Of a DNA stretch of 64,000 nt, positions 1-64,000 are shown piece after piece (position 1 is the first letter of the stretch; each line of letters begins with the position of its first letter). Source of the DNA: Pseudomonas cichorii (GTDB lineage Bacteria; Pseudomonadota; Gammaproteobacteria; Pseudomonadales; Pseudomonadaceae); contig NZ_CP074349.1 in NCBI RefSeq assembly GCF_018343775.1, forward strand, positions 2,780,001-2,844,000. The letters run 5' to 3'. The notes beneath the pieces were generated by a model. The model ran no database searches and was not told where the DNA came from. It saw nothing but the letters and a program-made list of their open reading frames with translations. Both the position numbers and the translations under genes were made by a program.

Positions 1-951
1 CAGCCAGTGATCATTGAGCGTCGGTTCGGGATGATCGAGCACCTGCATGACCTGTCCGCTGTGCAGGGCCGGTTGATGACTGCCGCCACTAATGTGTCGT
101 CGCTCGCAACGCAGGCGCTCCAGCCTTCGGGCACTGCGTTGTCGCTGAAAGGCTTCGTCCTGGTTCCTGGGGCGTGAGGCGATGGACTCTTCAAAAGGAT
201 GGTTGATTCCGGGATTGCCTCCCGTGTCGATGGGAGACAGCGCAATCAGCGGCGCAGCGCCATGCCGGTGGACGGTGTGGCTGCTGTAGCCGGGGGATAT
301 CGACAGGCATTCGACCAGATGGGTAATGGCGGGTTGTTCGGGGACTTGTTCGTCATCGGCCCTGAAATGCATTGGCCAGGGCAGTTCCGGGAAACGGGCC
401 GGGTCATCGGAAAATACCAACTGGTGGCCGGTACTGCTGTGCTCGAAGCGAAAATGAATGCCTTCTTCTTCGCACAGGCGTTGCAGCAGGTGCAGGTCGC
501 TTTCATCGTATTGCACGCACAACGTGCGGGCCGGATACAGGCCTATGGTTTCGAAACGGTAGGCATTTTCTTCGATGCCATGCTCTTCAAGCAGCCGGGC
601 AATCAACTGGAGAGCGCTGAGGTCATGATAGGCTCGTCGCTGCTGGCGTTGAGCAAGCGCTTGCAGGCGTGGCATCAGGCTGACCCGGTAATGGCTCAGG
701 CAAGTACCAGCATATTGCTGGCTGGCGTGAAGGATCTGACCATGCACGCCGACATGTTCCGGCCCGAAATTCAGAAAGGCGTCACGCTTCAGGAGGGTGG
801 CGAAATCCAGGTGGGGGTCGCTGCAGATCAGGTCAATGTCGAAACGATACACTTCGTTCAAGGCGTCCAGGCCGGTAAAGCTGATGACATGCAGATCCAT
901 CTGGCAGTCGGCAATCGCCAGAAATATTGGCATTTGCGGGTCTTCGCACAT
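1..951 (-). CDS. vgrG: Type VI secretion tip protein VgrG (TssI), N-terminal part, cut by the window edge
   Basis: VgrG trimers form the puncturing tip of the type VI secretion apparatus and carry effectors. Reading the minus strand from ATG at 951 gives 317 codons without a stop, running off the left edge. Diagnostic stretches are VYRFDIDLICSDPHLDF near residues 26-42, QLIARLLEEHGI around 118-129 and VQYDESDLHLLQRLCEEEGI near 148-167, the usual gp27-like (Phage_GPD) part of VgrG. The window ends as the gp5-like OB fold would begin, so the needle and any C-terminal effector extension are outside. A TGA lies in frame just upstream at 966-964, and GAGAG sits about 8 nt before the start. A second ATG at 933 is the alternative. 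No other T6SS gene is visible here, so it may be an orphan vgrG island. The family call is firm; any cargo is unknown. Confidence 0.93.
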   Translation of the reverse strand, partial: MCEDPQMPIFLAIADCQMDLHVISFTGLDALNEVYRFDIDLICSDPHLDFATLLKRDAFLNFGPEHVGVHGQILHASQQYAGTCLSHYRVSLMPRLQALAQRQQRRAYHDLSALQLIARLLEEHGIEENAYRFETIGLYPARTLCVQYDESDLHLLQRLCEEEGIHFRFEHSSTGHQLVFSDDPARFPELPWPMHFRADDEQVPEQPAITHLVECLSISPGYSSHTVHRHGAAPLIALSPIDTGGNPGINHPFEESIASRPRNQDEAFQRQRSARRLERLRCERRHISGGSHQPALHSGQVMQVLDHPEPTLNDHWL

Positions 952-1266
952 TCGCGGGCTCTCTCACCATGAAGTTCAGGCTGCGAAGGGTACGAAATGC
1001 AAAGCCTCAAGGGCATCGTTGCAGGTTTTTTCAGAAAAGGACTACAAGGCAAGGCGTGATCCTGGTAATTGCGAGCAAGCAATTCAGGGTCAGGCAAAGC
1101 GGATGTTCGATCTCAGGGGTTTCATCTGGCGCCATCGCGTATAAAATGCGCCCGGCGTCTCAGGCGCGTCATTATCGGTAACCATTTTTTCAGCGCTTTG
1201 CCATTCCTGCGGCCTGCTTGCCTGACAAGCCAGGCGGCAAGGCGCAATCGGATCAAGAGAGCACAC

Positions 1267-1971
1267 ATGGGCGCACAGTGGAAGGTCAAGCATAAAGAAG
1301 CGGCAGCCAACGCCAAGGGGCGTGTTTTTGGCAAGCTGTCCAAGGAAATCATGATCGCTGCCCGTGCAGGTGCCGATCCGGATATGAACTCGCGTTTGCG
1401 ACTGGTGGTCGAGCAGGCGAAAAAAGCCTCCATGCCCCGTGAAACCCTGGAGCGTGCCATCAAGAAGGGCGCGGGTCTGCTGGGCGAAAGCGTGACCTTC
1501 GAGCGCCTGACTTACGAAGGTTTTGCTCCGCATCGGGTGCCGGTCATCGTCGAGTGCCTGACCGACAACATCAACCGTACCGTTTCGGAAATCCGCGTGC
1601 TGTTCCGAAAGGGACAATTGGGTGCCGCCGGTTCGGTTTCCTGGGATTTCCTCTATCAGGGCATGATCGAAGCCGTTCCGACCTCACCGGATGCCGATCC
1701 TGATGAGGCGGCCATCGAAGCGGGCGCCCAGGATTGCGAAGCGGGTGAAGAGGGCGCGACCCTGTTCCTGACCGAGCCCACCGACATGGACGCCGTGTGC
1801 AAGAAATTGCCCGAGTTCGGTTTTACCGTACAGTCGGCACAACTGGGCTACCGCCCGAAAAGCACAGTCGACGGCCTGAGCGACGAGCAGATGGCTGAAG
1901 TCGAAGCCTTTCTGGAAGCCATCGACGGCCACGACGACGTGCAGAACGTTTATGTAGGTCTGGCAGGCTGA
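1267..1971 (+). CDS. YebC/PmpR family DNA-binding regulator (YeeN-like)
   Basis: This 234-aa protein belongs to the YebC/PmpR family, cytosolic proteins described as transcriptional regulators and, for some members, as factors that relieve ribosome stalling. The N-terminus ([19 protein letters not shown]), the IKKGAG stretch, the [13 protein letters not shown] motif and the C-terminal [11 protein letters not shown] fit the YeeN-type branch rather than the ruvC-linked YebC. The ATG at 1267 is chosen because AAGAGAG precedes it by about 6 nt and it begins the conserved N-terminus; an upstream extension to 1069 has no family resemblance. It is transcribed towards the LRR-kinase gene, ending 20 nt before that stop. 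No gene partner is evident. The family is certain; the targets are unknown. Confidence 0.93.
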
Positions 1972-1978
1972 TCTGTGT

Positions 1979-2005
1979 GCGTGGGCTGTTTCAGACAGCC
2001 CACGC
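1979..2005. terminator. Convergent hairpin between yebC-like gene and LRR-kinase gene
   Basis: GCGTGGGCTGT (1979-1989) pairs with ACAGCCCACGC (1995-2005) around a 5-nt loop. It sits where two convergent genes end and includes the stop region of the minus-strand gene. Neither side has a good U-tract, so termination is a guess from position and stem strength. Confidence 0.45.
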
Positions 2006-3295
2006 TTGCAACGCCTGAAACACTTCTTGCAGCGCCGGTCGCTTCCCGACTTCGGCCTGCAGGCATCGCGCTTGCAGCGTCTGTAACCGCTCCATGAGTG
2101 GCCCGTCTTGCGACCTTGGCTCGCAGCGCTCCAGCAATTCCCCCAGCAAGATCCCGAAAGCCCGTGCTTCGATACGCTCCAGCGCCACACCCTGGCTCTC
2201 TGAAGGGTGGAATGAAGCCGCGCCGAAATCCCCCAGCAAACTGTCGCCATTGCTGCGCAGCAGAATGTTATGGCCGTAAAGATCACCATGGGTAATCCCG
2301 CACGCATGCAGATGCGCCGTGACCGAGGCGATTGAGCGAGCCAGATGCAGCAGCGTCTCTGGCGAGAAGCGGGTCTGGGTCGGGTAGATATCCCGGGTGC
2401 AGGAATCCAGGCTTGGCGGGCCGGCGAGATTCACGAAGTCCGGTGCAATCAGTTCCATCACCAGCCCCAGTTGCCCTTGGGGATGCCCGGTAATCTGCCC
2501 TGATACCTTGATCAGGTTCGGATGATTGCCTGCCGCGATGCAGGCTGCCATTTCATTGAGCGGCGACCCATCGCTGGTGACATCGCCCTTGTAGAGCTTG
2601 ATGGCAGCCGTCTCGCTGTGATCCCCGTTCTGCCATGTGCCTTGCTGGATAATCCCGGAAGCCCCTTCACCCAGGCGCTGCTGAATGCTCAGTTGTTCCC
2701 AGGGAATCTGCCGGACAGATTGCTTTTCACGTGCCGGGCACAGCGGATTGCCTGCATAAGCCAGCCAGGCCAGGGCCGGCAGGCGCAACAGCCAGTCAGG
2801 CAGCTCGTTCAACTGGTTGGCGGCAATGCGGATCAGTTCTAGCTTGTGGCAGTTGGCAAGGCTGGCTGGCAGGTTCTGCAGTCGATTGCCCGCCAGCATC
2901 AGTTTTTGCAATTCAGGACGCTGTCCCAGCTCTTCGGGAAGCGACTCTATCTGGTTGTCCGTAAGGATCAGCCAGCGCAGGCGAGGCGGCAGAGCCTTGG
3001 CCGAGACATGACTGATCCGGTTGGCCTTGAAACCGACGATGCGTAATTGCTCACATTCGCCAATGCAAGCCGGCAGCTCGGTAAACAGGTTGTCGGATAC
3101 GAACAGCACTTGCAGGTGCTTGAGCCGGCACAGGTCGTCGGGCAGGCGATGAAGGGCATTGCCACTGAGATTGAGCACCTGCAGCGAGTCGGCCAGATCG
3201 AAGATTTCCTGCGGAAATTCCGTAAGGCCGCAAGACAGGTCCAGCCGGGTGATGCCAGACAGTTTGCCGGCACGCAGGTCTGCGAGGGTATGCAT
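1991..3295 (-). CDS. Leucine-rich-repeat protein kinase fusion
   Basis: A 434-aa cytosolic protein without signal peptide or membrane segment. Residues ~15-185 are about seven leucine-rich repeats (for example LQVLNLSGNALHRLPDDL). Residues ~196-433 are a eukaryotic-type Ser/Thr kinase: glycine loop GEGASG (209-214), ATP lysine K233 in AIKLYK, helix-C glutamate near E248, catalytic loop HGDLYGHN (H336, D338, N343) and metal-binding DFG (356-358). All core catalytic residues are present, so activity is expected. The loop carries HGD rather than HRD, common in small bacterial and lipopolysaccharide kinases. LRR-kinase fusions are typical of plants but also occur in pseudomonads; their substrate is not known to me. 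It is not in an operon: the next upstream gene is separated by a REP pair. Domain calls are firm; function is open. Confidence 0.88.
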   Translation of the reverse strand: MHTLADLRAGKLSGITRLDLSCGLTEFPQEIFDLADSLQVLNLSGNALHRLPDDLCRLKHLQVLFVSDNLFTELPACIGECEQLRIVGFKANRISHVSAKALPPRLRWLILTDNQIESLPEELGQRPELQKLMLAGNRLQNLPASLANCHKLELIRIAANQLNELPDWLLRLPALAWLAYAGNPLCPAREKQSVRQIPWEQLSIQQRLGEGASGIIQQGTWQNGDHSETAAIKLYKGDVTSDGSPLNEMAACIAAGNHPNLIKVSGQITGHPQGQLGLVMELIAPDFVNLAGPPSLDSCTRDIYPTQTRFSPETLLHLARSIASVTAHLHACGITHGDLYGHNILLRSNGDSLLGDFGAASFHPSESQGVALERIEARAFGILLGELLERCEPRSQDGPLMERLQTLQARCLQAEVGKRPALQEVFQALQAWAV

Positions 3296-3319
3296 AGGTC
3301 ATTTCAGCCAAAGCGGTAG

Positions 3320-3399
3320 GAGAGCGAATTTATTCGCGAGACAGCATTCCAGGCGATGCATTTCCTTTGGATGTACCGGCCTCTCGCGAATGAATTCGC
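3320..3399. repeat. REP-type inverted pair
   Basis: GAGAGCGAATTTATTCGCGAGA (first unit, 3320-3341, itself palindromic) is followed about 40 bp later by TCTCGCGAATGAATTCGC (3382-3399) in inverted orientation. The same core recurs at 38160-38234, 47287-47363 and, diverged, at 52966-53008. It lies between two minus-strand genes and could form a long hairpin in the transcript. Confidence 0.8.
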
Positions 3400-3418
3400 A
3401 CCCACAGAGGGGTGTTGA

Positions 3419-4555
3419 TCAGCGCAGGATCGAGACCATTTCCGATGTCACGGTCAACACATTTCTGGCCAACTGGCCGGAACGCTTGCCTGACCAGCCG
3501 GTGGTTGCATCCGGGGCGTTGTCGTTATCCTTGAAGGGCATTTCCAGCGTCAGTGACAGGCACTTGAAGCGCTCGCCAACGCTGTTGCAGGCCAGCTTCA
3601 TGTTGGCCTGGCCGGGAGCGCTGCGGGGGTAGCCATATCGGGTCTGAAAGTCGACGGTGATTTCACTCAGGCGGCGACGGAAATGCTCTTCCAGTTGCTG
3701 TTGCTGCTGGGTATAACCCGGATTGCCTTCGCAGGCGGCGGTGAACACGTAAGGTATCTCTTCATCGCCATGGACATCGATGAACATGTCCACGCCATGT
3801 TTTTCCATCTGCTGGAGGACGAAAAACACTTCCGGGCTTTGCTCTGCCGTGCTGTCCTGCCAGGCGCGATTCAGGTCGTTGCCCTGGGCGTTGGTGCGCA
3901 AATGGCCATGAAACGCGCCGTCCGGATTCACGTTGGGCACCAGGTACAGATCCGCCGTCTCCAGCAGTTGCCTGATGACCGGGTCGTCCTGTTCCTGCAA
4001 GCGCTCGATCAGGCCTTCCATGAACCACTCGGCCATATGCTCGCCGGGGTGTTGCTGGGCGATCATCCAGATCTTGCGCTTGCCTTCGGCACCATCGCCC
4101 TTGCGCAGGAGTTGAATATCCCGGCCCTCGACGCTCTTGCCGGTTGCCAGCAGCTCGGCGCCAGTCTTTTCCAGAGCCTGCCTGATCAGCCAGTCATGGC
4201 GCTCACGGGTGTAGGGCTCGAAATAGGCGAACCAGATATGCGGCTCGCTGGGCGAAATACTGAAGTTCAAGGCTTTGCCATCGAAGCTCGAAGGCACACG
4301 AAACCAGGTCTGGTGATCGTAGGAGGCCACGGCGTTATAGCCGCTCCAGGCACGATTGAAGGTGGACTCGCTGGCATTGGTCAGGCTGAAAGCATGTGGC
4401 TGGCCGACGTTCAGGCCCTCGACCTTGAAGTGAAACCACTGAAAGTGAGTGCTTTGGGTGTCGGGCGCGATTGCCAGTTCGACGCGTGCCGGATTGCTGG
4501 CATCTATGACTTGGATATTGCCGCTGTCGAAATCGGCACGAATGGTGAGGGCCAC
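3419..4555 (-). CDS. M14-family zinc carboxypeptidase (cytosolic carboxypeptidase type)
   Basis: This 378-aa protein is an M14 metallopeptidase. Zinc ligands are visible as H169 and E172 in QQHPGEHMAEW and H262 in FIDVHGDEE; E338 in LTLEMPF is the likely general base; NDLNR around 226-230 supplies the substrate-binding Asn/Arg. Residues 1-115 form a beta-rich N-terminal domain as in the cytosolic carboxypeptidase (AGBL/CCP-like) subgroup common in pseudomonads. No signal peptide is seen, so it should act in the cytosol, removing C-terminal residues from a peptide or protein not identifiable from sequence. It starts at ATG 4555 and stands alone between the REP pair and the sigma-like gene. Catalytic competence is expected; the substrate is unknown. 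Confidence 0.9.
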   Translation of the reverse strand: MALTIRADFDSGNIQVIDASNPARVELAIAPDTQSTHFQWFHFKVEGLNVGQPHAFSLTNASESTFNRAWSGYNAVASYDHQTWFRVPSSFDGKALNFSISPSEPHIWFAYFEPYTRERHDWLIRQALEKTGAELLATGKSVEGRDIQLLRKGDGAEGKRKIWMIAQQHPGEHMAEWFMEGLIERLQEQDDPVIRQLLETADLYLVPNVNPDGAFHGHLRTNAQGNDLNRAWQDSTAEQSPEVFFVLQQMEKHGVDMFIDVHGDEEIPYVFTAACEGNPGYTQQQQQLEEHFRRRLSEITVDFQTRYGYPRSAPGQANMKLACNSVGERFKCLSLTLEMPFKDNDNAPDATTGWSGKRSGQLARNVLTVTSEMVSILR

Positions 4556-4633
4556 GGTGTATTCCTGTGTACGTAAGGCCCGTACTTTACACCGATCGAC
4601 AGTCTTTATGACGACTTGAATGCCATGGACTGT

Positions 4634-5179
4634 TCAGGAGAATGTTTCAGCCGTCATCACCAGGCCGCAGACGAATGCGGTGAACAGGCACCAGGCCATA
4701 TAAGTGCGGCGCTTTCGACGATGCCAGCCTGAGCTGCCGAGGAGGGCGGCGGGCGCTTGCAGGCGACGCCACAGGCGTTCGCTGGTCTGAAAGGCCGCAA
4801 GGTGGGCCGGATCGGCATCCAGCCAGTGACGAAACTCGATGCGCTGGCTGGCGGTGGTAGCCGGGCTTTGCAGGTGAACATACCAGCGGTTGGCCTGCTC
4901 CTGAGCCTGATCACCGGGGAAGTCGGCTGGTTTTTCGTCATGCCTGTAAGCCTGTTGCAGTACCCGGAACATAGCGCGTTCGACCTTTTCCAGGTCGACT
5001 TCCAGAAAGGCGGCGATCTCGGCGTAGGCGACACCATCGAGGCGGCTGAGCAGGAATATCTGCTGGCGACGGCGCGAAAGTTTGCCCAGGCTGCGGCTCA
5101 ACTCGGCGGCATGCCGGGATATGGGGGCATCTGGCTGCCGGGTTGGCAGATGCAACAGAGGAGAGAGCTGGCTACTCAT
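4634..5179 (-). CDS. Sigma region 4-like HTH fused to a DUF4880 (FecR N-terminal) domain and one TM segment
   Basis: A 181-aa protein of mixed parentage. Residues ~30-75 resemble sigma-70 region 4 (LSRRRQQIFLLSRLDGVAYA, then EIAAFLEVDLEKVERA). Residues ~90-142 match the DUF4880 domain at the cytosolic N-terminus of FecR-type anti-sigma factors (RIEFRHWLDADPAHLAAFQ). A single hydrophobic segment lies at ~159-176 and nothing follows it, so sigma region 2 and the periplasmic FecR sensor domain are both missing. It therefore looks like a membrane-tethered relic or dedicated partner of iron-uptake sigma/anti-sigma pairs; no TonB receptor gene is adjacent. A Fur-like palindrome lies 85 nt upstream and a 10-codon reading frame overlaps its start. 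Domain calls are good; the function is inference. Confidence 0.75.
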   Translation of the reverse strand: MSSQLSPLLHLPTRQPDAPISRHAAELSRSLGKLSRRRQQIFLLSRLDGVAYAEIAAFLEVDLEKVERAMFRVLQQAYRHDEKPADFPGDQAQEQANRWYVHLQSPATTASQRIEFRHWLDADPAHLAAFQTSERLWRRLQAPAALLGSSGWHRRKRRTYMAWCLFTAFVCGLVMTAETFS

Positions 5180-5204
5180 GATCTATCGCTCGCTGATCTT
5201 CCAT
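5172..5204 (-). CDS. Possible 10-codon leader peptide overlapping the sigma/DUF4880 gene
   Basis: ATG at 5204, preceded by ACAAGGAAG with good spacing, opens a frame encoding MEDQRAIDHE and stopping at TAG 5174-5172. That stop overlaps the ATGAG start of the downstream gene, whose own ribosome site is weak. The arrangement suggests translational coupling, but a frame this short could occur by chance. Confidence 0.35.
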   Translation of the reverse strand: MEDQRAIDHE

Positions 5205-5263
5205 GGAATCTTCCTTGTAAAGTGTGTGTTGTCATCCGTGACCAGTTTCAGGCTAGTGAATTC

Positions 5264-5276
5264 GAGAATCATTCTC
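5264..5276. promoter_or_regulatory. Fur-like box upstream of the sigma/DUF4880 gene
   Basis: GAGAATCATTCTC is a 13-bp palindrome with one central base that fits the GATAAT/ATTATC half-sites of a Fur box with two changes. It lies 85-97 nt upstream of the minus-strand start at 5179. With the neighbouring prrF Fur box, iron repression of both units is the simple reading; binding is inferred. Confidence 0.6.
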
Positions 5277-5413
5277 AAGTGAAAAGTGACAACAATTACT
5301 ATTTTTAATGAAAGGTGGAGCTAAAATTTATGACCTTGGTCGATATTGTTTTGCTATGATCCGCGCCATTGAGACACACAAAGACTTCATTAGCCTGAAG
5401 CAGCGAAAAAACC

Positions 5414-5525
5414 AAAAAAAAGACCCGGCAAAAAGCCGGGTCAAAAACCGTGATTAGCCTGATGAGGAGATAATCCGGGAGTCGACCTAAGACTCCTGGG
5501 TTATCCGCCAGTCTCGCGACCAGCT
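5414..5525 (-). ncRNA. prrF: PrrF-type iron-responsive small RNA
   Basis: The minus strand from about 5525 to 5414 reads GCTGGTCGCGAG..., then the conserved antisense core ATTATCTCCTCATCAGGCTA, then GGTTTTT and a terminator hairpin GACCCGGC-TTTTT-GCCGGGTC with an eight-U tail. This is the PrrF sRNA of fluorescent pseudomonads, made under iron starvation when Fur leaves the promoter; it acts with Hfq to repress iron-rich proteins such as SodB and TCA-cycle enzymes. Length (~112 nt), core, terminator and Fur-box promoter all agree. Pseudomonads outside P. aeruginosa usually carry two separate copies; only one is in this window. The 5' end is estimated from the promoter. A 75-codon reading frame across it is judged non-coding. 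Confidence 0.95.
5422..5442 (-). terminator. Rho-independent terminator of prrF
   Basis: An 8-bp GC-rich stem (GACCCGGC / GCCGGGTC) with a five-base loop is followed on the minus strand by eight consecutive T at 5421-5414. This is a textbook intrinsic terminator. Confidence 0.95.
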
Positions 5526-5531
5526 GATGCA

Positions 5532-5559
5532 ATAATAATCATTATCATTTGCAAGTCAA
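5532..5559 (-). promoter_or_regulatory. prrF promoter with overlapping Fur box
   Basis: On the minus strand TTGACT (5559-5554) is followed after 16 nt by TATTAT (5537-5532), a good sigma-70 promoter. Between and over the -10 lies AAATGATAATGATTATTATT, a strong Fur box at about 5550-5532. Fur-Fe2+ bound here would block RNA polymerase. Confidence 0.9.
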
Positions 5560-5635
5560 ATGTTTTTCCTGCGTCCATTGAAATAAATAATCCTCCCTGC
5601 GCTGTGATGCCGTCCTGTACGAACCGGAGAGGCCC

Positions 5636-7600
5636 TCACATGTCCTGCATTTCTACCAGCAACATTCCTTCGCTGACCATTTCTCCTTCCTGGCAATGTA
5701 ATGCCGCAATCACGCCTGCCTGCGCGGCACGAATGCTGTGTTCCATTTTCATGGCCTCAAGCACTACCAGTTGTGTACCCGCCTCAACCTGCTGACCCGC
5801 TTGCACCAGAACGCGCACGATGCTGCCATTCATGGGGGCAGTAAAGCCGCCTTGCCGGGTTTCACTGGTGCTGGTTGCCGCGATGGGGTCCATGCGTCTG
5901 ATCGCATGCACTTCACCTTGCCACTTGAGGTACAGCTTTTCGCTCTGGCGTATGGCCAGGTGTTGATGACGAACGCCATTGCTCTCCACCACCAGTCGCT
6001 CGCCGCTCCACTGCAACAGGGCTTCGCTGCTGCGACGCAGGCGGACGACTTTCATCTGGTCCTTGCACTGCAAGTGAAGGTCGATCTGATCGGGTAGCCC
6101 GAAGCGCAGGCCTGTGTTTGAACTCCATGGCGAGTGTTGGTCCTCCGTGCAGATACGTGAAGGTTCGCTCTGGATAAAGGCTTCGGCGGCGGCCTGCCAG
6201 AACTCTTCGGTCAATTCGCCTGTGTCAGGCAGCAAGTGCTCCTTATGGCGAGGGATGAATCCGGTATCCAGCTCGGCGGCAGCAAAGGCCGGATGGCCAA
6301 TGATGCGCTGCAAAAAGGGCAGATTGGTTTTCACGCCGCCCACTGCGAACTCATCCAGCATGGTCAGCAGTCGCAGGCGTGCTTCTTCACGGTTTTCGCC
6401 CCAGGCAATCAGCTTGCCCAGCATGGGGTCGTAGAACGGCGAGATGCTGTCGCCCTGGCTGACGCCGCTGTCGATCCGCCAGCCTGGGCGGGGAAGGGGC
6501 TCGCGATAGAGGTCGAGGGTGCCGGTGGCGGGCAGAAAGTCCTTTTCCGGGTCCTCGGCATACAGGCGCACTTCGATGGCGTGCCCGTTCAGGGGGACTT
6601 GCTCTTGAGTGATTGGCAGTACCTCGCCAAGGGCGACGCTGAGCTGCCACTGCACCAGATCAAGCCCGGTGATGTATTCGGTCACCGGGTGCTCGACCTG
6701 CAGGCGGGTGTTCATCTCCATGAAGAAGAACTCGCCCCGCGAATCCAGCAGAAATTCCACGGTGCCTGCACCCACATAACCGATGGCCTGGGCTGCCCGG
6801 ACGGCGGCTTCGCCCATGGTCTGGCGCAATTGCGGGCTCAGGCCCGGAGCCGGCGCTTCTTCGACGACTTTCTGGTGGCGGCGCTGTATCGAGCAGTCCC
6901 GCTCATTGAGGTAGAGGCAATGCCCGTGCTGGTCGGCAAACACCTGAATCTCGATATGGCGGGGTCTGAGCAGGTACTTTTCCACCAGCATTCGCGAGTC
7001 GCCAAACGAGGACTTGGCTTCGCGCTGCGCCGAAGCCAGGGCCTCGGCCAGTTCGCTGTCTTTCTCCACAATCTTCATGCCCTTGCCGCCACCACCTGCG
7101 GTGGCCTTGAGCAGCACGGGGTAGCCGATACGTTCGGCAGCGGTACGAAAGGTGTCCAGATCCTGGGCGGCACCATGATAGCCAGGCACCAGCGGGACTC
7201 CGGCAGCTTCCATCAAGGATTTGGCGGCGGACTTGCTGCCCATGGCTTCTATGGCCGAAGCGGGCGGGCCGATAAAGATCAGTCCGGCGTTTTCAACGGC
7301 CCTGGCAAATTCGGCGCTTTCGGACAGAAAACCGTAGCCGGGATGTATCGCCTGAGCACCGCTGGAGCGGGCGGCGGCGATCAGTTTTTCGATGTGCAGG
7401 TAGCTTTCTGCTGCCTTGCTCCCGCCCAGGTCCACCCGAATGTCCGCTTCACGGCTGTGGCGTGCTTCCCGATCAATGGCGCTGTGGACGGCGACAGTGG
7501 TCAGCCCCAATTGTTTGGCGGTGCGCATGATGCGACAGGTGATTTCGCCCCGGTTGGCAACCAGCAGCGTGGTCAGAACAGGCTTGGCCGGGGCGTTCAT
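5636..7600 (-). CDS. liuD: Methylcrotonyl-CoA carboxylase, biotin-containing alpha subunit
   Basis: The 654-aa alpha subunit charges its biotin with CO2 using ATP and passes it to LiuB, converting 3-methylcrotonyl-CoA to 3-methylglutaconyl-CoA in leucine breakdown. The biotin-carboxylase N-terminus (LLVANRGEITCRIMRTAKQL), the glycine-rich ATP-grasp loop GGGGKGMK and MEMNTRLQVEHPVTE are present. The C-terminal biotinyl domain has LEAMKMEHS, with K618 as the biotin site. Start ATG 7600 is chosen because it overlaps the liuC stop as ATGA, has AAGGA upstream and begins the conserved region; a longer frame to 7639 would run into liuC. It is the last gene of the liuABCD unit. Acyl-CoA carboxylase relatives exist, but pairing with liuB, liuC and liuE makes this assignment secure. 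Confidence 0.96.
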   Translation of the reverse strand: MNAPAKPVLTTLLVANRGEITCRIMRTAKQLGLTTVAVHSAIDREARHSREADIRVDLGGSKAAESYLHIEKLIAAARSSGAQAIHPGYGFLSESAEFARAVENAGLIFIGPPASAIEAMGSKSAAKSLMEAAGVPLVPGYHGAAQDLDTFRTAAERIGYPVLLKATAGGGGKGMKIVEKDSELAEALASAQREAKSSFGDSRMLVEKYLLRPRHIEIQVFADQHGHCLYLNERDCSIQRRHQKVVEEAPAPGLSPQLRQTMGEAAVRAAQAIGYVGAGTVEFLLDSRGEFFFMEMNTRLQVEHPVTEYITGLDLVQWQLSVALGEVLPITQEQVPLNGHAIEVRLYAEDPEKDFLPATGTLDLYREPLPRPGWRIDSGVSQGDSISPFYDPMLGKLIAWGENREEARLRLLTMLDEFAVGGVKTNLPFLQRIIGHPAFAAAELDTGFIPRHKEHLLPDTGELTEEFWQAAAEAFIQSEPSRICTEDQHSPWSSNTGLRFGLPDQIDLHLQCKDQMKVVRLRRSSEALLQWSGERLVVESNGVRHQHLAIRQSEKLYLKWQGEVHAIRRMDPIAATSTSETRQGGFTAPMNGSIVRVLVQAGQQVEAGTQLVVLEAMKMEHSIRAAQAGVIAALHCQEGEMVSEGMLLVEMQDM

Positions 7601-8418
7601 GATTGCGAGTCCTTCTGTGTGTCCGCAGGTGTCTGCCAATAGGGTTGGCGCTTTTCCAGAAAGGCCCGCAAACCTTCCTGGCCTTCGGCGCTGGTGCGAA
7701 TCCGGGCGATGGCGCTTTCGCAGTAACGGCGCAGGGATGGCGTCAGTTCGCCGCTGCCCACTTCCCGCAGCAGGTCTTTGCTGGTGCGCATGGCGTGGGG
7801 GCTGTTGAGCAGCAGATTATCGATCCAGAGTCGTGTCTGGTTTTCCAGGTCCGCCAGCGGGTAACACTCGGCAAGCAGGCCGATCTCCCGGGCACGCATT
7901 CCATCGAAGCGTTCGGCGGTCAGGGTGTAGCGCCGCGCTGCACGTTCACCGATGGCCTGAACCACAAACGGGCTGATCACCGCAGGTGCCAGGCCAATCC
8001 GCACCTCCGACAGGCAGAACTGCGCCTCTTGGGCGCCGATGGCCAGGTCGCAGCAACTGATCAGGCCCAATGCACCGCCAAATGCCGCGCCCTGGACCAC
8101 GGCCAGGGTCGGGATTTTCAGTTTGGCCAGGTTGTACATCAGTTCGGCCAGTTCCCTGGCGTCGTCCAGGTTGGTGTTGTAATCCAGATCCGCTGCCTGC
8201 TGCATCCAGCTCAGGTCGGCACCCGCACTGAAATGCTTGCCATGCCCGCGAATCAGCAGAAAGCGAAGGCTGGCATTGGCGTGTACGGCGTCCAGGGCCA
8301 GGATCAGCTCGCGAATCATCTGCGCATTGAAGGCGTTGTGCTTTTCCGGGCGATTGAGCCACAGGGTGGCGAAGCCGCGTGGGTCTTCGATCAGGGTGAT
8401 GGTTGCGAAGGGCGTCAT
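7597..8418 (-). CDS. liuC: Methylglutaconyl-CoA hydratase (enoyl-CoA hydratase/isomerase family)
   Basis: A 273-aa crotonase-fold enzyme expected to hydrate 3-methylglutaconyl-CoA to HMG-CoA, the step between the LiuBD carboxylase and LiuE lyase. The fold's oxyanion-hole motifs are visible as HFSAGADLSWM near 63-73 and QGAAFGGALGLISCCDLAIG near 108-127. Length and position in the operon match LiuC of other pseudomonads. Its stop overlaps the liuD start by ATGA, and it begins 15 nt after the liuB stop, so translational coupling is likely. Substrate is assigned from context, since the family is broad. Confidence 0.94.
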   Translation of the reverse strand: MTPFATITLIEDPRGFATLWLNRPEKHNAFNAQMIRELILALDAVHANASLRFLLIRGHGKHFSAGADLSWMQQAADLDYNTNLDDARELAELMYNLAKLKIPTLAVVQGAAFGGALGLISCCDLAIGAQEAQFCLSEVRIGLAPAVISPFVVQAIGERAARRYTLTAERFDGMRAREIGLLAECYPLADLENQTRLWIDNLLLNSPHAMRTSKDLLREVGSGELTPSLRRYCESAIARIRTSAEGQEGLRAFLEKRQPYWQTPADTQKDSQS

Positions 8419-8432
8419 GGTCTATCCCCCGG

Positions 8433-10040
8433 TTACATGCGAAACAGGCCGAACGTGGTGGGTTCGATGGGTGCGTTGAGCGAGGCTGAAAGTGCCAGGG
8501 CCAGGATGTCGCGGGTCTGGGCCGGGTCGATGACGCCGTCGTCCCACAGGCGTGCGCTGGAATAATAGGGGTGGCCCTGATGTTCGTACTGGTCGAGGAT
8601 CGGCTGTTTCAGTTCGGCCTGCTGCTCTTCGCTGAAGGTCTGGCCACTGCGCTCGGCCTGTTCGCGCTTGACCTGCACCAGCACGCCCGCCGCCTGTTCG
8701 CCGCCCATCACGCCGATCCGCGCATTGGGCCACATCCAGAGGAATCGCGGGTCATAGGCACGGCCACACATCCCATAGTTCCCGGCCCCGAAGCTGCCAC
8801 CGATGATGACGGTGAATTTGGGTACTCGGGCGCAAGCTACGGCGGTCACCAGCTTGGCGCCGTGCTTGGCGATACCGCCGCTTTCGTATTTCTGGCCGAC
8901 CATGAAGCCGGTGATGTTCTGCAGGAACAGCAACGGGATGCCGCGTTGGCAGGCCAGTTCGATGAAGTGCGCGCCTTTCTGCGCGGCTTCGGCGAACAGA
9001 ATGCCGTTATTGGCGAGGATCGCGACAGGGTAGCCATGCAGCCGGGCAAAGCCGCAGACCAGCGTGGTGCCGAACAGCGCCTTGAATTCATCGAGCACCG
9101 AACCGTCTACCAGTCGCGCAATGACCTCGCGCACATCGAAAGGCTGCTTGGCTTCGGCAGGAATCACGCCATACAACTCGTCGCTGGCATACAAGGGCGC
9201 AACAGGTACGCTGACGTTCAGTCGACCCTGCTTGTGCCAGTTGAGGTTGGCGACACTGCGGCGGGCCAGCTCCAGGGCGTGTTCGTCGTTCTCGGCGTAG
9301 TGGTCGGCCACTCCGGAAGTCCGGCAATGCACATCGGCACCGCCCAGTTCTTCGGCGCTCACCACTTCGCCGGTGGCGGCCTTTACCAGTGGCGGTCCGG
9401 CCAGGAAGATCGTGGCCTGTTGACGCACCATGATCGCTTCGTCGGCCATGGCGGGCACATAGGCGCCGCCCGCCGTGCAGGACCCCATGACCACGGCAAT
9501 CTGCGGGATCCCCATGGCGCTCATGTTGGCCTGATTGAAGAAGATCCGCCCGAAGTGTTCGCGATCCGGAAACACCTCATCCTGACGCGGCAGGTTGGCA
9601 CCGCCCGAATCCACCAGATAGATACAAGGCAGGCGATTCTGCTGGGCGATGGCCTGGGCACGCAGGTGCTTTTTGACGGTGAGCGGGTAGTAGGAGCCAC
9701 CTTTGACCGTGGCGTCATTGGCGACAATCATGCATTCCACGCCTTCGACCCGGCCAATGCCGGCAATCACGCCCGCCGCCGGCACCTCTTCGTCATAGAC
9801 ACCATGAGCTGCGAGCTGGCCGATTTCCAGAAACGGCGAGCCGGGGTCCAGCAAGCGATTGATGCGCTCGCGGGGCAATAGCTTGCCTCGGGACGTGTGG
9901 CGCTCCTGGGCCTTGCTGCCGCCACCTTCATGAACCCTGGCCAGCAGGCGGCGCAGGTCATTGACCTGTTCCAGCAAGGCAGCGTGGTTGCTGGCGAATT
10001 CGGCGGAGCGCGTATTGATTCGGCTGGGCAGAATGGTCAT
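8433..10040 (-). CDS. liuB: Methylcrotonyl-CoA carboxylase, beta (carboxyltransferase) subunit
   Basis: The 535-aa carboxyltransferase subunit moves CO2 from the biotin of LiuD to 3-methylcrotonyl-CoA. It shows the carboxyl-transferase layout: [20 protein letters not shown] near 54-73, [11 protein letters not shown] near 142-152, [15 protein letters not shown] near 185-199 and, in the C-terminal half, [20 protein letters not shown] near 409-428. These are the glycine-rich acyl-CoA and carboxybiotin sites. Full length for the family. It starts 15 nt after liuA and ends 15 nt before liuC. Propionyl-CoA carboxylase beta is the nearest alternative, excluded by the operon and by the nearly 535-aa methylcrotonyl/geranyl type length. 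Confidence 0.96.
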
Positions 10041-10055
10041 GAAGCACTCCGGAAG

Positions 10056-11219
10056 TCAGCGGGTCTCGTTGAACAGTTCGCGGCCAATCAGCATGCGCCG
10101 GATTTCACTGGTGCCTGCGCCGATCTCGTAGAGCTTGGCGTCGCGCAGGAGGCGACCGGCCGGGAATTCATTGATGTAACCGTTGCCGCCCAGAATCTGG
10201 ATGGTATCCAGTGCCATTTGCGTGGCCCGTTCGGCGCTGTAAAGGATGATCCCGGCGGCATCCTTGCGAGTGGTTTCGCCGCGATCGCAGGCCTGGGCGA
10301 CGGCATACAGATACGCGCGGCTGGCATTCATCTGGGTGTACATGTCCGCGACCTTGCCCTGAATGAGTTGGAACTCGCCAATGCTCTGGCCGAACTGTTT
10401 GCGGTCGTGGATATAAGGCAGCACCACATCCATGCAGGCCTGCATGATCCCGGTCGGGCCGCCAGACAGTACGACGCGCTCGTAATCCAGGCCGCTCATC
10501 AACACCTTCACGCCGCCATTGAGCGGCCCCAGCAGGTTTTCTTCCGGGATTTCCACGTCATCGAAAAACAGCTCGCAGGTATTGGAGCCACGCATGCCGA
10601 GCTTGTCGAACTTGTTGCTGCGGGTGAAACCCTTCCAGTCGCGCTCGACGATAAAGGCACTGATGCCATGTGCAGCCTGTTCCGGGTCGGTCTTGGCGTA
10701 GATCACATAGGTGTTGGCGTCCGGGCCGTTGGTGATCCAGGTCTTGCTGCCATTGAGCACGAAACGGTCGCCATGCCGCTCGGCCCTCAGCTTCATAGAC
10801 ACCACGTCCGAGCCGGCATTGGGTTCGCTCATGGCCAGGGCGCCGACATGTTCGCCACTGATCAATGCGGGCAGATAACGGGCTTTCTGCGCCGGGGTAC
10901 CATTGCGATTGATCTGGTTGACGCACAGGTTCGAGTGCGCCCCATAGGAGAGGGCGACTGAGGCCGACCCGCGACTGATTTCTTCCATGGCGACCACGTG
11001 GGCCAGGTAGCCAAGGCCTGCACCGCCATACTCTTCGCTGACGGTAATGCCCAGAAGGCCCATTTCTCCGAACTTGCGCCACATATCGGCCGGGAACAGG
11101 TTGTCCTTGTCGATCTGTGCGGCGCGTGGGGAGAGTTCGGACGCGACAAAGGACCGGGTCTGGTCACGCAACATGTCGATGGTTTCGCCCAAGGCGAAGT
11201 TCAGGCTGGGGTAGATCAT
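10056..11219 (-). CDS. liuA: Isovaleryl-CoA dehydrogenase
   Basis: A 387-aa FAD acyl-CoA dehydrogenase that oxidises isovaleryl-CoA to 3-methylcrotonyl-CoA, feeding electrons to ETF. It has [13 protein letters not shown] (FAD/substrate loop, ~128-139), GSKTWITNG (157-165) and [15 protein letters not shown] (243-257). The glutamate E247 there is in the helix-G position used as catalytic base by isovaleryl-CoA dehydrogenases instead of the C-terminal glutamate of most relatives, which supports the substrate. The C-terminus has [20 protein letters not shown]. First gene of liuABCD, with a LiuR-type palindrome 42-59 nt upstream and the crc-type sRNA behind that. Full length. Confidence 0.96.
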
Positions 11220-11260
11220 GAATAGCGCTCCAGTTTTATTATTGGCGGATTGGCTATGAC

Positions 11261-11278
11261 CTTTACGTTAACGTAAGC
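11261..11278. promoter_or_regulatory. LiuR-type operator before liuA
   Basis: TTACGTTAACGTAA (11263-11276) is a perfect palindrome inside CTTTACGTTAACGTAAGC, 42-59 nt upstream of liuA. MerR-family LiuR regulators bind such ACGT-containing dyads in liu promoters. Related dyads precede liuR itself at 13276-13318, supporting the assignment. Confidence 0.75.
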
Positions 11279-11349
11279 CTGGAATTGCCAAGGTGTCAAT
11301 GTCGGAGGGCGAACAGGGGAAAGAGGAGGGAGATTGTGGGGAATGCCGG

Positions 11350-11728
11350 AAAGCACGAAGGGGAGCCTGGGCTCCCCTTCAAGGTTTCTTTGCATGCTCT
11401 TTTTTGTTTTTCGGGAGGCCTTTTATTGTTTTTGGCGACCTGGCCCTTCACATCTTTTTTGAGCGACCCCCATTCGGGATCAAGAGCAAACGTATTTTTT
11501 TGAGCGCTGATATCGCTTTTATCGTGTCGATCCAACCAGTTCCGGAGCTACCTGAAGGTAGTTTTATTGTTCTCTGCCTGGTTGCGAGTACCCTTTCGCA
11601 AGGGCCTCTAAAAGCTATCCACTCCAAAAAAATCTGTTAGCTGCGCCTCTGTCCGTGTTGTTCTTGTTATGTCAGAGCCGATACGTATTGTTTTTATTGG
11701 ATTGCTGCGTTTTCTTGTTCTTGTTGTA
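11350..11728 (-). ncRNA. crcY: CrcZ/CrcY/CrcX-type sRNA (sequesters Hfq/Crc to relieve catabolite repression)
   Basis: The minus strand from about 11728 to 11350 (~375 nt) has no credible gene but carries at least six A-rich CA motifs recognised by Hfq/Crc: 11727-11710 (ACAAGAACAAG), 11699-11685 (AATAAAAACAATAC), 11670-11655 (AACAAGAACAACAC), 11572-11561 (AACAATAAAAC), 11435-11419 (AAAAACAATAAAAGG) and 11413-11398. It starts 12 nt below a strong sigma-54 promoter and ends in a GC-rich hairpin. Crc-antagonist RNAs of pseudomonads are 350-410 nt, sigma-54/CbrB-dependent, and titrate Hfq away from target mRNAs when poor carbon sources are used. From memory, crcY of P. putida lies beside the HMG-CoA lyase gene mvaB, as here. 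The exact paralogue name (crcY or crcX) is less certain than the family. Confidence 0.88.
11357..11380 (-). terminator. Hairpin at the 3' end of the crc-type sRNA
   Basis: GAAGGGGAGC (11357-11366) pairs with GCTCCCCTTC (11371-11380); including the inner C-G pair the stem is 11 bp. The tract after it on the minus strand (GTGCTTTCC) is only weakly U-rich, so the end is approximate. Confidence 0.7.
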
Positions 11729-11739
11729 CAAGAGATATA

Positions 11740-11754
11740 GCAGAACCCGTGCCA
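11740..11754 (-). promoter_or_regulatory. Sigma-54 (RpoN) promoter of the crc-type sRNA
   Basis: The minus strand reads TGGCACGGGTTCTGC, matching the consensus TGGCAC-N5-TTGC at every position but one, with GG and GC correctly spaced for -24/-12. Start would be near 11728. CbrB-dependent crc sRNAs use exactly this promoter class. Confidence 0.88.
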
Positions 11755-11837
11755 GTTTTTGCGAAACCCTTTAAAAGCGGGGCTTTGGCGGGATTCTGGA
11801 GGCTGAGGCGCTTGCCCGTCAGCCATTGAATGTTTCC

Positions 11838-11880
11838 GTGTTACCCGTTTTCACTCAACTGATCTTGGCGAGGGTAACAC
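11838..11880. promoter_or_regulatory. Inverted repeat upstream of the sigma-54 promoter, candidate CbrB enhancer
   Basis: GTGTTACCC (11838-11846) and GGGTAACAC (11872-11880) are perfect 9-bp inverted arms 25 nt apart, 110-152 nt upstream of the predicted sRNA start, an enhancer distance typical for sigma-54 activators. The TGTTAC/GTAACA core resembles the CbrB site as I remember it. It lies in the 44 bp after the liuE stop. Confidence 0.7.
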
Positions 11881-11924
11881 TCTGTGACAAGTTGCCGCAC
11901 CGGCTCGCCGACCAATGACCCTTC

Positions 11925-12824
11925 TCAAACGGGCAGACGAGCTATAGCCACCCTGGACCCGTTGCGGCGTTCCAGCACGGTACAGATGCGCTGGCCAGCC
12001 GCGATCAGCGGATCCAGGTCGATGCCAGTGTCGATACCCAGGCCGCCGAGCATATACAGCACGTCCTCTGTCGCCACATTGCCGCTGGCACCCTTGGCGT
12101 AAGGACAGCCGCCAAGTCCGGCAACCGAGCTGTCGAAAACCGCGATGCCTTCCAGCAGACTGGCGTAGATATTGACCAGTGCCTGGCCGTAGGTGTCGTG
12201 AAAATGCCCGGCGAGTTTGCCCCGGGGAATCTGCCCGGCGACCACGTTGAACAGCTCCCGTGTGTCGGCGGGTGTGCCGATGCCGATGGTGTCGCCCAGA
12301 GACACTTCGTAGCAGCCCATGGCGATCAATTCGTTGGCCACGGATGACACCTGTTGGGGGAGAACCTTGCCTTCGTACGGGCAGCCCAGTACGCACGACA
12401 CATAACCTCGCACGCGAATGCCATGCAGATGCGCCGCCGCCATTACCGGCAGGAAACGCTCCAGGCTTTCGCTGATGGAGCAGTTGATATTGCGCTTGGA
12501 AAAGGCTTCGGAGGCTGAAGCAAATACCGCCACCTCACGAACTCCGGCCTGCAGCGCATCTTCAAAACCTTTCAGATTGGGGGTCAGTGCTGAATAGATG
12601 ACACCGGTTTGAGGTTGGAGCCTGGCAAAGACTTCTGCAGAGCCGGCCATCTGCGGCACCCATTTGGGGGATACGAAACTACCGGCCTCGATGTGCTTCA
12701 GTCCTGCGGCTGTCAGGTCCTCGATCAGTTTCACCTTGTCCGAAATGCTCACCGGATGCGCTTCATTTTGCAGGCCGTCTCTGGGGCCGACTTCCACCAG
12801 GCGAACGCGTTGAGGTAAATGCAT
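11925..12824 (-). CDS. liuE: Hydroxymethylglutaryl-CoA lyase
   Basis: The 299-aa lyase cleaves HMG-CoA to acetoacetate and acetyl-CoA, the last step of leucine degradation. Family motifs are VEVGPRDGLQNE (metal and substrate site, ~11-22), SLGDTIGIGTP, HFHDTYGQALVN (metal-binding histidines) and GLGGCPYAKGASGN with the active-site cysteine near residue 237. Full length, start ATG 12824, 50 nt after the liuR stop. In many pseudomonads liuE ends the operon; here it comes first after liuR and is split from liuA by the sRNA. A C-terminal extension is absent. Also called mvaB. Confidence 0.96.
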   Translation of the reverse strand: MHLPQRVRLVEVGPRDGLQNEAHPVSISDKVKLIEDLTAAGLKHIEAGSFVSPKWVPQMAGSAEVFARLQPQTGVIYSALTPNLKGFEDALQAGVREVAVFASASEAFSKRNINCSISESLERFLPVMAAAHLHGIRVRGYVSCVLGCPYEGKVLPQQVSSVANELIAMGCYEVSLGDTIGIGTPADTRELFNVVAGQIPRGKLAGHFHDTYGQALVNIYASLLEGIAVFDSSVAGLGGCPYAKGASGNVATEDVLYMLGGLGIDTGIDLDPLIAAGQRICTVLERRNGSRVAIARLPV

Positions 12825-12874
12825 GGCGGTTGTACCTCATTTTTTGTTGAGGTTTATTGTTTATATTTTTGATA

Positions 12875-13255
12875 CTAAAGGGTTTTATCCAGCGCAGCCC
12901 TGCAGCGTTCCTCTGCGGTATCCAGCTCCAGCTGCATCTGCTGAATATCCAGAAGCTGCTGCTCCAACTGGTTGCGGCGCTCTTCGATCTTGCCCAGCAT
13001 GCTGTGTAACTGCTTCTGATTGTCACCGTGAGGGTCGTACAGCTCGATCAGCTCCCTGCATTCAGCCAGGGAGAAGCCGATGCGTTTACCGCGCAGGATC
13101 AGCTTGAGGGTGACTTTGTCACGGGGGGAGTAGATACGCTCCAGGCCCCGTCTTTCAGGGCTGAGCATGCCTTGTTCCTCGTAAAAGCGAATGGCGCGGG
13201 TAGTGATATCCAGTTCGCGGGCGAGGTCGGAGATGCTGTAGGTCGGGCTATTCAT
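12875..13255 (-). CDS. liuR: MerR-family regulator of the liu cluster
   Basis: A 126-aa MerR protein: winged HTH YSISDLARELDITTRAIRFY at residues ~5-24, then EEQGMLSPER and a dimerisation coiled coil around residues 85-118 (KIEERRNQLEQQLLDIQQMQ). There are no clustered cysteines, so it senses a small molecule, expected to be a branched-chain acyl-CoA or related intermediate, rather than a metal. It heads the liuR-liuE transcript. Palindromes in its own promoter (13276-13318) and before liuA indicate autoregulation and control of liuABCD. Length and context fit LiuR. Confidence 0.92.
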   Translation of the reverse strand: MNSPTYSISDLARELDITTRAIRFYEEQGMLSPERRGLERIYSPRDKVTLKLILRGKRIGFSLAECRELIELYDPHGDNQKQLHSMLGKIEERRNQLEQQLLDIQQMQLELDTAEERCRAALDKTL

Positions 13256-13275
13256 GGGGCGCTCGGCGGGGGAAA

Positions 13276-13318
13276 CCTTTGAGTTAACCTAAGGCTGGCT
13301 TGACGTATACGTCAAGCC
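13276..13318. promoter_or_regulatory. Tandem LiuR-type operator dyads upstream of liuR
   Basis: Two dyads lie 21-63 nt upstream of liuR. The outer, GGCTTGACGTATACGTCAAG plus CC (13297-13318), is a perfect 22-bp palindrome; the inner, CCTTTGAGTTAACCTAAGG (13276-13294), is imperfect and closer in core to the liuA operator. Both share the ACGT/GTTAAC flavour of LiuR sites. Confidence 0.65.
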
Positions 13319-13337
13319 GGTACCGCTCTGCAGAGTC

Positions 13338-13367
13338 AAAGTTAAAGCTAGAACTAGCTTTAACTTT
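13338..13367. terminator. Perfect 14-bp inverted repeat after the LysR gene
   Basis: AAAGTTAAAGCTAG (13338-13351) pairs perfectly with CTAGCTTTAACTTT (13354-13367) around a 2-nt loop. It lies between the LysR stop at 13410 and the liuR operators, in AT-rich DNA. No clear U-tract follows in the LysR direction, so it may be a terminator or another regulatory dyad. Confidence 0.45.
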
Positions 13368-13409
13368 TAAATTTAAATCTATATTTATCAGTTATTTGAG
13401 TCATATAGC

Positions 13410-14339
13410 TTATGCTGTTTCTGTCTTTTTTTCCTGTGCGGTAACCCGCTGGCACAGTTCGATAAGCTGCTCGCGCATCCAGCGATTGGCCGGATCCTGG
13501 TCGGTGCTTTCGTGCCAGTACAGATGGGTTTCCACTGCCGGAACATCGCTGACCGGCAACTGCGCATAGTGCAGGTCATGACGTCGGGAAAAGCGCTCGG
13601 GGACGGTCATGACCATGTCGGTCTGTTGCAGCACCTGGGTCGCCATCAGGTAGTGCTGGGAACGCAAGGCGATCTTGCGCTGGATTCCCATCTTGCCCAG
13701 CGCCAGGTCCACATGCCCAAGGCCGCTGCGACGGCTGGAAATATGAATGTGCGCCTGCGCCAGATAGTCATCCAGATTGAAGGCTGCCTTGCCTGCCAGA
13801 GGATGGCCTTTGCGCATGGCGCAGACGTATTTGTCTTCCATCAACTTGACATGCCGTACCTGCGGATCGGTATTGAGAGGCGCATCGACGGCGAAGTCCA
13901 GGCGCCCTGCGGCCAGTTCCTTGGTGGTTTCGCGACGTTTGGACAGGAAGCTTTCGATGGTCACTGCCGGGGCCTGACGCCGCAGGCGCTGAAACAGCAG
14001 GGGCAGGATCACCGCTTCGGTGAGGTCGGTCATGCTGATGCGGTAGTTCTTGCTGGCCTGCAGCGGATTGAAAATCCGGCTTTCCTGCACCGACACTCGC
14101 AGTAGTGACAAGGCATTGCGCACCGGGCCGATGATGTTCTGGGCCATGGGCGTGGGCACCATGCCCTGTGCCGTGCGCACGAACAGCGGATCGTTGAAGG
14201 TTTCCCGCAGTCGCGCCAGGGCGTTGGATACCGCTGGCTGGGTAATACCCACGATCTGGCCGGCTCGTGTCAGATTGGCTTCGGTGTAAATGGCGTCGAA
14301 GACAATGAAAAGATTGAGATCAACCTTGCTCAGGTTCAT
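13410..14339 (-). CDS. LysR-family transcriptional regulator
   Basis: A 309-aa LTTR: N-terminal winged HTH (residues ~5-64, with AGQIVGITQPAVSNALARLR) and a periplasmic-binding-like effector domain (~90-300). The branch, with DLNLFIVFDAIYTEANLTRA at the start, is the NodD/LeuO/SyrM-like group. ATG 14339 is chosen because AGAGGC lies upstream and the family N-terminus begins there; a GTG at 14372 would add 11 unrelated residues. It is divergent from the acyl-CoA dehydrogenase at 14508, which is its most likely target by the usual LTTR layout. The inducer is unknown. Confidence 0.9.
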   Translation of the reverse strand: MNLSKVDLNLFIVFDAIYTEANLTRAGQIVGITQPAVSNALARLRETFNDPLFVRTAQGMVPTPMAQNIIGPVRNALSLLRVSVQESRIFNPLQASKNYRISMTDLTEAVILPLLFQRLRRQAPAVTIESFLSKRRETTKELAAGRLDFAVDAPLNTDPQVRHVKLMEDKYVCAMRKGHPLAGKAAFNLDDYLAQAHIHISSRRSGLGHVDLALGKMGIQRKIALRSQHYLMATQVLQQTDMVMTVPERFSRRHDLHYAQLPVSDVPAVETHLYWHESTDQDPANRWMREQLIELCQRVTAQEKKTETA

Positions 14340-14507
14340 TGGAGGCGCCTCTCGTTGTTCTTGTAGGGTCACTGCTTATGCCGCAGCGTAGCCCGATCAT
14401 ATATTGGTTATGAATGTTTATATACGCCGAGAATAGATTAGATAAATGCCGGTGGGTTCTTTAGCATCCTTTCCATGACCTCCATTCCCTTGAGAAGGTA
14501 GCTGCCG
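14340..14507. promoter_or_regulatory. Divergent LysR / acyl-CoA dehydrogenase promoter region
   Basis: The 168-bp gap between two divergent starts holds an AT-rich stretch at about 14397-14447, where both promoters and an LTTR T-N11-A site would be expected. I could not pick a single convincing operator by eye. Confidence 0.4.
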
Positions 14508-15719
14508 ATGGATTTTGCCTATTCCCCGAAAGTGCAGGAGCTACGCGAGCGCGTCACTGCCTTCATGGACGCTTACGTTTATCCCGCTGAGCCGGTGTTC
14601 GAGCGCCAGGTGGCGGAAGGTGACCGCTGGCAGCCCACGGCAATCATGGAAGAGCTCAAAGCCAGGGCCATGGAGCAAGGCCTGTGGAACCTGTTCCTGC
14701 CCGAGTCGAAACTGGGCGCAGGCCTGACCAATCTTGAATACGCGCCCCTGGCTGAAATCATGGGGCGCTCGCTGCTGGGGCCTGAGCCTTTCAACTGTTC
14801 GGCTCCGGATACCGGCAATATGGAAGTGCTGGTGCGTTACGCAACCCCGGAGCAGAAGCAGCAATGGCTGGAGCCGCTGCTGCGGGGCGAGATTCGTTCG
14901 GCCTTTGCCATGACCGAGCCTGACGTGGCGTCCTCGGATGCAACCAATATGGCGGCCCGCGCCGAGCGGGATGGCGATGAGTGGGTTATCAATGGCCGCA
15001 AGTGGTGGACCTCCGGCGCCTGTGACCCGCGCTGCAAAATCCTGATTTTCATGGGCCTGACCAACCCTGATGGGCCTCGTCATCAGCAGCACTCCATGAT
15101 TCTTGTGCCTGCTGATACGCCCGGCGTGAAAATCGTGCGGCCGCTGCCGGTCTTTGGCTATGACGATGCGCCTCACGGGCACGCCGAGGTGCTGTTCGAG
15201 AATGTCCGGGTGCCTTATGGCAATGTGCTGTTGGGCGAAGGGCGTGGTTTTGAAATCGCCCAGGGGCGTCTGGGGCCTGGGCGTATCCACCACTGCATGC
15301 GCTCGATCGGCATGGCGGAGCGGGCTTTGGAACTGATGTGTCAGCGTGCTGCCAGTCGCGTGGCATTCGGCAAGCCATTGGGGTTGCTGGGCGGCAATAT
15401 CGACAGGATTGCGGATTCGCGCATGGAAATCGACATGGCGCGGCTGCTGACCCTCAAGGCCGCTTACATGATGGATACCGTGGGTAACAAGGTGGCCAAA
15501 AGCGAGATTGCCCAGATCAAGGTGGTGGCGCCCAACGTGGCTTTGAAAGTCATTGACCGGGCCATCCAGATCCATGGCGGCGCAGGGGTTTCCAATGATT
15601 TCCCGCTGGCCTATATGTATGCCATGCAGCGCACCTTGCGTCTGGCCGACGGCCCGGATGAGGTGCATCGTGCGGCTATTGGCAAATTTGAACTGGGAAA
15701 ATACCTGCCTCAGAGGTGA
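14508..15719 (+). CDS. Acyl-CoA dehydrogenase (ACAD10/11-like)
   Basis: A 403-aa flavoprotein dehydrogenase with [16 protein letters not shown] (FAD/substrate loop, ~133-148), [18 protein letters not shown] (~160-177), a helix region [20 protein letters not shown] (~267-286) and [19 protein letters not shown] near the C-terminus. The [12 protein letters not shown] signature marks the ACAD10/ACAD11-like group, which in mammals acts on branched or 4-hydroxy acyl-CoAs; the bacterial substrate here is unknown. GAGAAGG precedes ATG 14508. A lone gene controlled probably by the divergent LysR; convergent with the PstS/OmpA gene. It is not part of the liu unit although nearby. Confidence 0.9.
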
Positions 15720-15738
15720 GTAGGTCAGGGGGGCGGAT

Positions 15739-17082
15739 TCAATTCACCCAGACTTCAACCCGCCGGTTCTTGATCCGGCCATCGTCGGCATCGTTGCCAG
15801 CGACCGGCATTTCGTCGCCGAAGCCCAGTATTTCGTGGAAAGTCACGCCACTTTTCTGCAGTTCCCGGCGAACCGCCATGGCGCGCAGCCGGGAAAGCAG
15901 GGTGGCCCGTGCCGAATCGCTCTTGGCATCGCCAAAACCCACCAGTGTGACTTGCTGATCGAGCTTCTGATGGGTTTTGAGGTAATCCGCCACACGCCTG
16001 AGATCCAGCTGTGCCTTGTTATCCAGTCGGGCGCTGCCCTGGGCAAAGCGGAAGTTGACCGACAGGCGCTCGGCCTTGCGAGTCAATGCCTGATAGTCCT
16101 CGGGCATCTGCGCCGTTGCCTGCACCTTCATGGCCTGAACGGTCTGGGCCACAAAACCGTTGCTGGCCACGATAGCCTGGCCTTCGGCGCTTTGCACAAA
16201 GTGAACCAGTGCCTGGGCCCAGTCATGGTTTGCCTTGGGCGGAACATAAAGATACAGGCGTCTCGAAAGCGGGTAATCCTCGGTGGCAATCAGGCTGACA
16301 GTCGGCAGCATCGCTTTTGATTCGCCGTCGGTAACCGCTACGGCTTTGGTGTGGCGAACATAAGGCAGGCCGATGAAGCCAATGCCGTTGCGATCATGGC
16401 TGACCGCATCGGAAAGTTGCTCGCTGGACTCGAAGCGCCTCGCCTGACGCGACAGGTTCTTGCTGTTGCGGGTCAGCACCAGTTCCTTGAAGGTTTCATA
16501 GGTGCCGGAATTTTCGTCGCGTGCGTATAGATGAATCTCGCCGGCATTGCCGCCGACTTCTTGCCAGTCTCGGATTTCTCCCGAAAAGATGCGAGCCAGT
16601 TCCAGAGTGCTGAGCTGTCGCAGCGGATTGCCCGGATGCAAGATGACCGCTACGCCGTCGATGGCGATCACTTGTTCGCTCTCGAGGCTTTTCAGGTCGC
16701 CAAGGGCTTTGAGTTCCTGGGCTTCCTGATCCTTGATCGGTCGTGAAGAGGCCGCAATATCGGCGCTGCCTGCCTTGAGCGCAGTGAAACCGGTGCCCGA
16801 ACCGTGGGCGGCAATTTCCGCGACCACCACCTGTCCGGCTGCCGTGGAGCCCGTCACGCGGGTTTCGTTGGGTTGGGTGCCGGGAAGTCTTTGCAGGGCT
16901 TGCAGCCCTTGCTGGCGCATCAGGCCTTCGACCAGTGCCGGGCCCAGTTGCGCATTGATGGTGTTGGAACCCTGGATGCGCAACGCCGGCGTGTTGCCCG
17001 TCGGTACGGGCAGCGCAGCCTGGGTCATGCAGGGCAGGAAGGCGCAGGGCAGCACCAGTGCGCAAAGCAGAGCGCGCAGCAT
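15739..17082 (-). CDS. Exported phosphate-binding-like (PstS) domain fused to an OmpA peptidoglycan-binding domain
   Basis: A 447-aa envelope protein. A signal peptide (MLRALLCALVLPCAFLPC, then MTQA) precedes a PstS-like substrate-binding domain (~30-310) with RIQGSNTINAQLGP, AGSADIAASSRPI and ENSGTYETFKELVL, typical phosphate-binder loops. Residues ~330-447 form an OmpA C-terminal domain (VNFRFAQGSARLDNKAQLDL to NRRVEVWVN) that would anchor the binder to peptidoglycan. ATG 17082 is chosen for its AAGGTG site and signal peptide; an upstream extension of 40 residues lacks one. No pst transporter genes are near. The ligand could be phosphate or another oxyanion; a scavenging or sensing role is inference. 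Confidence 0.88.
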   Translation of the reverse strand: MLRALLCALVLPCAFLPCMTQAALPVPTGNTPALRIQGSNTINAQLGPALVEGLMRQQGLQALQRLPGTQPNETRVTGSTAAGQVVVAEIAAHGSGTGFTALKAGSADIAASSRPIKDQEAQELKALGDLKSLESEQVIAIDGVAVILHPGNPLRQLSTLELARIFSGEIRDWQEVGGNAGEIHLYARDENSGTYETFKELVLTRNSKNLSRQARRFESSEQLSDAVSHDRNGIGFIGLPYVRHTKAVAVTDGESKAMLPTVSLIATEDYPLSRRLYLYVPPKANHDWAQALVHFVQSAEGQAIVASNGFVAQTVQAMKVQATAQMPEDYQALTRKAERLSVNFRFAQGSARLDNKAQLDLRRVADYLKTHQKLDQQVTLVGFGDAKSDSARATLLSRLRAMAVRRELQKSGVTFHEILGFGDEMPVAGNDADDGRIKNRRVEVWVN

Positions 17083-17221
17083 CTGCGTCACCTTGTATAG
17101 CGGAAAGTCTCGGCAGAATAAGACAGAAAGATTGCTGAAATATGACGCTTGATGAGGCGTCTGGTGTTTATTCGCGCCGACTCGCCTGCGGGTCACAGGC
17201 AAGCCGGTATCGCGACATTTA

Positions 17222-18034
17222 TCAGCTCAATTCAAGCCAGATAGGCGCGTGATCCGAAGGTTTTTCCATACCGCGCAACTCGTAGTCCACGCCGGCTGCC
17301 TTGATGCGTGGTTGCAGACCTGTGGACGTCATGATCAGGTCGATGCGCAGTCCGCGCTTGGGGCTGTCTTCAAAGCCGCGACTGCGGTAGTCGAACCAAC
17401 TGAACTGATCCGCCACTTCCGGGTGCAGGTGCCGGAAGCTGTCCACCAGGCCCCAGTTCTTCAGGCGCTCCATCCATTCGCGCTCTTCCGGCAGAAAGCT
17501 GCATTTGCCGGTTTTCAGCCAGCGCTTGGCATTGTCCGGGCCGATGCCGATGTCGCAGTCTTGCGGGGAAATATTCACATCGCCCATGACGATCAGCGGC
17601 TGGTCATTGCTGAAACGGCTTTCCAGCAGTGCTTGCAGGTCGTTGTAGAAGCGTTGCTTGGCGGGGAACTTGGTGGGGTGGTCGCGGCTTTCGCCCTGAG
17701 GGAAGTAACCATTCATGATGGTGATCGGCTGGCCATTGCTGTCAGCGTAGGTGCCCCAGATGAAACGCTTCTGTGCCTCTTCGTCGTCCCCCTCGAAACC
17801 CTTGTGCAGGGCCAGTGGCATATTGCGTGAAAGCAGGGCAACGCCGTAATGGCCTTTCTGACCATGGAAGTGAACGTGGTAGCCCAGCGATTCGATCTCT
17901 GCCTGGGGAAACTGCTCGTCGCTGACCTTGGTTTCCTGTAGGCCAATCACGTCAGGCTGATGTTTTTCGATCAGCGCCGCCAGCTGATGCGGTCGGGCAC
18001 GCAGACCGTTGATATTGAAAGATACAATTTTCAT
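17222..18034 (-). CDS. xthA: Exodeoxyribonuclease III
   Basis: A 270-aa AP endonuclease/3'-5' exonuclease of base-excision repair. [20 protein letters not shown] opens with the metal/active-site Asn, [11 protein letters not shown] carries the catalytic glutamate, [10 protein letters not shown] the Asp-Asn pair, and the C-terminal [10 protein letters not shown] the essential histidine. Full length and no signal peptide. Monocistronic, divergent from tamA with 290 bp between them. It belongs to the XthA rather than the eukaryotic-like ExoA branch by its length and ending; the functional call does not depend on that. Confidence 0.95.
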
Positions 18035-18324
18035 GAAGCGGCAATCCTGAATTCATACAAAGAAGCGATGCTAGCCGACCGGCCGATTTACGGCCAGCGT
18101 GCTGTCGGCTGCTACGCTGGATTGATGGCTGGAACTGTTCCGGCTGTGCTTGCTCTCACCCTTGCGCAGCCATGGATGAAAATGGCTGCAAGGCCAGTGC
18201 GCAGAAGGCTTTTTTCTGACCGGACCTTCAGGTTTTCCTGCAGGTTGTGGCGTAAGGGATTGAAAGTTCGACCTATTGACGGGTTCCAGCAGAATCTGTC
18301 GATCGTGTTAGCATCCGTGACCAT

Positions 18325-20049
18325 ATGAAGTTTTTAACCCTGCTCAGCAGCGCGCTGCTGATGTCCATGAGCGCAACGGCCCTTGCCCAAGCCCGTCTGG
18401 ATGTCAGGATCAAGCCCGCGAATCCGGAACTCAAAGCCAACGTCGAAGGATATGTAGGCAGCCTTGGCGAGCGTGATGCCGAGGCCCTGAAACATTTCAG
18501 CCTGGGCGCTGAAGAACAGGCGCAGAAGGCAGCTCAGGCGCTGGGCTACTATCAGGCGCAAATTGACAGTCAGGTGACAGGCGACCAGGACCCGAAGCTG
18601 GTCATCACCATCCAGCCCGGTGAACCTATCCGCCTGCGCAATGTGACGGTACGTATCGATGGGCCAGCGGCGTCCCTCAAGGCTTTTCAGGTTCCCAGGA
18701 GCCGGGCTCTCGCTCCCGGTGCCGTGCTCAACCACGGTTATTATGAAGATGCAAAGCGCCTGATCCAGAATCAGGCCTCACGCTACGGTTTTTTCAGCGG
18801 CCGCTTTACCAGCCAGCGTCTGACGATAGACCCTCGCGCCGGGGTGGCGGATATCGATCTGGTCTATGACAGCGGTCCGCGCTACTCCCTGGGCAAAGTG
18901 GTGTTCAGTGGCGATACACCGCTCGATGACGACCTGCTCAAGCGCATGGTGCCGTTCAAAGAAAACACGCCTTACGACTCGCAACTGATCGCCGAACTCA
19001 ATCAGGCCATGCAGTCCAGTGGCTATTTCGAGGGCGTGCGGGTGGATGCAGCTCCCGCCGCTGCCGTGGGGCAGGTCATTCCGGTGAGTGTGCAACTGGA
19101 AACCCGCAAGCCGCGCACCATGGGCCTGGGTCTGGGTTTTTCCACTGACGTCGGGCCGCGTGGCAAGGCCAACTGGACGCGCCACTGGGCCAATCCCCAA
19201 GGGCACAGTTATGGGTTTGAAACAGAGCTGTCGGCACCCCGGCAGAATGTGGGCCTGTGGTACGACATACCGCTCGATCCACCACTGACCGACAAGCTGC
19301 GTTTTGCCGGTGGTTATCAATATGAAGAAATCGCAGGCACCGACAGCCTCAGCAAGCTGCTCACCGTCGGCCCGGAATGGCACAGCAAGTTGCCCAGTGG
19401 CTGGGAGCGGGTGGTTTCCCTCAAGTGGCAGCGAGAAGAGTATCGCCTGGGCGATGACAGCGGCCTGAGCACCTTGCTGATGCCCGGTATCAGCTATTCG
19501 TTCCTGCGCAGCGACAACCGCATCGATCCGAGCCAGGGCTACCGGTTGCAGTTCGATGCGCAGGTTGCCAAGGAGGGCGTGATGTCAGATGCCAACCTGT
19601 TTCATGGCAACGTACTGCTCAAGGGCCTGACCACCGTTGCGCAGAATCACCGTTTTCTCGGGCGCGTGCAGTTCGGTGGCAACCTGACCAATGGCTATAA
19701 ATCCATCCCGCCGTCTCTGCGCTTTTTTGCCGGTGGCGATCAGAGCGTTCGCGGTTATGACTATCAGACCCTGTCGCCGACCAACTCCGATGGCGACCGT
19801 ATCGGCGGTCGCTACATGGTGGCGGGCAGTGTCGAGTATCAATACTCCATCGCGGAAAAATGGCGTCTGGCGACTTTTGTCGATCAGGGCAACTCCTTCA
19901 ATAACCTTGAGCTGCCGAGCCTGAAGACCGGCGTAGGCTTCGGGGTGCGCTGGGTTTCACCGGTCGGGCCGTTGCGCCTGGATCTGGCCCGTGCGCTGGA
20001 CGATGACGGCGGGATTCGTCTGCACTTCTCCATGGGACCGGAACTGTGA
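18325..20049 (+). CDS. tamA: Autotransporter assembly outer-membrane protein TamA
   Basis: A 574-aa Omp85-family protein. The signal peptide (MKFLTLLSSALLMSMSATAL, then AQA) is followed by three POTRA-like domains (~25-260) and a 16-strand barrel (~265-574) with the family's RSDNRIDPSQGYRLQFD and FFAGGDQSVRGYDYQTL motifs; the latter is the conserved inward-folding loop (VRGY). TamA works with TamB across the periplasm in outer-membrane protein and lipid transport. Its stop overlaps the tamB start. The 290 bp upstream, shared with xthA, hold no gene I would defend. A client in this window may be the autotransporter at 47641. Confidence 0.95.
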   Translation: MKFLTLLSSALLMSMSATALAQARLDVRIKPANPELKANVEGYVGSLGERDAEALKHFSLGAEEQAQKAAQALGYYQAQIDSQVTGDQDPKLVITIQPGEPIRLRNVTVRIDGPAASLKAFQVPRSRALAPGAVLNHGYYEDAKRLIQNQASRYGFFSGRFTSQRLTIDPRAGVADIDLVYDSGPRYSLGKVVFSGDTPLDDDLLKRMVPFKENTPYDSQLIAELNQAMQSSGYFEGVRVDAAPAAAVGQVIPVSVQLETRKPRTMGLGLGFSTDVGPRGKANWTRHWANPQGHSYGFETELSAPRQNVGLWYDIPLDPPLTDKLRFAGGYQYEEIAGTDSLSKLLTVGPEWHSKLPSGWERVVSLKWQREEYRLGDDSGLSTLLMPGISYSFLRSDNRIDPSQGYRLQFDAQVAKEGVMSDANLFHGNVLLKGLTTVAQNHRFLGRVQFGGNLTNGYKSIPPSLRFFAGGDQSVRGYDYQTLSPTNSDGDRIGGRYMVAGSVEYQYSIAEKWRLATFVDQGNSFNNLELPSLKTGVGFGVRWVSPVGPLRLDLARALDDDGGIRLHFSMGPEL

Positions 20050-23000
20050 AGCGTCTGAACATCAAGCGTGGGGCGAAGATCGCGGGTCTGGGGCTGGTCA
20101 CGATCCTGCTGCTGTTGCTGGTGGGCACCTGGATGGCAGTGGGCACGCAGAGCGGCAGCCAGTGGGCACTGGCGCGAGTACCGGGTTTGCAGGTAGAGAA
20201 TTTCAGCGGCCGGCTGGGCGGGCAATGGCGTGCTGACTCTGTGCTCTGGCAGCAGGGCGAGGATCGCGTTGAAGTCAGAGCCGTCCAGTTCGACTGGTCG
20301 CCTGCCTGCCTCTTGAGGATGACGCTGTGCATCGAGCAACTGCATGCCGATCAGGTACGTATGCATTTCGCGGCCAGCGAAGAGACTGTCAGCGAAGGCC
20401 CGCTGTCCTTGCCGCAACTGAAACTGCCGCTGGCGATTCGCTTGAATGACGTGCAACTGGGCAGCCTGCAACTGGACGGCGTCGAGCAACTGAGTGATCT
20501 GAAACTGGCGGCGCACTGGACGGCTGATGGCCTGCTGATCGACTCGGCCCATTTGCAGCGCGACAGTCTGGTTCTCGACCTTGTCGGCCTGCTGAAGCCC
20601 GAGGGTGAGTGGCCGCTGACTGCCAAAGGCACCTTGCAACTGCCGCCACAGGACGGACAGTCATGGACACTGGCGCTGGATATCACCGGCGCACTGCTCA
20701 AGACCCTGCAACTCAAGGCCGACAGCAGTGGTTACTTGCAGGGGCGATTGAGTGGCGAGTTGCAAGCGCTGGCCGAACATTTGCCGGCCAAAGTGAGCAT
20801 CACCTCCGAGCGATTCAAGCCCGGTGCCGGATTGCCGGATACCTTGCAGCTTGAGCAGGTGTTGCTCAATGCCGAAGGCAACCTCGACAGCGGCTACCAG
20901 ATTACCGGTACCGCCAGCCTGCCCGCCGAACAAGGCCCGGTCGCTCTGGCGCTGCAAGGCCGTGTGGATGCCAAAGGCGCTGATATCGAGACGCTGCAAC
21001 TGACCGCCAGTGAGCAGCAGCATCTCACCCTCAACGGCCAGTTGAACTGGGAAAAAGCGTTCAAGGCTGATGCGAAAATCGACTGGCTGGACTTCCCGTG
21101 GCAGCGGCTTTATCCGCTGGCGAGCGAGCCTCAGGTCAGTCTGCGCACATTCAAGGGCGAGATTTCCTACACCGACGGCCAGTATCTGGGCAATTTCAGT
21201 TCCGACCTGGATGGCCCGGCAGGTGCTTTCAGCCTGGGCAGCCCGTTCAGTGGTGATTTGCAGCGGGTGTACCTGCCGCAACTGGAACTGGTTGCTGGGC
21301 AGGGTAAGGCCAGCGGTCATCTGAATCTGCAGTTCGCCGATGGCATCGGTTGGGACACTGCTCTGGATCTGGGCTCGCTCGATCCGTCCTATTGGGTCGC
21401 GGAACTGCCGGGCACTCTGGCCGGGGCGCTGCGCAGCAAAGGGCAATTGAAAGACGAAAAGCTCGAACTCAATGCCGACTTGGACCTCAAGGGGCGTTTG
21501 CGTGGTCAGCCAGCGGTGTTGCTGGTCAAGGCCGATGGTGCGGGTGAGCAATGGAACCTCGGTGCGCTGGATATACGCCTGGGCGACAACCGGATCCAGG
21601 GTCGTGGCAGCTTGCAGCAGCGTCTTGCGGGTCAGGTGGACCTCAACCTGCCTCGCCTTGGGCAGCTATGGCCACGATTGCAGGGGCGGATCAACGCAAA
21701 ACTGGATCTGGCCGGAACGCTCCAGGCCCCTCAGGGGCGGTTTGACCTGCAAGGCTCGCAACTGGCCTTGCAGGACAATCGCCTGCAAAACCTGACAATG
21801 GCGGCGAAGCTCGATCAGGCCCAGCGGGCAACGGTCGATCTCAAGGGCAGCGGTATTTACGCCGGCGACACGGCCTTGGGAACCTTGACCGTCAATGGGC
21901 AGGGCACGCTCAAGAACCAGCAGATGAAAATCGACCTGCAAGGCCCGTTGCTGAAACTGGCTCTGGCACTCGACGGTGTTCTGGATAAGGGCAACTGGCG
22001 CGGACGACTGGCCAGCGGCGCCATTCAGAGCGGCGGACAGGACTGGAAACTGCAACAGCCTGCAAAGCTTGAGCGTCTGGCCGACGGCAAGATCAACTTC
22101 GGTGCCCATTGCTGGGCTTCCGGGCAGGCAAGCCTGTGCGGTGAAGATCAGCGTCTGATGCCTGAGCCCCAATTGCGTTATCACCTGAAGAAATTCCCCC
22201 TCGAAAGCCTGGCTCAGTGGCTGCCCAAGGACTTCGCCTGGAAAGGCGCGCTCAATGCCGATATCCGACTCGATCTGCCAGCCGCCGGACCTGACGGGCA
22301 AATCACGGTCGATGCCAGCAACGGCACGCTGCGGGTAAGGGAAAAGGATCAGTGGCTGGACTTTCCTTATCGCAGCCTGAAACTCAGCAGCACCCTGAAA
22401 CCACGCAGTATCGATTCGCGACTGGATTTCGATGGCGAGAAACTGGGCAGGCTGTTGCTCACGGCGCGAATCGACCCGCTGTCGCGTGAAAAGAGCCTGA
22501 GTGGCGACTTCAGCCTGTCCGGCCTGGACGTTTCCGTGGCGCGGCCCTTCGTGCCCATGGTGCAGAAGCTCAATGGCCGCCTGAGTGGCAATGGTCGGCT
22601 GTCCGGTGGTCTGCTGGCACCTCAGGTCAATGGCAGTCTCAGCCTGGAGGGTGGTGAGGTTTCGGGGCCGGAGCTCCCCATGGAGTTGCAGGACCTGAAA
22701 GTCCAGGCCCTGATTGCCGGGGAAAGTGTACAGCTCAATGGTGGCTGGAAGAGCGGCGCGACCGGGCAGGGCACAGTGAGCGGGCAGGTGGCCTGGGGGC
22801 AGGCCCTGATGGTGGATATCAACCTCAAGGGCTCGCGCCTGCCGATTACCGTCGAACCTTATGTCGCCGTGGAAGCGGCGCCCGACCTGAAAATCTCCAT
22901 GCACAACGACCGGCTGGGCATTTCCGGCAAGGTGCTGGTGCCCAAGGGTACGATCACGGTGCGCGAGTTGCCGCCTTCTACTGTGAAGCTGTCGGGGGAT

Positions 23001-23735
23001 ACAGTCATCGTGGGCCAGCAGACCGAAGAGGGCGCACCGCCGCTGGCCATGGCGATGGATATCGATGTCGAGGTCGGACAGGAAAAACTGGCGTTCAGCG
23101 GCTTCGGGCTGACGGCCAACCTTGTCGGGCATGTGCACATTGGCGACAATCTGGATACCCGTGGCGAACTGAACCTCAATGACGGACGTTACCGCGCTTA
23201 TGGCCAGCGCCTGACCATCCGCAAGGCTCGCCTGTTGTTTGCAGGCCCCATCGATCAGCCTTATCTGGATATCGAAGCGATTCGCCAGACCGACGAGATC
23301 ATCGCCGGTATCCGCCTGACTGGCAGTGCCGATCAGCCCACTACCGAAGTGTTTTCCGAACCTGCCATGAGTCAGGAGCAGGCGCTGTCCTATCTGGTGA
23401 TGGGCAGGCCGCTGGGCAATACCGGGGAAGACAGCAACATGGTTGCCCAGGCCGCCCTGGCGCTGGGCGTGGCGGGAAGTGCATCGACTACCGGCAAACT
23501 TGCCGACAACCTCGGGATCAAGGACTTTGAGCTCGATACCACCGGCACCGGCAACAAGACCAATGTCGTGGCCAGCGGCAAGATCACCGAAAAACTCAGC
23601 CTGCGTTATGGTGTAGGCGTGTTCGAGCCGGCCAATACCATTGCGTTGCGCTATATGCTGAGCAAAAGGGTATATCTGGAAGCGGCCAGCGGTATTGCCA
23701 GTTCACTGGATATTTTCTATAAACGGGATTTTTAG
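20046..23735 (+). CDS. tamB: Translocation and assembly module protein TamB (AsmA-like, DUF490)
   Basis: A 1229-aa inner-membrane-anchored periplasmic protein. One N-terminal TM (~13-33: [20 protein letters not shown]) precedes a very long beta-helical, groove-like body, and the C-terminal DUF490/TamB domain (~870-1229) has [32 protein letters not shown] and [12 protein letters not shown]. TamB spans the periplasm to TamA and is implicated in lipid flow and barrel assembly. GTG 20046 is the start, overlapping the tamA stop (GTGA). Full length for the family. No frameshift seen. Confidence 0.95.
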
Positions 23736-23844
23736 CGCGAAGGCTCTATCTCGTACCCGTTTCGGAAATATCCGATCTAGGTACTCTGACACTTTCGTGG
23801 TTAACTTCCGGCTCTTCAAAAACTCTGTAAAAGGACTTGGTTTC

Positions 23845-24345
23845 ATGGCTCAAGTAACGCTAAAAGGCAACCCTGTACAAATCGCTGGCGACCTGCCGAA
23901 AACCGGCAGCGCTGCTCCCGCTTTCACTCTGGTCGGTGCCGGCCTTGCCGATGTGACCCTGGCTGACTTTGCGGGCAAGCGTAAAGTCCTGAACATCTTC
24001 CCAAGTGTCGATACTCCGACCTGCGCCACTTCCGTGCGCAAGTTCAACGCCCAGGCCAATGACGTCGCAAACGCCGTCGTGCTGTGCATTTCCGCTGACC
24101 TGCCATTCGCCCAGGCTCGTTTCTGTGGCTCGGAAGGTCTGGAGAACGTCCAGAACCTGTCTTCTTTCCGCAGTGCCGATTTCGGCAAGAACTACGGCGT
24201 TGAAATCGCCGATGGTGCCCTGGCTCACCTGACGGCTCGTGCTGTTGTCGTCCTGGACGAAAACAACAATGTATTGCACAGCGAGCTGGTTTCGGAAATC
24301 GCCGAAGAGCCGAACTATGAAGCGGCTCTGGCTGTATTGAAGTAA
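23845..24345 (+). CDS. tpx: Thiol peroxidase (2-Cys peroxiredoxin)
   Basis: A 166-aa Tpx that reduces peroxides with thioredoxin. The peroxidatic cysteine is C60 in [16 protein letters not shown] and the resolving cysteine C94 in [13 protein letters not shown], the exact spacing of E. coli Tpx (61/95). ATG 23845 is preceded by AAAGGA and begins the conserved [11 protein letters not shown]; an upstream extension into tamB is not real. A strong terminator follows, so it is a single-gene unit. Confidence 0.97.
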
Positions 24346-24363
24346 TACGTTGCAACACTTCAG

Positions 24364-24392
24364 CGGCCTGAATCCGTTCAGGCCGTTTTTTT
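24364..24392 (+). terminator. Rho-independent terminator of tpx
   Basis: CGGCCTGAA (24364-24372) pairs with TTCAGGCCG (24377-24385) and is followed by seven T. It lies 19 nt after the tpx stop and insulates the mux operon. Confidence 0.95.
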
Positions 24393-24495
24393 ATTTGTGC
24401 TTCAACCGTTTAACAAAAGTAAGCGCTTGGTAAAGGCGCTTTGCTTGCAGCTCATCTGTGCTTATTGTTCAGCCTCCTGAAGAACCCCACCTGTA

Positions 24496-25812
24496 ATGGT
24501 TGATTTATTCATGCAATCGTCTGGCCCCCGTAATTCCCGTCGCTGGTTGATCAGTCTGCTGGTCCTGTTGGTTATCGTCGGTTTGTGCTGGTGGTTCTGG
24601 CCTGCGTCCTCTTCATCCCACAAGGGCGCCGAGTCGGGCAAGGCACCGGCAGCGGCAAGTGCAGGCAAAGTGGCGCGGCCAGGTTTCGGTGGTTCGGCGG
24701 CAGCGGTTCCGGTGCGGGTTGCCCCGGTGACCCAGGGCGACTTTCCGATCTATTACAAGGCGCTGGGCACGGTGACTGCGACCAACACCATCAATGTGCG
24801 CAGCCGTGTGGCGGGAGAGCTGGTCCGTATCCATTTCCAGGAAGGGCAGATGGTCAAGGCGGGCGATCTGCTGGCCGAAATCGACCCGCGCACCTATCAG
24901 GTCGCGTTGCAGCAGGCTGAAGGCACCCTGGCGACCAATCAGGCGCTTTTGAAGAACGCCCAGCTCGATGTGCAGCGTTACCGCGGGCTGTTCGCCGAGG
25001 ACAGCATCGCCAAGCAGACCCTGGACACTGCCGAATCCCTGGTGAACCAGTATCAGGGGACCATCAAGTCCAATCAGGCGGCTGTGGCGGAGGCGAAGCT
25101 CAATCTGGACTTCACCCGCATCAAGGCCCCGATTGCCGGACGTGTCGGCCTCAAGCAACTGGATATCGGCAATCTGGTCGCTGCCAACGACACCACGGCG
25201 CTGGTGGTGATTACCCAGACCCAGCCGATTTCGGTCAACTTCACCTTGCCGGAGAAAGACCTTTCAGCCGTCATCGCCCGTTATCGCAGCAGCGACAAAC
25301 TGCCTGTCGAGGCCTGGGACCGGGGCGACCTCAAGTTGCAGGCCACTGGTGTGCTCGCGAGCCTGGACAACCAGATCGATGTCACCACCGGCACCCTGAA
25401 GTTCAAGGCCCGTTTTGAAAACCGCGATGAAGTGCTGTTCCCCAATCAGTTTGTGAATGTGCGCCTGCGTGCCGATACCCTCAAGCAAGCGGTGCTGGTA
25501 CCTACAGCGGCCGTGCAGTTCGGCACCAATGGCACCTTTGTCTATGCGCTGGACGGCGACAAGAAGGTCAAGGTCAACCTGCTCAAGACCGGCCCGAGCG
25601 ATGAGAACTCGACCGTCGTGCTCGAAGGCCTGGCTGCCGGTGCGCAGGTCGTGCTCGAAGGCACCGACCGGCTGCGCGACGGAGCCGCAGTGGAGGTGGT
25701 CACTGACAGCAAGGACGTGCCGTCCACTCCAGGCCAGCAGTTGCAGGGCAAGCCTGACAAGGCCACCGATAAATCGGCCTCGGCCGACAAGGTGGAAAAA
25801 AACCAAGCATGA
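24496..25812 (+). CDS. muxA: RND efflux periplasmic adaptor MuxA (MdtA-like)
   Basis: A 438-aa membrane-fusion protein linking the inner-membrane pump MuxBC to OpmB. An N-terminal TM anchor (~17-36) is followed by a barrel-sandwich lipoyl domain ([20 protein letters not shown]), an alpha-hairpin (~120-200) with [19 protein letters not shown], and the beta-barrel and membrane-proximal domains ([18 protein letters not shown]). No lipobox is present. ATG 24496 is used; ATG 24511 is an equally plausible shorter start. First gene of a four-gene operon with ATGA overlaps; the unusual pair of RND pumps defines the MuxABC-OpmB (MdtABC) type. In P. aeruginosa this pump exports novobiocin, macrolides and other drugs. 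Confidence 0.95.
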
Positions 25813-28800
25813 ACATGTCGCGCCTGTTCATCCTGCGTCCGGTCGCCACCACGCTGAGCATGTTGGCGATTGTGCTGGCCGGTTTGATCGCCTACACCCT
25901 ATTGCCGGTTTCGGCCCTGCCACAGGTGGATTACCCGACCATCCGGGTCATGACCCTGTATCCGGGCGCCAGCCCGCAGGTCATGACCAGCGCCGTGACG
26001 GCGCCGCTGGAGCGACAGTTCGGGCAGATGCCGGGGCTGGACCAGATGGCGTCCACCAGTTCGGGCGGCGCGTCGGTCATCACCTTGCGTTTCAATCTTG
26101 AAATCAACATGGACGTGGCCGAGCAGGAAGTGCAGGCGGCCATCAATGCCGCGACCAACCTGTTGCCCAATGATCTGCCTGCGCCACCGGTCTACAACAA
26201 GGTCAACCCGGCGGATACGCCGGTCCTGACCCTGGCAATCACTTCCAGGACCATGCTGCTGCCCAAGCTCAACGATCTGGTGGATACGCGCATGGCGCAG
26301 AAAATCTCCCAGATCAGCGGCGTCGGCATGGTCAGCATCGCGGGCGGGCAGCGTCAGGCGGTGCGGATCAAGGTCAACCCCGAAGCCCTGGCTGCCAACG
26401 GCCTGAATCTGGCGGACGTGCGCACGCTGATCAGTGCCTCCAACGTCAACCAGCCAAAGGGTAACTTCGACGGTCCGACCCGGGTGTCGATGCTCGATGC
26501 CAACGACCAGCTCAAGTCCCCCGAGGAATACGCCAACCTGATCCTGGCCTACAGCAATGGTGCACCGCTGCGTCTCAAGGATGTGGCAGAGATCGTCGAT
26601 GGTGCGGAAAACGAGCGACTGGCCGCCTGGGCCAACCGCAATCAGGCGGTGCTGCTCAATATCCAGCGTCAGCCCGGTGCCAACGTCATCGAGGTGGTAG
26701 ACCGGATCAAGGCCTTGCTGCCCAGCATCACGGACAACCTGCCGGCCGGACTGGATGTGGTTGTGCTGACCGACCGTACCCAGACCATCCGCGCCTCGGT
26801 GACCGACGTTCAGCATGAGTTGCTGATCGCCATCGTGCTCGTGGTACTGGTGACTTTCCTGTTTCTGCGCCGGGTCAGTGCAACCATCATTCCGTCGATT
26901 GCCGTGCCGTTGTCCCTGATCGGCACGTTTGGCGTGATGTATCTGGCCGGTTTCTCCATCAACAACCTCACGCTGATGGCCCTGACCATCGCCACCGGTT
27001 TTGTGGTGGACGATGCCATCGTGATGCTGGAGAACATTTCCCGGCATATCGAAGAGGGTGAAACACCTTTTCAGGCAGCCTTGAAGGGCGCGAAGCAGAT
27101 CGGCTTCACGCTGATTTCCCTTACCCTGTCGCTGATTGCCGTATTGATCCCGCTGCTGTTCATGGCCGATGTGGTCGGGCGTCTGTTCCGGGAGTTCGCT
27201 ATTACCCTGGCAGTGGCGATCCTGATTTCTCTTGTTGTTTCCCTGACCCTGACCCCGATGATGTGCGCCCGCTTGCTCAAGCGTGAGCCAAAGGAAGAAG
27301 AGCAGGGGCGTTTCTACCGCGCCAGCGGTGCCTGGATCGACTGGCTGATCCGCATCTATTCCGACAAGCTGCGCTGGGTGCTCAAGCACCAGCCTCTGAC
27401 CCTGCTGGTTGCCATCGGTACGATGGGTTTGACCGTCGTGCTGTACATGGCCGTTCCCAAGGGCTTCTTTCCGGTGCAGGACACCGGCGTGATCCAGGGT
27501 ATTTCCGAAGCGCCGCAGTCGGTGTCGTTCAAATCCATGAGCGAGCGTCAGCAATCGCTGGCGGACATTATTCTCAAGGATCCTGCCGTTGCGAGCCTGT
27601 CTTCCTATATAGGTGTCGATGGTGACAACGCGACGCTCAACAGCGGCCGCCTGCTGATCAACCTCAAGCCCCACGGCGAGCGCGACCTGACTGCCATGCA
27701 GGTCATCCAGCGTCTGCAACCTCAACTGGACGGCTTGTCGGGCATTCGCCTGTTCATGCAGCCGGTGCAGGACCTGACCATCGAAGACCGGGTCAGCCGG
27801 ACCCAGTACCAGTTCAGCATGTCGTCACCTGATGCCGAACTGCTCAGTCTGTGGAGCGGCAAGCTGGTGGACGCCCTGAGCAAGCGCCCGGAACTGACCG
27901 ATGTCGCCAGTGACCTGCAGGACAAGGGCTTGCAGGTTTACCTGATGATCGACCGCGATGCTGCAAGCCGCGTGGGCGTTACCGTGGCCAATATCACCGA
28001 TGCGCTGTACGACGCTTTCGGTCAGCGGCAGATTTCCACCATCTACACCCAGGCCAGTCAGTATCGAGTGGTGCTGCAGGCGGCTTCCGGCAACGAGCTG
28101 GGCCCCAGGGCGCTGGAGCAGATTCACGTCAAGACCACCGATGGCGGTCAGGTCAAGCTGTCGAGTCTGGCCAGGGTCGAGCAGCGTCAGGCACAACTGG
28201 CGATTGCCCATATGGGGCAGTTCCCGGCGGTCATGATGTCGTTCAACCTCGCGCCTGATGTGGCGCTGGGCCAGGCGGTGCAGGTGATCGAGCAGGTACA
28301 GAAAGACATCGGCATGCCGATTGGCGTGCAGACCCAGTTCCAGGGCGCTGCCGCAGCGTTTCAGGCCTCGTTGTCCAGCACGCTGCTGCTGATCCTGGCG
28401 GCGGTGGTGACCATGTACATCGTGCTGGGTGTGCTCTACGAGAGTTATATCCACCCGATCACCATTCTCTCGACCCTGCCATCGGCAGCGGTGGGCGCAT
28501 TGCTGGCTCTGATGATCAGCGGCAACGATCTGGGGATGATCGCCATCATCGGCATCATTCTGCTGATTGGTATCGTCAAGAAGAATGCCATCATGATGAT
28601 CGACTTCGCCCTGGACGCCGAACGTAATCGCGGCATCGACCCCGAAACGGCTATCTATGAAGCGGCGTTGCTGCGTTTCCGGCCGATCCTGATGACGACC
28701 CTGGCGGCGCTGTTCGGCGCGATACCGCTGATGCTGGCCACCGGCTCCGGCGCAGAGCTGCGTCAGCCGCTGGGGCTGGTGATGGTCGGCGGCCTGTTGC

Positions 28801-28907
28801 TCAGCCAGATCCTCACGCTGTTCACGACCCCGGTGATCTATCTGTACTTCGATCGCCTTGGCCGTCGCTGGGCGCGCAAGCCTGACTCAAGACAGGTCGA
28901 AGCATGA
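25809..28907 (+). CDS. muxB: RND efflux transporter subunit MuxB (MdtB-like)
   Basis: A 1032-aa RND proton antiporter with 12 TM segments, two large periplasmic loops and the N-terminus [20 protein letters not shown]. The TM4 proton-relay aspartates are in [20 protein letters not shown], followed by [20 protein letters not shown]. The second half repeats the fold ([20 protein letters not shown]). MuxB and MuxC are paralogues that assemble as a mixed trimer. Start overlaps the muxA stop and its stop overlaps the muxC start, four bases each, giving tight coupling. Confidence 0.96.
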
Positions 28908-31900
28908 ACCTGTCCGCACCCTTTATCAGCAGGCCGGTCGCCACCGTTCTGCTGAGTCTGGCAATCATGCTGCTGGGCGCGGTCAGTTTCAGGCTGTTGC
29001 CCGTGGCGCCGTTGCCGAACATGGATTTCCCGGTGATTGTGGTATCGGCCAGCCTGCCGGGCGCGAGCCCCGAGATCATGGCCTCCAGTGTGGCCACGCC
29101 GCTGGAGCGCTCGCTGGGATCCATCGCCGGCATCAATACCATGAGCAGCAGCTCGAGCCAGGGGACGACCCGGGTGATCCTGCAGTTCGACCTGGACCGG
29201 GATATCAACGGTGCGGCGCGGGAAGTGCAGGCGGCAATCAACGCCTCGCGCAATCTGTTGCCCAGTGGCATGCGCAGCATGCCGACCTACAAGAAGGTCA
29301 ACCCTTCCCAGGCACCGATCATGGTACTGACCCTGACTTCCGATGTGCTGGAAAAAGGGCAGCTCTACGATCTGGCCTCGACCATCCTGTCCCAGAGCCT
29401 CTCTCAGGTGACTGGTGTCGGCGAGGTGCAGATTGGCGGCAGTTCGCTACCGGCCGTGCGTATCGAGCTGGAACCGAACATGCTGGACCAGTACGGTGTT
29501 TCCCTCGACGAAGTGCGCACCACCATCACCGGTTCCAACGTGCGTCGTCCCAAGGGGTTTGTGGAAGACAGCCAGCATAACTGGCAGGTCCAGGCCAACG
29601 ACCAGCTGGAAAAGGCCAAGGATTACGCGCCACTGATCATTCGCTATCAGGATGGCGCGGCACTGCGTCTCAAGGATGTGGCCAAGGTCAGCGACGCCGT
29701 GGAAAACCGCTACAACAGTGGTTTCTTCAATGACCAGTCGGCCGTGCTGCTGGTTATCAACCGTCAGGCCGGTGCCAACATCATCGAGACGGTGGCGCAG
29801 ATCAAGGAGCAGTTGCCTGCCTTGCAGGCGGTCTTGCCTGCCAGTGTGAAGCTGAATATCGCCATGGACCGTTCGCCGGTCATCAAGGCCACGCTGCATG
29901 AAGCCGAGATGACCCTGTTGATTGCCGTGGTTCTGGTGATTCTGGTGGTGTTCCTGTTTCTGGGCAGTCTGCGGGCTTCGCTGATCCCGACACTGGCGGT
30001 GCCGGTTTCCCTGGTGGGTACTTTCGCCATCATGTATCTGTGCGGTTTCTCCCTGAACAACCTGTCGCTGATGGCCCTGATTCTGGCCACCGGGCTGGTG
30101 GTGGACGACGCAATCGTGGTGCTGGAGAACATTTCCCGGCATATCGATGAGGGTGTCCCGCCGATGAAGGCGGCTTACCTGGGGTCCAAGGAAGTCGGTT
30201 TCACGTTGTTGTCCATGAACGTTTCGCTGGTGGCCGTGTTCATCTCGATCCTGTTCATGGGCGGTCTGGTGGAAAGCCTGTTCCGGGAGTTTTCCATCAC
30301 GCTGTCGGTGGCGATCATCGTTTCACTGCTGGTTTCCCTGACGTTGACGCCGATGCTCTGCGCGCGCTGGCTCAAGCCTCAGGAGCAGGAAAAGAGTGCT
30401 TTTCAACGCTGGAGCCAGCGCGTCAACGATCGCATGGTGGTCGGCTATGACCGTTCCCTTGGCTGGGTGCTGCGTCACCCGCGTCTGACGCTGCTCAGCC
30501 TGCTGATTACCATCGTGGTGAACGTCGCGCTGTATGTGGTGGTGCCCAAGACCTTCCTGCCGCAGCAGGATACGGGGCAACTGATGGGGTTCATTCGTGG
30601 CGATGACGGTCTTTCGTTCACCGTGATGCAGCCCAAGATGGAAATCTTCCGCCGTGCCGTGCTGACCGATCCGGCGGTGCAGAGTGTTGCGGGGTTCATC
30701 GGCGGCAGTGGCGGGACCAACAATGCCTTCATGATCGTACGCCTGAAGCCGATTTCCGAACGCAAGGTATCCGCGACCCAGGTGGTCGAGCGTTTGCGCA
30801 AGACCCTGCCTCATGTGCCGGGCGGGCGATTGTTCCTGGCCCCGGATCAGGACCTGCAACTGGGCGGTGGTCGTGAACAGGCCAGCTCCCAGTATCAGTA
30901 CATTCTGCAAAGCGGTGACCTGCAAAGCTTGCGCGAGTGGTATCCGAAAGTCGTGGCAGCCCTCAAGGCGTTGCCTGAGCTGACCGCCATCGACGCCCGT
31001 GAAGGGCGCGGTGCCCAGCAGGTCACTCTGGTGGTCAATCGGGATGCAGCCAAGCGCCTGGGTATCGACATGAACATGGTGACCACCGTGCTCAACAACG
31101 CCTATAGCCAGCGTCAGGTTTCCACCATCTATGACACCCTGAACCAGTATCAGGTGGTGATGGAGGTCAACCCCCGATACGCGCAGGACCCGGTCACGCT
31201 ACAGCAGGTGCAGGTGATTACCGCAGACGGGCAGCGCGTGCCATTGTCGAGCATTGCCCATTATGAGCGCAGTCTTGCCAATGACCGGGTGTCCCATGAA
31301 GGCCAGTTCGCTTCGGAAAGCATTTCCTTCGATCTGGCCGAAGGCGTCAGCCTCGACACGGCGACGGTGGCCATAGAGCGTGCGATTGCCAAGGTCGGTT
31401 TGCCTTCGGAAGTCATCTCCAAGATGGCCGGTGCTGCCGACGCCTTTGCAGCCACTCAGAAAGGCCAGCCATTGATGATTCTCGGGGCCTTGCTGGCGGT
31501 TTATCTGGTGCTGGGGATTCTTTACGAAAGCTACATTCATCCATTGACGATCCTCTCGACCCTGCCGTCGGCCGGTGTCGGAGCCTTGCTGAGCATCTAT
31601 GTGCTGGGCGGCGAATTCAGTCTGATTTCCCTGTTGGGGCTGTTTCTGCTCATTGGGGTCGTGAAGAAAAATGCCATCATGATGATCGACCTGGCCCTGC
31701 ATCTGGAGCGTGAATCGGGAATGACGCCACAGGAGTCGATCCGCAGTGCCTGCCTGCAACGTCTGAGGCCGATCCTCATGACCACGATTGCTGCCATTCT
31801 GGGGGCCTTGCCGCTCCTGCTGAGTAACGCCGAAGGTGCGGAAATGCGCCGTCCGCTGGGCCTGACCATTATCGGCGGACTGGTCTTCAGCCAGATTCTG

Positions 31901-32008
31901 ACCCTTTACACCACCCCCGTGGTTTACCTCTATCTCGACCGGCTGCGCCACCGATTCAATCGCTGGCGTGGCGTGCGCACCGATGCTGCTCTGGAAACCC
32001 CGCTATGA
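28904..32008 (+). CDS. muxC: RND efflux transporter subunit MuxC (MdtC-like)
   Basis: A 1034-aa RND transporter paralogous to MuxB (shared [60 protein letters not shown]). It has the same 12-TM, two-loop layout and intact TM4 aspartates. In MdtBC-type pumps the two subunits have different duties in drug binding and proton transfer, but the sequence read here does not show which. Position third in muxABC-opmB supports MuxC. Confidence 0.96.
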
Positions 32009-33465
32009 CTGACCATCCGGCAATCAAATCCAACCCGCAGTGGCTTGTCCGGCCACTGGCAACGGGGCTTTGCGTCCTGCTGCTGAGCGCCTGTGCCGTA
32101 GGGCCTGACTACCACAAGCCGTCAGTGACCACGCCTGTGCAGTTCAAGGCGGCCGAGGGCTGGCGTCAGGCGACACCGAGCGATGCCATGGCCCGTGGCG
32201 CATGGTGGGAGGTGTATGGCGACAGCGAGCTCAATGCGCTGGTGGAGCGGCTCAACAGTTCCAACCAGACGGTCGCACAATATGAAGCCCAGTACCGGCA
32301 GGCCAGGGCATTGGTGCGCAGTTCCCGCGGTGCGCTGTTTCCCACGCTGGACCTGACGGCCGGCAAGACCCGCTCGAGCCAGGGTTCCTCCAGCACCAGT
32401 ACGTCGGGTTCCAGCGGTATCAACGATTCCTACAATGCTCAACTGGGCGTGAGCTGGGAAGCCGATATCTGGGGCAAGTTGCGCCGTGGGCTGGAAGCCG
32501 ACACCGCCAGCGCCCAGGCCAGCCTTGCAGATCTGGCTGCCATGCAGTTGAGCCTGCAATCGGAACTGGTGCAGAACTACCTGCAATTGCGGGTGCTGGA
32601 CGAGCAGAAGCGTTTGCTGGAGTCCACTGTCCAGGCTTACGAACGTTCCCTGACCATGACCCGCAATCAGTATCAGGCCGGTATTTCCGGGCGCGAAGCC
32701 GTGGCCCAGGCCCAGACCCAGCTCAAGACCACCCAGGCCGACCTGATTGATCTGACGTGGCAGCGCGCCCAGTTCGAGAATGCCATCGCGGTCTTGATGG
32801 GCATGGCGCCAGCCGAGTTCAATCTGCCAGCGACGACCACGATCCCGGAGTTGCCGCAGATTCCGGTGGGCATTCCTTCGCAATTGCTGGAGCGTCGCCC
32901 TGATATCGCGGCTGCCGAACGCTCCATCATGGCCGCCAACGCTAACATCGGTGTCGCCAAGGCCGCTTACTACCCGGATTTCACCCTGAGCCTGAGTGGC
33001 GGCTATAACAGCAATTCGTTTTCCAACTGGATCAGCCTGCCGAACCGCTTCTGGTCGGTCGGGCCGCAAATGGCCCTGACGCTGTTCGATGCCGGCAGAC
33101 GCTCTGCGGAAGTCGATCGCATTGAAGCCGTCTATGACCAGACCGTTGCGCAATACCGGCAAACGGTCCTGAACGGCTTCCAGGAGGTGGAAAACTACAT
33201 GGTTCAGCTCAAGGTTTACGAGGAGGAAGCGACCGTTCGGCAGGAAGCGCTGGATGCTGCCCGTGAATCCCTGCGCCTGACCAGCAACCAATACAAAGCC
33301 GGAGTCATCGGCTATCTGGATGTCGTCAATGTGCAGACCACTGCGCTGAGCAACGAGCGCAGCGTCTTGAATGTGCTGCAAAGCCGCCTGATTGCCAGTG
33401 TGCAGTTGATCGCTGCAATGGGGGGTGGCTGGGATGCCCGGAGCGGTCTGCAGATCAAGGAATGA
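32005..33465 (+). CDS. opmB: Outer-membrane efflux channel OpmB
   Basis: A 486-aa TolC/OprM-family lipoprotein of the NodT group. The lipobox LLSAC places the acylated cysteine at C30. Two repeats of the outer-membrane factor fold follow, with SWEADIWGKLRRGLEADTAS, QLLERRPDIAAAERSIMAAN and LDVVNVQTTALSNERSVLN, all typical. It completes the tripartite pump; dedicated channel genes are usual for muxABC. Start overlaps the muxC stop. A gap of 178 bp separates it from the MHYT protein. Confidence 0.96.
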   Translation: MTDHPAIKSNPQWLVRPLATGLCVLLLSACAVGPDYHKPSVTTPVQFKAAEGWRQATPSDAMARGAWWEVYGDSELNALVERLNSSNQTVAQYEAQYRQARALVRSSRGALFPTLDLTAGKTRSSQGSSSTSTSGSSGINDSYNAQLGVSWEADIWGKLRRGLEADTASAQASLADLAAMQLSLQSELVQNYLQLRVLDEQKRLLESTVQAYERSLTMTRNQYQAGISGREAVAQAQTQLKTTQADLIDLTWQRAQFENAIAVLMGMAPAEFNLPATTTIPELPQIPVGIPSQLLERRPDIAAAERSIMAANANIGVAKAAYYPDFTLSLSGGYNSNSFSNWISLPNRFWSVGPQMALTLFDAGRRSAEVDRIEAVYDQTVAQYRQTVLNGFQEVENYMVQLKVYEEEATVRQEALDAARESLRLTSNQYKAGVIGYLDVVNVQTTALSNERSVLNVLQSRLIASVQLIAAMGGGWDARSGLQIKE

Positions 33466-33643
33466 TCAGTGCATCGAGGAGGGCGGATGACATCAATGTG
33501 CTATCTGTCTGAAATAGTTATTTTGTATGTGGCTAATAGCCATATTTGTGAGCGCCTGACGCGACATTTTCCTGCTTTTGCGTAGAATTGCCCGCACTGT
33601 CTGGCATGGATGCGTTAACCGGATCCATGTCACAGGAGCGCTC

Positions 33644-35827
33644 ATGTTGACTGGTCACTACACGCCCTCACTGGTCTTCATCTCCATATTCGTTGCGATC
33701 CTTGCTTCGTATACCGCTCTCGATCTGGCTGGCCGCATTGCTTCGGCCAAAGGCCGTGCCGTTTACATATGGATGGGCGGCGGAGCTTTTGCCATGGGCA
33801 TCGGCATCTGCTCCATGCACTTTATCGGGATGCTGGCTTTCCAGTTGCCCATCGAGGTGGGTTTCGACATCTCTCTGACCCTGTGGTCACTGCTGATTGC
33901 AATGGTGTCTTCGGGGATTGCCTTGTGGCTGGTCAATCAGCCGCAATTACCCTTGTCGCACCTTGCGCTCGGTGCCTTGTTCATGGGGGGCGGCATCAGT
34001 GCCATGCATTACACCGGCATGGCTGCGATGAGTATGCAGCCCGGCATCGAATACGACCCCTTTCTGTTCATCTTGTCCTTGTTGATTGCCGTGCTGGCTT
34101 CGGCGGCTGCCATCTGGATTGCCTTCCGTTTGCGCAACCGGACTTCCAATGTGTTTCTGGTCCGTGCCGGGGCTGCTGTGGTCATGGGCGTGGCCATCGT
34201 GGGCATGCACTACACCGGCATGGCGGCGGCCAGCTTTCCCGAGGGCAGCTTCTGTGGCGCGCTGGGTAACGGGCTCAAAACCGACGGCCTGGACAAGCTG
34301 GTGCTGGTCACCAGCCTGGCGGTACTGACTATTGTGCTCCTGACCTCGATCCTCGACGCCCGTCTGGAAGCCCGCACCGCTGTGCTGGCCAATTCGCTGC
34401 TCGAAGCCAACCGTGAACTGACTCACCTGGCCCTGCATGACAGCCTGACCAGCCTGCCGAACCGTGTACTGCTGGCGGATCGTATCGAGCAGGCCATGAA
34501 GAAGGCGAACGACAGTGGCGGCTGTTTTGCGTTGATGTTCATGGATCTGGATGGCTTCAAGCCGGTAAACGATGCGTTTGGTCATCATGTCGGCGATCAG
34601 CTGTTGCGTCAGGTCGCGTTGCGCCTGCGTGAAAACCTGCACCGCCATGACACCCTGGCGCGTATCGGTGGCGATGAGTTCGTGTTGCTGATGGAGTTGC
34701 AGGATGTCGAAGATGCATTGGCCGTGGCTTCCCGCCAGGTGAATGTGATTGCCCAACCGTTCGATATTGCCGGACACACTTTGCAGGTTTCGGTCAGCAT
34801 CGGGATCTGCATATACCCGGGCAATGGCCAGACCCTGCATGAACTGCTGATGAACGCCGACGCAGCGATGTATCACGCCAAGGCGGCCGGCAAGAACGGT
34901 TACAGCTTCTTCGAGTCGTCGATGAACGCCAATGCCCGCAACCAGATGCAAGTCCTGCAAGACTTGCGCACAGCCATCCGGCACAAGCATTTCTGCCTGC
35001 ACTACCAGCCCAAGTTCGATGCGGTCACCAATACGCCTGTCGGGGCTGAAGCCTTGCTGCGCTGGAATCACCCGGAGCAGGGCATGCTCGGGCCGGACAC
35101 GTTCATCGAGCTGGCGGAAAAGACCGGCCTGATTATCCCGATTGGCGAATGGGTGCTGGATGAAGCCTGTCGCCAGATGAGCGAATGGTATGCCCAGGGC
35201 TACACCCATTGGCGTATTGCGGTAAACCTGTCGGCCTTGCAGTTCTGTCATGCCGGACTGGTCACGACGGTCGCCAATACCTTGTCCAGGCACCGGCTCG
35301 CGCCCAACTGCCTGACCCTGGAAATTACCGAAACCACGGCCATGAGCAATGCCGAGGTCACCATGCACGTCTTGCAGAAGCTCTCGGCCATGGGCGTCGA
35401 TATTTCCATTGACGATTTCGGCACCGGTTACTCCAGCCTGATGTACCTCAAGCATCTGCCAGCCAATGAAATCAAGATCGACCGTGGTTTCGTCCGTGAC
35501 CTGGATCATGACCTTGATGATGCCGCCATCGTTTCGGCCATCGTCGCCGTAGGCCGGGCTCTGGACTTGCGCATTGTTGCCGAAGGCGTTGAAAACAGTG
35601 TTCAGCAGAGCTTTCTTACCAACCTGGGTTGCAATGCCTTGCAGGGCTATCTGCTGGGGATTCCATTACCTGCGCAACAATTCATGAGTCATATCCAGTC
35701 GATCGAGGAGGACTCATCGACGAGGCTGAATGGAGCGATGGCTGAAATACAGGATGGCGTTCATATCAAAACGCTGGCAGGATCGATTCTGCATGCGAGC
35801 GCCGTGGGTCCGCTAGGCTCTGTGTGA
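33644..35827 (+). CDS. MHYT-GGDEF-EAL membrane c-di-GMP protein (MucR-like)
   Basis: A 727-aa inner-membrane protein. Residues ~5-250 contain seven TM segments with MHYT motifs: CSMHFIGM (a degenerate first copy), SAMHYTGMA and VGMHYTGMA, thought to bind copper and sense a gas such as NO or O2. A GGDEF domain has the intact G342-G343-D344-E345-F346 and an EAL domain has E469-A470-L471 in GAEALLRWNHP, followed by DDFGTGYSSLMYLKHLP. Both catalytic signatures are kept, so synthesis and hydrolysis of c-di-GMP are possible. In P. aeruginosa MucR has this architecture and supports alginate production; orthology is likely but unproven. ATG 33644 has AGGAG upstream; the frame extends further 5' without one. 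Confidence 0.92.
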   Translation: MLTGHYTPSLVFISIFVAILASYTALDLAGRIASAKGRAVYIWMGGGAFAMGIGICSMHFIGMLAFQLPIEVGFDISLTLWSLLIAMVSSGIALWLVNQPQLPLSHLALGALFMGGGISAMHYTGMAAMSMQPGIEYDPFLFILSLLIAVLASAAAIWIAFRLRNRTSNVFLVRAGAAVVMGVAIVGMHYTGMAAASFPEGSFCGALGNGLKTDGLDKLVLVTSLAVLTIVLLTSILDARLEARTAVLANSLLEANRELTHLALHDSLTSLPNRVLLADRIEQAMKKANDSGGCFALMFMDLDGFKPVNDAFGHHVGDQLLRQVALRLRENLHRHDTLARIGGDEFVLLMELQDVEDALAVASRQVNVIAQPFDIAGHTLQVSVSIGICIYPGNGQTLHELLMNADAAMYHAKAAGKNGYSFFESSMNANARNQMQVLQDLRTAIRHKHFCLHYQPKFDAVTNTPVGAEALLRWNHPEQGMLGPDTFIELAEKTGLIIPIGEWVLDEACRQMSEWYAQGYTHWRIAVNLSALQFCHAGLVTTVANTLSRHRLAPNCLTLEITETTAMSNAEVTMHVLQKLSAMGVDISIDDFGTGYSSLMYLKHLPANEIKIDRGFVRDLDHDLDDAAIVSAIVAVGRALDLRIVAEGVENSVQQSFLTNLGCNALQGYLLGIPLPAQQFMSHIQSIEEDSSTRLNGAMAEIQDGVHIKTLAGSILHASAVGPLGSV

Positions 35828-35879
35828 GCAACGGATCCCTGGCGATCCCTGGCCCCTGAAAAACCCACGAGAGACATTC

Positions 35880-36626
35880 ATGGATAAAGTCCTCCTCATT
35901 ACCGGCGGCTCCCGCGGGATCGGTGCTGCCACGGCGCTTCTGGCGGCTTCACACGGTTATCGAATCTGCATCAATTACCTGTCCGACCATGCTTCTGCCG
36001 AGAAAATATGCACCCGAGTCCGGGAATTGGGGGCGCAGGCCATTGCGGTACAGGCCGATGTCAGTAACGAGGACGAAATCATCCGCCTCTATGCGCGTAT
36101 CGATTCAGAGTTGGGACCTGTTACTCATCTGGTCAACAACGCCGGGACCATTGCCCATACCTCGCGGCTGGACGACATGTCCGAGTTCCGCATGCTCAAG
36201 ATCATGATGACCAACGTGGTCGGCCCGATGCTGTGCAGTAAACACGCCTTGTTGCGCATGTCGCCGCGCCATGGCGGCAACGGCGGCAGCATCGTCAACG
36301 TGACCTCGGCTGCTGCCCGACTGGGTGCGCCGGGTGAATATATCGATTACGCCGCTTCCAAGGGGGCGCTGGATACGTTCACCATCGGTTTGTCCAAGGA
36401 GGTCGCAGGCGAGGGGATTCGGGTCAATGCGGTAAGACCGGGCTTTATCTTCACCGACTTTCATGCCCTGAGTGGCGATCCGTTTCGGGTCAGCAAGCTC
36501 GAAGGGGACATCCCCATGTGTCGGGGCGGAAAAGCCGAAGAGGTGGCCGAAACCATCGTCTGGCTGCTGTCGGACCATGCTTCATACGTGACCGGCACTT
36601 TTATTGACGCGGCGGGCGGGCGCTGA
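35880..36626 (+). CDS. Short-chain dehydrogenase/reductase
   Basis: A 248-aa classical SDR. It has the cofactor loop TGGSRGIG (8-15), NNAG (86-89), catalytic S143 in VNVTSAA, and Y157-AAS-K161, with NAVRPG after. The residues after strand 2 (INYLSD) favour NADPH or NAD without deciding. Similar to glucose dehydrogenase/FabG-like oxidoreductases; the substrate cannot be named. It starts 52 nt after the MHYT gene and ends 3 nt from the convergent MocR gene, so either could be read as partner, but no operon is clear. Confidence 0.88.
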   Translation: MDKVLLITGGSRGIGAATALLAASHGYRICINYLSDHASAEKICTRVRELGAQAIAVQADVSNEDEIIRLYARIDSELGPVTHLVNNAGTIAHTSRLDDMSEFRMLKIMMTNVVGPMLCSKHALLRMSPRHGGNGGSIVNVTSAAARLGAPGEYIDYAASKGALDTFTIGLSKEVAGEGIRVNAVRPGFIFTDFHALSGDPFRVSKLEGDIPMCRGGKAEEVAETIVWLLSDHASYVTGTFIDAAGGR

Positions 36627-36629
36627 GGC

Positions 36630-38057
36630 TCAATTGTCCAGCAACGAACGAATGATCCGCCCCAGGGTTTCCATGGCCTTTTCGGAGGCCGTGGTCCAGG
36701 GGCTGCCGTAGTTCAGGCGAATGCAGTTGCCAAAGCGTCGGGTTGGCGAAAAGATTGGCCCTGGCGCAATACTGATCCCCTGTGCCAACGCCACCTGGAA
36801 GACTTTCAGCGAGTCGAGCGGCTCCGGCAGTTCAACCCACAGAAAATAACCGCCCACCGGCTGACTGACCCTGGTCTGTGCCGGGAAGTATCGACCGATG
36901 GCACCCAGCATGGCTCGCTGTTGATCTTCCAGTGCATAGCGCAATTTGCGCAGATGCCGGTCGTAACCACCGTGTTGCAGATAGTCCGCAATGGCGGCCT
37001 GAGCGGGCATCGAAGCGCACAGTGATGTCATCAGTTTCAGGCGTTCGATTTTCTGCGCGTAGCGGCCAGCCGCCACCCAGCCGATCCGATAGCCTGGCGC
37101 CAGGCTTTTGGAAAACGAGCCGCAATGCATGACCAGCCCATCGGTATCGAAGGCTTTGGCCGGTTTCGGGGCCTGAGGACCGTAGTACAGCTCGGCGTAG
37201 GCATCATCCTCGATCAACGGCACCTGATGCTCGCGCAACAATTCCACCAATTCACGTTTGCGCGCTTCAGGGACCAGAGCGCCGGTCGGGTTCTGGAAAG
37301 TGGTCATGCACCAGCAGACTTTGATCGGATGGCGTTCCAGAGCCTGTTTCAAAACGCCCAGATCGATACCGTCACGGGGATGAGTCGGAATCTCCACAGC
37401 CTTGAGTTTCAGGCGCTCCAGCACTTGCAGGCAGGCGTAAAACGTCGGCGCTTCGATGGCCACCAGATCACCCGGCTCGGTGACGGCTTGCAGGCACAAA
37501 TTCAGGGCTTCCAGTGCGCCATTGGTAATCAGCAATTCCTCCATGGGCAACACCAGGCCATTGACCATGTAGCGCAAGGCGATCTGGCGGCGCAGTTGCG
37601 GATTGCCCGGCGACATGTCGGTGACCACCATGCGCGGGTCCATGTCACGGCTGGCGCTGGCCAGCGAACGGGAAAGGCGCGGCAACGGAAACAGCATCGG
37701 ACTGGGGAAGGCCGAGCCAAAGGGCACGGTATTGGGGTCCTTGATGGAGTCCAGCACTGAAAACACCAGCTCACTGACATCCACCTCGGTGGATTCATTG
37801 ACCTGGGTGCTGACCTGGGGCTCGCTGAACGGTTTGGGAGTATTGCCGACAATGCTGTTGACGAAATACCCGGAGCGAGCCCGTGCCCGAATCAACCCGC
37901 GACGTTCCAGCAGGTAATAGGCCTGGAACACGGTGGAAGGGCTGATGCCATGGGTCTGGCTCGCATAACGCACCGAAGGCACCCGCTGGTCCGGCCCTAA
38001 CACGCCACTGCGAATCAACTCGGCTACATCGTCGGCATACTTCTCGTAACGCTTCAT
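36630..38057 (-). CDS. MocR-family regulator (GntR HTH fused to a PLP aminotransferase-like domain)
   Basis: A 475-aa MocR protein. The GntR winged HTH occupies residues ~1-70 (RVPSVRYASQTHGISPSTVF), then an aminotransferase class I fold from ~100 with NPTGALVPEARKREL, the aspartate pair in LIEDDAYAELYYG and PLP lysine K317 in GSFSKSLAPGYRIGW. Such proteins are PLP-dependent transcription factors, for example for GABA, taurine or vitamin B6 genes. The intact lysine means PLP binding is expected. Upstream of its start lies a 100-bp gap and a REP pair. No obvious divergent target exists, so the regulon is unknown. Confidence 0.9.
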   Translation of the reverse strand: MKRYEKYADDVAELIRSGVLGPDQRVPSVRYASQTHGISPSTVFQAYYLLERRGLIRARARSGYFVNSIVGNTPKPFSEPQVSTQVNESTEVDVSELVFSVLDSIKDPNTVPFGSAFPSPMLFPLPRLSRSLASASRDMDPRMVVTDMSPGNPQLRRQIALRYMVNGLVLPMEELLITNGALEALNLCLQAVTEPGDLVAIEAPTFYACLQVLERLKLKAVEIPTHPRDGIDLGVLKQALERHPIKVCWCMTTFQNPTGALVPEARKRELVELLREHQVPLIEDDAYAELYYGPQAPKPAKAFDTDGLVMHCGSFSKSLAPGYRIGWVAAGRYAQKIERLKLMTSLCASMPAQAAIADYLQHGGYDRHLRKLRYALEDQQRAMLGAIGRYFPAQTRVSQPVGGYFLWVELPEPLDSLKVFQVALAQGISIAPGPIFSPTRRFGNCIRLNYGSPWTTASEKAMETLGRIIRSLLDN

Positions 38058-38159
38058 GGCATCACCGCTAATGAGGTAGCCGGACTATAAAGGCGAGGCT
38101 GTTTGCAGAACAGATGCAGGTTTGTGATTAAAAAGCAGATCAGATAAACGCCGTACAAG

Positions 38160-38234
38160 CGAATTCATTCGCGAAGAACCCGTACACCCGAAGAGTCATG
38201 TCATTTGAAATACCGTCTTGCGAATGAATTCGCG
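38160..38234. repeat. REP-type inverted pair
   Basis: GCGAATTCATTCGCGAAG (from 38160) and CTTGCGAATGAATTCGCGC (to 38236) face each other across about 42 bp. Same family as at 3320 and 47287. It lies between the MocR start and the DUF3203 stop. Confidence 0.8.
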
Positions 38235-38235
38235 C

Positions 38236-38457
38236 CTACTCTCTGACGGTGTGATGTCGCTTGTCCTGCGCACCTTGCACCGTCAACGCATCGGCATCCG
38301 CCTCGGTTATCGGTACGTGCTGTCCATCTATCAGCGCCTCGGACATATGGGTCGCATCGTTGGTCGTGATGATCACATCAGCCACGAGGCTGCGCAAAAT
38401 CCTATCGTGAAATGTCACGGAGCAGGATTGGTGAGCGCTATCGAATTCCAGTGTCAT
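38236..38457 (-). CDS. DUF3203 family protein
   Basis: A 73-aa protein, MTLEFDSAH... with ADVIITTNDATHMSEALIDG and VPITEADADALTVQGA, the pattern of the small pseudomonad family DUF3203, for which no function is known. ATG 38457 is chosen for AAGGAG 8 nt upstream; the 39 codons further up are not family-like. Monocistronic by appearance, ending against the REP pair. Confidence 0.75.
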   Translation of the reverse strand: MTLEFDSAHQSCSVTFHDRILRSLVADVIITTNDATHMSEALIDGQHVPITEADADALTVQGAQDKRHHTVRE

Positions 38458-38570
38458 GGCACAGCTCCTTGAGGTGTGCGTCAAAACTCTCAGACATTCA
38501 TGCCCTGCACATTGATTGGGGTCAGGGTTCGACGCAGGAGGTGTGCAGAGGCGCAACCTCCTGCTCCCGA

Positions 38571-38747
38571 TCATTGCGGCAAGTCGTCCATCACAATGAC
38601 AGGTGGCTCCTGCGGCGGTGGATCGCCCGCCGGTGGCTGAATCACCGGCGGCCTGGTCGGTGGCGGCTCTTCGGCGGGGGGCGGCACGGGCAGGGCGGGG
38701 TTATCGATATTCGGGTCCGGTGTTTCGGCAGGAATGGGGATATTCAT
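38571..38747 (-). CDS. Small proline-rich protein
   Basis: A 58-aa acidic, proline-rich protein (about one third proline, for example PVPPPAEEPPPTRPPVIQPP). ATG 38747 follows GAGGTGAA with good spacing. It has no signal peptide or membrane segment and is likely disordered. Similar tiny proline-rich proteins occur in pseudomonads without assigned function. It precedes DUF3203 by 113 bp on the same strand. Confidence 0.6.
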   Translation of the reverse strand: MNIPIPAETPDPNIDNPALPVPPPAEEPPPTRPPVIQPPAGDPPPQEPPVIVMDDLPQ

Positions 38748-38812
38748 GGTGTTCACCTCGATACCAGATAAGTGGCGTTCGTGATGTTTGACCGTCGGGG
38801 GCGGTCGGGAAT

Positions 38813-39007
38813 TCAGACTGTTTTGTTCTGGGGCGACAAGAGTGTGCGCTGAGTGGTTGTTTCGTCCTCTGTTGTATATGAGGCTGCTTGTGCTTCTCTC
38901 AGTTCTCTTAATACGCGCCATTGTGTCTCTGATGTACTGTCTTTAATGGCGCCTGGGTGTTGAATGTCAAAAAACAAAAGTTCGTAATCAAAGATTTTAA
39001 TTGGCAT
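38813..39007 (-). CDS. Hypothetical 64-residue protein
   Basis: ATG 39007 with GAAGG 7 nt upstream encodes MPIKIFDYELLFFDIQHPGA and a polar tail. The DNA here is distinctly AT-richer than the surroundings. I recognise no family. It may be real given its ribosome site, but the length leaves doubt. Confidence 0.4.
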   Translation of the reverse strand: MPIKIFDYELLFFDIQHPGAIKDSTSETQWRVLRELREAQAASYTTEDETTTQRTLLSPQNKTV

Positions 39008-39653
39008 GGCTTGCCTTCTTTGCGGGCTTGTAAAATGCGGCTTGCCTTGGCGGCATGCGTGCTGCCGGCTTTGGCTGGAGTGCACAGGATTAGTCTGGAT
39101 GTACGGCGTTTTTTATTTGTTTCATGCCTTCAGGTCAACATGATTGCGCGTGCCAGAATTTATAAGTTTTCTTTTGTGGAAACGTCTCACGTGTATTTAG
39201 GAGGTTTCTAAGTTGTTGCTGAATTTTATTCGGACTCCTTGATGGTTGTAAGATGTTTCCGTAAACCCAATCAACAGGCAGGGTCACACTCAATAAATAT
39301 CTGATTTGAGAAACTACGCACATTTATCTCCAAGCCGTCTCCCACCGCTTCAACTCTGCACACTTGACATACCTCCCAAAAAAAGCCGACAAACGGTCGT
39401 CCAGGTTTTGCTTTCCCTAGCCGCTCAGGCGTTATGCGCTGTGGAATGGCCCGGCCCTGAGCGAACAGATTCGTCTACGCTGAGGCTCGTTCTCAAACTT
39501 TTTGAACTTTGCCTGTACCGGCGGCTCGGAAAACCATGCGACAGATTCAGGCGAATCAGGACCGTCTTTTCCTGTGCGCACCGCATCGATACAAAACCTT
39601 TTTTCTGCATGGATTGCACAGGAGCGTCCCAGGGGCGTGAGGAGTGATGCTCG
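39008..39653. other. 646-bp AT-rich intergenic region upstream of glgE
   Basis: The left two thirds (to about 39400) are clearly AT-richer than the flanking genes and contain only short frames without good ribosome sites. The right part holds a candidate AlgU promoter at 39504. It probably contains the glgE regulatory region plus remnants of a transferred segment. Confidence 0.6.
39504..39530 (+). promoter_or_regulatory. Candidate AlgU (sigma-E/sigma-22) promoter for the glgE operon
   Basis: GAACTT (39504-39509) followed after 16 bp by TCGGA (39526-39530) matches the AlgU consensus GAACTT-N16/17-TCTGA with one change. A start near 39537 would give a ~117-nt leader before glgE. AlgU control fits the osmotic-stress role of trehalose genes in pseudomonads. 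Confidence 0.65.
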
Positions 39654-41684
<2,031 letters not shown>

Positions 41685-41701
41685 AGAGGCAGGAGCCCGT
41701 A

Positions 41702-44700
41702 ATGGCGAAGAAGAAAGCTACTAACGCCACATTCATCAACGACCCGCTGTGGTACAAGGACGCGGTGATCTATCAAGTTCACGTCAAGTCGTTCTTCGAC
41801 TCCAACAACGACGGTATCGGTGACTTTGCCGGCCTGATCGACAAGCTCGATTACATTGCCGAACTGGGCGTCAACACCATCTGGCTGTTGCCGTTCTATC
41901 CCTCGCCACGACGTGACGATGGCTACGACATTTCCGAATATCGCGATGTGCACAGCGATTACGGGACCATGGCTGATGCCAGGAAATTTATCGCTCAGGC
42001 TCACAAGCGTGGCTTGCGGGTCATCAGCGAGCTGGTCATCAATCACACCTCGGACCAGCATCCGTGGTTCCAGAAGGCGCGGCACTCCAAGCCCGGCTCC
42101 AAGGCTCGCGACTTTTATGTGTGGTCCGATACCGACCAGAAGTACGAAGGCACGCGGATCATCTTTCTGGACACGGAAAAGTCCAACTGGACCTGGGACC
42201 CGGTGGCCGGTCAGTACTTCTGGCACCGTTTCTACTCCCACCAGCCGGACCTGAACTTCGACAACCCCCAGGTGATGGATGCCGTGCTGGACGTCATGCG
42301 CTTCTGGCTGGACCTGGGAATCGATGGCCTGCGTCTGGATGCCATTCCTTATCTGATCGAACGGGATGGCACCAACAACGAGAACCTGCCCGAGACTCAT
42401 CAGGTCCTCAAGCGTATCCGCGCCGAGATCGATGCCCATTATCCGGATCGCATGCTGCTGGCCGAAGCCAATCAATGGCCGGAGGACACGCAGCTGTATT
42501 TCGGTGATACCCATGGACCCAATGGCGATGAATGCCACATGGCGTTTCACTTCCCTTTGATGCCGCGCATGTACATGGCGCTGGCCCAGGAAGACCGTTT
42601 TCCGATCACTGACATTCTGCGCCAGACACCGGAAATTCCGGCCAACTGCCAGTGGGCGATTTTTCTGCGCAACCACGATGAGCTGACCCTGGAAATGGTC
42701 ACCGATCGTGAGCGGGACTATCTGTGGAATTACTACGCGGCCGACAAGCGTGCACGTATCAACCTGGGCATTCGTCGACGTCTGGCTCCGCTGGTGGAGC
42801 GTGACCGGCGTCGCGTCGAACTGCTCAACAGCATGCTGTTGTCCATGCCGGGTACGCCGACGCTGTATTACGGCGATGAAATCGGCATGGGTGACAACAT
42901 CTACCTGGGCGATCGCGACGGGGTTCGCACGCCGATGCAGTGGTCCATCGACCGCAATGGCGGTTTCTCCCGGGCCGATCCGGCCAGTCTGGTATTGCCG
43001 CCGCTGATGGACCCGCTGTACGGCTATCAGTCGGTCAACGTCGAAAGCCAGGAGAAAGACCCGCACTCCTTGCTGAACTGGAATCGCCGCATGCTGGCCG
43101 TACGCAAACAGCAGAAGGCCTTCGGGCGCGGCACCCTGAAAATGCTGTCGCCGTCCAATCGTCGCATCCTGGCCTACATTCGCGAATACACGGGGTCGGA
43201 TGGACATAACGAGATCATTTTGTGCGTAGCCAACGTGTCCAGTGCCGCCCAGGCCGCCGAGCTTGAGCTGTCGGCCCATGCGGGCACTGTTCCGGTGGAA
43301 ATGCTCGGCGGCAGTGCTTTCCCGCCGATCGGGCAACTGAGTTATCTGCTGACGCTGCCACCTTATGGTTTTTACTGGTTTCTTCTCGCCCCGGAGAATC
43401 AAATGCCCAGTTGGCACGTGGAACCTGCGCAAAGCATGCCGGACTTTCCCACGCTGGTACTCAAGAAGCGTCTTGAGGAGTTGCTCGACGAGCCGTTGCG
43501 CAGCACGATGGAAAGCACCTCCCTGGCGGTCTACCTGCCCAAGCGCCGCTGGTTTGCGGGCAAGGACAAGGCTATCGAGCAGGTCAATATCACCTATGCC
43601 GTTCGCTTCGGCGACCCGTCGCATCCGGTCCTGCTCAGTGAAATCGAGGTCACGGCCGGTGGCCAGCCTGAGCGCTATCAACTGCCTTTCGGGCTGCTGG
43701 CCGAAGACGACATCAGCAGTGCCTTGCCTCAGCAACTGGCGCTGGCCCGTGTACGACGTGGTCGACAAGTAGGTCTGATTACCGATGCCTTCACCTTGGA
43801 AACCTTTATCCGCGCAGTGATTCAGGGCATGCAGGATCAGACCGTACTGACCAGCAGCGAAGGCGAATTGCGTTTTGAAAACACCTCGGAGCTGGCTCCG
43901 CTGGGCTTGAGCGATGAGTCGGAGGTGCGTTACCTGTCCGCCGAGCAGTCCAACAGCTCGGTGGTGGTGGGCAGCAGTCTGGTGCTCAAGCTGATCCGCA
44001 AGGTCAGTGCTGGTATTCACCCGGAGCTGGAAATGGGCGCTTACCTGACCAATGCCGGTTATCGGAACATTTCGCCTTTGCTGGGTGCCGTGACCCGAGT
44101 CGGCAATGACGGACAACCGCACCTGTTGATGATTGCCCAGGGCTACCTGAGCAATCAGGGCGATGCCTGGGAGTGGACCCAGAACAACCTGGAGCGGGCG
44201 GTGCGCGATGCACTGGCGCATGGTGTGTCCGAGCAGGAGCAGCATTACAACGCATTGCTGGAACTGGCGGATTTCTCCGGTTATCTGGGGCAGCGGCTGG
44301 GAGAAATGCACCAGGTTCTGGCAACACCTACCGACAACCCGGACTTCGCGGTGCAAGTTACCAGCGCCAAGGACAGCCAGGCGTCGGCGAAAAGCGTCGG
44401 CGAACAGCTTGATCGTGCCCTGCAGTTGCTCGATCAGCGCAAGGATTCGCTGGGTGCCGATGATCAGCAACTGGTCAGCGACCTCATCGCCCGGCGCAAG
44501 TCCATCCAGAATCATGTGCAGGATCTGGCCAAACGCTCGGTGGGCGGTTTGCGCATGCGTGTCCACGGCGACCTGCACCTGGGCCAGGTATTGGTGGTCA
44601 AGGGCGATGCCTACCTGATCGACTTCGAGGGCGAACCTGCCCGCAGCCTGCCCGAGCGGCGCGCCAAACACAGCCCGTTCAAGGACGTCAGCGGCGTTTT

Positions 44701-45031
44701 GCGCTCTTTCGACTACGCTGCCGCCATGGCCGTGCGCAGCGCACAGAGCGTGGATACTTCCCAAGAGGCTGGCGTGGCCCGGCAGTCTGTGGCAGATACC
44801 TATCTGTCTCAGGCCCGCGAGTCTTTTCTGGGCGGATATCGCAAGGCAACCGCCGGTCTGGCCCATGAATGGAAAGACAAGACAGGGGAGAGCGCAGCGC
44901 TGGAATTGTTCACCCTGGAAAAAGCTGCTTATGAAGTGATCTACGAAGCCGAGAATCGTCCGAGTTGGTTGGCCGTGCCTTTGCAAGGTTTGCGTGGGTT
45001 GCTGGAATTATCCGATGGAGAAACCAAATGA
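41702..45031 (+). CDS. treS: Trehalose synthase / maltokinase fusion
   Basis: A 1109-aa bifunctional enzyme. Residues 1-~545 are TreS (GH13_16), isomerising trehalose and maltose: [36 protein letters not shown] (Asp near 211), [11 protein letters not shown] (Glu near 254) and [11 protein letters not shown]. Residues ~575-1109 are a maltokinase (Pep2/Mak) of the aminoglycoside-kinase fold, with [16 protein letters not shown] and the catalytic [14 protein letters not shown] (H954, D956) and [10 protein letters not shown]. It would turn trehalose into maltose and then maltose-1-phosphate for GlgE. ATG 41702 has AGGAG 6 nt upstream; the frame opens earlier inside glgE. Its stop overlaps the glgB start (ATGA). 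Confidence 0.96.
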
Positions 45032-47259
45032 ATTTGCCTGACAAAATCGGCACGGGCCGCCAACCAATGCCCGCAGCCGTCGATATGGATGCGTTGATCC
45101 GTGCGGAGCACAGAGATCCCTTTTCCATTCTCGGGCCGCATGACGATGGCGCTCACGGGCAGTTCATCCGCGCGTATCTGCCGGGTGCCTTGAGTGTCCG
45201 GGTGCTTGCCCAGAATGACGGGCGGGATCTTGGTGAACTGCAGATGAGCGAAGTGCCGGGTTTTTTCGTCGGGCATTTCGAGCATGCACAGCCATACCTG
45301 TTGAAGATCAACTGGGCAGGCGGTGAACAGGTCACTGAAGATCCCTACAGCTTTGGTCCGTTGTTGGGTGAAATGGACCTCTACCTGTTTGCCGAAGGCA
45401 ATCACCGCGACCTGAGCAGTTGCCTGGGCGCACAGATCACCAACGTTGCGGGCATCGATGGCGTGCGCTTTGCGGTCTGGGCACCCAATGCCCGCCGGGT
45501 TTCGGTGGTAGGCAACTTCAATAACTGGGACGGACGTCGCCATCCGATGCGCCTGCGTCATCCCTCCGGTGTCTGGGAAGTGTTCGTGCCTCGCTTGCAG
45601 GCAGGCGAGGTCTACAAATACGAGATTCTGGGCAGCCAGGGCATTCTGCCCTTGAAGTGCGACCCGGTGGCTCTGGCAACCACCTTGCCGCCCGATACCG
45701 CATCAAAGGTCGCCAACCCCCTGCAATTCGACTGGCAGGACCATGACTGGCTGCATTCTCGTGGCGACCGCCACACCCAGGCGGCGCCATTGTCGATCTA
45801 CGAGCTGCATGCCGGGTCCTGGCAGATGGAGCAGAACGAAGATGGCACACAATGGCGGCAATACAACTGGCGTGAACTGGCTGACAGACTGATCCCTTAC
45901 GTCAAGGAACTGGGTTTCACCCACATCGAGCTGATGCCGATCATGGAGCACCCTTTCGGTGGCTCCTGGGGTTATCAATTGCTGGCGCAGTTCGCTCCTA
46001 CGGCGCGTTATGGTTCGCCCGAGGATTTTGCATTCTTCGTCAACGCCTGCCATCAGGCCGAAATCGGCGTGATCCTGGACTGGGTGCCTGCGCATTTCCC
46101 CACCGATACCCATGGCCTGGCCCAGTTCGACGGCACGGCGCTGTATGAATACGGCAACCCTCAGGAAGGCTTCCACCAGGATTGGGACACCCTGATCTAC
46201 AACCTCGGTCGCACCGAAGTGCATGGTTTCATGCTGGCCTCGGCGTTGCACTGGCTCAAGCACTTCCATATCGACGGCCTGCGGGTGGATGCTGTGGCGT
46301 CGATGCTGTATCGGGATTATTCGCGCAAGGCTGGCGAATGGGTGCCGAACCGTTTTGGCGGGCGTGAAAACCTCGAAGCCATCGACTTTCTGCGTCACCT
46401 CAACGATGTGGTCGCGATTGAAGCGCCGGGCACCATGGTGATTGCCGAGGAGTCCACGGCCTGGCCGGGCGTCACCCAGAACACCCAGCAGGGCGGGCTG
46501 GGGTTCTCCTATAAATGGAACATGGGCTGGATGCATGATTCGCTGCATTACATGCAGCAAGACCCGATTCACCGCGCCCACCACCATAACGAGCTGAGCT
46601 TTGGCCTGGTGTACGCCTGGTCGGAGCGTTTCATCCTGCCGATTTCCCATGATGAAGTGGTACACGGCAAGCACTCGCTGATCGACAAGATGCCGGGTGA
46701 TCGCTGGCAGAAATTCGCCAACCTGCGTGCCTACCTGACCTTCATGTGGACGCATCCGGGCAAGAAGCTACTGTTCATGGGCTGTGAGTTCGGCCAGTGG
46801 CGCGAGTGGAACCACGACGAGCAACTGGACTGGTACCTGCTGCAATATGCCGAGCATATCGGCGTGAAAAAGCTGGTATCGGACCTCAATCGTTTGTATC
46901 GCCAGGAAAAGGCCCTGCACGAGCGTGATGCCGAGCCGATGGGCTTCCAGTGGCTGATCGGTGACGATGCGGCCAACAGCGTGTTTGCGTGGCTGCGCTG
47001 GAGCAAGGAGGGCGAGCCGCTGCTGGTGGTCGCCAACATGACCCCGGTGCCTCGTGAGAGTTACTGCGTGGGCGTGCCTTTTGCCGGAACCTGGGTCGAG
47101 TTGCTCAACAGTGATGCTGAAACTTATGCCGGGTCGAATCTGGGCAATGGTGGTGGCGTTCATAGCGAAGACAGTCCGAGCCATGGCATGCCAGCTTCCG
47201 TTTCATTGAGCCTGCCGCCGCTGGCGGTGTTGATCCTCAAGCCCAAGGTCGAGGAATAG
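45028..47259 (+). CDS. glgB: 1,4-alpha-glucan branching enzyme
   Basis: A 743-aa GH13_9 branching enzyme that makes alpha-1,6 branches in the glucan from GlgE. Two N-terminal beta-sandwich domains (~20-220, with [20 protein letters not shown]) precede the barrel: [38 protein letters not shown] (nucleophile Asp ~420), [10 protein letters not shown] (acid/base Glu ~474) and [16 protein letters not shown]. Full length. ATG 45028 overlaps the treS stop. A canonical ADP-glucose route (glgC/glgA) is not in this window. Confidence 0.97.
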
Positions 47260-47286
47260 CGCGTCTGCGTAGGAGCAATCGGGCGG

Positions 47287-47363
47287 CGATCCGTTCATTC
47301 GCGAGAGACCGATACATCCGAAAAAATGTATCGTCTTAAATACCGCCTCGCGAATGAATTCGC
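47287..47363. repeat. REP-type inverted pair
   Basis: CCGTTCATTCGCGAGAG and CTCGCGAATGAATTCGC are inverted units about 43 bp apart, the same family as at 3320 and 38160. It follows the glgB stop by 28 bp and may stabilise or end that transcript. Confidence 0.8.
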
Positions 47364-47471
47364 TCTCATCAAAAAAGACGCAATACCATGAACTAGAACG
47401 TATTTTATGTAGGGTAAAAATGTTATCCGGCGTACATATCCATTATCGGCATGTGCTGGCCCTACTGGTTC

Positions 47472-47543
47472 CGCCTTTACGGCGGCCCCCTTTTGTTTCG
47501 GCAAAAGCTTTGGCCGAAACCAAAGTGACGCGCCGTAAAGGCG
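47472..47543. repeat. Nested double palindrome
   Basis: Outer arms CGCCTTTACGGCG (47472-47484) and CGCCGTAAAGGCG (47531-47543) are perfect reverse complements. Inside, GTTTCGGC (47495-47502) and GCCGAAAC (47513-47520) form a second hairpin. The outer arms are themselves partly palindromic. I recall this pattern as a dispersed pseudomonad repeat; no gene uses it here. It lies about 100 bp before the autotransporter stop. Confidence 0.75.
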
Positions 47544-47640
47544 CAAGGCGGCCTCAAGCCGAACCATGAATCTGGAAACACCTGCGCCTGTTTGCTGCGC
47601 GACAGAGCGACAGCGCGGCGCCGAGGCGGCGGGTGATCTC

Positions 47641-50274
47641 CTACCAACTCACTCTGACCCCTAGATTCCCCCGCAACCCATCCAGGTCATTGTCATCCAG
47701 ATTGCTGCTGTAATCGGCGCTGAGGTAAAGGCTGATTTCACGTGACAATCTGGCTGTCAGACCCACTCCCAGATCCGCCGTGGTGGCTTTGTGTTCAGTC
47801 TTGATCCGGTCGCTGTGATCGAAGGTCAGGGTGTCCGAGCCGTCAAAGTTGTGCCACAGGTTGCCTTGCAAAAATGGTTCGACCGGAATACCGCGCACCT
47901 GATAGCGCCCTTCAAGTCGCCCGCCAAGGCGTGCGCTGGTGTAGGGCTGTGAATCGAAGGCGACATGGGAAATGCCATCGTCCTGGCTATCAAGATCGAT
48001 ACGCTGGTGGATCACTTGTGCCTGGGGCTCGATGACCCAGTCCGGGTTCAGCTCAATCGGATAACCTGCCTCGATGGAAAGACTCAGGGCATCGCCTTCA
48101 GTGTCCATGCGAATGCCACGTTGCGAGCGGGTAGAGCCATCCACCCGCGTACCCATCGCCACGGTATCCACATACCAGCCTTTCGGGTCTATCAGGGTCC
48201 AGTACAGGCCCAGGCTATCGCCCTGGATTTTCAGTTTGCCGGTCCGGCGATCCTTGAAGCCTTCGGCAAAGCCTTTGACGTGGCCGTCCATGCGCGTGTG
48301 AGCCACGAACAGGCCGACCCGCTGGGTGCGCCCGTCGCCGTTTTGCAGCGCCAGCAAGTCGTGGCCGATCTGATAACCCTTGAGCGATGCATCCAGGCTT
48401 GGAGCCACGGTGCCCGACCAGTCCTGCCTGAAGTCATTGCCAAACAGGCGTGCCCAGCCAGCAGGCAATACGCCGGTTTCGGTCAGCAGGTTCTGGTCGC
48501 CCTGACGCTCATGGAAGGTGCCCAGTGAAGACAGGGCCAGTGTTGCGACCGCTGGCGTCACCACAGCGTAATTCGGCACTTCCAGGCGATACAAGGGAAC
48601 CGGTGCAGCGCCACGCACCGGTTCGGGAAGCGGCGGGGTGCCCGGAGCCGGAATGGGCTGGGCGATGGCCGGTTGCACGGTTGGCTGTGTGGGATTTGTC
48701 GGTGTGGGGACTGGCGTTGGCGCCGGGGCTACAGGAGGAACGGGTGTCGAGGGTGGTGTCGGAGTGGGTGGTTCTGCGGCAGGCTCTTCGGGCACAGGCA
48801 TGGCCGCCAGAGGTGCGGAAATCACCGAAGAGCGCAGAAACCAGCTGTTCTCCGAGTCTGCAGTCGCGCCGCCCTTGAACAGATAGTACTGATAGGCACC
48901 GACCGACAATGAATTTTTCAGGGAGAAGGCCGAGTTATCGCTGGTTGCACCATTGGCGGCCTGTACCACCTCGATCCCGTTCTGCAGGGTCAAGGCTCCG
49001 GTACCTCCCAGATTGTTGACTGCGATCTGGGTCGTACCGCTGATCGCTCCCCGGGAAACCACCAGCTTGTCACTGGGCGAGTTGTCACCGCCCAGCACCG
49101 ATTGCAGCAACAGTTGTCCGTTGCTGCCCACGTAATTGCCATTGATCGTGAGTGTGTCGCTGGCACTGCCGGTGCTCATGTCCAGAGTACCGGCATTATT
49201 GAGTATGACCAGGCCGCTGCTGGTAAAGGGTGAAATGCTGCCCGATACGGATGTCAGGGTACTGCTGGCATCGACATTCATGACCCCGGTTCCGCTGACG
49301 CTGTCTCCCAGTGTGAAAATGCCTGCCAGGTCCAGTTGTGAGCCGTTACCGAGATTGACCGTTTCCCAATTGGCATAGCGTTCGGGTTTGGCGGAGGTGG
49401 TTGCGTCGAAGGTCAGTAGATCCGTGCCTGCGCCGCCATTGAGCAGAGGGTTTGGCCCCAGATGGTTTTCATCCAGATTGCGCAGTGTTGCGCTGTCATT
49501 GTCGCTTTCCATCAAAACGCTGCCGCGTATGTAGCCGCTATTGAGCCAGGTGAACGTGTCATTGCCAAAGCTGGTGCGTATCCCGCCGCGAATCTCGCCG
49601 CCACTGACGGTAATCCGGTCGTTGCCACCGCTGATGCTCACCAGCCCCCCAATACTGCCGCCCGATACAATAATGGTGTCTCGGCCAAATCCGGCCACCA
49701 GATTATTGACGATGGTTCCGCCTGACATGTCGAAGGTATTGTCATCCAGTTTCATGTCCACGCGGCCTATGGTACCGCCGGTCATTCTGGCCTGATCGCC
49801 ATCCTCGAAGGCGCTACTGATCGTGCCGCCGGTCATGAGAAAGGTGTCCAGGCCATCGCCTTGAGTCAGCGAGCGCAGGGTGCCGCCACTCATGAAGAAA
49901 TCGTCACGGTCGGCACCCTGATTGACATCGCCTGTGATGTTTCCTGCCGTGATGCGAAACTGATCCGGCCCCGCGCCCTGATTGACGCTGCCGGTGATGT
50001 TGCCGGAATTCATCTCGACCCTGTCGCTTCCTGGCCCATAGGTGACGCTGCCGTTAATCGAACCCGTACCTCCTGCAGGGAATATCAGCGTGTTATTACC
50101 GCCTGGTTTGTTCAAGGGACCGCTGCTGCCGCTGTCACAGACCTGTATCTCGTTGGTGATGGTGGCGGCGAGATCGCAGGCACCATGAGCGTTGGGGGAG
50201 ATGAAGAGGGTCAGTACAGCCAGGGGAAGGATTCGAGCGATGAAGCGCAGGAGTAACCGGTGGTTGATTTTCAT
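47641..50274 (-). CDS. Autotransporter (type Va) with glycine/aspartate-rich repetitive passenger
   Basis: An 877-aa protein. Signal peptide ~1-31 (ending SPNAHG), passenger ~32-490, a proline-rich hinge ~495-565 and an autotransporter beta-barrel ~590-877 ending in VRVSW, the aromatic C-terminus needed for BAM recognition. The passenger has about ten units of ~20 residues with a GG-I/S-G-x-V pattern (NSGNITGSVNQGAGPDQFRI, then TAGNITGDVNQGADRDDFFM), predicting a right-handed beta-helix. Adhesion or surface activity is inferred; no protease or lipase triad is evident. Export would use Sec, BAM and possibly TamAB. Monocistronic. Domain architecture is clear; function is not. Confidence 0.9.
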   Translation of the reverse strand: MKINHRLLLRFIARILPLAVLTLFISPNAHGACDLAATITNEIQVCDSGSSGPLNKPGGNNTLIFPAGGTGSINGSVTYGPGSDRVEMNSGNITGSVNQGAGPDQFRITAGNITGDVNQGADRDDFFMSGGTLRSLTQGDGLDTFLMTGGTISSAFEDGDQARMTGGTIGRVDMKLDDNTFDMSGGTIVNNLVAGFGRDTIIVSGGSIGGLVSISGGNDRITVSGGEIRGGIRTSFGNDTFTWLNSGYIRGSVLMESDNDSATLRNLDENHLGPNPLLNGGAGTDLLTFDATTSAKPERYANWETVNLGNGSQLDLAGIFTLGDSVSGTGVMNVDASSTLTSVSGSISPFTSSGLVILNNAGTLDMSTGSASDTLTINGNYVGSNGQLLLQSVLGGDNSPSDKLVVSRGAISGTTQIAVNNLGGTGALTLQNGIEVVQAANGATSDNSAFSLKNSLSVGAYQYYLFKGGATADSENSWFLRSSVISAPLAAMPVPEEPAAEPPTPTPPSTPVPPVAPAPTPVPTPTNPTQPTVQPAIAQPIPAPGTPPLPEPVRGAAPVPLYRLEVPNYAVVTPAVATLALSSLGTFHERQGDQNLLTETGVLPAGWARLFGNDFRQDWSGTVAPSLDASLKGYQIGHDLLALQNGDGRTQRVGLFVAHTRMDGHVKGFAEGFKDRRTGKLKIQGDSLGLYWTLIDPKGWYVDTVAMGTRVDGSTRSQRGIRMDTEGDALSLSIEAGYPIELNPDWVIEPQAQVIHQRIDLDSQDDGISHVAFDSQPYTSARLGGRLEGRYQVRGIPVEPFLQGNLWHNFDGSDTLTFDHSDRIKTEHKATTADLGVGLTARLSREISLYLSADYSSNLDDNDLDGLRGNLGVRVSW

Positions 50275-50468
50275 GACTGCTCTCTCTGAACACGTGGTCA
50301 GGGAGGCGGTTCATGGTTTCAATGCTGGCCTGGCTACCACGCAAGTGACATCCATGAAGGGGTTTTATAAGCCTGATCAATGGCTAGCAGAAACAAGTCA
50401 AGATCCGATTGCGGGATGCGTCAATTAGTTGACCGACCGGCGGCATCAGGTTTCGTGCGAAAACAGGT

Positions 50469-51674
50469 TCAGGTGCCTGCTTGAGGGCGGCGTGATAACC
50501 AGAACGTCAGCGCCAGGGCGATGATCGACAGCAAAGAGGCATAAAAGAAAATCCAGCCATAGCCCTGACCCAGAGCAATGAAGCCCATTACGGGGCCGGC
50601 AATCGCCAGTGCCAGGTCGAAGAACACCGCATAGGCGCTCAAGCCTGCGCCACGACTGGTGGTGGGGACTTGCTTGATGGCCTCCACACCCAATGCCGGA
50701 TACACCAGCGACAGCCCCAGGCCGGTAAGGCCCGCGCCTGCCAGGGCAAAGCCGGTGTTGGGAGAAAGCCACAGCATGACCAGCCCGACGGTTTCCACCG
50801 CCATGCACAGCATCGCCGCAGTGAAGCCCCCCAAACGATTGATGGCACCGATAAAGAGCAGCCGCGCAAGGATGAAGCACACCCCGAACACGCTCAGGCA
50901 CCAGGCAGCACCTTCCCAACCACGACTGATATAGAACAGGGTGATAAACGTCGTCAGGGTGCCGTAGCCGATGGAAGAGAGTGTCAGCCCAAGGCCATAG
51001 GGCGCGATACGCCCGAACACCGACCAGTAGGGCAGGCGCTCGCCGGCAATCACTGGCACCGATGGCTTCTTGCGGATCATCAGCAATGCCAGGGCCGCCA
51101 TGGTGATCAAGGCAATGCCCAGGCTGTTGAATCCTGTGTGATCGATCACTACGACCCCGACTGGCGCGCCGATGGCAATGGCGCCATAGGACGCGATGCC
51201 ATTCCAGGAGATCGAGCGCGCCGTATGTTCTGCGCCGACCTTGCCAATGCACCAACTGATGGTGCCGACCCCGATCATGCCCTGGGAGACGCCGAGAAAC
51301 AGACGCGCCACGATCAGAATCCACAGGCTGGCCAGCGGGATGCTTTCCAGCAGCGTGGCGACCAGCGTCAGGACACCACTGATCGCTATCCCGCACAGGC
51401 CAAGAACGATGGCGCGTTTGCTGCCCATATTGTCCGTCACCCGGCCTGCAAAAGGGCGGCTGAGCAGGGTGGCCAGGTATTGAGAGCCGATGGTCAATCC
51501 GGCGACCACGGCGCTGAAGCCGAGCTGGTCATGCACATAGCCGGGCAGCACGGCAATCGGCAGACCGATGCACAGGAAGGCGATGAAGGTATAGAAAACG
51601 ATGGAAACGATCTGCAGCGTGATCGTCATGGAGCTGGGCTGCGCTGAGGGTTGTTGACTTGAGGCGGCAGGCAT
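50469..51674 (-). CDS. MFS transporter (YfcJ/YhhS-like exporter)
   Basis: A 401-aa major-facilitator protein with 12 predicted TM segments; the TM2-3 loop has GRVTDNMGSKRAIVLG, the MFS A-motif equivalent. It resembles the YfcJ/YhhS group of sugar or drug exporters; substrate unknown. Three in-frame ATGs exist (51731, 51674, 51629); none has a strong ribosome site, and 51674 is chosen as giving the usual short polar N-terminus. Divergent from the lactonase gene with 154 bp between starts, where both promoters must lie. Confidence 0.88.
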   Translation of the reverse strand: MPAASSQQPSAQPSSMTITLQIVSIVFYTFIAFLCIGLPIAVLPGYVHDQLGFSAVVAGLTIGSQYLATLLSRPFAGRVTDNMGSKRAIVLGLCGIAISGVLTLVATLLESIPLASLWILIVARLFLGVSQGMIGVGTISWCIGKVGAEHTARSISWNGIASYGAIAIGAPVGVVVIDHTGFNSLGIALITMAALALLMIRKKPSVPVIAGERLPYWSVFGRIAPYGLGLTLSSIGYGTLTTFITLFYISRGWEGAAWCLSVFGVCFILARLLFIGAINRLGGFTAAMLCMAVETVGLVMLWLSPNTGFALAGAGLTGLGLSLVYPALGVEAIKQVPTTSRGAGLSAYAVFFDLALAIAGPVMGFIALGQGYGWIFFYASLLSIIALALTFWLSRRPQAGT

Positions 51675-51828
51675 CGGACTCGTTCGCTGGCAGGCGGTTG
51701 GAATGCAGTCATCATGGCCCGGTAACGGCACAAATGAAAGCTTGCTAACAATCCGGTGGGGCGTATTGCTGTTATTCGTGACTAGTCATAGGATGACTGA
51801 CCACAAACACAATAACAAAAGGTGCGGC

Positions 51829-52959
51829 ATGAAAAGAAATCTCCTGTTGGCGGCTGCGGTTTCCTGCTCGTTCGGTCTGTCTGCTCACGCAGCGACTTTC
51901 GCCTACATCTCCAGTCCTGCGGACGGGCTCATTTCCCAGTACCGGCTTGACGCGAAAAGCGGAGCACTGAGCCTGATCGAGCAGACCAATGCGGGCGATC
52001 AGGTCAATCCCATGGCACTCTCTGCGGATGGCAAGACACTGTTTGCCGCCTTGCGTGCCAAGCCTTATCAGGTTGTCAGCTTTGGCGTCGAGCCGGGAAC
52101 GGGGCACCTCAAGCAGATATCTCAGGGGCCGCTGGCCGAGAGCCTGGCTTACCTGTCCACTGACCGCAGCGGTCGATTCCTGATGGGGGCCTCCTATGGC
52201 GGCGACTTGCTGAGTGTCCAGCCCATCGATGCCCAGCAGCGCCCAAGCGACAGCATTCAGACCTACAAGACCGGCTTGCATGCGCATTCGGTACGCACAG
52301 ACCCGAGCAACCGCTTCGTGTATGCCGGTAACCTGGGCGTCGATCACGTCCTGCAATACCGCCTGGAAAAGGACGGCACACTTGCGCCGATAGGGACGGG
52401 CTACGTCACCGTTGCAGACAAGACCGGTCCACGCCATCTGGCTTTCTCGCCGGACGGCAAATTCCTGTATGTAGTGGGAGAAATGAGCGGCACCGTGACC
52501 GGCTTTGCGATCGATGACAAAACCGGTGCGCTGACCCAGGTGACTCAGGCTGCCGGTATCCCGGAGCGCCTGAAACTTGCCCATGGCGAGGTGCGCGACG
52601 CCCGCAACAACGACCTCAAGGACGACCCGACTCCGCGCATCTGGGCGGCCGATATCCGCATGGCGCCGGATGGCAAGCTGCTGTTTATCAGCGAGCGTAC
52701 ATCCAGCAGCGTATCGACTTTCAAGGTCGAGCCTTCGAGCGGCAAGCTGACCTATCTTGAGAACTACGCGGTTCAGGAGAAGCAGCCACGCAATATCGCA
52801 GTCTCACCCGACGGACACTGGCTGCTGGTGACGGGAGAGAAGAGCGAGGTGGTGGGCAGTTATTCGATTGGCGCAGAGGGCGCCTTGAAGCGGGTCAGCG
52901 AAGCACCGTCGGGTAAAGGTGCGCTGTGGATCGAGATGCTGGAGCAGCCTGGCACGTAA
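51829..52959 (+). CDS. Exported lactonase-family beta-propeller (6-phosphogluconolactonase-like)
   Basis: A 376-aa protein with signal peptide (cleavage near SAHA-AT at residue 21-22), so it acts in the periplasm or outside. It has a seven-bladed propeller of the Lactonase family (PF10282), with repeated blades such as FSPDGKFLYVVGEMSG, APDGKLLFISER and SPDGHWLLVTGEK. Cytosolic members (YbhE/Pgl) hydrolyse 6-phosphogluconolactone; an exported copy probably acts on another lactone or is a binding protein. ATG 51829 has AAGG upstream and starts the signal peptide. It ends just before a REP-like hairpin shared with the convergent ABC-F gene. Confidence 0.87.
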   Translation: MKRNLLLAAAVSCSFGLSAHAATFAYISSPADGLISQYRLDAKSGALSLIEQTNAGDQVNPMALSADGKTLFAALRAKPYQVVSFGVEPGTGHLKQISQGPLAESLAYLSTDRSGRFLMGASYGGDLLSVQPIDAQQRPSDSIQTYKTGLHAHSVRTDPSNRFVYAGNLGVDHVLQYRLEKDGTLAPIGTGYVTVADKTGPRHLAFSPDGKFLYVVGEMSGTVTGFAIDDKTGALTQVTQAAGIPERLKLAHGEVRDARNNDLKDDPTPRIWAADIRMAPDGKLLFISERTSSSVSTFKVEPSSGKLTYLENYAVQEKQPRNIAVSPDGHWLLVTGEKSEVVGSYSIGAEGALKRVSEAPSGKGALWIEMLEQPGT

Positions 52960-52965
52960 TACCCG

Positions 52966-53008
52966 GTTCACGAATGAATCCGCTTCAAGGAGCGGACTCA
53001 TTCGCGGC
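52966..53008. repeat. Diverged REP-like hairpin between convergent genes
   Basis: TCACGAATGAATCCGCT and AGCGGACTCATTCGCGG form an imperfect stem of about 16 bp. It uses the REP core but is shorter and mutated. Position between two stops suggests a bidirectional transcription end. Confidence 0.6.
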
Positions 53009-53015
53009 AGGCGTT

Positions 53016-54605
53016 TTAGATCACTACACCCTGGCTGCGCAGGTAGTCATCGTAGGTGCCGCTGAAGTCGATCACGCCGCTCGGGCTGAGTTCGATGATG
53101 CGGGTGGCCAGCGAGGATACGAACTCCCGGTCATGGCTGACGAAAATCAGCGTCCCCGGATAGTTTTCCAGCGCCAGGTTCAGGGCCTCGATGGATTCCA
53201 TGTCCAGGTGGTTGGTCGGTTCGTCCATCACCAGCACGTTCGGCTTCTGCAGGATCAGCTTGCCGAACAGCATACGGCCTTGCTCACCACCGGAAATGAC
53301 CTTGACCGACTTGAGGATCTCGTCGTTGGAGAACAGCATGCGGCCCAGGGTGCCACGAACCAGCTGTTCGCCGCCCTGGGTCCACTGGCCCATCCAGTCG
53401 AACAGGGTGCTGTCGTCTTCGAAGTCGTGGGCGTGGTCCTGAGCGTAATAGCCGATTTCTGCGGATTCGGTCCACTTGATCGAACCGGCATCCGGCGTCA
53501 GGTCGTTGACCAGAGTACGCAGCAAGGTGGTCTTGCCGATACCGTTCGGGCCGATGATCGCCACGCGCTCGCCGGCTTCGACCGTGAAGCTGAAATCCTT
53601 GAACAGAATATTGCCATCGAACCCTTTGGCCATGTGCTCGACCACAACGGCCTGACGGTGCAGCTTCTTGGTCTGCTCGAAGCGAATGAACGGGCTGACA
53701 CGGCTGGAAGGCTTGACCTCGGCTAGCTGGATCTTGTCGATCTGCTTGGCGCGGGAAGTGGCCTGCTTGGCTTTCGAGGCGTTGGCCGAGAAGCGGCTGA
53801 CGAACGACTGCAGCTCGGAAATCTGTGCTTTCTTCTTGGCGTTGTCGGCCAGCAACTGCTCGCGGGACTGGGTCGCCACGGTCATGTACTCGTCGTAGTT
53901 GCCCGGGAACAGACGCAGTTCGCCGTAATCCAGGTCAGCCATGTGGGTGCACACGCTGTTCAGGAAGTGACGGTCGTGAGAGATGATGATCATCAGGCTG
54001 TTACGCTGGGTCAGAACGTTTTCCAGCCAGCGGATAGTGTTGATGTCCAGGTGGTTGGTCGGTTCGTCGAGCAACAGCACTTCAGGATCGGAAAACAGCG
54101 CCTGAGCCAGCAGGACGCGCAGTTTCCAGCCCGGCGAAACTTCGCTCATCGGGCCATTGTGCTGCTCGATGCCGATCCCCAGGCCCAGCAACAGCTCGCC
54201 GGCACGGGACTCGGCGGTGTAGCCGTCCATTTCCGCGAACTCGGTTTCCAGCTCGGCAACGGCCATGCCGTCGTCTTCGGTCATTTCCGGCAGCGAGTAG
54301 ATACGGTCGCGCTCGGCCTTGACCTTCCACAGCTCTTCGTGACCCATGATCACGGTGTCGAGAACGGTGAATTCCTCGTAGGCGAACTGATCCTGGCGCA
54401 ATTTACCCAGGCGCACGTTCGGTTCCAGCATGACCTGGCCACCCGAAGGCTCCAGGTCACCGCCCAGAATCTTCATGAACGTGGATTTGCCGCAGCCGTT
54501 GGCGCCGATCAGGCCGTAACGGTTACCGGCACCAAACTTGACCGAGACATTCTCGAACAAGGGTTTGGGGCCGAACTGCATGGTTATATTCGCGGTGGAG
54601 ATCAA
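53016..54605 (-). CDS. ybiT: ABC-F family ATPase (YbiT-like)
   Basis: A 529-aa protein with two ABC ATPase domains and no membrane segment, of the ABC-F type that acts on the ribosome. Walker [10 protein letters not shown] (34-42) and GPNGIGKTT in the second; Walker [12 protein letters not shown] and [10 protein letters not shown]. The first signature is VSPGWKLR, a YbiT hallmark, the second ISGGEQGR. The linker (~235-300) with [20 protein letters not shown] is the P-site tRNA-interaction motif. High similarity along its length to E. coli YbiT as I recall it. Translation-factor role, exact condition unknown. Monocistronic. Confidence 0.95.
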
Positions 54606-54987
54606 TTGCCTTACCTATCAATAACTTGGGAAATGCCGATGTGAGCCGTACCCAATAGGGCGGCTCGCTCCAGTCGGAGCTTGAGTGGTTCCAGCGAGGC
54701 ATACGTCGATAGCAACCAGCCTGTCAGAGACGGGTTGCCGGAATATGAATGCGGGGTTCATGCCAGACTTTGGCGCGCATTGTCGCATAGGTGGGGCGGT
54801 AGTTGTACGGTGGCGGGTAATGAATGCGTGGCTTTCTGCTGCCGACGTCTGCATGAATGCAGGTTAAAGACTATTCAGTGATGGCACTTTGATTTTTTTG
54901 AGCATCGCTTCTGACGGGTTTTCGCTTAGAATTTTCCCGACCGATATTCGGTCAGGCCAATGACGGCGAAAAGGAGTGGTTATAGCG
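54606..54987. promoter_or_regulatory. Intergenic region between divergent ybiT and lipoprotein gene
   Basis: 382 bp separate the two starts. I see no gene. Promoters for both must be here; AT-rich DNA at 54890-54945 with TAGAAT is a candidate -10 for the lipoprotein gene. Nothing else stands out. Confidence 0.4.
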
Positions 54988-55617
54988 ATGGGTTTTCGGA
55001 TAGCGGCAATGGTAGTTGCACTGGGTTTGCTGACGGGCTGTGCAATGGGGCGCTCGGAAGTCGATGTGAAGTTTGCTCCCCTCGATACCGCTCAGAAAAC
55101 GACGACGTCCAATGGCAAGAAGGTTCTGATCAGTGCCGTTGATGAACGTGTTTTCAAAATCAATCCGCGCAGTGCTGATATCCCGTCATTGAAAGATGAT
55201 GAAATCACTGACAAATCCATCACTGAGCGTGCTGTTGGCCGCAAGCGTAATGGTTATGGAATGGCGATGGGCGATGTAGTGCTTCCCTCTGGTCGCACGG
55301 TGTCCCAATTGGTGAGCCAGGCCGTCTCTGATGCCTACAGGAATGCAGGTTATGAGGTCGTGACTGACAAGAGTGCCAAGGAGGCCACTGCTGTAAACGT
55401 TCATATCGTGGAGTTCTGGTCATGGTTCTCCCCTGGGTTTCTATCGATTGCGGTCAACAACAAATCTCACCTGAGAATCGAAACTGCAGGTGCTCCGGAC
55501 ATGAATGTAGTCACTCGCAAGAGCGAAAACATGCAGGCTGCGACCGAATCCGACTGGAAAGAAATCACTGAATCCGGTCTCAAGGAAATTGCCCTTGAGA
55601 CGAAAAAGCAGCTCTAG
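54988..55617 (+). CDS. Lipoprotein of unknown function (YajG-like)
   Basis: A 209-aa lipoprotein. The lipobox LLTGC puts the acylated cysteine at C18. KVLISAVDERVFKINPRSAD and a later beta/alpha pattern (VSQAVSDAYRNAGYEVVTD) loosely recall YajG-type outer-membrane lipoproteins, which are sometimes labelled flagellar biosynthesis proteins in pseudomonads without evidence. AAAGGAG lies upstream of ATG 54988; the GTG at 54976 overlaps that site and is rejected. Alone in its unit. Family assignment is tentative; lipoprotein status is firm. Confidence 0.75.
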   Translation: MGFRIAAMVVALGLLTGCAMGRSEVDVKFAPLDTAQKTTTSNGKKVLISAVDERVFKINPRSADIPSLKDDEITDKSITERAVGRKRNGYGMAMGDVVLPSGRTVSQLVSQAVSDAYRNAGYEVVTDKSAKEATAVNVHIVEFWSWFSPGFLSIAVNNKSHLRIETAGAPDMNVVTRKSENMQAATESDWKEITESGLKEIALETKKQL

Positions 55618-55863
55618 GTATCTCTGATACTTGAGGGGGCAGCAGGGTCGTTATGGAGCCGATGTCTGTCGAGCCACAGATGAGCTGCCTTCCCGCACAC
55701 GCCGCATTGATCTATTAAGGTGTGCCTTTGAATAGCGCGTACCGATCATCGGGAGCCAAAGTCGCCCTGATCTGTATCAATGGCGAATTCCGTCTTGCAG
55801 CCTACGCTTTTTGCCATAAGGGCTGGATACCCTTTCCAGCTCTTTGCATTCAGGAGTAGTCCA

Positions 55864-56061
55864 ATGTCGAGCAAGCCACCGCTCTTTAACGATGAAATCC
55901 AGGCATGGGATCTGTATGCCTCTGCCGCGCTCAGTGCCACGATTGTGAAAGCCGAGTCTGCCGAACAGGCGGTCGAGGCTGCGGCCGATCTGGCGGACAG
56001 CCTTCTCAAGGAGCGGGCAAAGCGTATCAAGGCTGCGAAGGAGCATCTTTTTCAGCATTGA
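55864..56061 (+). CDS. Hypothetical 65-residue protein
   Basis: AGGAG 8 nt before ATG 55864 and a clean frame encode MSSKPPLFNDEIQAWDLYAS and then an alanine-rich amphipathic helix ending in a basic segment (LLKERAKRIKAAKEHLFQH). The composition is that of a small helical soluble protein. A weak hairpin AGGCC-TTTCG-GGCCT follows at 56061-56075. No family recognised; coding status is likely from the ribosome site and codon use. Confidence 0.6.
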   Translation: MSSKPPLFNDEIQAWDLYASAALSATIVKAESAEQAVEAAADLADSLLKERAKRIKAAKEHLFQH

Positions 56062-56206
56062 GGCCTTTCGGGCCTGATCCTGTTTTTACTAACTGTCGGG
56101 AGCGGTCTTGCTCTTCATGTAGCCGTTCTTTTGCAATCTCACCGCCCTTGTTCTTCAGGCTGGGGCGGTGAACTGCAAGCCTTCCATCAATCTCGCTGTT
56201 CAACCG

Positions 56207-57568
56207 CTAAACGTAAAATCGTTGGTCTGATTCCGGATCAGCCAGCAGTTTGTTGTACACGCTCATGAACTCACGGTCCTGCCGTTCGCGCTCATAAAGA
56301 CGGTCAATTTCATTGGCCAGATTCCGCCCTAGTGCAATCACATTTCTGATCCAGTTCTGTTTCACGAGCTGGTTTATGTGTTTGTCCAGGTCTTTCAGGA
56401 TAGGGCCCACATCTATCCATTCGAGCTGGTAATGGGCAGGAATGCAAAAACTGCCGTTCGTTTGTGATAGACGCAAATCGAGGAGTTCCGCATTGAGGTT
56501 TCCATCGTTATCAATGGCACCTCTCAGGTAGCTGGCTGAGGCGTCGTGCGATTGCATTATGTTCTGAATGATTGAAGATCGCTGGCGAGCCAGGAACTCT
56601 TCAAGGTCATCTAGTCCATGCGTGTGAGCAAGCGCCTGAATGATTTCAATAAGCTCTTTTTCCGTTTCGTCAGCATGCCTCGGTGATGCTTCCAGTACCG
56701 TCAAAAACGCCTCGCAAGCAGGAATGTTTGCACTGATCGCCGAGGATATTTCCAGAAGGTCGTAGGTGTTGTTACATTTGATGTTCTCCAGGTCCTTGTC
56801 GCCGTAAACTTCCTCCAGAAGTGCTGACATCCTTTGGTCAGGCAAGTGCTCACGGGCGATGTCGTGGATGGCACGGCAAACGTCTGCCGGGGACTGACGG
56901 CTGCCCTCTACATCTACCAGTTCCAGCGGGCTATCGAGAAGTTCGCGCAGTCGTTGGCCTGCGATCATGTTCTCGATTGTGCTATTTACGGTACTGGCGC
57001 GTTTGAGTGTTCTCACAACCTCTGAAGGTAGAGAGTCCTTTTTTACCTGAGTGCACAATGCTTGGTCGTCCAGCACTCGCGCGCACAAATCGTCGATCCA
57101 TTCAGAGTCTGCCGGGTCTACTTTTATCAGCGCTTCATGGTTTCGATTGAAATGGGTCTTCCAATCGAAACGGATGCCGGAAAACCAGGGTTCTGCTCCA
57201 CGGGTGACGTTTTGTGAGCCAAGCCATGCAACGCCGTCATGAGCAAGCAATTTGATGTGGCATGCCGCGTGTAGGTATAGCTGGGTATCCTCGCGAAGAT
57301 TCTCCGTAATTTTTTTCAGGGCTTCCTGAAGAGCGTTATCGGCAGCCTTATCAATGTTAGCCAAGCCAATGATGAGCCGCGGTGAGGTGCCAATGGCTCG
57401 AGCCAGATAGGTGCTGTTCAAGTATCGAAAAAGCGAATCCAGGTTCGATGCATCTGCATAAGTAATGATTGTCAAATCCCTGACTGATTCGGGTGTCGAC
57501 GGATTGAACGCACGCTCTCCGTAGTGGCGATGAAAAAGGGTTGCTGTAATCGTGGCGAGCGGCTTCAT
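56207..57568 (-). CDS. Protein with a single PLD-like (HKD) motif, unknown function
   Basis: A 453-aa protein without signal peptide. Residues ~100-125 contain HIKLLAHDGVAWLGSQN, fitting HxK-x4-D-x5-GSxN, the catalytic motif of the phospholipase-D/nuclease superfamily. Only one copy is seen, so an active site would need a dimer, as in Nuc or BfiI-type nucleases. The remaining 300 residues are helical, mixed polar and unfamiliar to me. The gene has visibly lower G+C than its neighbours and no related partner, suggesting transfer. Roles in DNA cleavage or defence are possible but not shown. The start ATG 57568 is the first in frame. Confidence 0.65.
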   Translation of the reverse strand: MKPLATITATLFHRHYGERAFNPSTPESVRDLTIITYADASNLDSLFRYLNSTYLARAIGTSPRLIIGLANIDKAADNALQEALKKITENLREDTQLYLHAACHIKLLAHDGVAWLGSQNVTRGAEPWFSGIRFDWKTHFNRNHEALIKVDPADSEWIDDLCARVLDDQALCTQVKKDSLPSEVVRTLKRASTVNSTIENMIAGQRLRELLDSPLELVDVEGSRQSPADVCRAIHDIAREHLPDQRMSALLEEVYGDKDLENIKCNNTYDLLEISSAISANIPACEAFLTVLEASPRHADETEKELIEIIQALAHTHGLDDLEEFLARQRSSIIQNIMQSHDASASYLRGAIDNDGNLNAELLDLRLSQTNGSFCIPAHYQLEWIDVGPILKDLDKHINQLVKQNWIRNVIALGRNLANEIDRLYERERQDREFMSVYNKLLADPESDQRFYV

Positions 57569-57744
57569 GGTTTAGCCTTCCTGGCGAAAGAGTCCTGAAG
57601 TTTACAGGCGCCTGAGGCGCAGGACGAGTCATCCAGTAGTCAAAGCCAGACAAGGCCTGTTTTCGGTTTGTGCTGACTGTTTGCCCATGAGCCCGAACAG
57701 AACTGATATCGTCATATCTACCCTTTGTGAGTCAAGAACTCGAA

Positions 57745-58368
57745 ATGTTGCGAATACTCGGCAAGGCATCGTCAATCAACGTCAGAAAAGTGCTGTGGGC
57801 ATGCGCCGAAACAGACCGGTCTTTTGAAAGGGAAGACTGGGGAAGCGGTTTTCGGGCCACGGATACGCCCGAGTTCATGGCCTTGAACCCCAATGCCATG
57901 GTGCCCGTGATTCTGGAAGACGACTTTGTCTTGTGGGAATCCAACACCATCATTCGCTATCTGGCGTCTGTTCACCCGGATGAAGGTTTCTACCCGTCCC
58001 AGCCCAGAGCCAGGGCCCGCATAGATCAATGGATAGACTGGCAGGCAACGGACCTCAACAAGTCCTGGACCTATGCGTTCATGTCGCTGGTCAGGCGCTC
58101 GGCCGAGTTTCAGGATCGAGATGCGTTAAAGGCGTCCAGCAGCAGTTGGGCCCGGCATATGCAGATACTGGATCGACAGCTTGAGCTGACTGGCGCTTAT
58201 GTGGCCGGCGAGTCGTTTACCCTTGCCGATATCCCGGTTGGCCTCTCGGTCAATCGATGGTTTGAAACCCCGCTGGACCATCCCGAGTTTCCCGCAGTCG
58301 CTGCTTACTATGAGCGTCTGAGCGAGCGCCCCGGTTATTTGCTGTATGGCAGAAACGGAACTCCGTGA
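57745..58368 (+). CDS. Glutathione S-transferase
   Basis: A 207-aa cytosolic GST. The thioredoxin-fold N-terminus [18 protein letters not shown] has the active-site serine/asparagine region, [20 protein letters not shown] provides the cis-proline and the glutathione-binding E-S-N. The all-helical C-terminal domain starts near 90 ([20 protein letters not shown]) with [18 protein letters not shown] 57745 is chosen over the upstream GTG 57727 since the domain starts there. Substrate unknown. Probably independent of the DUF3830 gene, 42 nt on. Confidence 0.92.
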
Positions 58369-58410
58369 CCGGATATTCACCGAACCCCTTCGTAAACAGG
58401 AGTCGAAGTC

Positions 58411-58836
58411 GTGACCACCCTAAAAATAACCGCTGGCGGATATGAGTTCCTGGCCGAGGCCAATCCCGATGCGCCGCATACCGTTGCGGCCTTCTTGAAG
58501 TTGCTGCCTTACCGGCAGAAGTTCATTCATGTGCGCTGGAGCGGAGAGGGGTGCTGGGTGCCGCTGGACGATTACCAGCTCATGCTCGGTGACAAACCCA
58601 TTGGTTTCGAGAATGCGACCAGCCATCCTTCGGTGGGTGACATCCTGTTTTATCCGGGCGGTTACAGTGAAACCGAGATCATTCTGGCTTACGGATCCTG
58701 CTGTTTTGCCAGCAAGATGGGGCAACTCGCGGGCAATCACTTCCTGACCATCGTTGAAGGCAAGGAAAACCTGCGCAAACTGGGCGTCAAGACCTTGTGG
58801 GAAGGTGCCCAGGATGTGGTTTTCGAGTTGGCCTAA
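58411..58836 (+). CDS. DUF3830 family protein (cyclophilin-like fold)
   Basis: A 141-aa protein with GEGCWVPLDDYQLM, ENATSHPSVGDILFYPGGYS, ETEIILAYGSCCFASKMGQL and AGNHFLTIVEG, the conserved blocks of DUF3830. Its fold is cyclophilin-like but known prolyl-isomerase residues are not evident. GTG start at 58411. Function unknown; some relatives neighbour amidohydrolase or amino-acid genes, and here it lies beside GST and a D-amino-acid enzyme. Confidence 0.85.
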   Translation: MTTLKITAGGYEFLAEANPDAPHTVAAFLKLLPYRQKFIHVRWSGEGCWVPLDDYQLMLGDKPIGFENATSHPSVGDILFYPGGYSETEIILAYGSCCFASKMGQLAGNHFLTIVEGKENLRKLGVKTLWEGAQDVVFELA

Positions 58837-58890
58837 GGCTGACCACTGCGCCGCGGTGCTAGAATCGGCTTTTTTCGACGAAGGCATGTC

Positions 58891-59241
58891 ATGAAATTTC
58901 CGGTTTCTATCATCGCGGTCACTCTGTTGCTGGCTGGATGCGCGGCTCCCTCTGACTCGGCCCGTTCGGCCGGGCCGACCAAAGTCCTGTCAAGCAGCAA
59001 ACAGGATGCGGCCGTGGCTCAGTGCATCCAGGTGTCCTGGCAGAACGAAGCCATGTTCGGCACGTCCTCCGATGTATTCCTGCACAAGCTTTCCGGTGGC
59101 GGTTTTACGGTTTTCACTACCGAGGCCAAGTATTTCGCCGATGTGCGCAGCAAGGGGCCGACCACCGATATCGAATTCTATGCGCCTGCAGGTGACAGCC
59201 ACTCCGCGCTGAGGGCTGCGGCAATTGCTACGTGTTTGTGA
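58891..59241 (+). CDS. Small lipoprotein of unknown function
   Basis: A 116-aa lipoprotein with lipobox LLAGC (C17), a low-complexity linker and a compact domain with AQCIQVSWQNEAMFG and GFTVFTTEAKYFADV. Cysteines near 43 and at the penultimate position may form a disulphide. GAAGG precedes ATG 58891. I recognise no named family. It is followed directly by a repeat block. Confidence 0.75.
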   Translation: MKFPVSIIAVTLLLAGCAAPSDSARSAGPTKVLSSSKQDAAVAQCIQVSWQNEAMFGTSSDVFLHKLSGGGFTVFTTEAKYFADVRSKGPTTDIEFYAPAGDSHSALRAAAIATCL

Positions 59242-59245
59242 GAGG

Positions 59246-59324
59246 GCAAGCTGCAAGCTTGAAGCTTGCACGTGTGAGCGGCTTGAAACTTGCTTGAAGC
59301 TTGAAACTTGCAGCTTGTAACTTC
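59246..59324. repeat. Cluster of short GCTTGAA/CTTGCAAGCTT repeats
   Basis: About 80 bp consist of repeating, partly palindromic AAGCTTGAAGCTTGC / GCTTGAAACTTGC units. They lie between the lipoprotein stop and the next gene. Unit length (~10-14 bp) and lack of spacers rule out CRISPR. A recombination-prone or structured region is possible. Confidence 0.75.
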
Positions 59325-59341
59325 CAGCCCCCGGAGCCCCC

Positions 59342-60547
59342 ATGCCTATCCCTGTCCCCGATAAAGGCTTTGCCGAGCCGAGTCAACGCTTGTTGTGTGA
59401 TGTAAGTCTGCCGGCTCTGGTGATTCACAATCAGGCGCTGGAGCACAATATTCGCTGGATGCAGGGCTTTGTCACTGACAGCGGTGCGGAGCTGGCGCCT
59501 CATGGCAAGACCAGCATGGTGCCGGCCTTGTTTCGTCGTCAACTGGAGGAGGGTGCCTGGGGCATGACCCTGGCCACTGCGGTGCAGACCCGCGCCGCTT
59601 TTGCCCACGGGGTGCGTCGCGTATTGATGGCCAATCAGTTGGTAGGTGCGCCCAACATGGCGATCATCGCCGAGATGCTGGCCGATTCGTTGTTCGATTT
59701 TCATTGCATGGTCGATCACCCGGATAACGCCGTGGCGCTGGGTGAGTTCTTTGCCGCACGCGGGCTGCGACTGAATGTCATGATCGAATACGGCGTGCCC
59801 GGCGGGCGCTGCGGTTGTCGTACCGAGCAGGAAGTGCTGGCGCTGGCAGAGGTGATCAACGCCCAGCCGGCTTTGGCCCTGACCGGTATCGAAGGCTACG
59901 AAGGCGTGATTCATGGCGATCGGGCCATTGAAGAGATCAGGGCTTTTGCCGCGTCACTGGTGCGGCTGGCCGTCGAGTTGCAGGACAGGCAAGCCTTTGC
60001 CCTGGATCGTCCCATCGTGACCGCTTCCGGGTCGGCCTGGTATGACCTGATTGCCGAAGCCTTCGATGCTCAGGCTGTGCGCCAGCGGTTTCTCAGCGTC
60101 CTGCGTCCCGGCTGCTATTTGGTGCATGACCACGGCATCTACAAGGCTGCGCAGTGCAGCGTGCTGGATCGCCGCGCCGACTTGAGCGAAGGGCTGCGCC
60201 CGGCCATGGAAGTCTGGGCTCATGTGCAATCCTTGCCTGAGCCGGGTTTTGCAGTGGTCGCCCTGGGTAAGCGCGATATCGCCTGCGACGCTGGTTTGCC
60301 TACACCGCTGCTGCGTTACAAGGCCGGTGATTTGTCCAGCAAGGGCGATGATGTCAGCGCCTGCCAGGTCACAGCCTTGATGGATCAACATGCGTTCATG
60401 ACCATCGCGCCGGGCTGTGAGCTGAAAATCGGCGATATCATTTCCTTCGGTTCTTCTCATCCGTGCCTGACCTTCGACAAGTGGCGCTCCGGGTGCCTGA
60501 TTGATGAGGACCTGAACGTCATCGAAAGCTTCGATACATATTTTTAA
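59342..60547 (+). CDS. PLP-dependent D-threonine aldolase / D-serine dehydratase-like enzyme
   Basis: A 401-aa enzyme of the alanine-racemase fold type III with a D-serine-dehydratase-like C-terminal domain. LAPHGKTSMVPALFRRQ holds the PLP lysine (~K56), VMIEYGVPGGRCGC, and SSHPCLTFDKW near 380-390 carries the His and Cys that bind metal in DSD1/D-threonine aldolases. It would cleave or deaminate a D-beta-hydroxy amino acid. The exact substrate cannot be chosen. Annotated in pseudomonads as amino acid deaminase. ATG 59342 lies 17 bp after the repeat cluster. Confidence 0.9.
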   Translation: MPIPVPDKGFAEPSQRLLCDVSLPALVIHNQALEHNIRWMQGFVTDSGAELAPHGKTSMVPALFRRQLEEGAWGMTLATAVQTRAAFAHGVRRVLMANQLVGAPNMAIIAEMLADSLFDFHCMVDHPDNAVALGEFFAARGLRLNVMIEYGVPGGRCGCRTEQEVLALAEVINAQPALALTGIEGYEGVIHGDRAIEEIRAFAASLVRLAVELQDRQAFALDRPIVTASGSAWYDLIAEAFDAQAVRQRFLSVLRPGCYLVHDHGIYKAAQCSVLDRRADLSEGLRPAMEVWAHVQSLPEPGFAVVALGKRDIACDAGLPTPLLRYKAGDLSSKGDDVSACQVTALMDQHAFMTIAPGCELKIGDIISFGSSHPCLTFDKWRSGCLIDEDLNVIESFDTYF

Positions 60548-60671
60548 TGGCGCGATCAACTGTGCAGCATGCAGTTGATCGCCTAAGACCCTGAAACGAA
60601 AGCATTTCGCTGGAGCTTGTGGGCGAATCCGGCGACCATAGGCGTCCGACGATTCTCACTCTGGAGCCTGC

Positions 60672-63155
60672 GTGCCTGACGATCTGCCTTCTGCTCTTCC
60701 TCCTGATCTGGATATCGAACTCAATCCGCCCGAGCGCCTGCCGCTGTTCAAGCGCCTGTTGTCACGCCTGATGGGGCGTGGTCTGACGGGGCTTGGCGCG
60801 CAGCACAGGCCTTCGTGGTTTCAGGGGCATGCCGACGGGTTTCTGAGTGGGCATATCGAGGGCGTGAACGAGGGCTACGCCGAAGGTCGACTGGATGGGT
60901 TGGAGCAAGGGCGTAATGTCCTTTTGATTCGCGATACCCGTCCCAGTGAACATCGCGGACCGAAAGTCGATGATCATCTGTTCGATGACTGGCGTCTGGG
61001 TCTGACCCCAGAACTGAAAAAGCGTATCAAGGCTGATGTGGCGCAAAAGCTGCCGCCCCATGCCCAGCCCACCCCGGCGCAGTGGAAAATGATTTTCAGC
61101 GATACGCCTTCCACCTACGTGATTGCGGGTGCTGGGGCGGGCAAGTCCACATCGCTGGTGCTGCGGGTGTTGTTGCTTCACCACTACCTGGGGTTCGAGC
61201 TGGAAGCCATGACCGTGGTGACGTTCACCCGCGAGTCGCGCAAGGACTTCATCGGCAAGCTGATCGAGATAATGGCTTTGTGGGGGCATACCCTGAGCCA
61301 CAAGCAGGCCCGGGATCTGGTTCGCACCTTCCACTCGCGAATCCTGCCTCTGGTTCGCAGCCTGCCGGGCTTCGAGCAACTGCGCGCTTTCGAGAATCTG
61401 GGCAATACGTCGGCCTCTGGGGATGAGGCTGACAGTAACCCGTTCGATCTGCGCATCAACGACGCCCAGCGTCAGCAATTGAACCTGTGCTATCGCGACC
61501 TCTATGCCAGCAGCGAACGCTTTCGCGAGGTGATTGCGCCGCTGTACCGCCATGCGCTGCAACTCAAGGAACTGGATCGCGATCATCCGGATGTGCAAAA
61601 GCGCATCACCGTGACCGAGCTGTCGTCCAAGCGCGATGAAGAACTGTGCGACATCATCGAAGACCTGTGGATACGGGCAAAGGCCTGGCCTGTAAAAGGC
61701 ATTGAGCCCATGCGCCAGACCATTGAAATCAATGGCTTTGCCTTTCACGTTCACGGCTATATCGCCGAGCTGGATGCCTGGGTTGTGCTGGGGCTCGACT
61801 CCAGCGAAGACCAGCAGATGAAACGCCCCGGCGCCAAGCTTCCGGTCTGGGCCGAATGGGTCATCAAACGCACACTGTTTCAAGCTTTCTGCCGCAAACC
61901 GTTGATCTGGTTCGAGAACTACGAAGCGGCTGGCAAGGTGCTGCAGTCCCTGGCCGGATCGGCCGTAGCGGGGCCGGGGTTCGATTACCGGGTCAAGGGT
62001 GAGCTGGGCGCTGCACCGCTGCTGGATTGTTTTGTCATGGCTGCCAGCTTTATCGAGAACCTTGGCCTCGATGTGCCCTCTGCCGTGGCTGAAATGAGTT
62101 TTGCCAGCAATGACCCTGACCGGTTTTTCTTCGAGGGTTTGAGCCTGTTCTGGAAGGCCCTTGAGAACCATCTGCTGGATCAGAAGCCACCGATCATGAC
62201 CTACAACCGGATGTTCGCCCTGTTTGGCGAAACATCACCGGAAAACCTGCGCCAGGTCAGCGATGAAGTGCTCAGGCCTCTGGCACACCTGATGATCGAT
62301 GAGTTCCAGGATGTCTCACCGCAGATCGTGTCCTGGATAAGGGCCAGCCTGCAGGAAATCCGACGCCGTGGCCCGGCCATGCACACCGGTCGCGTGGCCC
62401 GGCATTCATCGTTGCTGTGTGTGGGTGATGACTGGCAGTCCATCTATGGCTGGCGAGGCAGCTCGCCACACTACTTCATGGAGTTTCCCAAGGAGTTCTC
62501 ATCGCCCGCGACCACCAAGGTCATGCTCAGCGATAACTTTCGCAGCCATCAGCACATTATCGATGCCGCCGAGCATATCGTGCGCGCTGCTCCTGCCATT
62601 GCGGGCAAGAAGGCCAAGGCCAGCGGCGCTGTTCAGGAACTGGTGCCGATAACGGTGCTGAACCGCGATGACAATGAGCTGGCCGAGCGTGTGGCCGAGC
62701 ACTACAACGCCGGTGACTCGATCCTGCTGCTGTATCGAAAGAGCAGTGAGAAGGCCATGATTTCCGAGCAGTTGAAATCCCTGATCCATGCCGATGCGGC
62801 CATGGGGCCGCAGGCACGGCGAATCAGGATGCTGACCTATCACAGCTCAAAGGGACTGCAGGCCGATGCGGTATTCCTGCTAGGGGATTGTCAGCACTCG
62901 ACGCTGTCGCCCTACAAGAATCAGGTCTATCGCCTGGCCGGTCTTGGTGATGCCGCAGATTCGCAGTCGTTCGACAGTGCCCAGCAGGACGAAGTCCTGC
63001 GTCTGGCCTATGTGGCCATCACTCGTGCGGTACGCCATTGCTACTGGTACATCGATGAAAGCTCTGCGGGGAACGACCCTATCAAGGTGCCCAAGGCATC
63101 GGACAGGGTTGCCCAGGACAAGCCTTTTTTCAAAGACCTGCGCAAGAATCGATGA
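60672..63155 (+). CDS. UvrD-like superfamily 1A DNA helicase with an atypical N-terminus
   Basis: An 827-aa SF1A helicase. Walker A AGAGAGKST near 152-160, Ia FTREsRKDF, Walker B MIDEFQDVSPQ near 542, GDDWQSIYGWRGS motif III, FRSHQHI motif IV, YHSSKGLQADAVFLLG motif V and AYVAITRAVRHCYW motif VI are intact. The first ~110 residues hold repeated GH-x-DG / EG-x-x-EG units (GHADGFLSGHIEGVNEGYAE) and are absent from canonical UvrD or Rep. GTG 60672 has GGAG upstream; no ATG alternative fits. A long insertion (~215-500) separates motif Ia and II. Role in repair or defence is unknown. Not in an operon. Confidence 0.88.
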   Translation: MPDDLPSALPPDLDIELNPPERLPLFKRLLSRLMGRGLTGLGAQHRPSWFQGHADGFLSGHIEGVNEGYAEGRLDGLEQGRNVLLIRDTRPSEHRGPKVDDHLFDDWRLGLTPELKKRIKADVAQKLPPHAQPTPAQWKMIFSDTPSTYVIAGAGAGKSTSLVLRVLLLHHYLGFELEAMTVVTFTRESRKDFIGKLIEIMALWGHTLSHKQARDLVRTFHSRILPLVRSLPGFEQLRAFENLGNTSASGDEADSNPFDLRINDAQRQQLNLCYRDLYASSERFREVIAPLYRHALQLKELDRDHPDVQKRITVTELSSKRDEELCDIIEDLWIRAKAWPVKGIEPMRQTIEINGFAFHVHGYIAELDAWVVLGLDSSEDQQMKRPGAKLPVWAEWVIKRTLFQAFCRKPLIWFENYEAAGKVLQSLAGSAVAGPGFDYRVKGELGAAPLLDCFVMAASFIENLGLDVPSAVAEMSFASNDPDRFFFEGLSLFWKALENHLLDQKPPIMTYNRMFALFGETSPENLRQVSDEVLRPLAHLMIDEFQDVSPQIVSWIRASLQEIRRRGPAMHTGRVARHSSLLCVGDDWQSIYGWRGSSPHYFMEFPKEFSSPATTKVMLSDNFRSHQHIIDAAEHIVRAAPAIAGKKAKASGAVQELVPITVLNRDDNELAERVAEHYNAGDSILLLYRKSSEKAMISEQLKSLIHADAAMGPQARRIRMLTYHSSKGLQADAVFLLGDCQHSTLSPYKNQVYRLAGLGDAADSQSFDSAQQDEVLRLAYVAITRAVRHCYWYIDESSAGNDPIKVPKASDRVAQDKPFFKDLRKNR

Positions 63156-63189
63156 ATGAGTGGGTGGGAGCTGAAGGCTCCCGTCTGTT

Positions 63190-63447
63190 TTACAGGAAGC
63201 CAGCCAGTTGATTGCTGCCGAACAGTTCCATCTCGGCTTCGATGGCCTCGATGATCCGCTCTACGTCGGTGGCGTTCATGACTGTTGCGCAGGGCAGGCC
63301 GGCAATCGCCACTACCGTTTCACCGCTGGCCCGGTCGAACAGGCGGGCAATCATGCTGCTGGGGGCATCCATGGTGGCTTCAAAGCCAACCGGATGAAAG
63401 TGCCAGCGCATCAGTTGGCATGCATTGGGGAACGTGACTTTGGTCAT
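63190..63447 (-). CDS. DUF1652 family protein
   Basis: An 85-aa protein with CQLMRWHFHPVGFEATM, ARLFDRASGETVVAIAGLPC and RIIEAIEAEMELF, fitting the pseudomonad DUF1652 family. Function unknown. No signal peptide. It faces the helicase gene across 34 bp. Confidence 0.75.
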   Translation of the reverse strand: MTKVTFPNACQLMRWHFHPVGFEATMDAPSSMIARLFDRASGETVVAIAGLPCATVMNATDVERIIEAIEAEMELFGSNQLAGFL

Positions 63448-63782
63448 GGAAGCGGCCCACCTGATTCAATCGAGCAATTCCTTCGGCCCCAATGGGTAGG
63501 GAGACCAGTCGAGATGCGACCGATAAAAGCCGAAGTGACCAAACAGTTAACAATCCTGAATGATCGTACTGCTTTCCAGCGGGATGATCTGAACGGTCTG
63601 ACGAGACCTAAAAATAGCACCTGCCTGCACACAGCTGGAAAATATTTTCAGGCGCCAGTCGAATTTTTCAAATAATTTGATGTACGTCAAAAACGTTTGA
63701 TCCTGCGAGCTGTTTGCTTCAAGTATTGAGGTGTGCCCGATGGATAGGGCAAGCTGGTTTCATTGACCCATGGAGTTGAAGA
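63448..63782. promoter_or_regulatory. Intergenic region between DUF1652 and the polyamine-binding gene
   Basis: 335 bp between divergent starts. No gene is convincing. GGAG at 63772-63775 is the ribosome site of the downstream gene. Promoters are presumed but none stands out. Confidence 0.4.
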
Positions 63783-64000
63783 ATGCTGAGTAAATCCGTT
63801 GCTGCGCTGATGTTGCTGGTCTCCACCAGTCATGCAGCAGACAGGGTCAATATCTACAACTGGACCGACTACATCGCGTCCGACACCCTGAAGAACTTTC
63901 AGGCGGCGACCGGTATCAAGCCCGATTACCAGACCTACGAAACCAATGAAGCCCTCAATGCCAGACTCATGGCCCGTCACTCGGGTTATGACATCGTGGT
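63783..64000 (+). CDS. Polyamine ABC transporter substrate-binding protein, N-terminal part (cut by window edge)
   Basis: The open frame from ATG 63783 runs off the right edge after 72 codons. A signal peptide (MLSKSVAALMLLVSTSHA) precedes RVNIYNWTDYIASDTLKNFQ and TNEALNARLMARHSGYDIVV, the start of a PotF/SpuD-type putrescine or spermidine binder. GGAG lies 7 nt upstream. The ligand cannot be known from this part. Confidence 0.88.
   Translation, partial: MLSKSVAALMLLVSTSHAADRVNIYNWTDYIASDTLKNFQAATGIKPDYQTYETNEALNARLMARHSGYDIV

Follow-up and report, generated by a model that had tools for sequence, protein, structure and literature searches.

The stretch between liuE and liuA in Pseudomonas cichorii is almost certainly the crcY gene, which, judging from its sequence, would produce a CbrB/sigma-54-driven RNA of about 400 nt that captures Hfq/Crc. 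Within the analysed window (64,000 nt of contig NZ_CP074349.1), the Rfam model of the CrcZ family (RF01675) matches positions 11325-11724 of the minus strand in cmscan with 333.3 bits (E 8.8e-93), far above the gathering score of 95 bits, and the match is full length, covering model positions 1-398 of 398. The first-pass annotation, made from the letters alone, had proposed a CrcZ-family small RNA here and suggested a covariance-model search as a check. The match, together with a promoter that appears to be of the CbrB/sigma-54 type, bears this proposal out. The bounds given at that time were 11350-11880; the lower end of the RNA lies at 11325, 25 nt beyond 11350. The extent of crcY thus follows from the RF01675 match, recovered also in a whole-genome search, and its 5' end is likely near 11728, counted from the GG of the sigma-54 element, in agreement with the first-pass annotation. 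We gave no weight to a 115-codon open reading frame with a GTG start on the opposite strand.

The RNA lies about 200 nt behind liuE, on the same strand. The product of liuE (11925-12824, minus strand) is a hydroxymethylglutaryl-CoA lyase according to NCBIfam NF004283 (473.9 bits, cut-off 246), and we take mvaB and liuE to be two names of the gene for this enzyme. Since P. putida crcY lies directly behind mvaB (PMC6292655), the same position here identifies the RNA as CrcY. The earlier reading had singled out this position as notable. It is in fact the ordinary place of crcY in the genus, found in 29/29 liuE-linked loci, and the copy in this window is an ordinary CrcY orthologue at its usual place.

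Promoter, CA motifs and proposed function

The near-perfect -24/-12 element noted at the outset, TGGCACGGGTTCTGCT, is indeed present at 11754-11739 of the minus strand as judged by sequence pattern, and an element of the form TGGCA[CT]-N6-TGC begins 27-33 nt upstream of the match in all 71 family copies that we collected from the genus. Further upstream, the inverted repeat GTGTTACCC/GGGTAACAC, which had been picked out for its enhancer-like distance, contains with zero mismatches the two CbrB subsite hexamers as defined in PMC6296734: the predicted forward subsite TGTTAC (F1; 11879-11874, minus strand) and the predicted reverse subsite GTAACA (11844-11839, minus strand). They lie 155 and 120 nt upstream of the RF01675 match, or about 150 and 115 nt before the start. 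As for the repeat itself, 0.58 repeats of that spacing with at most two mismatches are expected in the window, and 41 of 100 shuffles have at least one. The F hexamer is found in 70/71 copies, the exception being a second copy in one genome (G001, see below).

The second R hexamer of crcZ promoters, searched as GTAAC[AG], is absent from the crcY promoter. An IHF-like site with at most one mismatch is present 59-62 nt upstream in 25/29 crcY copies; the four liuE-linked copies without it are those of this genome, G018, G020 and G022. No such site is recognisable at -59 to -62 of the window copy, where the best match has two mismatches and lies at -107, so this crcY promoter may be weaker. An ANR site has been published for the crcY promoter of P. 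ogarae F113 (PMC12552145); we rejected a counterpart in the window promoter, as the best match has four mismatches.

The minus strand of crcY carries seven exact AANAAYAA motifs, two of which overlap, leaving six separate stretches, in line with the original count of at least six CA motifs. They are AAGAACAA at 11715-11722 and 11658-11665, AAAAACAA at 11688-11695 and 11404-11411, AACAATAA at 11564-11571, and the overlapping pair of AAAAACAA and AACAATAA at 11423-11433. Dinucleotide shuffles of the 400 nt contain 0.46 such motifs on average, and none of 5000 reaches seven. Six A-rich stretches have been described in P. aeruginosa CrcZ, which titrates Hfq (PMC4063720).

A terminal hairpin had also been pointed out; it lies near the 3' end at 11357-11380 (minus strand), has a short U tract and is present both in the predicted fold and, by eye, among other copies. 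The RNA as a whole folds with a z-score of -2.62 relative to 100 shuffles. A crude terminator scan of 10900-13600, whose three hits do not exceed the shuffle mean of 3.5, picked up this hairpin just on the plus strand, owing to the shortness of the U tract in the RNA itself, a trait that most copies share by eye. Between liuE and crcY the same scan listed no minus-strand terminator, but then it did not recognise the crcY hairpin on that strand. In one relative (G031), the liuE-linked copy is 298 nt long and matches the model ends 1-398 with six motifs kept; it seems to carry an internal deletion.

These elements would fit together as follows. When the preferred carbon source is exhausted, CbrB would bind TGTTAC/GTAACA upstream of the crcY start and drive RNA polymerase-sigma-54 to make the 400-nt CrcY RNA. 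The A-rich AANAAYAA stretches of CrcY would then bind the distal face of Hfq, together with Crc, drawing Hfq/Crc off catabolic mRNAs and relieving catabolite repression. Part of the CrcY pool may come from read-through of liuR-liuE, and the liuA mRNA, with AATAATAA in its leader, may be among those released. For CbrB activation, Hfq/Crc binding and relief of repression we draw on work in other species, such as the report that P. putida crcY is bound and activated by CbrB (PMC6296734). The closest known system, P. putida CrcY (PP3540b), belongs to the same family, lies behind the HMG-CoA lyase gene and has a sigma-54/CbrB promoter (PMC6292655, PMC6296734). For P. putida the comparison draws on these publications; the copy in the window differs in that liuA follows about 105 nt downstream and the IHF-like site is weak.

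Family copies in the genome and beyond

The genome (5.98 Mb, one contig), searched as a whole, contains three copies of the CrcZ family. A crcZ near cbrB had been predicted, and such a copy exists between cbrB and pcnB (C1:889996-890386). Genes for an NtrC-type regulator and a large sensor kinase adjoin it, which by position we take to encode CbrB and CbrA; for both proteins NCBIfam finds general relatives below their cut-offs. The third copy (C1:4235079-4235500, plus strand of its locus at 7080-7501) lies between a gene for a choline-type substrate-binding protein, whose model score is below the cut-off, and a hydrolase-mlaA pair. Hfq and RpoN are encoded in the genome, as is an ExoIII-family Crc-like protein whose gene is divergent from a pyrE-like gene. 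The Crc gene sits divergent from pyrE, and the names PcnB, MlaA, Crc and PyrE are again our assumption from position.

Across 36 genomes of the genus, this one included, we found 71 copies altogether: 36 between cbrB and pcnB, 29 behind liuE, five at the third site and one second copy elsewhere in G001. This last copy lies away from liu and cbrB, beside what by eye are genes for an AraC-type regulator and oxidoreductases; it has a sigma-54 element, and exact TGTTAC is absent from the 230 nt upstream.

In the tree, cbrB-linked copies fall on one side and liuE-linked plus third-site copies on the other (100/99), with a long-branch warning that applies also to the point where the cbrB-linked half meets the liuE-linked one. 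The window copy groups with the liuE-linked copy of G018 (100/100), and this pair next joins the liuE-linked copies of G020, G022 and G026 (96/79). The window copy thus shares with CrcZ the Rfam family, promoter plan, A-rich motifs and size, but differs from it in tree side and locus, and the genome has its own crcZ. CrcX of P. syringae is reported to belong to the same family; here a third family copy occupies a different locus, and purely by elimination it may correspond to CrcX. Third-site copies fall inside the wider liuE-linked group, which suggests that CrcX arose from CrcY. We did not retain this origin, because the data remain compatible with each group forming a single clade (AU p 0.357 and 0.194).

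That the window copy might be CrcX, or an additional copy specific to the lineage, deserves consideration given three family copies in the genome and a tree that brings third-site and liuE-linked copies close together. The position directly behind liuE decides the matter, as with P. putida crcY and mvaB (PMC6292655), and on this ground we reject the CrcX label for this copy. The third copy, moreover, has a site of its own, between the choline/betaine-type binding-protein gene and the hydrolase-mlaA pair, occupied in 5/36 genomes, and a single clade of third-site copies is compatible with the data (AU p 0.357, computed without the two G001 rows). We regard this explanation as very improbable.

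Slightly less probable still is that the copy is an inherited one in decay, out of use since the other two suffice. Redundancy and the weak IHF-like site would fit such a history, but the full-length match, the intact promoter and enhancer hexamers and the seven CA motifs speak against it, as does the same architecture in the relative G018 (LiuE identity 95%). We give the least credence of all to the idea that the small RNA signals are incidental and that the liu operon has here, for the most part, a 3' UTR or a leader. In its favour, no minus-strand terminator was recognised from liuE to the RNA, in a scan blind to the RNA's own hairpin as well, and the liuA start lies about 105 nt past the match. 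Yet the RNA has its own sigma-54 promoter and CbrB hexamers, and these are kept even at loci in which liuA is not close by.

Related RNAs are found beyond the family Pseudomonadaceae. We searched 115 genomes from the order and obtained CrcZ matches with E values of at most 1e-5 in 18, of which 14 lie outside Pseudomonadaceae (7 families). Three of these 14, all from one family (f2), reach 101-111 bits and exceed the Rfam cut-off; the remaining 11 stay below it, two of them as short, partial matches. Genomes with such RNAs include G036, G081 and G116, with loci L103, L104 and L105. The RNAs of L103 and L104 lie beside pcnB and that of L105 between cbrB and pcnB. Each has a TGGCAC-type sigma-54 element and five to seven AANAAYAA motifs; upstream, GTAAC is present at all three loci, and TGTTAC at L103 and L105 but not at L104. 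A review describes CbrAB as unique to Pseudomonadaceae (PMC8871633).

Gene order and predicted Hfq/Crc sites at the liu locus

Upstream of liuE lies a gene for a MerR-type regulator (12875-13255, minus strand), presumably liuR from its position and conservation; its product has no NCBIfam match at 1e-20. Downstream of crcY, the open reading frame at 10056-11219 (minus strand) is, by synteny, probably liuA, encoding an acyl-CoA dehydrogenase of the isovaleryl-CoA type. Acyl-CoA dehydrogenase models match its product, all below their cut-offs, and the exact name is our assignment. The order liuR-liuE-crcY, on one strand and with both gaps below 400 nt, is found in 29/29 liuE-linked loci. The distance to liuA varies: 97-127 nt in six loci (including the window), 353 nt in one and 1.8-3.3 kb in 14, with liuA not within the fetched stretch in the remaining eight. 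In one genome (G029), crcY and liuA are separated by a gene on the other strand (L035, 5830-7527, minus strand) that by eye is AMP-ligase-like. In the window, a PrrF small RNA (RF00444, 156.5 bits) lies at 5414-5559 of the minus strand, about 75 nt downstream of the co-directional liuD, and a second PrrF is found at C1:904085-904233.

In the seven genomes without a liuE-linked copy, liuE lies behind liuD. Whether a liuE-linked copy is there or not was the criterion by which these sets of 29 and seven loci had been formed; a better test is provided by named loci chosen by LiuE similarity alone (identity at least 71%; the best 34 of 80 listed, out of 590). Among these best 34, our own profile finds the RNA in 20/20 loci with the liuR-liuE order and in 0/14 with the liuD-liuE order. 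Rfam, run on 13 of them, matches ten, all liuR-liuE, and the three that do not match are liuD-liuE. Some loci may belong to both the named and the unnamed sets, and the counts take no account of relatedness, so the tie between crcY and gene order may reflect few events. An exception is A. vinelandii, in which crcY is described between convergent genes and a processed form was reportedly not observed (PMC6292655).

Leaders of the liu genes contain similar motifs. A predicted Hfq/Crc site, AATAATAA, lies in the liuA leader at 11236-11243 (minus strand), 16 nt before the start codon, so that the decoy adjoins a likely target. Another, AACAATAA, is predicted in the liuE leader at 12854-12861 (minus strand). 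In addition, AAGAACAA is found at 14355-14362 of the minus strand, just upstream of what by eye is the likely internal start of a LysR-type gene next to liuR, and is possibly an Hfq/Crc site as well.

We scanned leaders from -60 to +10 for strict AANAAYAA, taking named loci from among the best 34 listed. In the liuA leader the motif is found in 9/21 crcY loci, 3/7 loci without crcY and 5/9 named loci; its presence in just 9/21 crcY loci we keep as a weak point. For liuE the corresponding counts are 3/29, 0/7 and 4/34, and for liuB 0/20, 0/7 and 1/21. The lysR and acad leaders each give 1/23, 0/1 and 0/12. No strict motif was found in leaders of liuR (0/29, 0/7 and 0/22), liuC (0/7, 0/7 and 0/16) or liuD (0/5 crcY and 0/1 named loci), nor in those of cbrB and pcnB (0/35 each in cbrB-linked loci). 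In P. aeruginosa, liuA, liuB, liuC and LiuR are reported to be affected at the post-transcriptional level when Crc is lost (PMC6235884), and leucine genes are said to need CbrB and to be under Crc/Hfq control relieved by CrcZ (review, PMC8871633). A link between leucine and the Hfq/Crc system is thus known in outline.

A conserved palindrome and a possible leucine input

Two palindromes flank this arrangement: TTGACGTATACGTCAA in the liuR promoter (13300-13315) and TTTACGTTAACGTAAG before liuA (11262-11277). Because they are placed before both liuR and liuA, we consider them putative operators of LiuR, which in diverse proteobacteria represses the use of branched-chain amino acids (PMC3223726). 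The form TTKACGTWWACGTMAA is found at most 150 nt before liuR in all 28 readable crcY loci, 23 times exactly and five times with one mismatch; in the 29th locus the available stretch starts too near liuR for a reading. Upstream of liuE, acad and lysR in the same loci, the best match has five to eight mismatches, as does that before cbrB and pcnB in cbrB-linked loci. Counting exact matches only, TTKACGTWWACGTMAA occurs at one place in the genome, before liuR. An operator search with the liuA form finds near liuR only a site with three mismatches (13279-13292), and the wider form an exact site at 13300-13315.

The liuR palindrome is not special to crcY loci. It is exact in 19 of the 22 named loci with liuR (among the best 34), the other three having two, five and eight mismatches, and in the seven loci without crcY it is exact in five, with one mismatch in one and three in another. 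Before liuA, the palindrome is found with at most one mismatch in 21/21 crcY loci, with the 14-nt core exact in all 21, and in 1/7 loci without crcY, in most of which liuA lies directly behind liuR.

If transcription reads through from the palindrome-bearing liuR promoter into crcY, as reported for P. putida, leucine use would supply CrcY. Such read-through had been raised in the first-pass annotation and is not novel: in P. putida, it proceeds from upstream genes into crcY and yields the processed form CrcY* (PMC6292655). There, crcY behind mvaB is preceded by PP3539, called a LiuR homologue (PMC6292655). We tentatively propose that CrcY has two inputs, one through CbrB and sigma-54 and the other through LiuR-controlled read-through of liuR-liuE-crcY, although we consider this rather unlikely. 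The long transcript would start at a LiuR-controlled promoter, and leucine catabolism would raise the level of the decoy, in the processed CrcY* form, independently of CbrB. Hfq/Crc would thereby be loosened from liuABCD and other mRNAs, and this coupling would be the reason why crcY and the liuR-liuE order stay together. Against the proposal, the upstream promoters of P. putida are called constitutive (PMC6292655). A crude scan of 10900-13600 recognised no sigma-70-type promoter, compared with 1.3 in shuffles.

A search with most subscription journals outside its scope found no publication that pairs crcY with liuE, and leucine-to-CrcY coupling through a LiuR palindrome is possibly new. What makes the analysis useful is that crcY and the liuR-liuE order are strictly tied across the loci we examined, together with the conserved palindrome before liuR. 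If the two-input proposal is true, some Pseudomonas would keep a second decoy RNA as a pathway-specific supply beside the global, CbrB-driven one.
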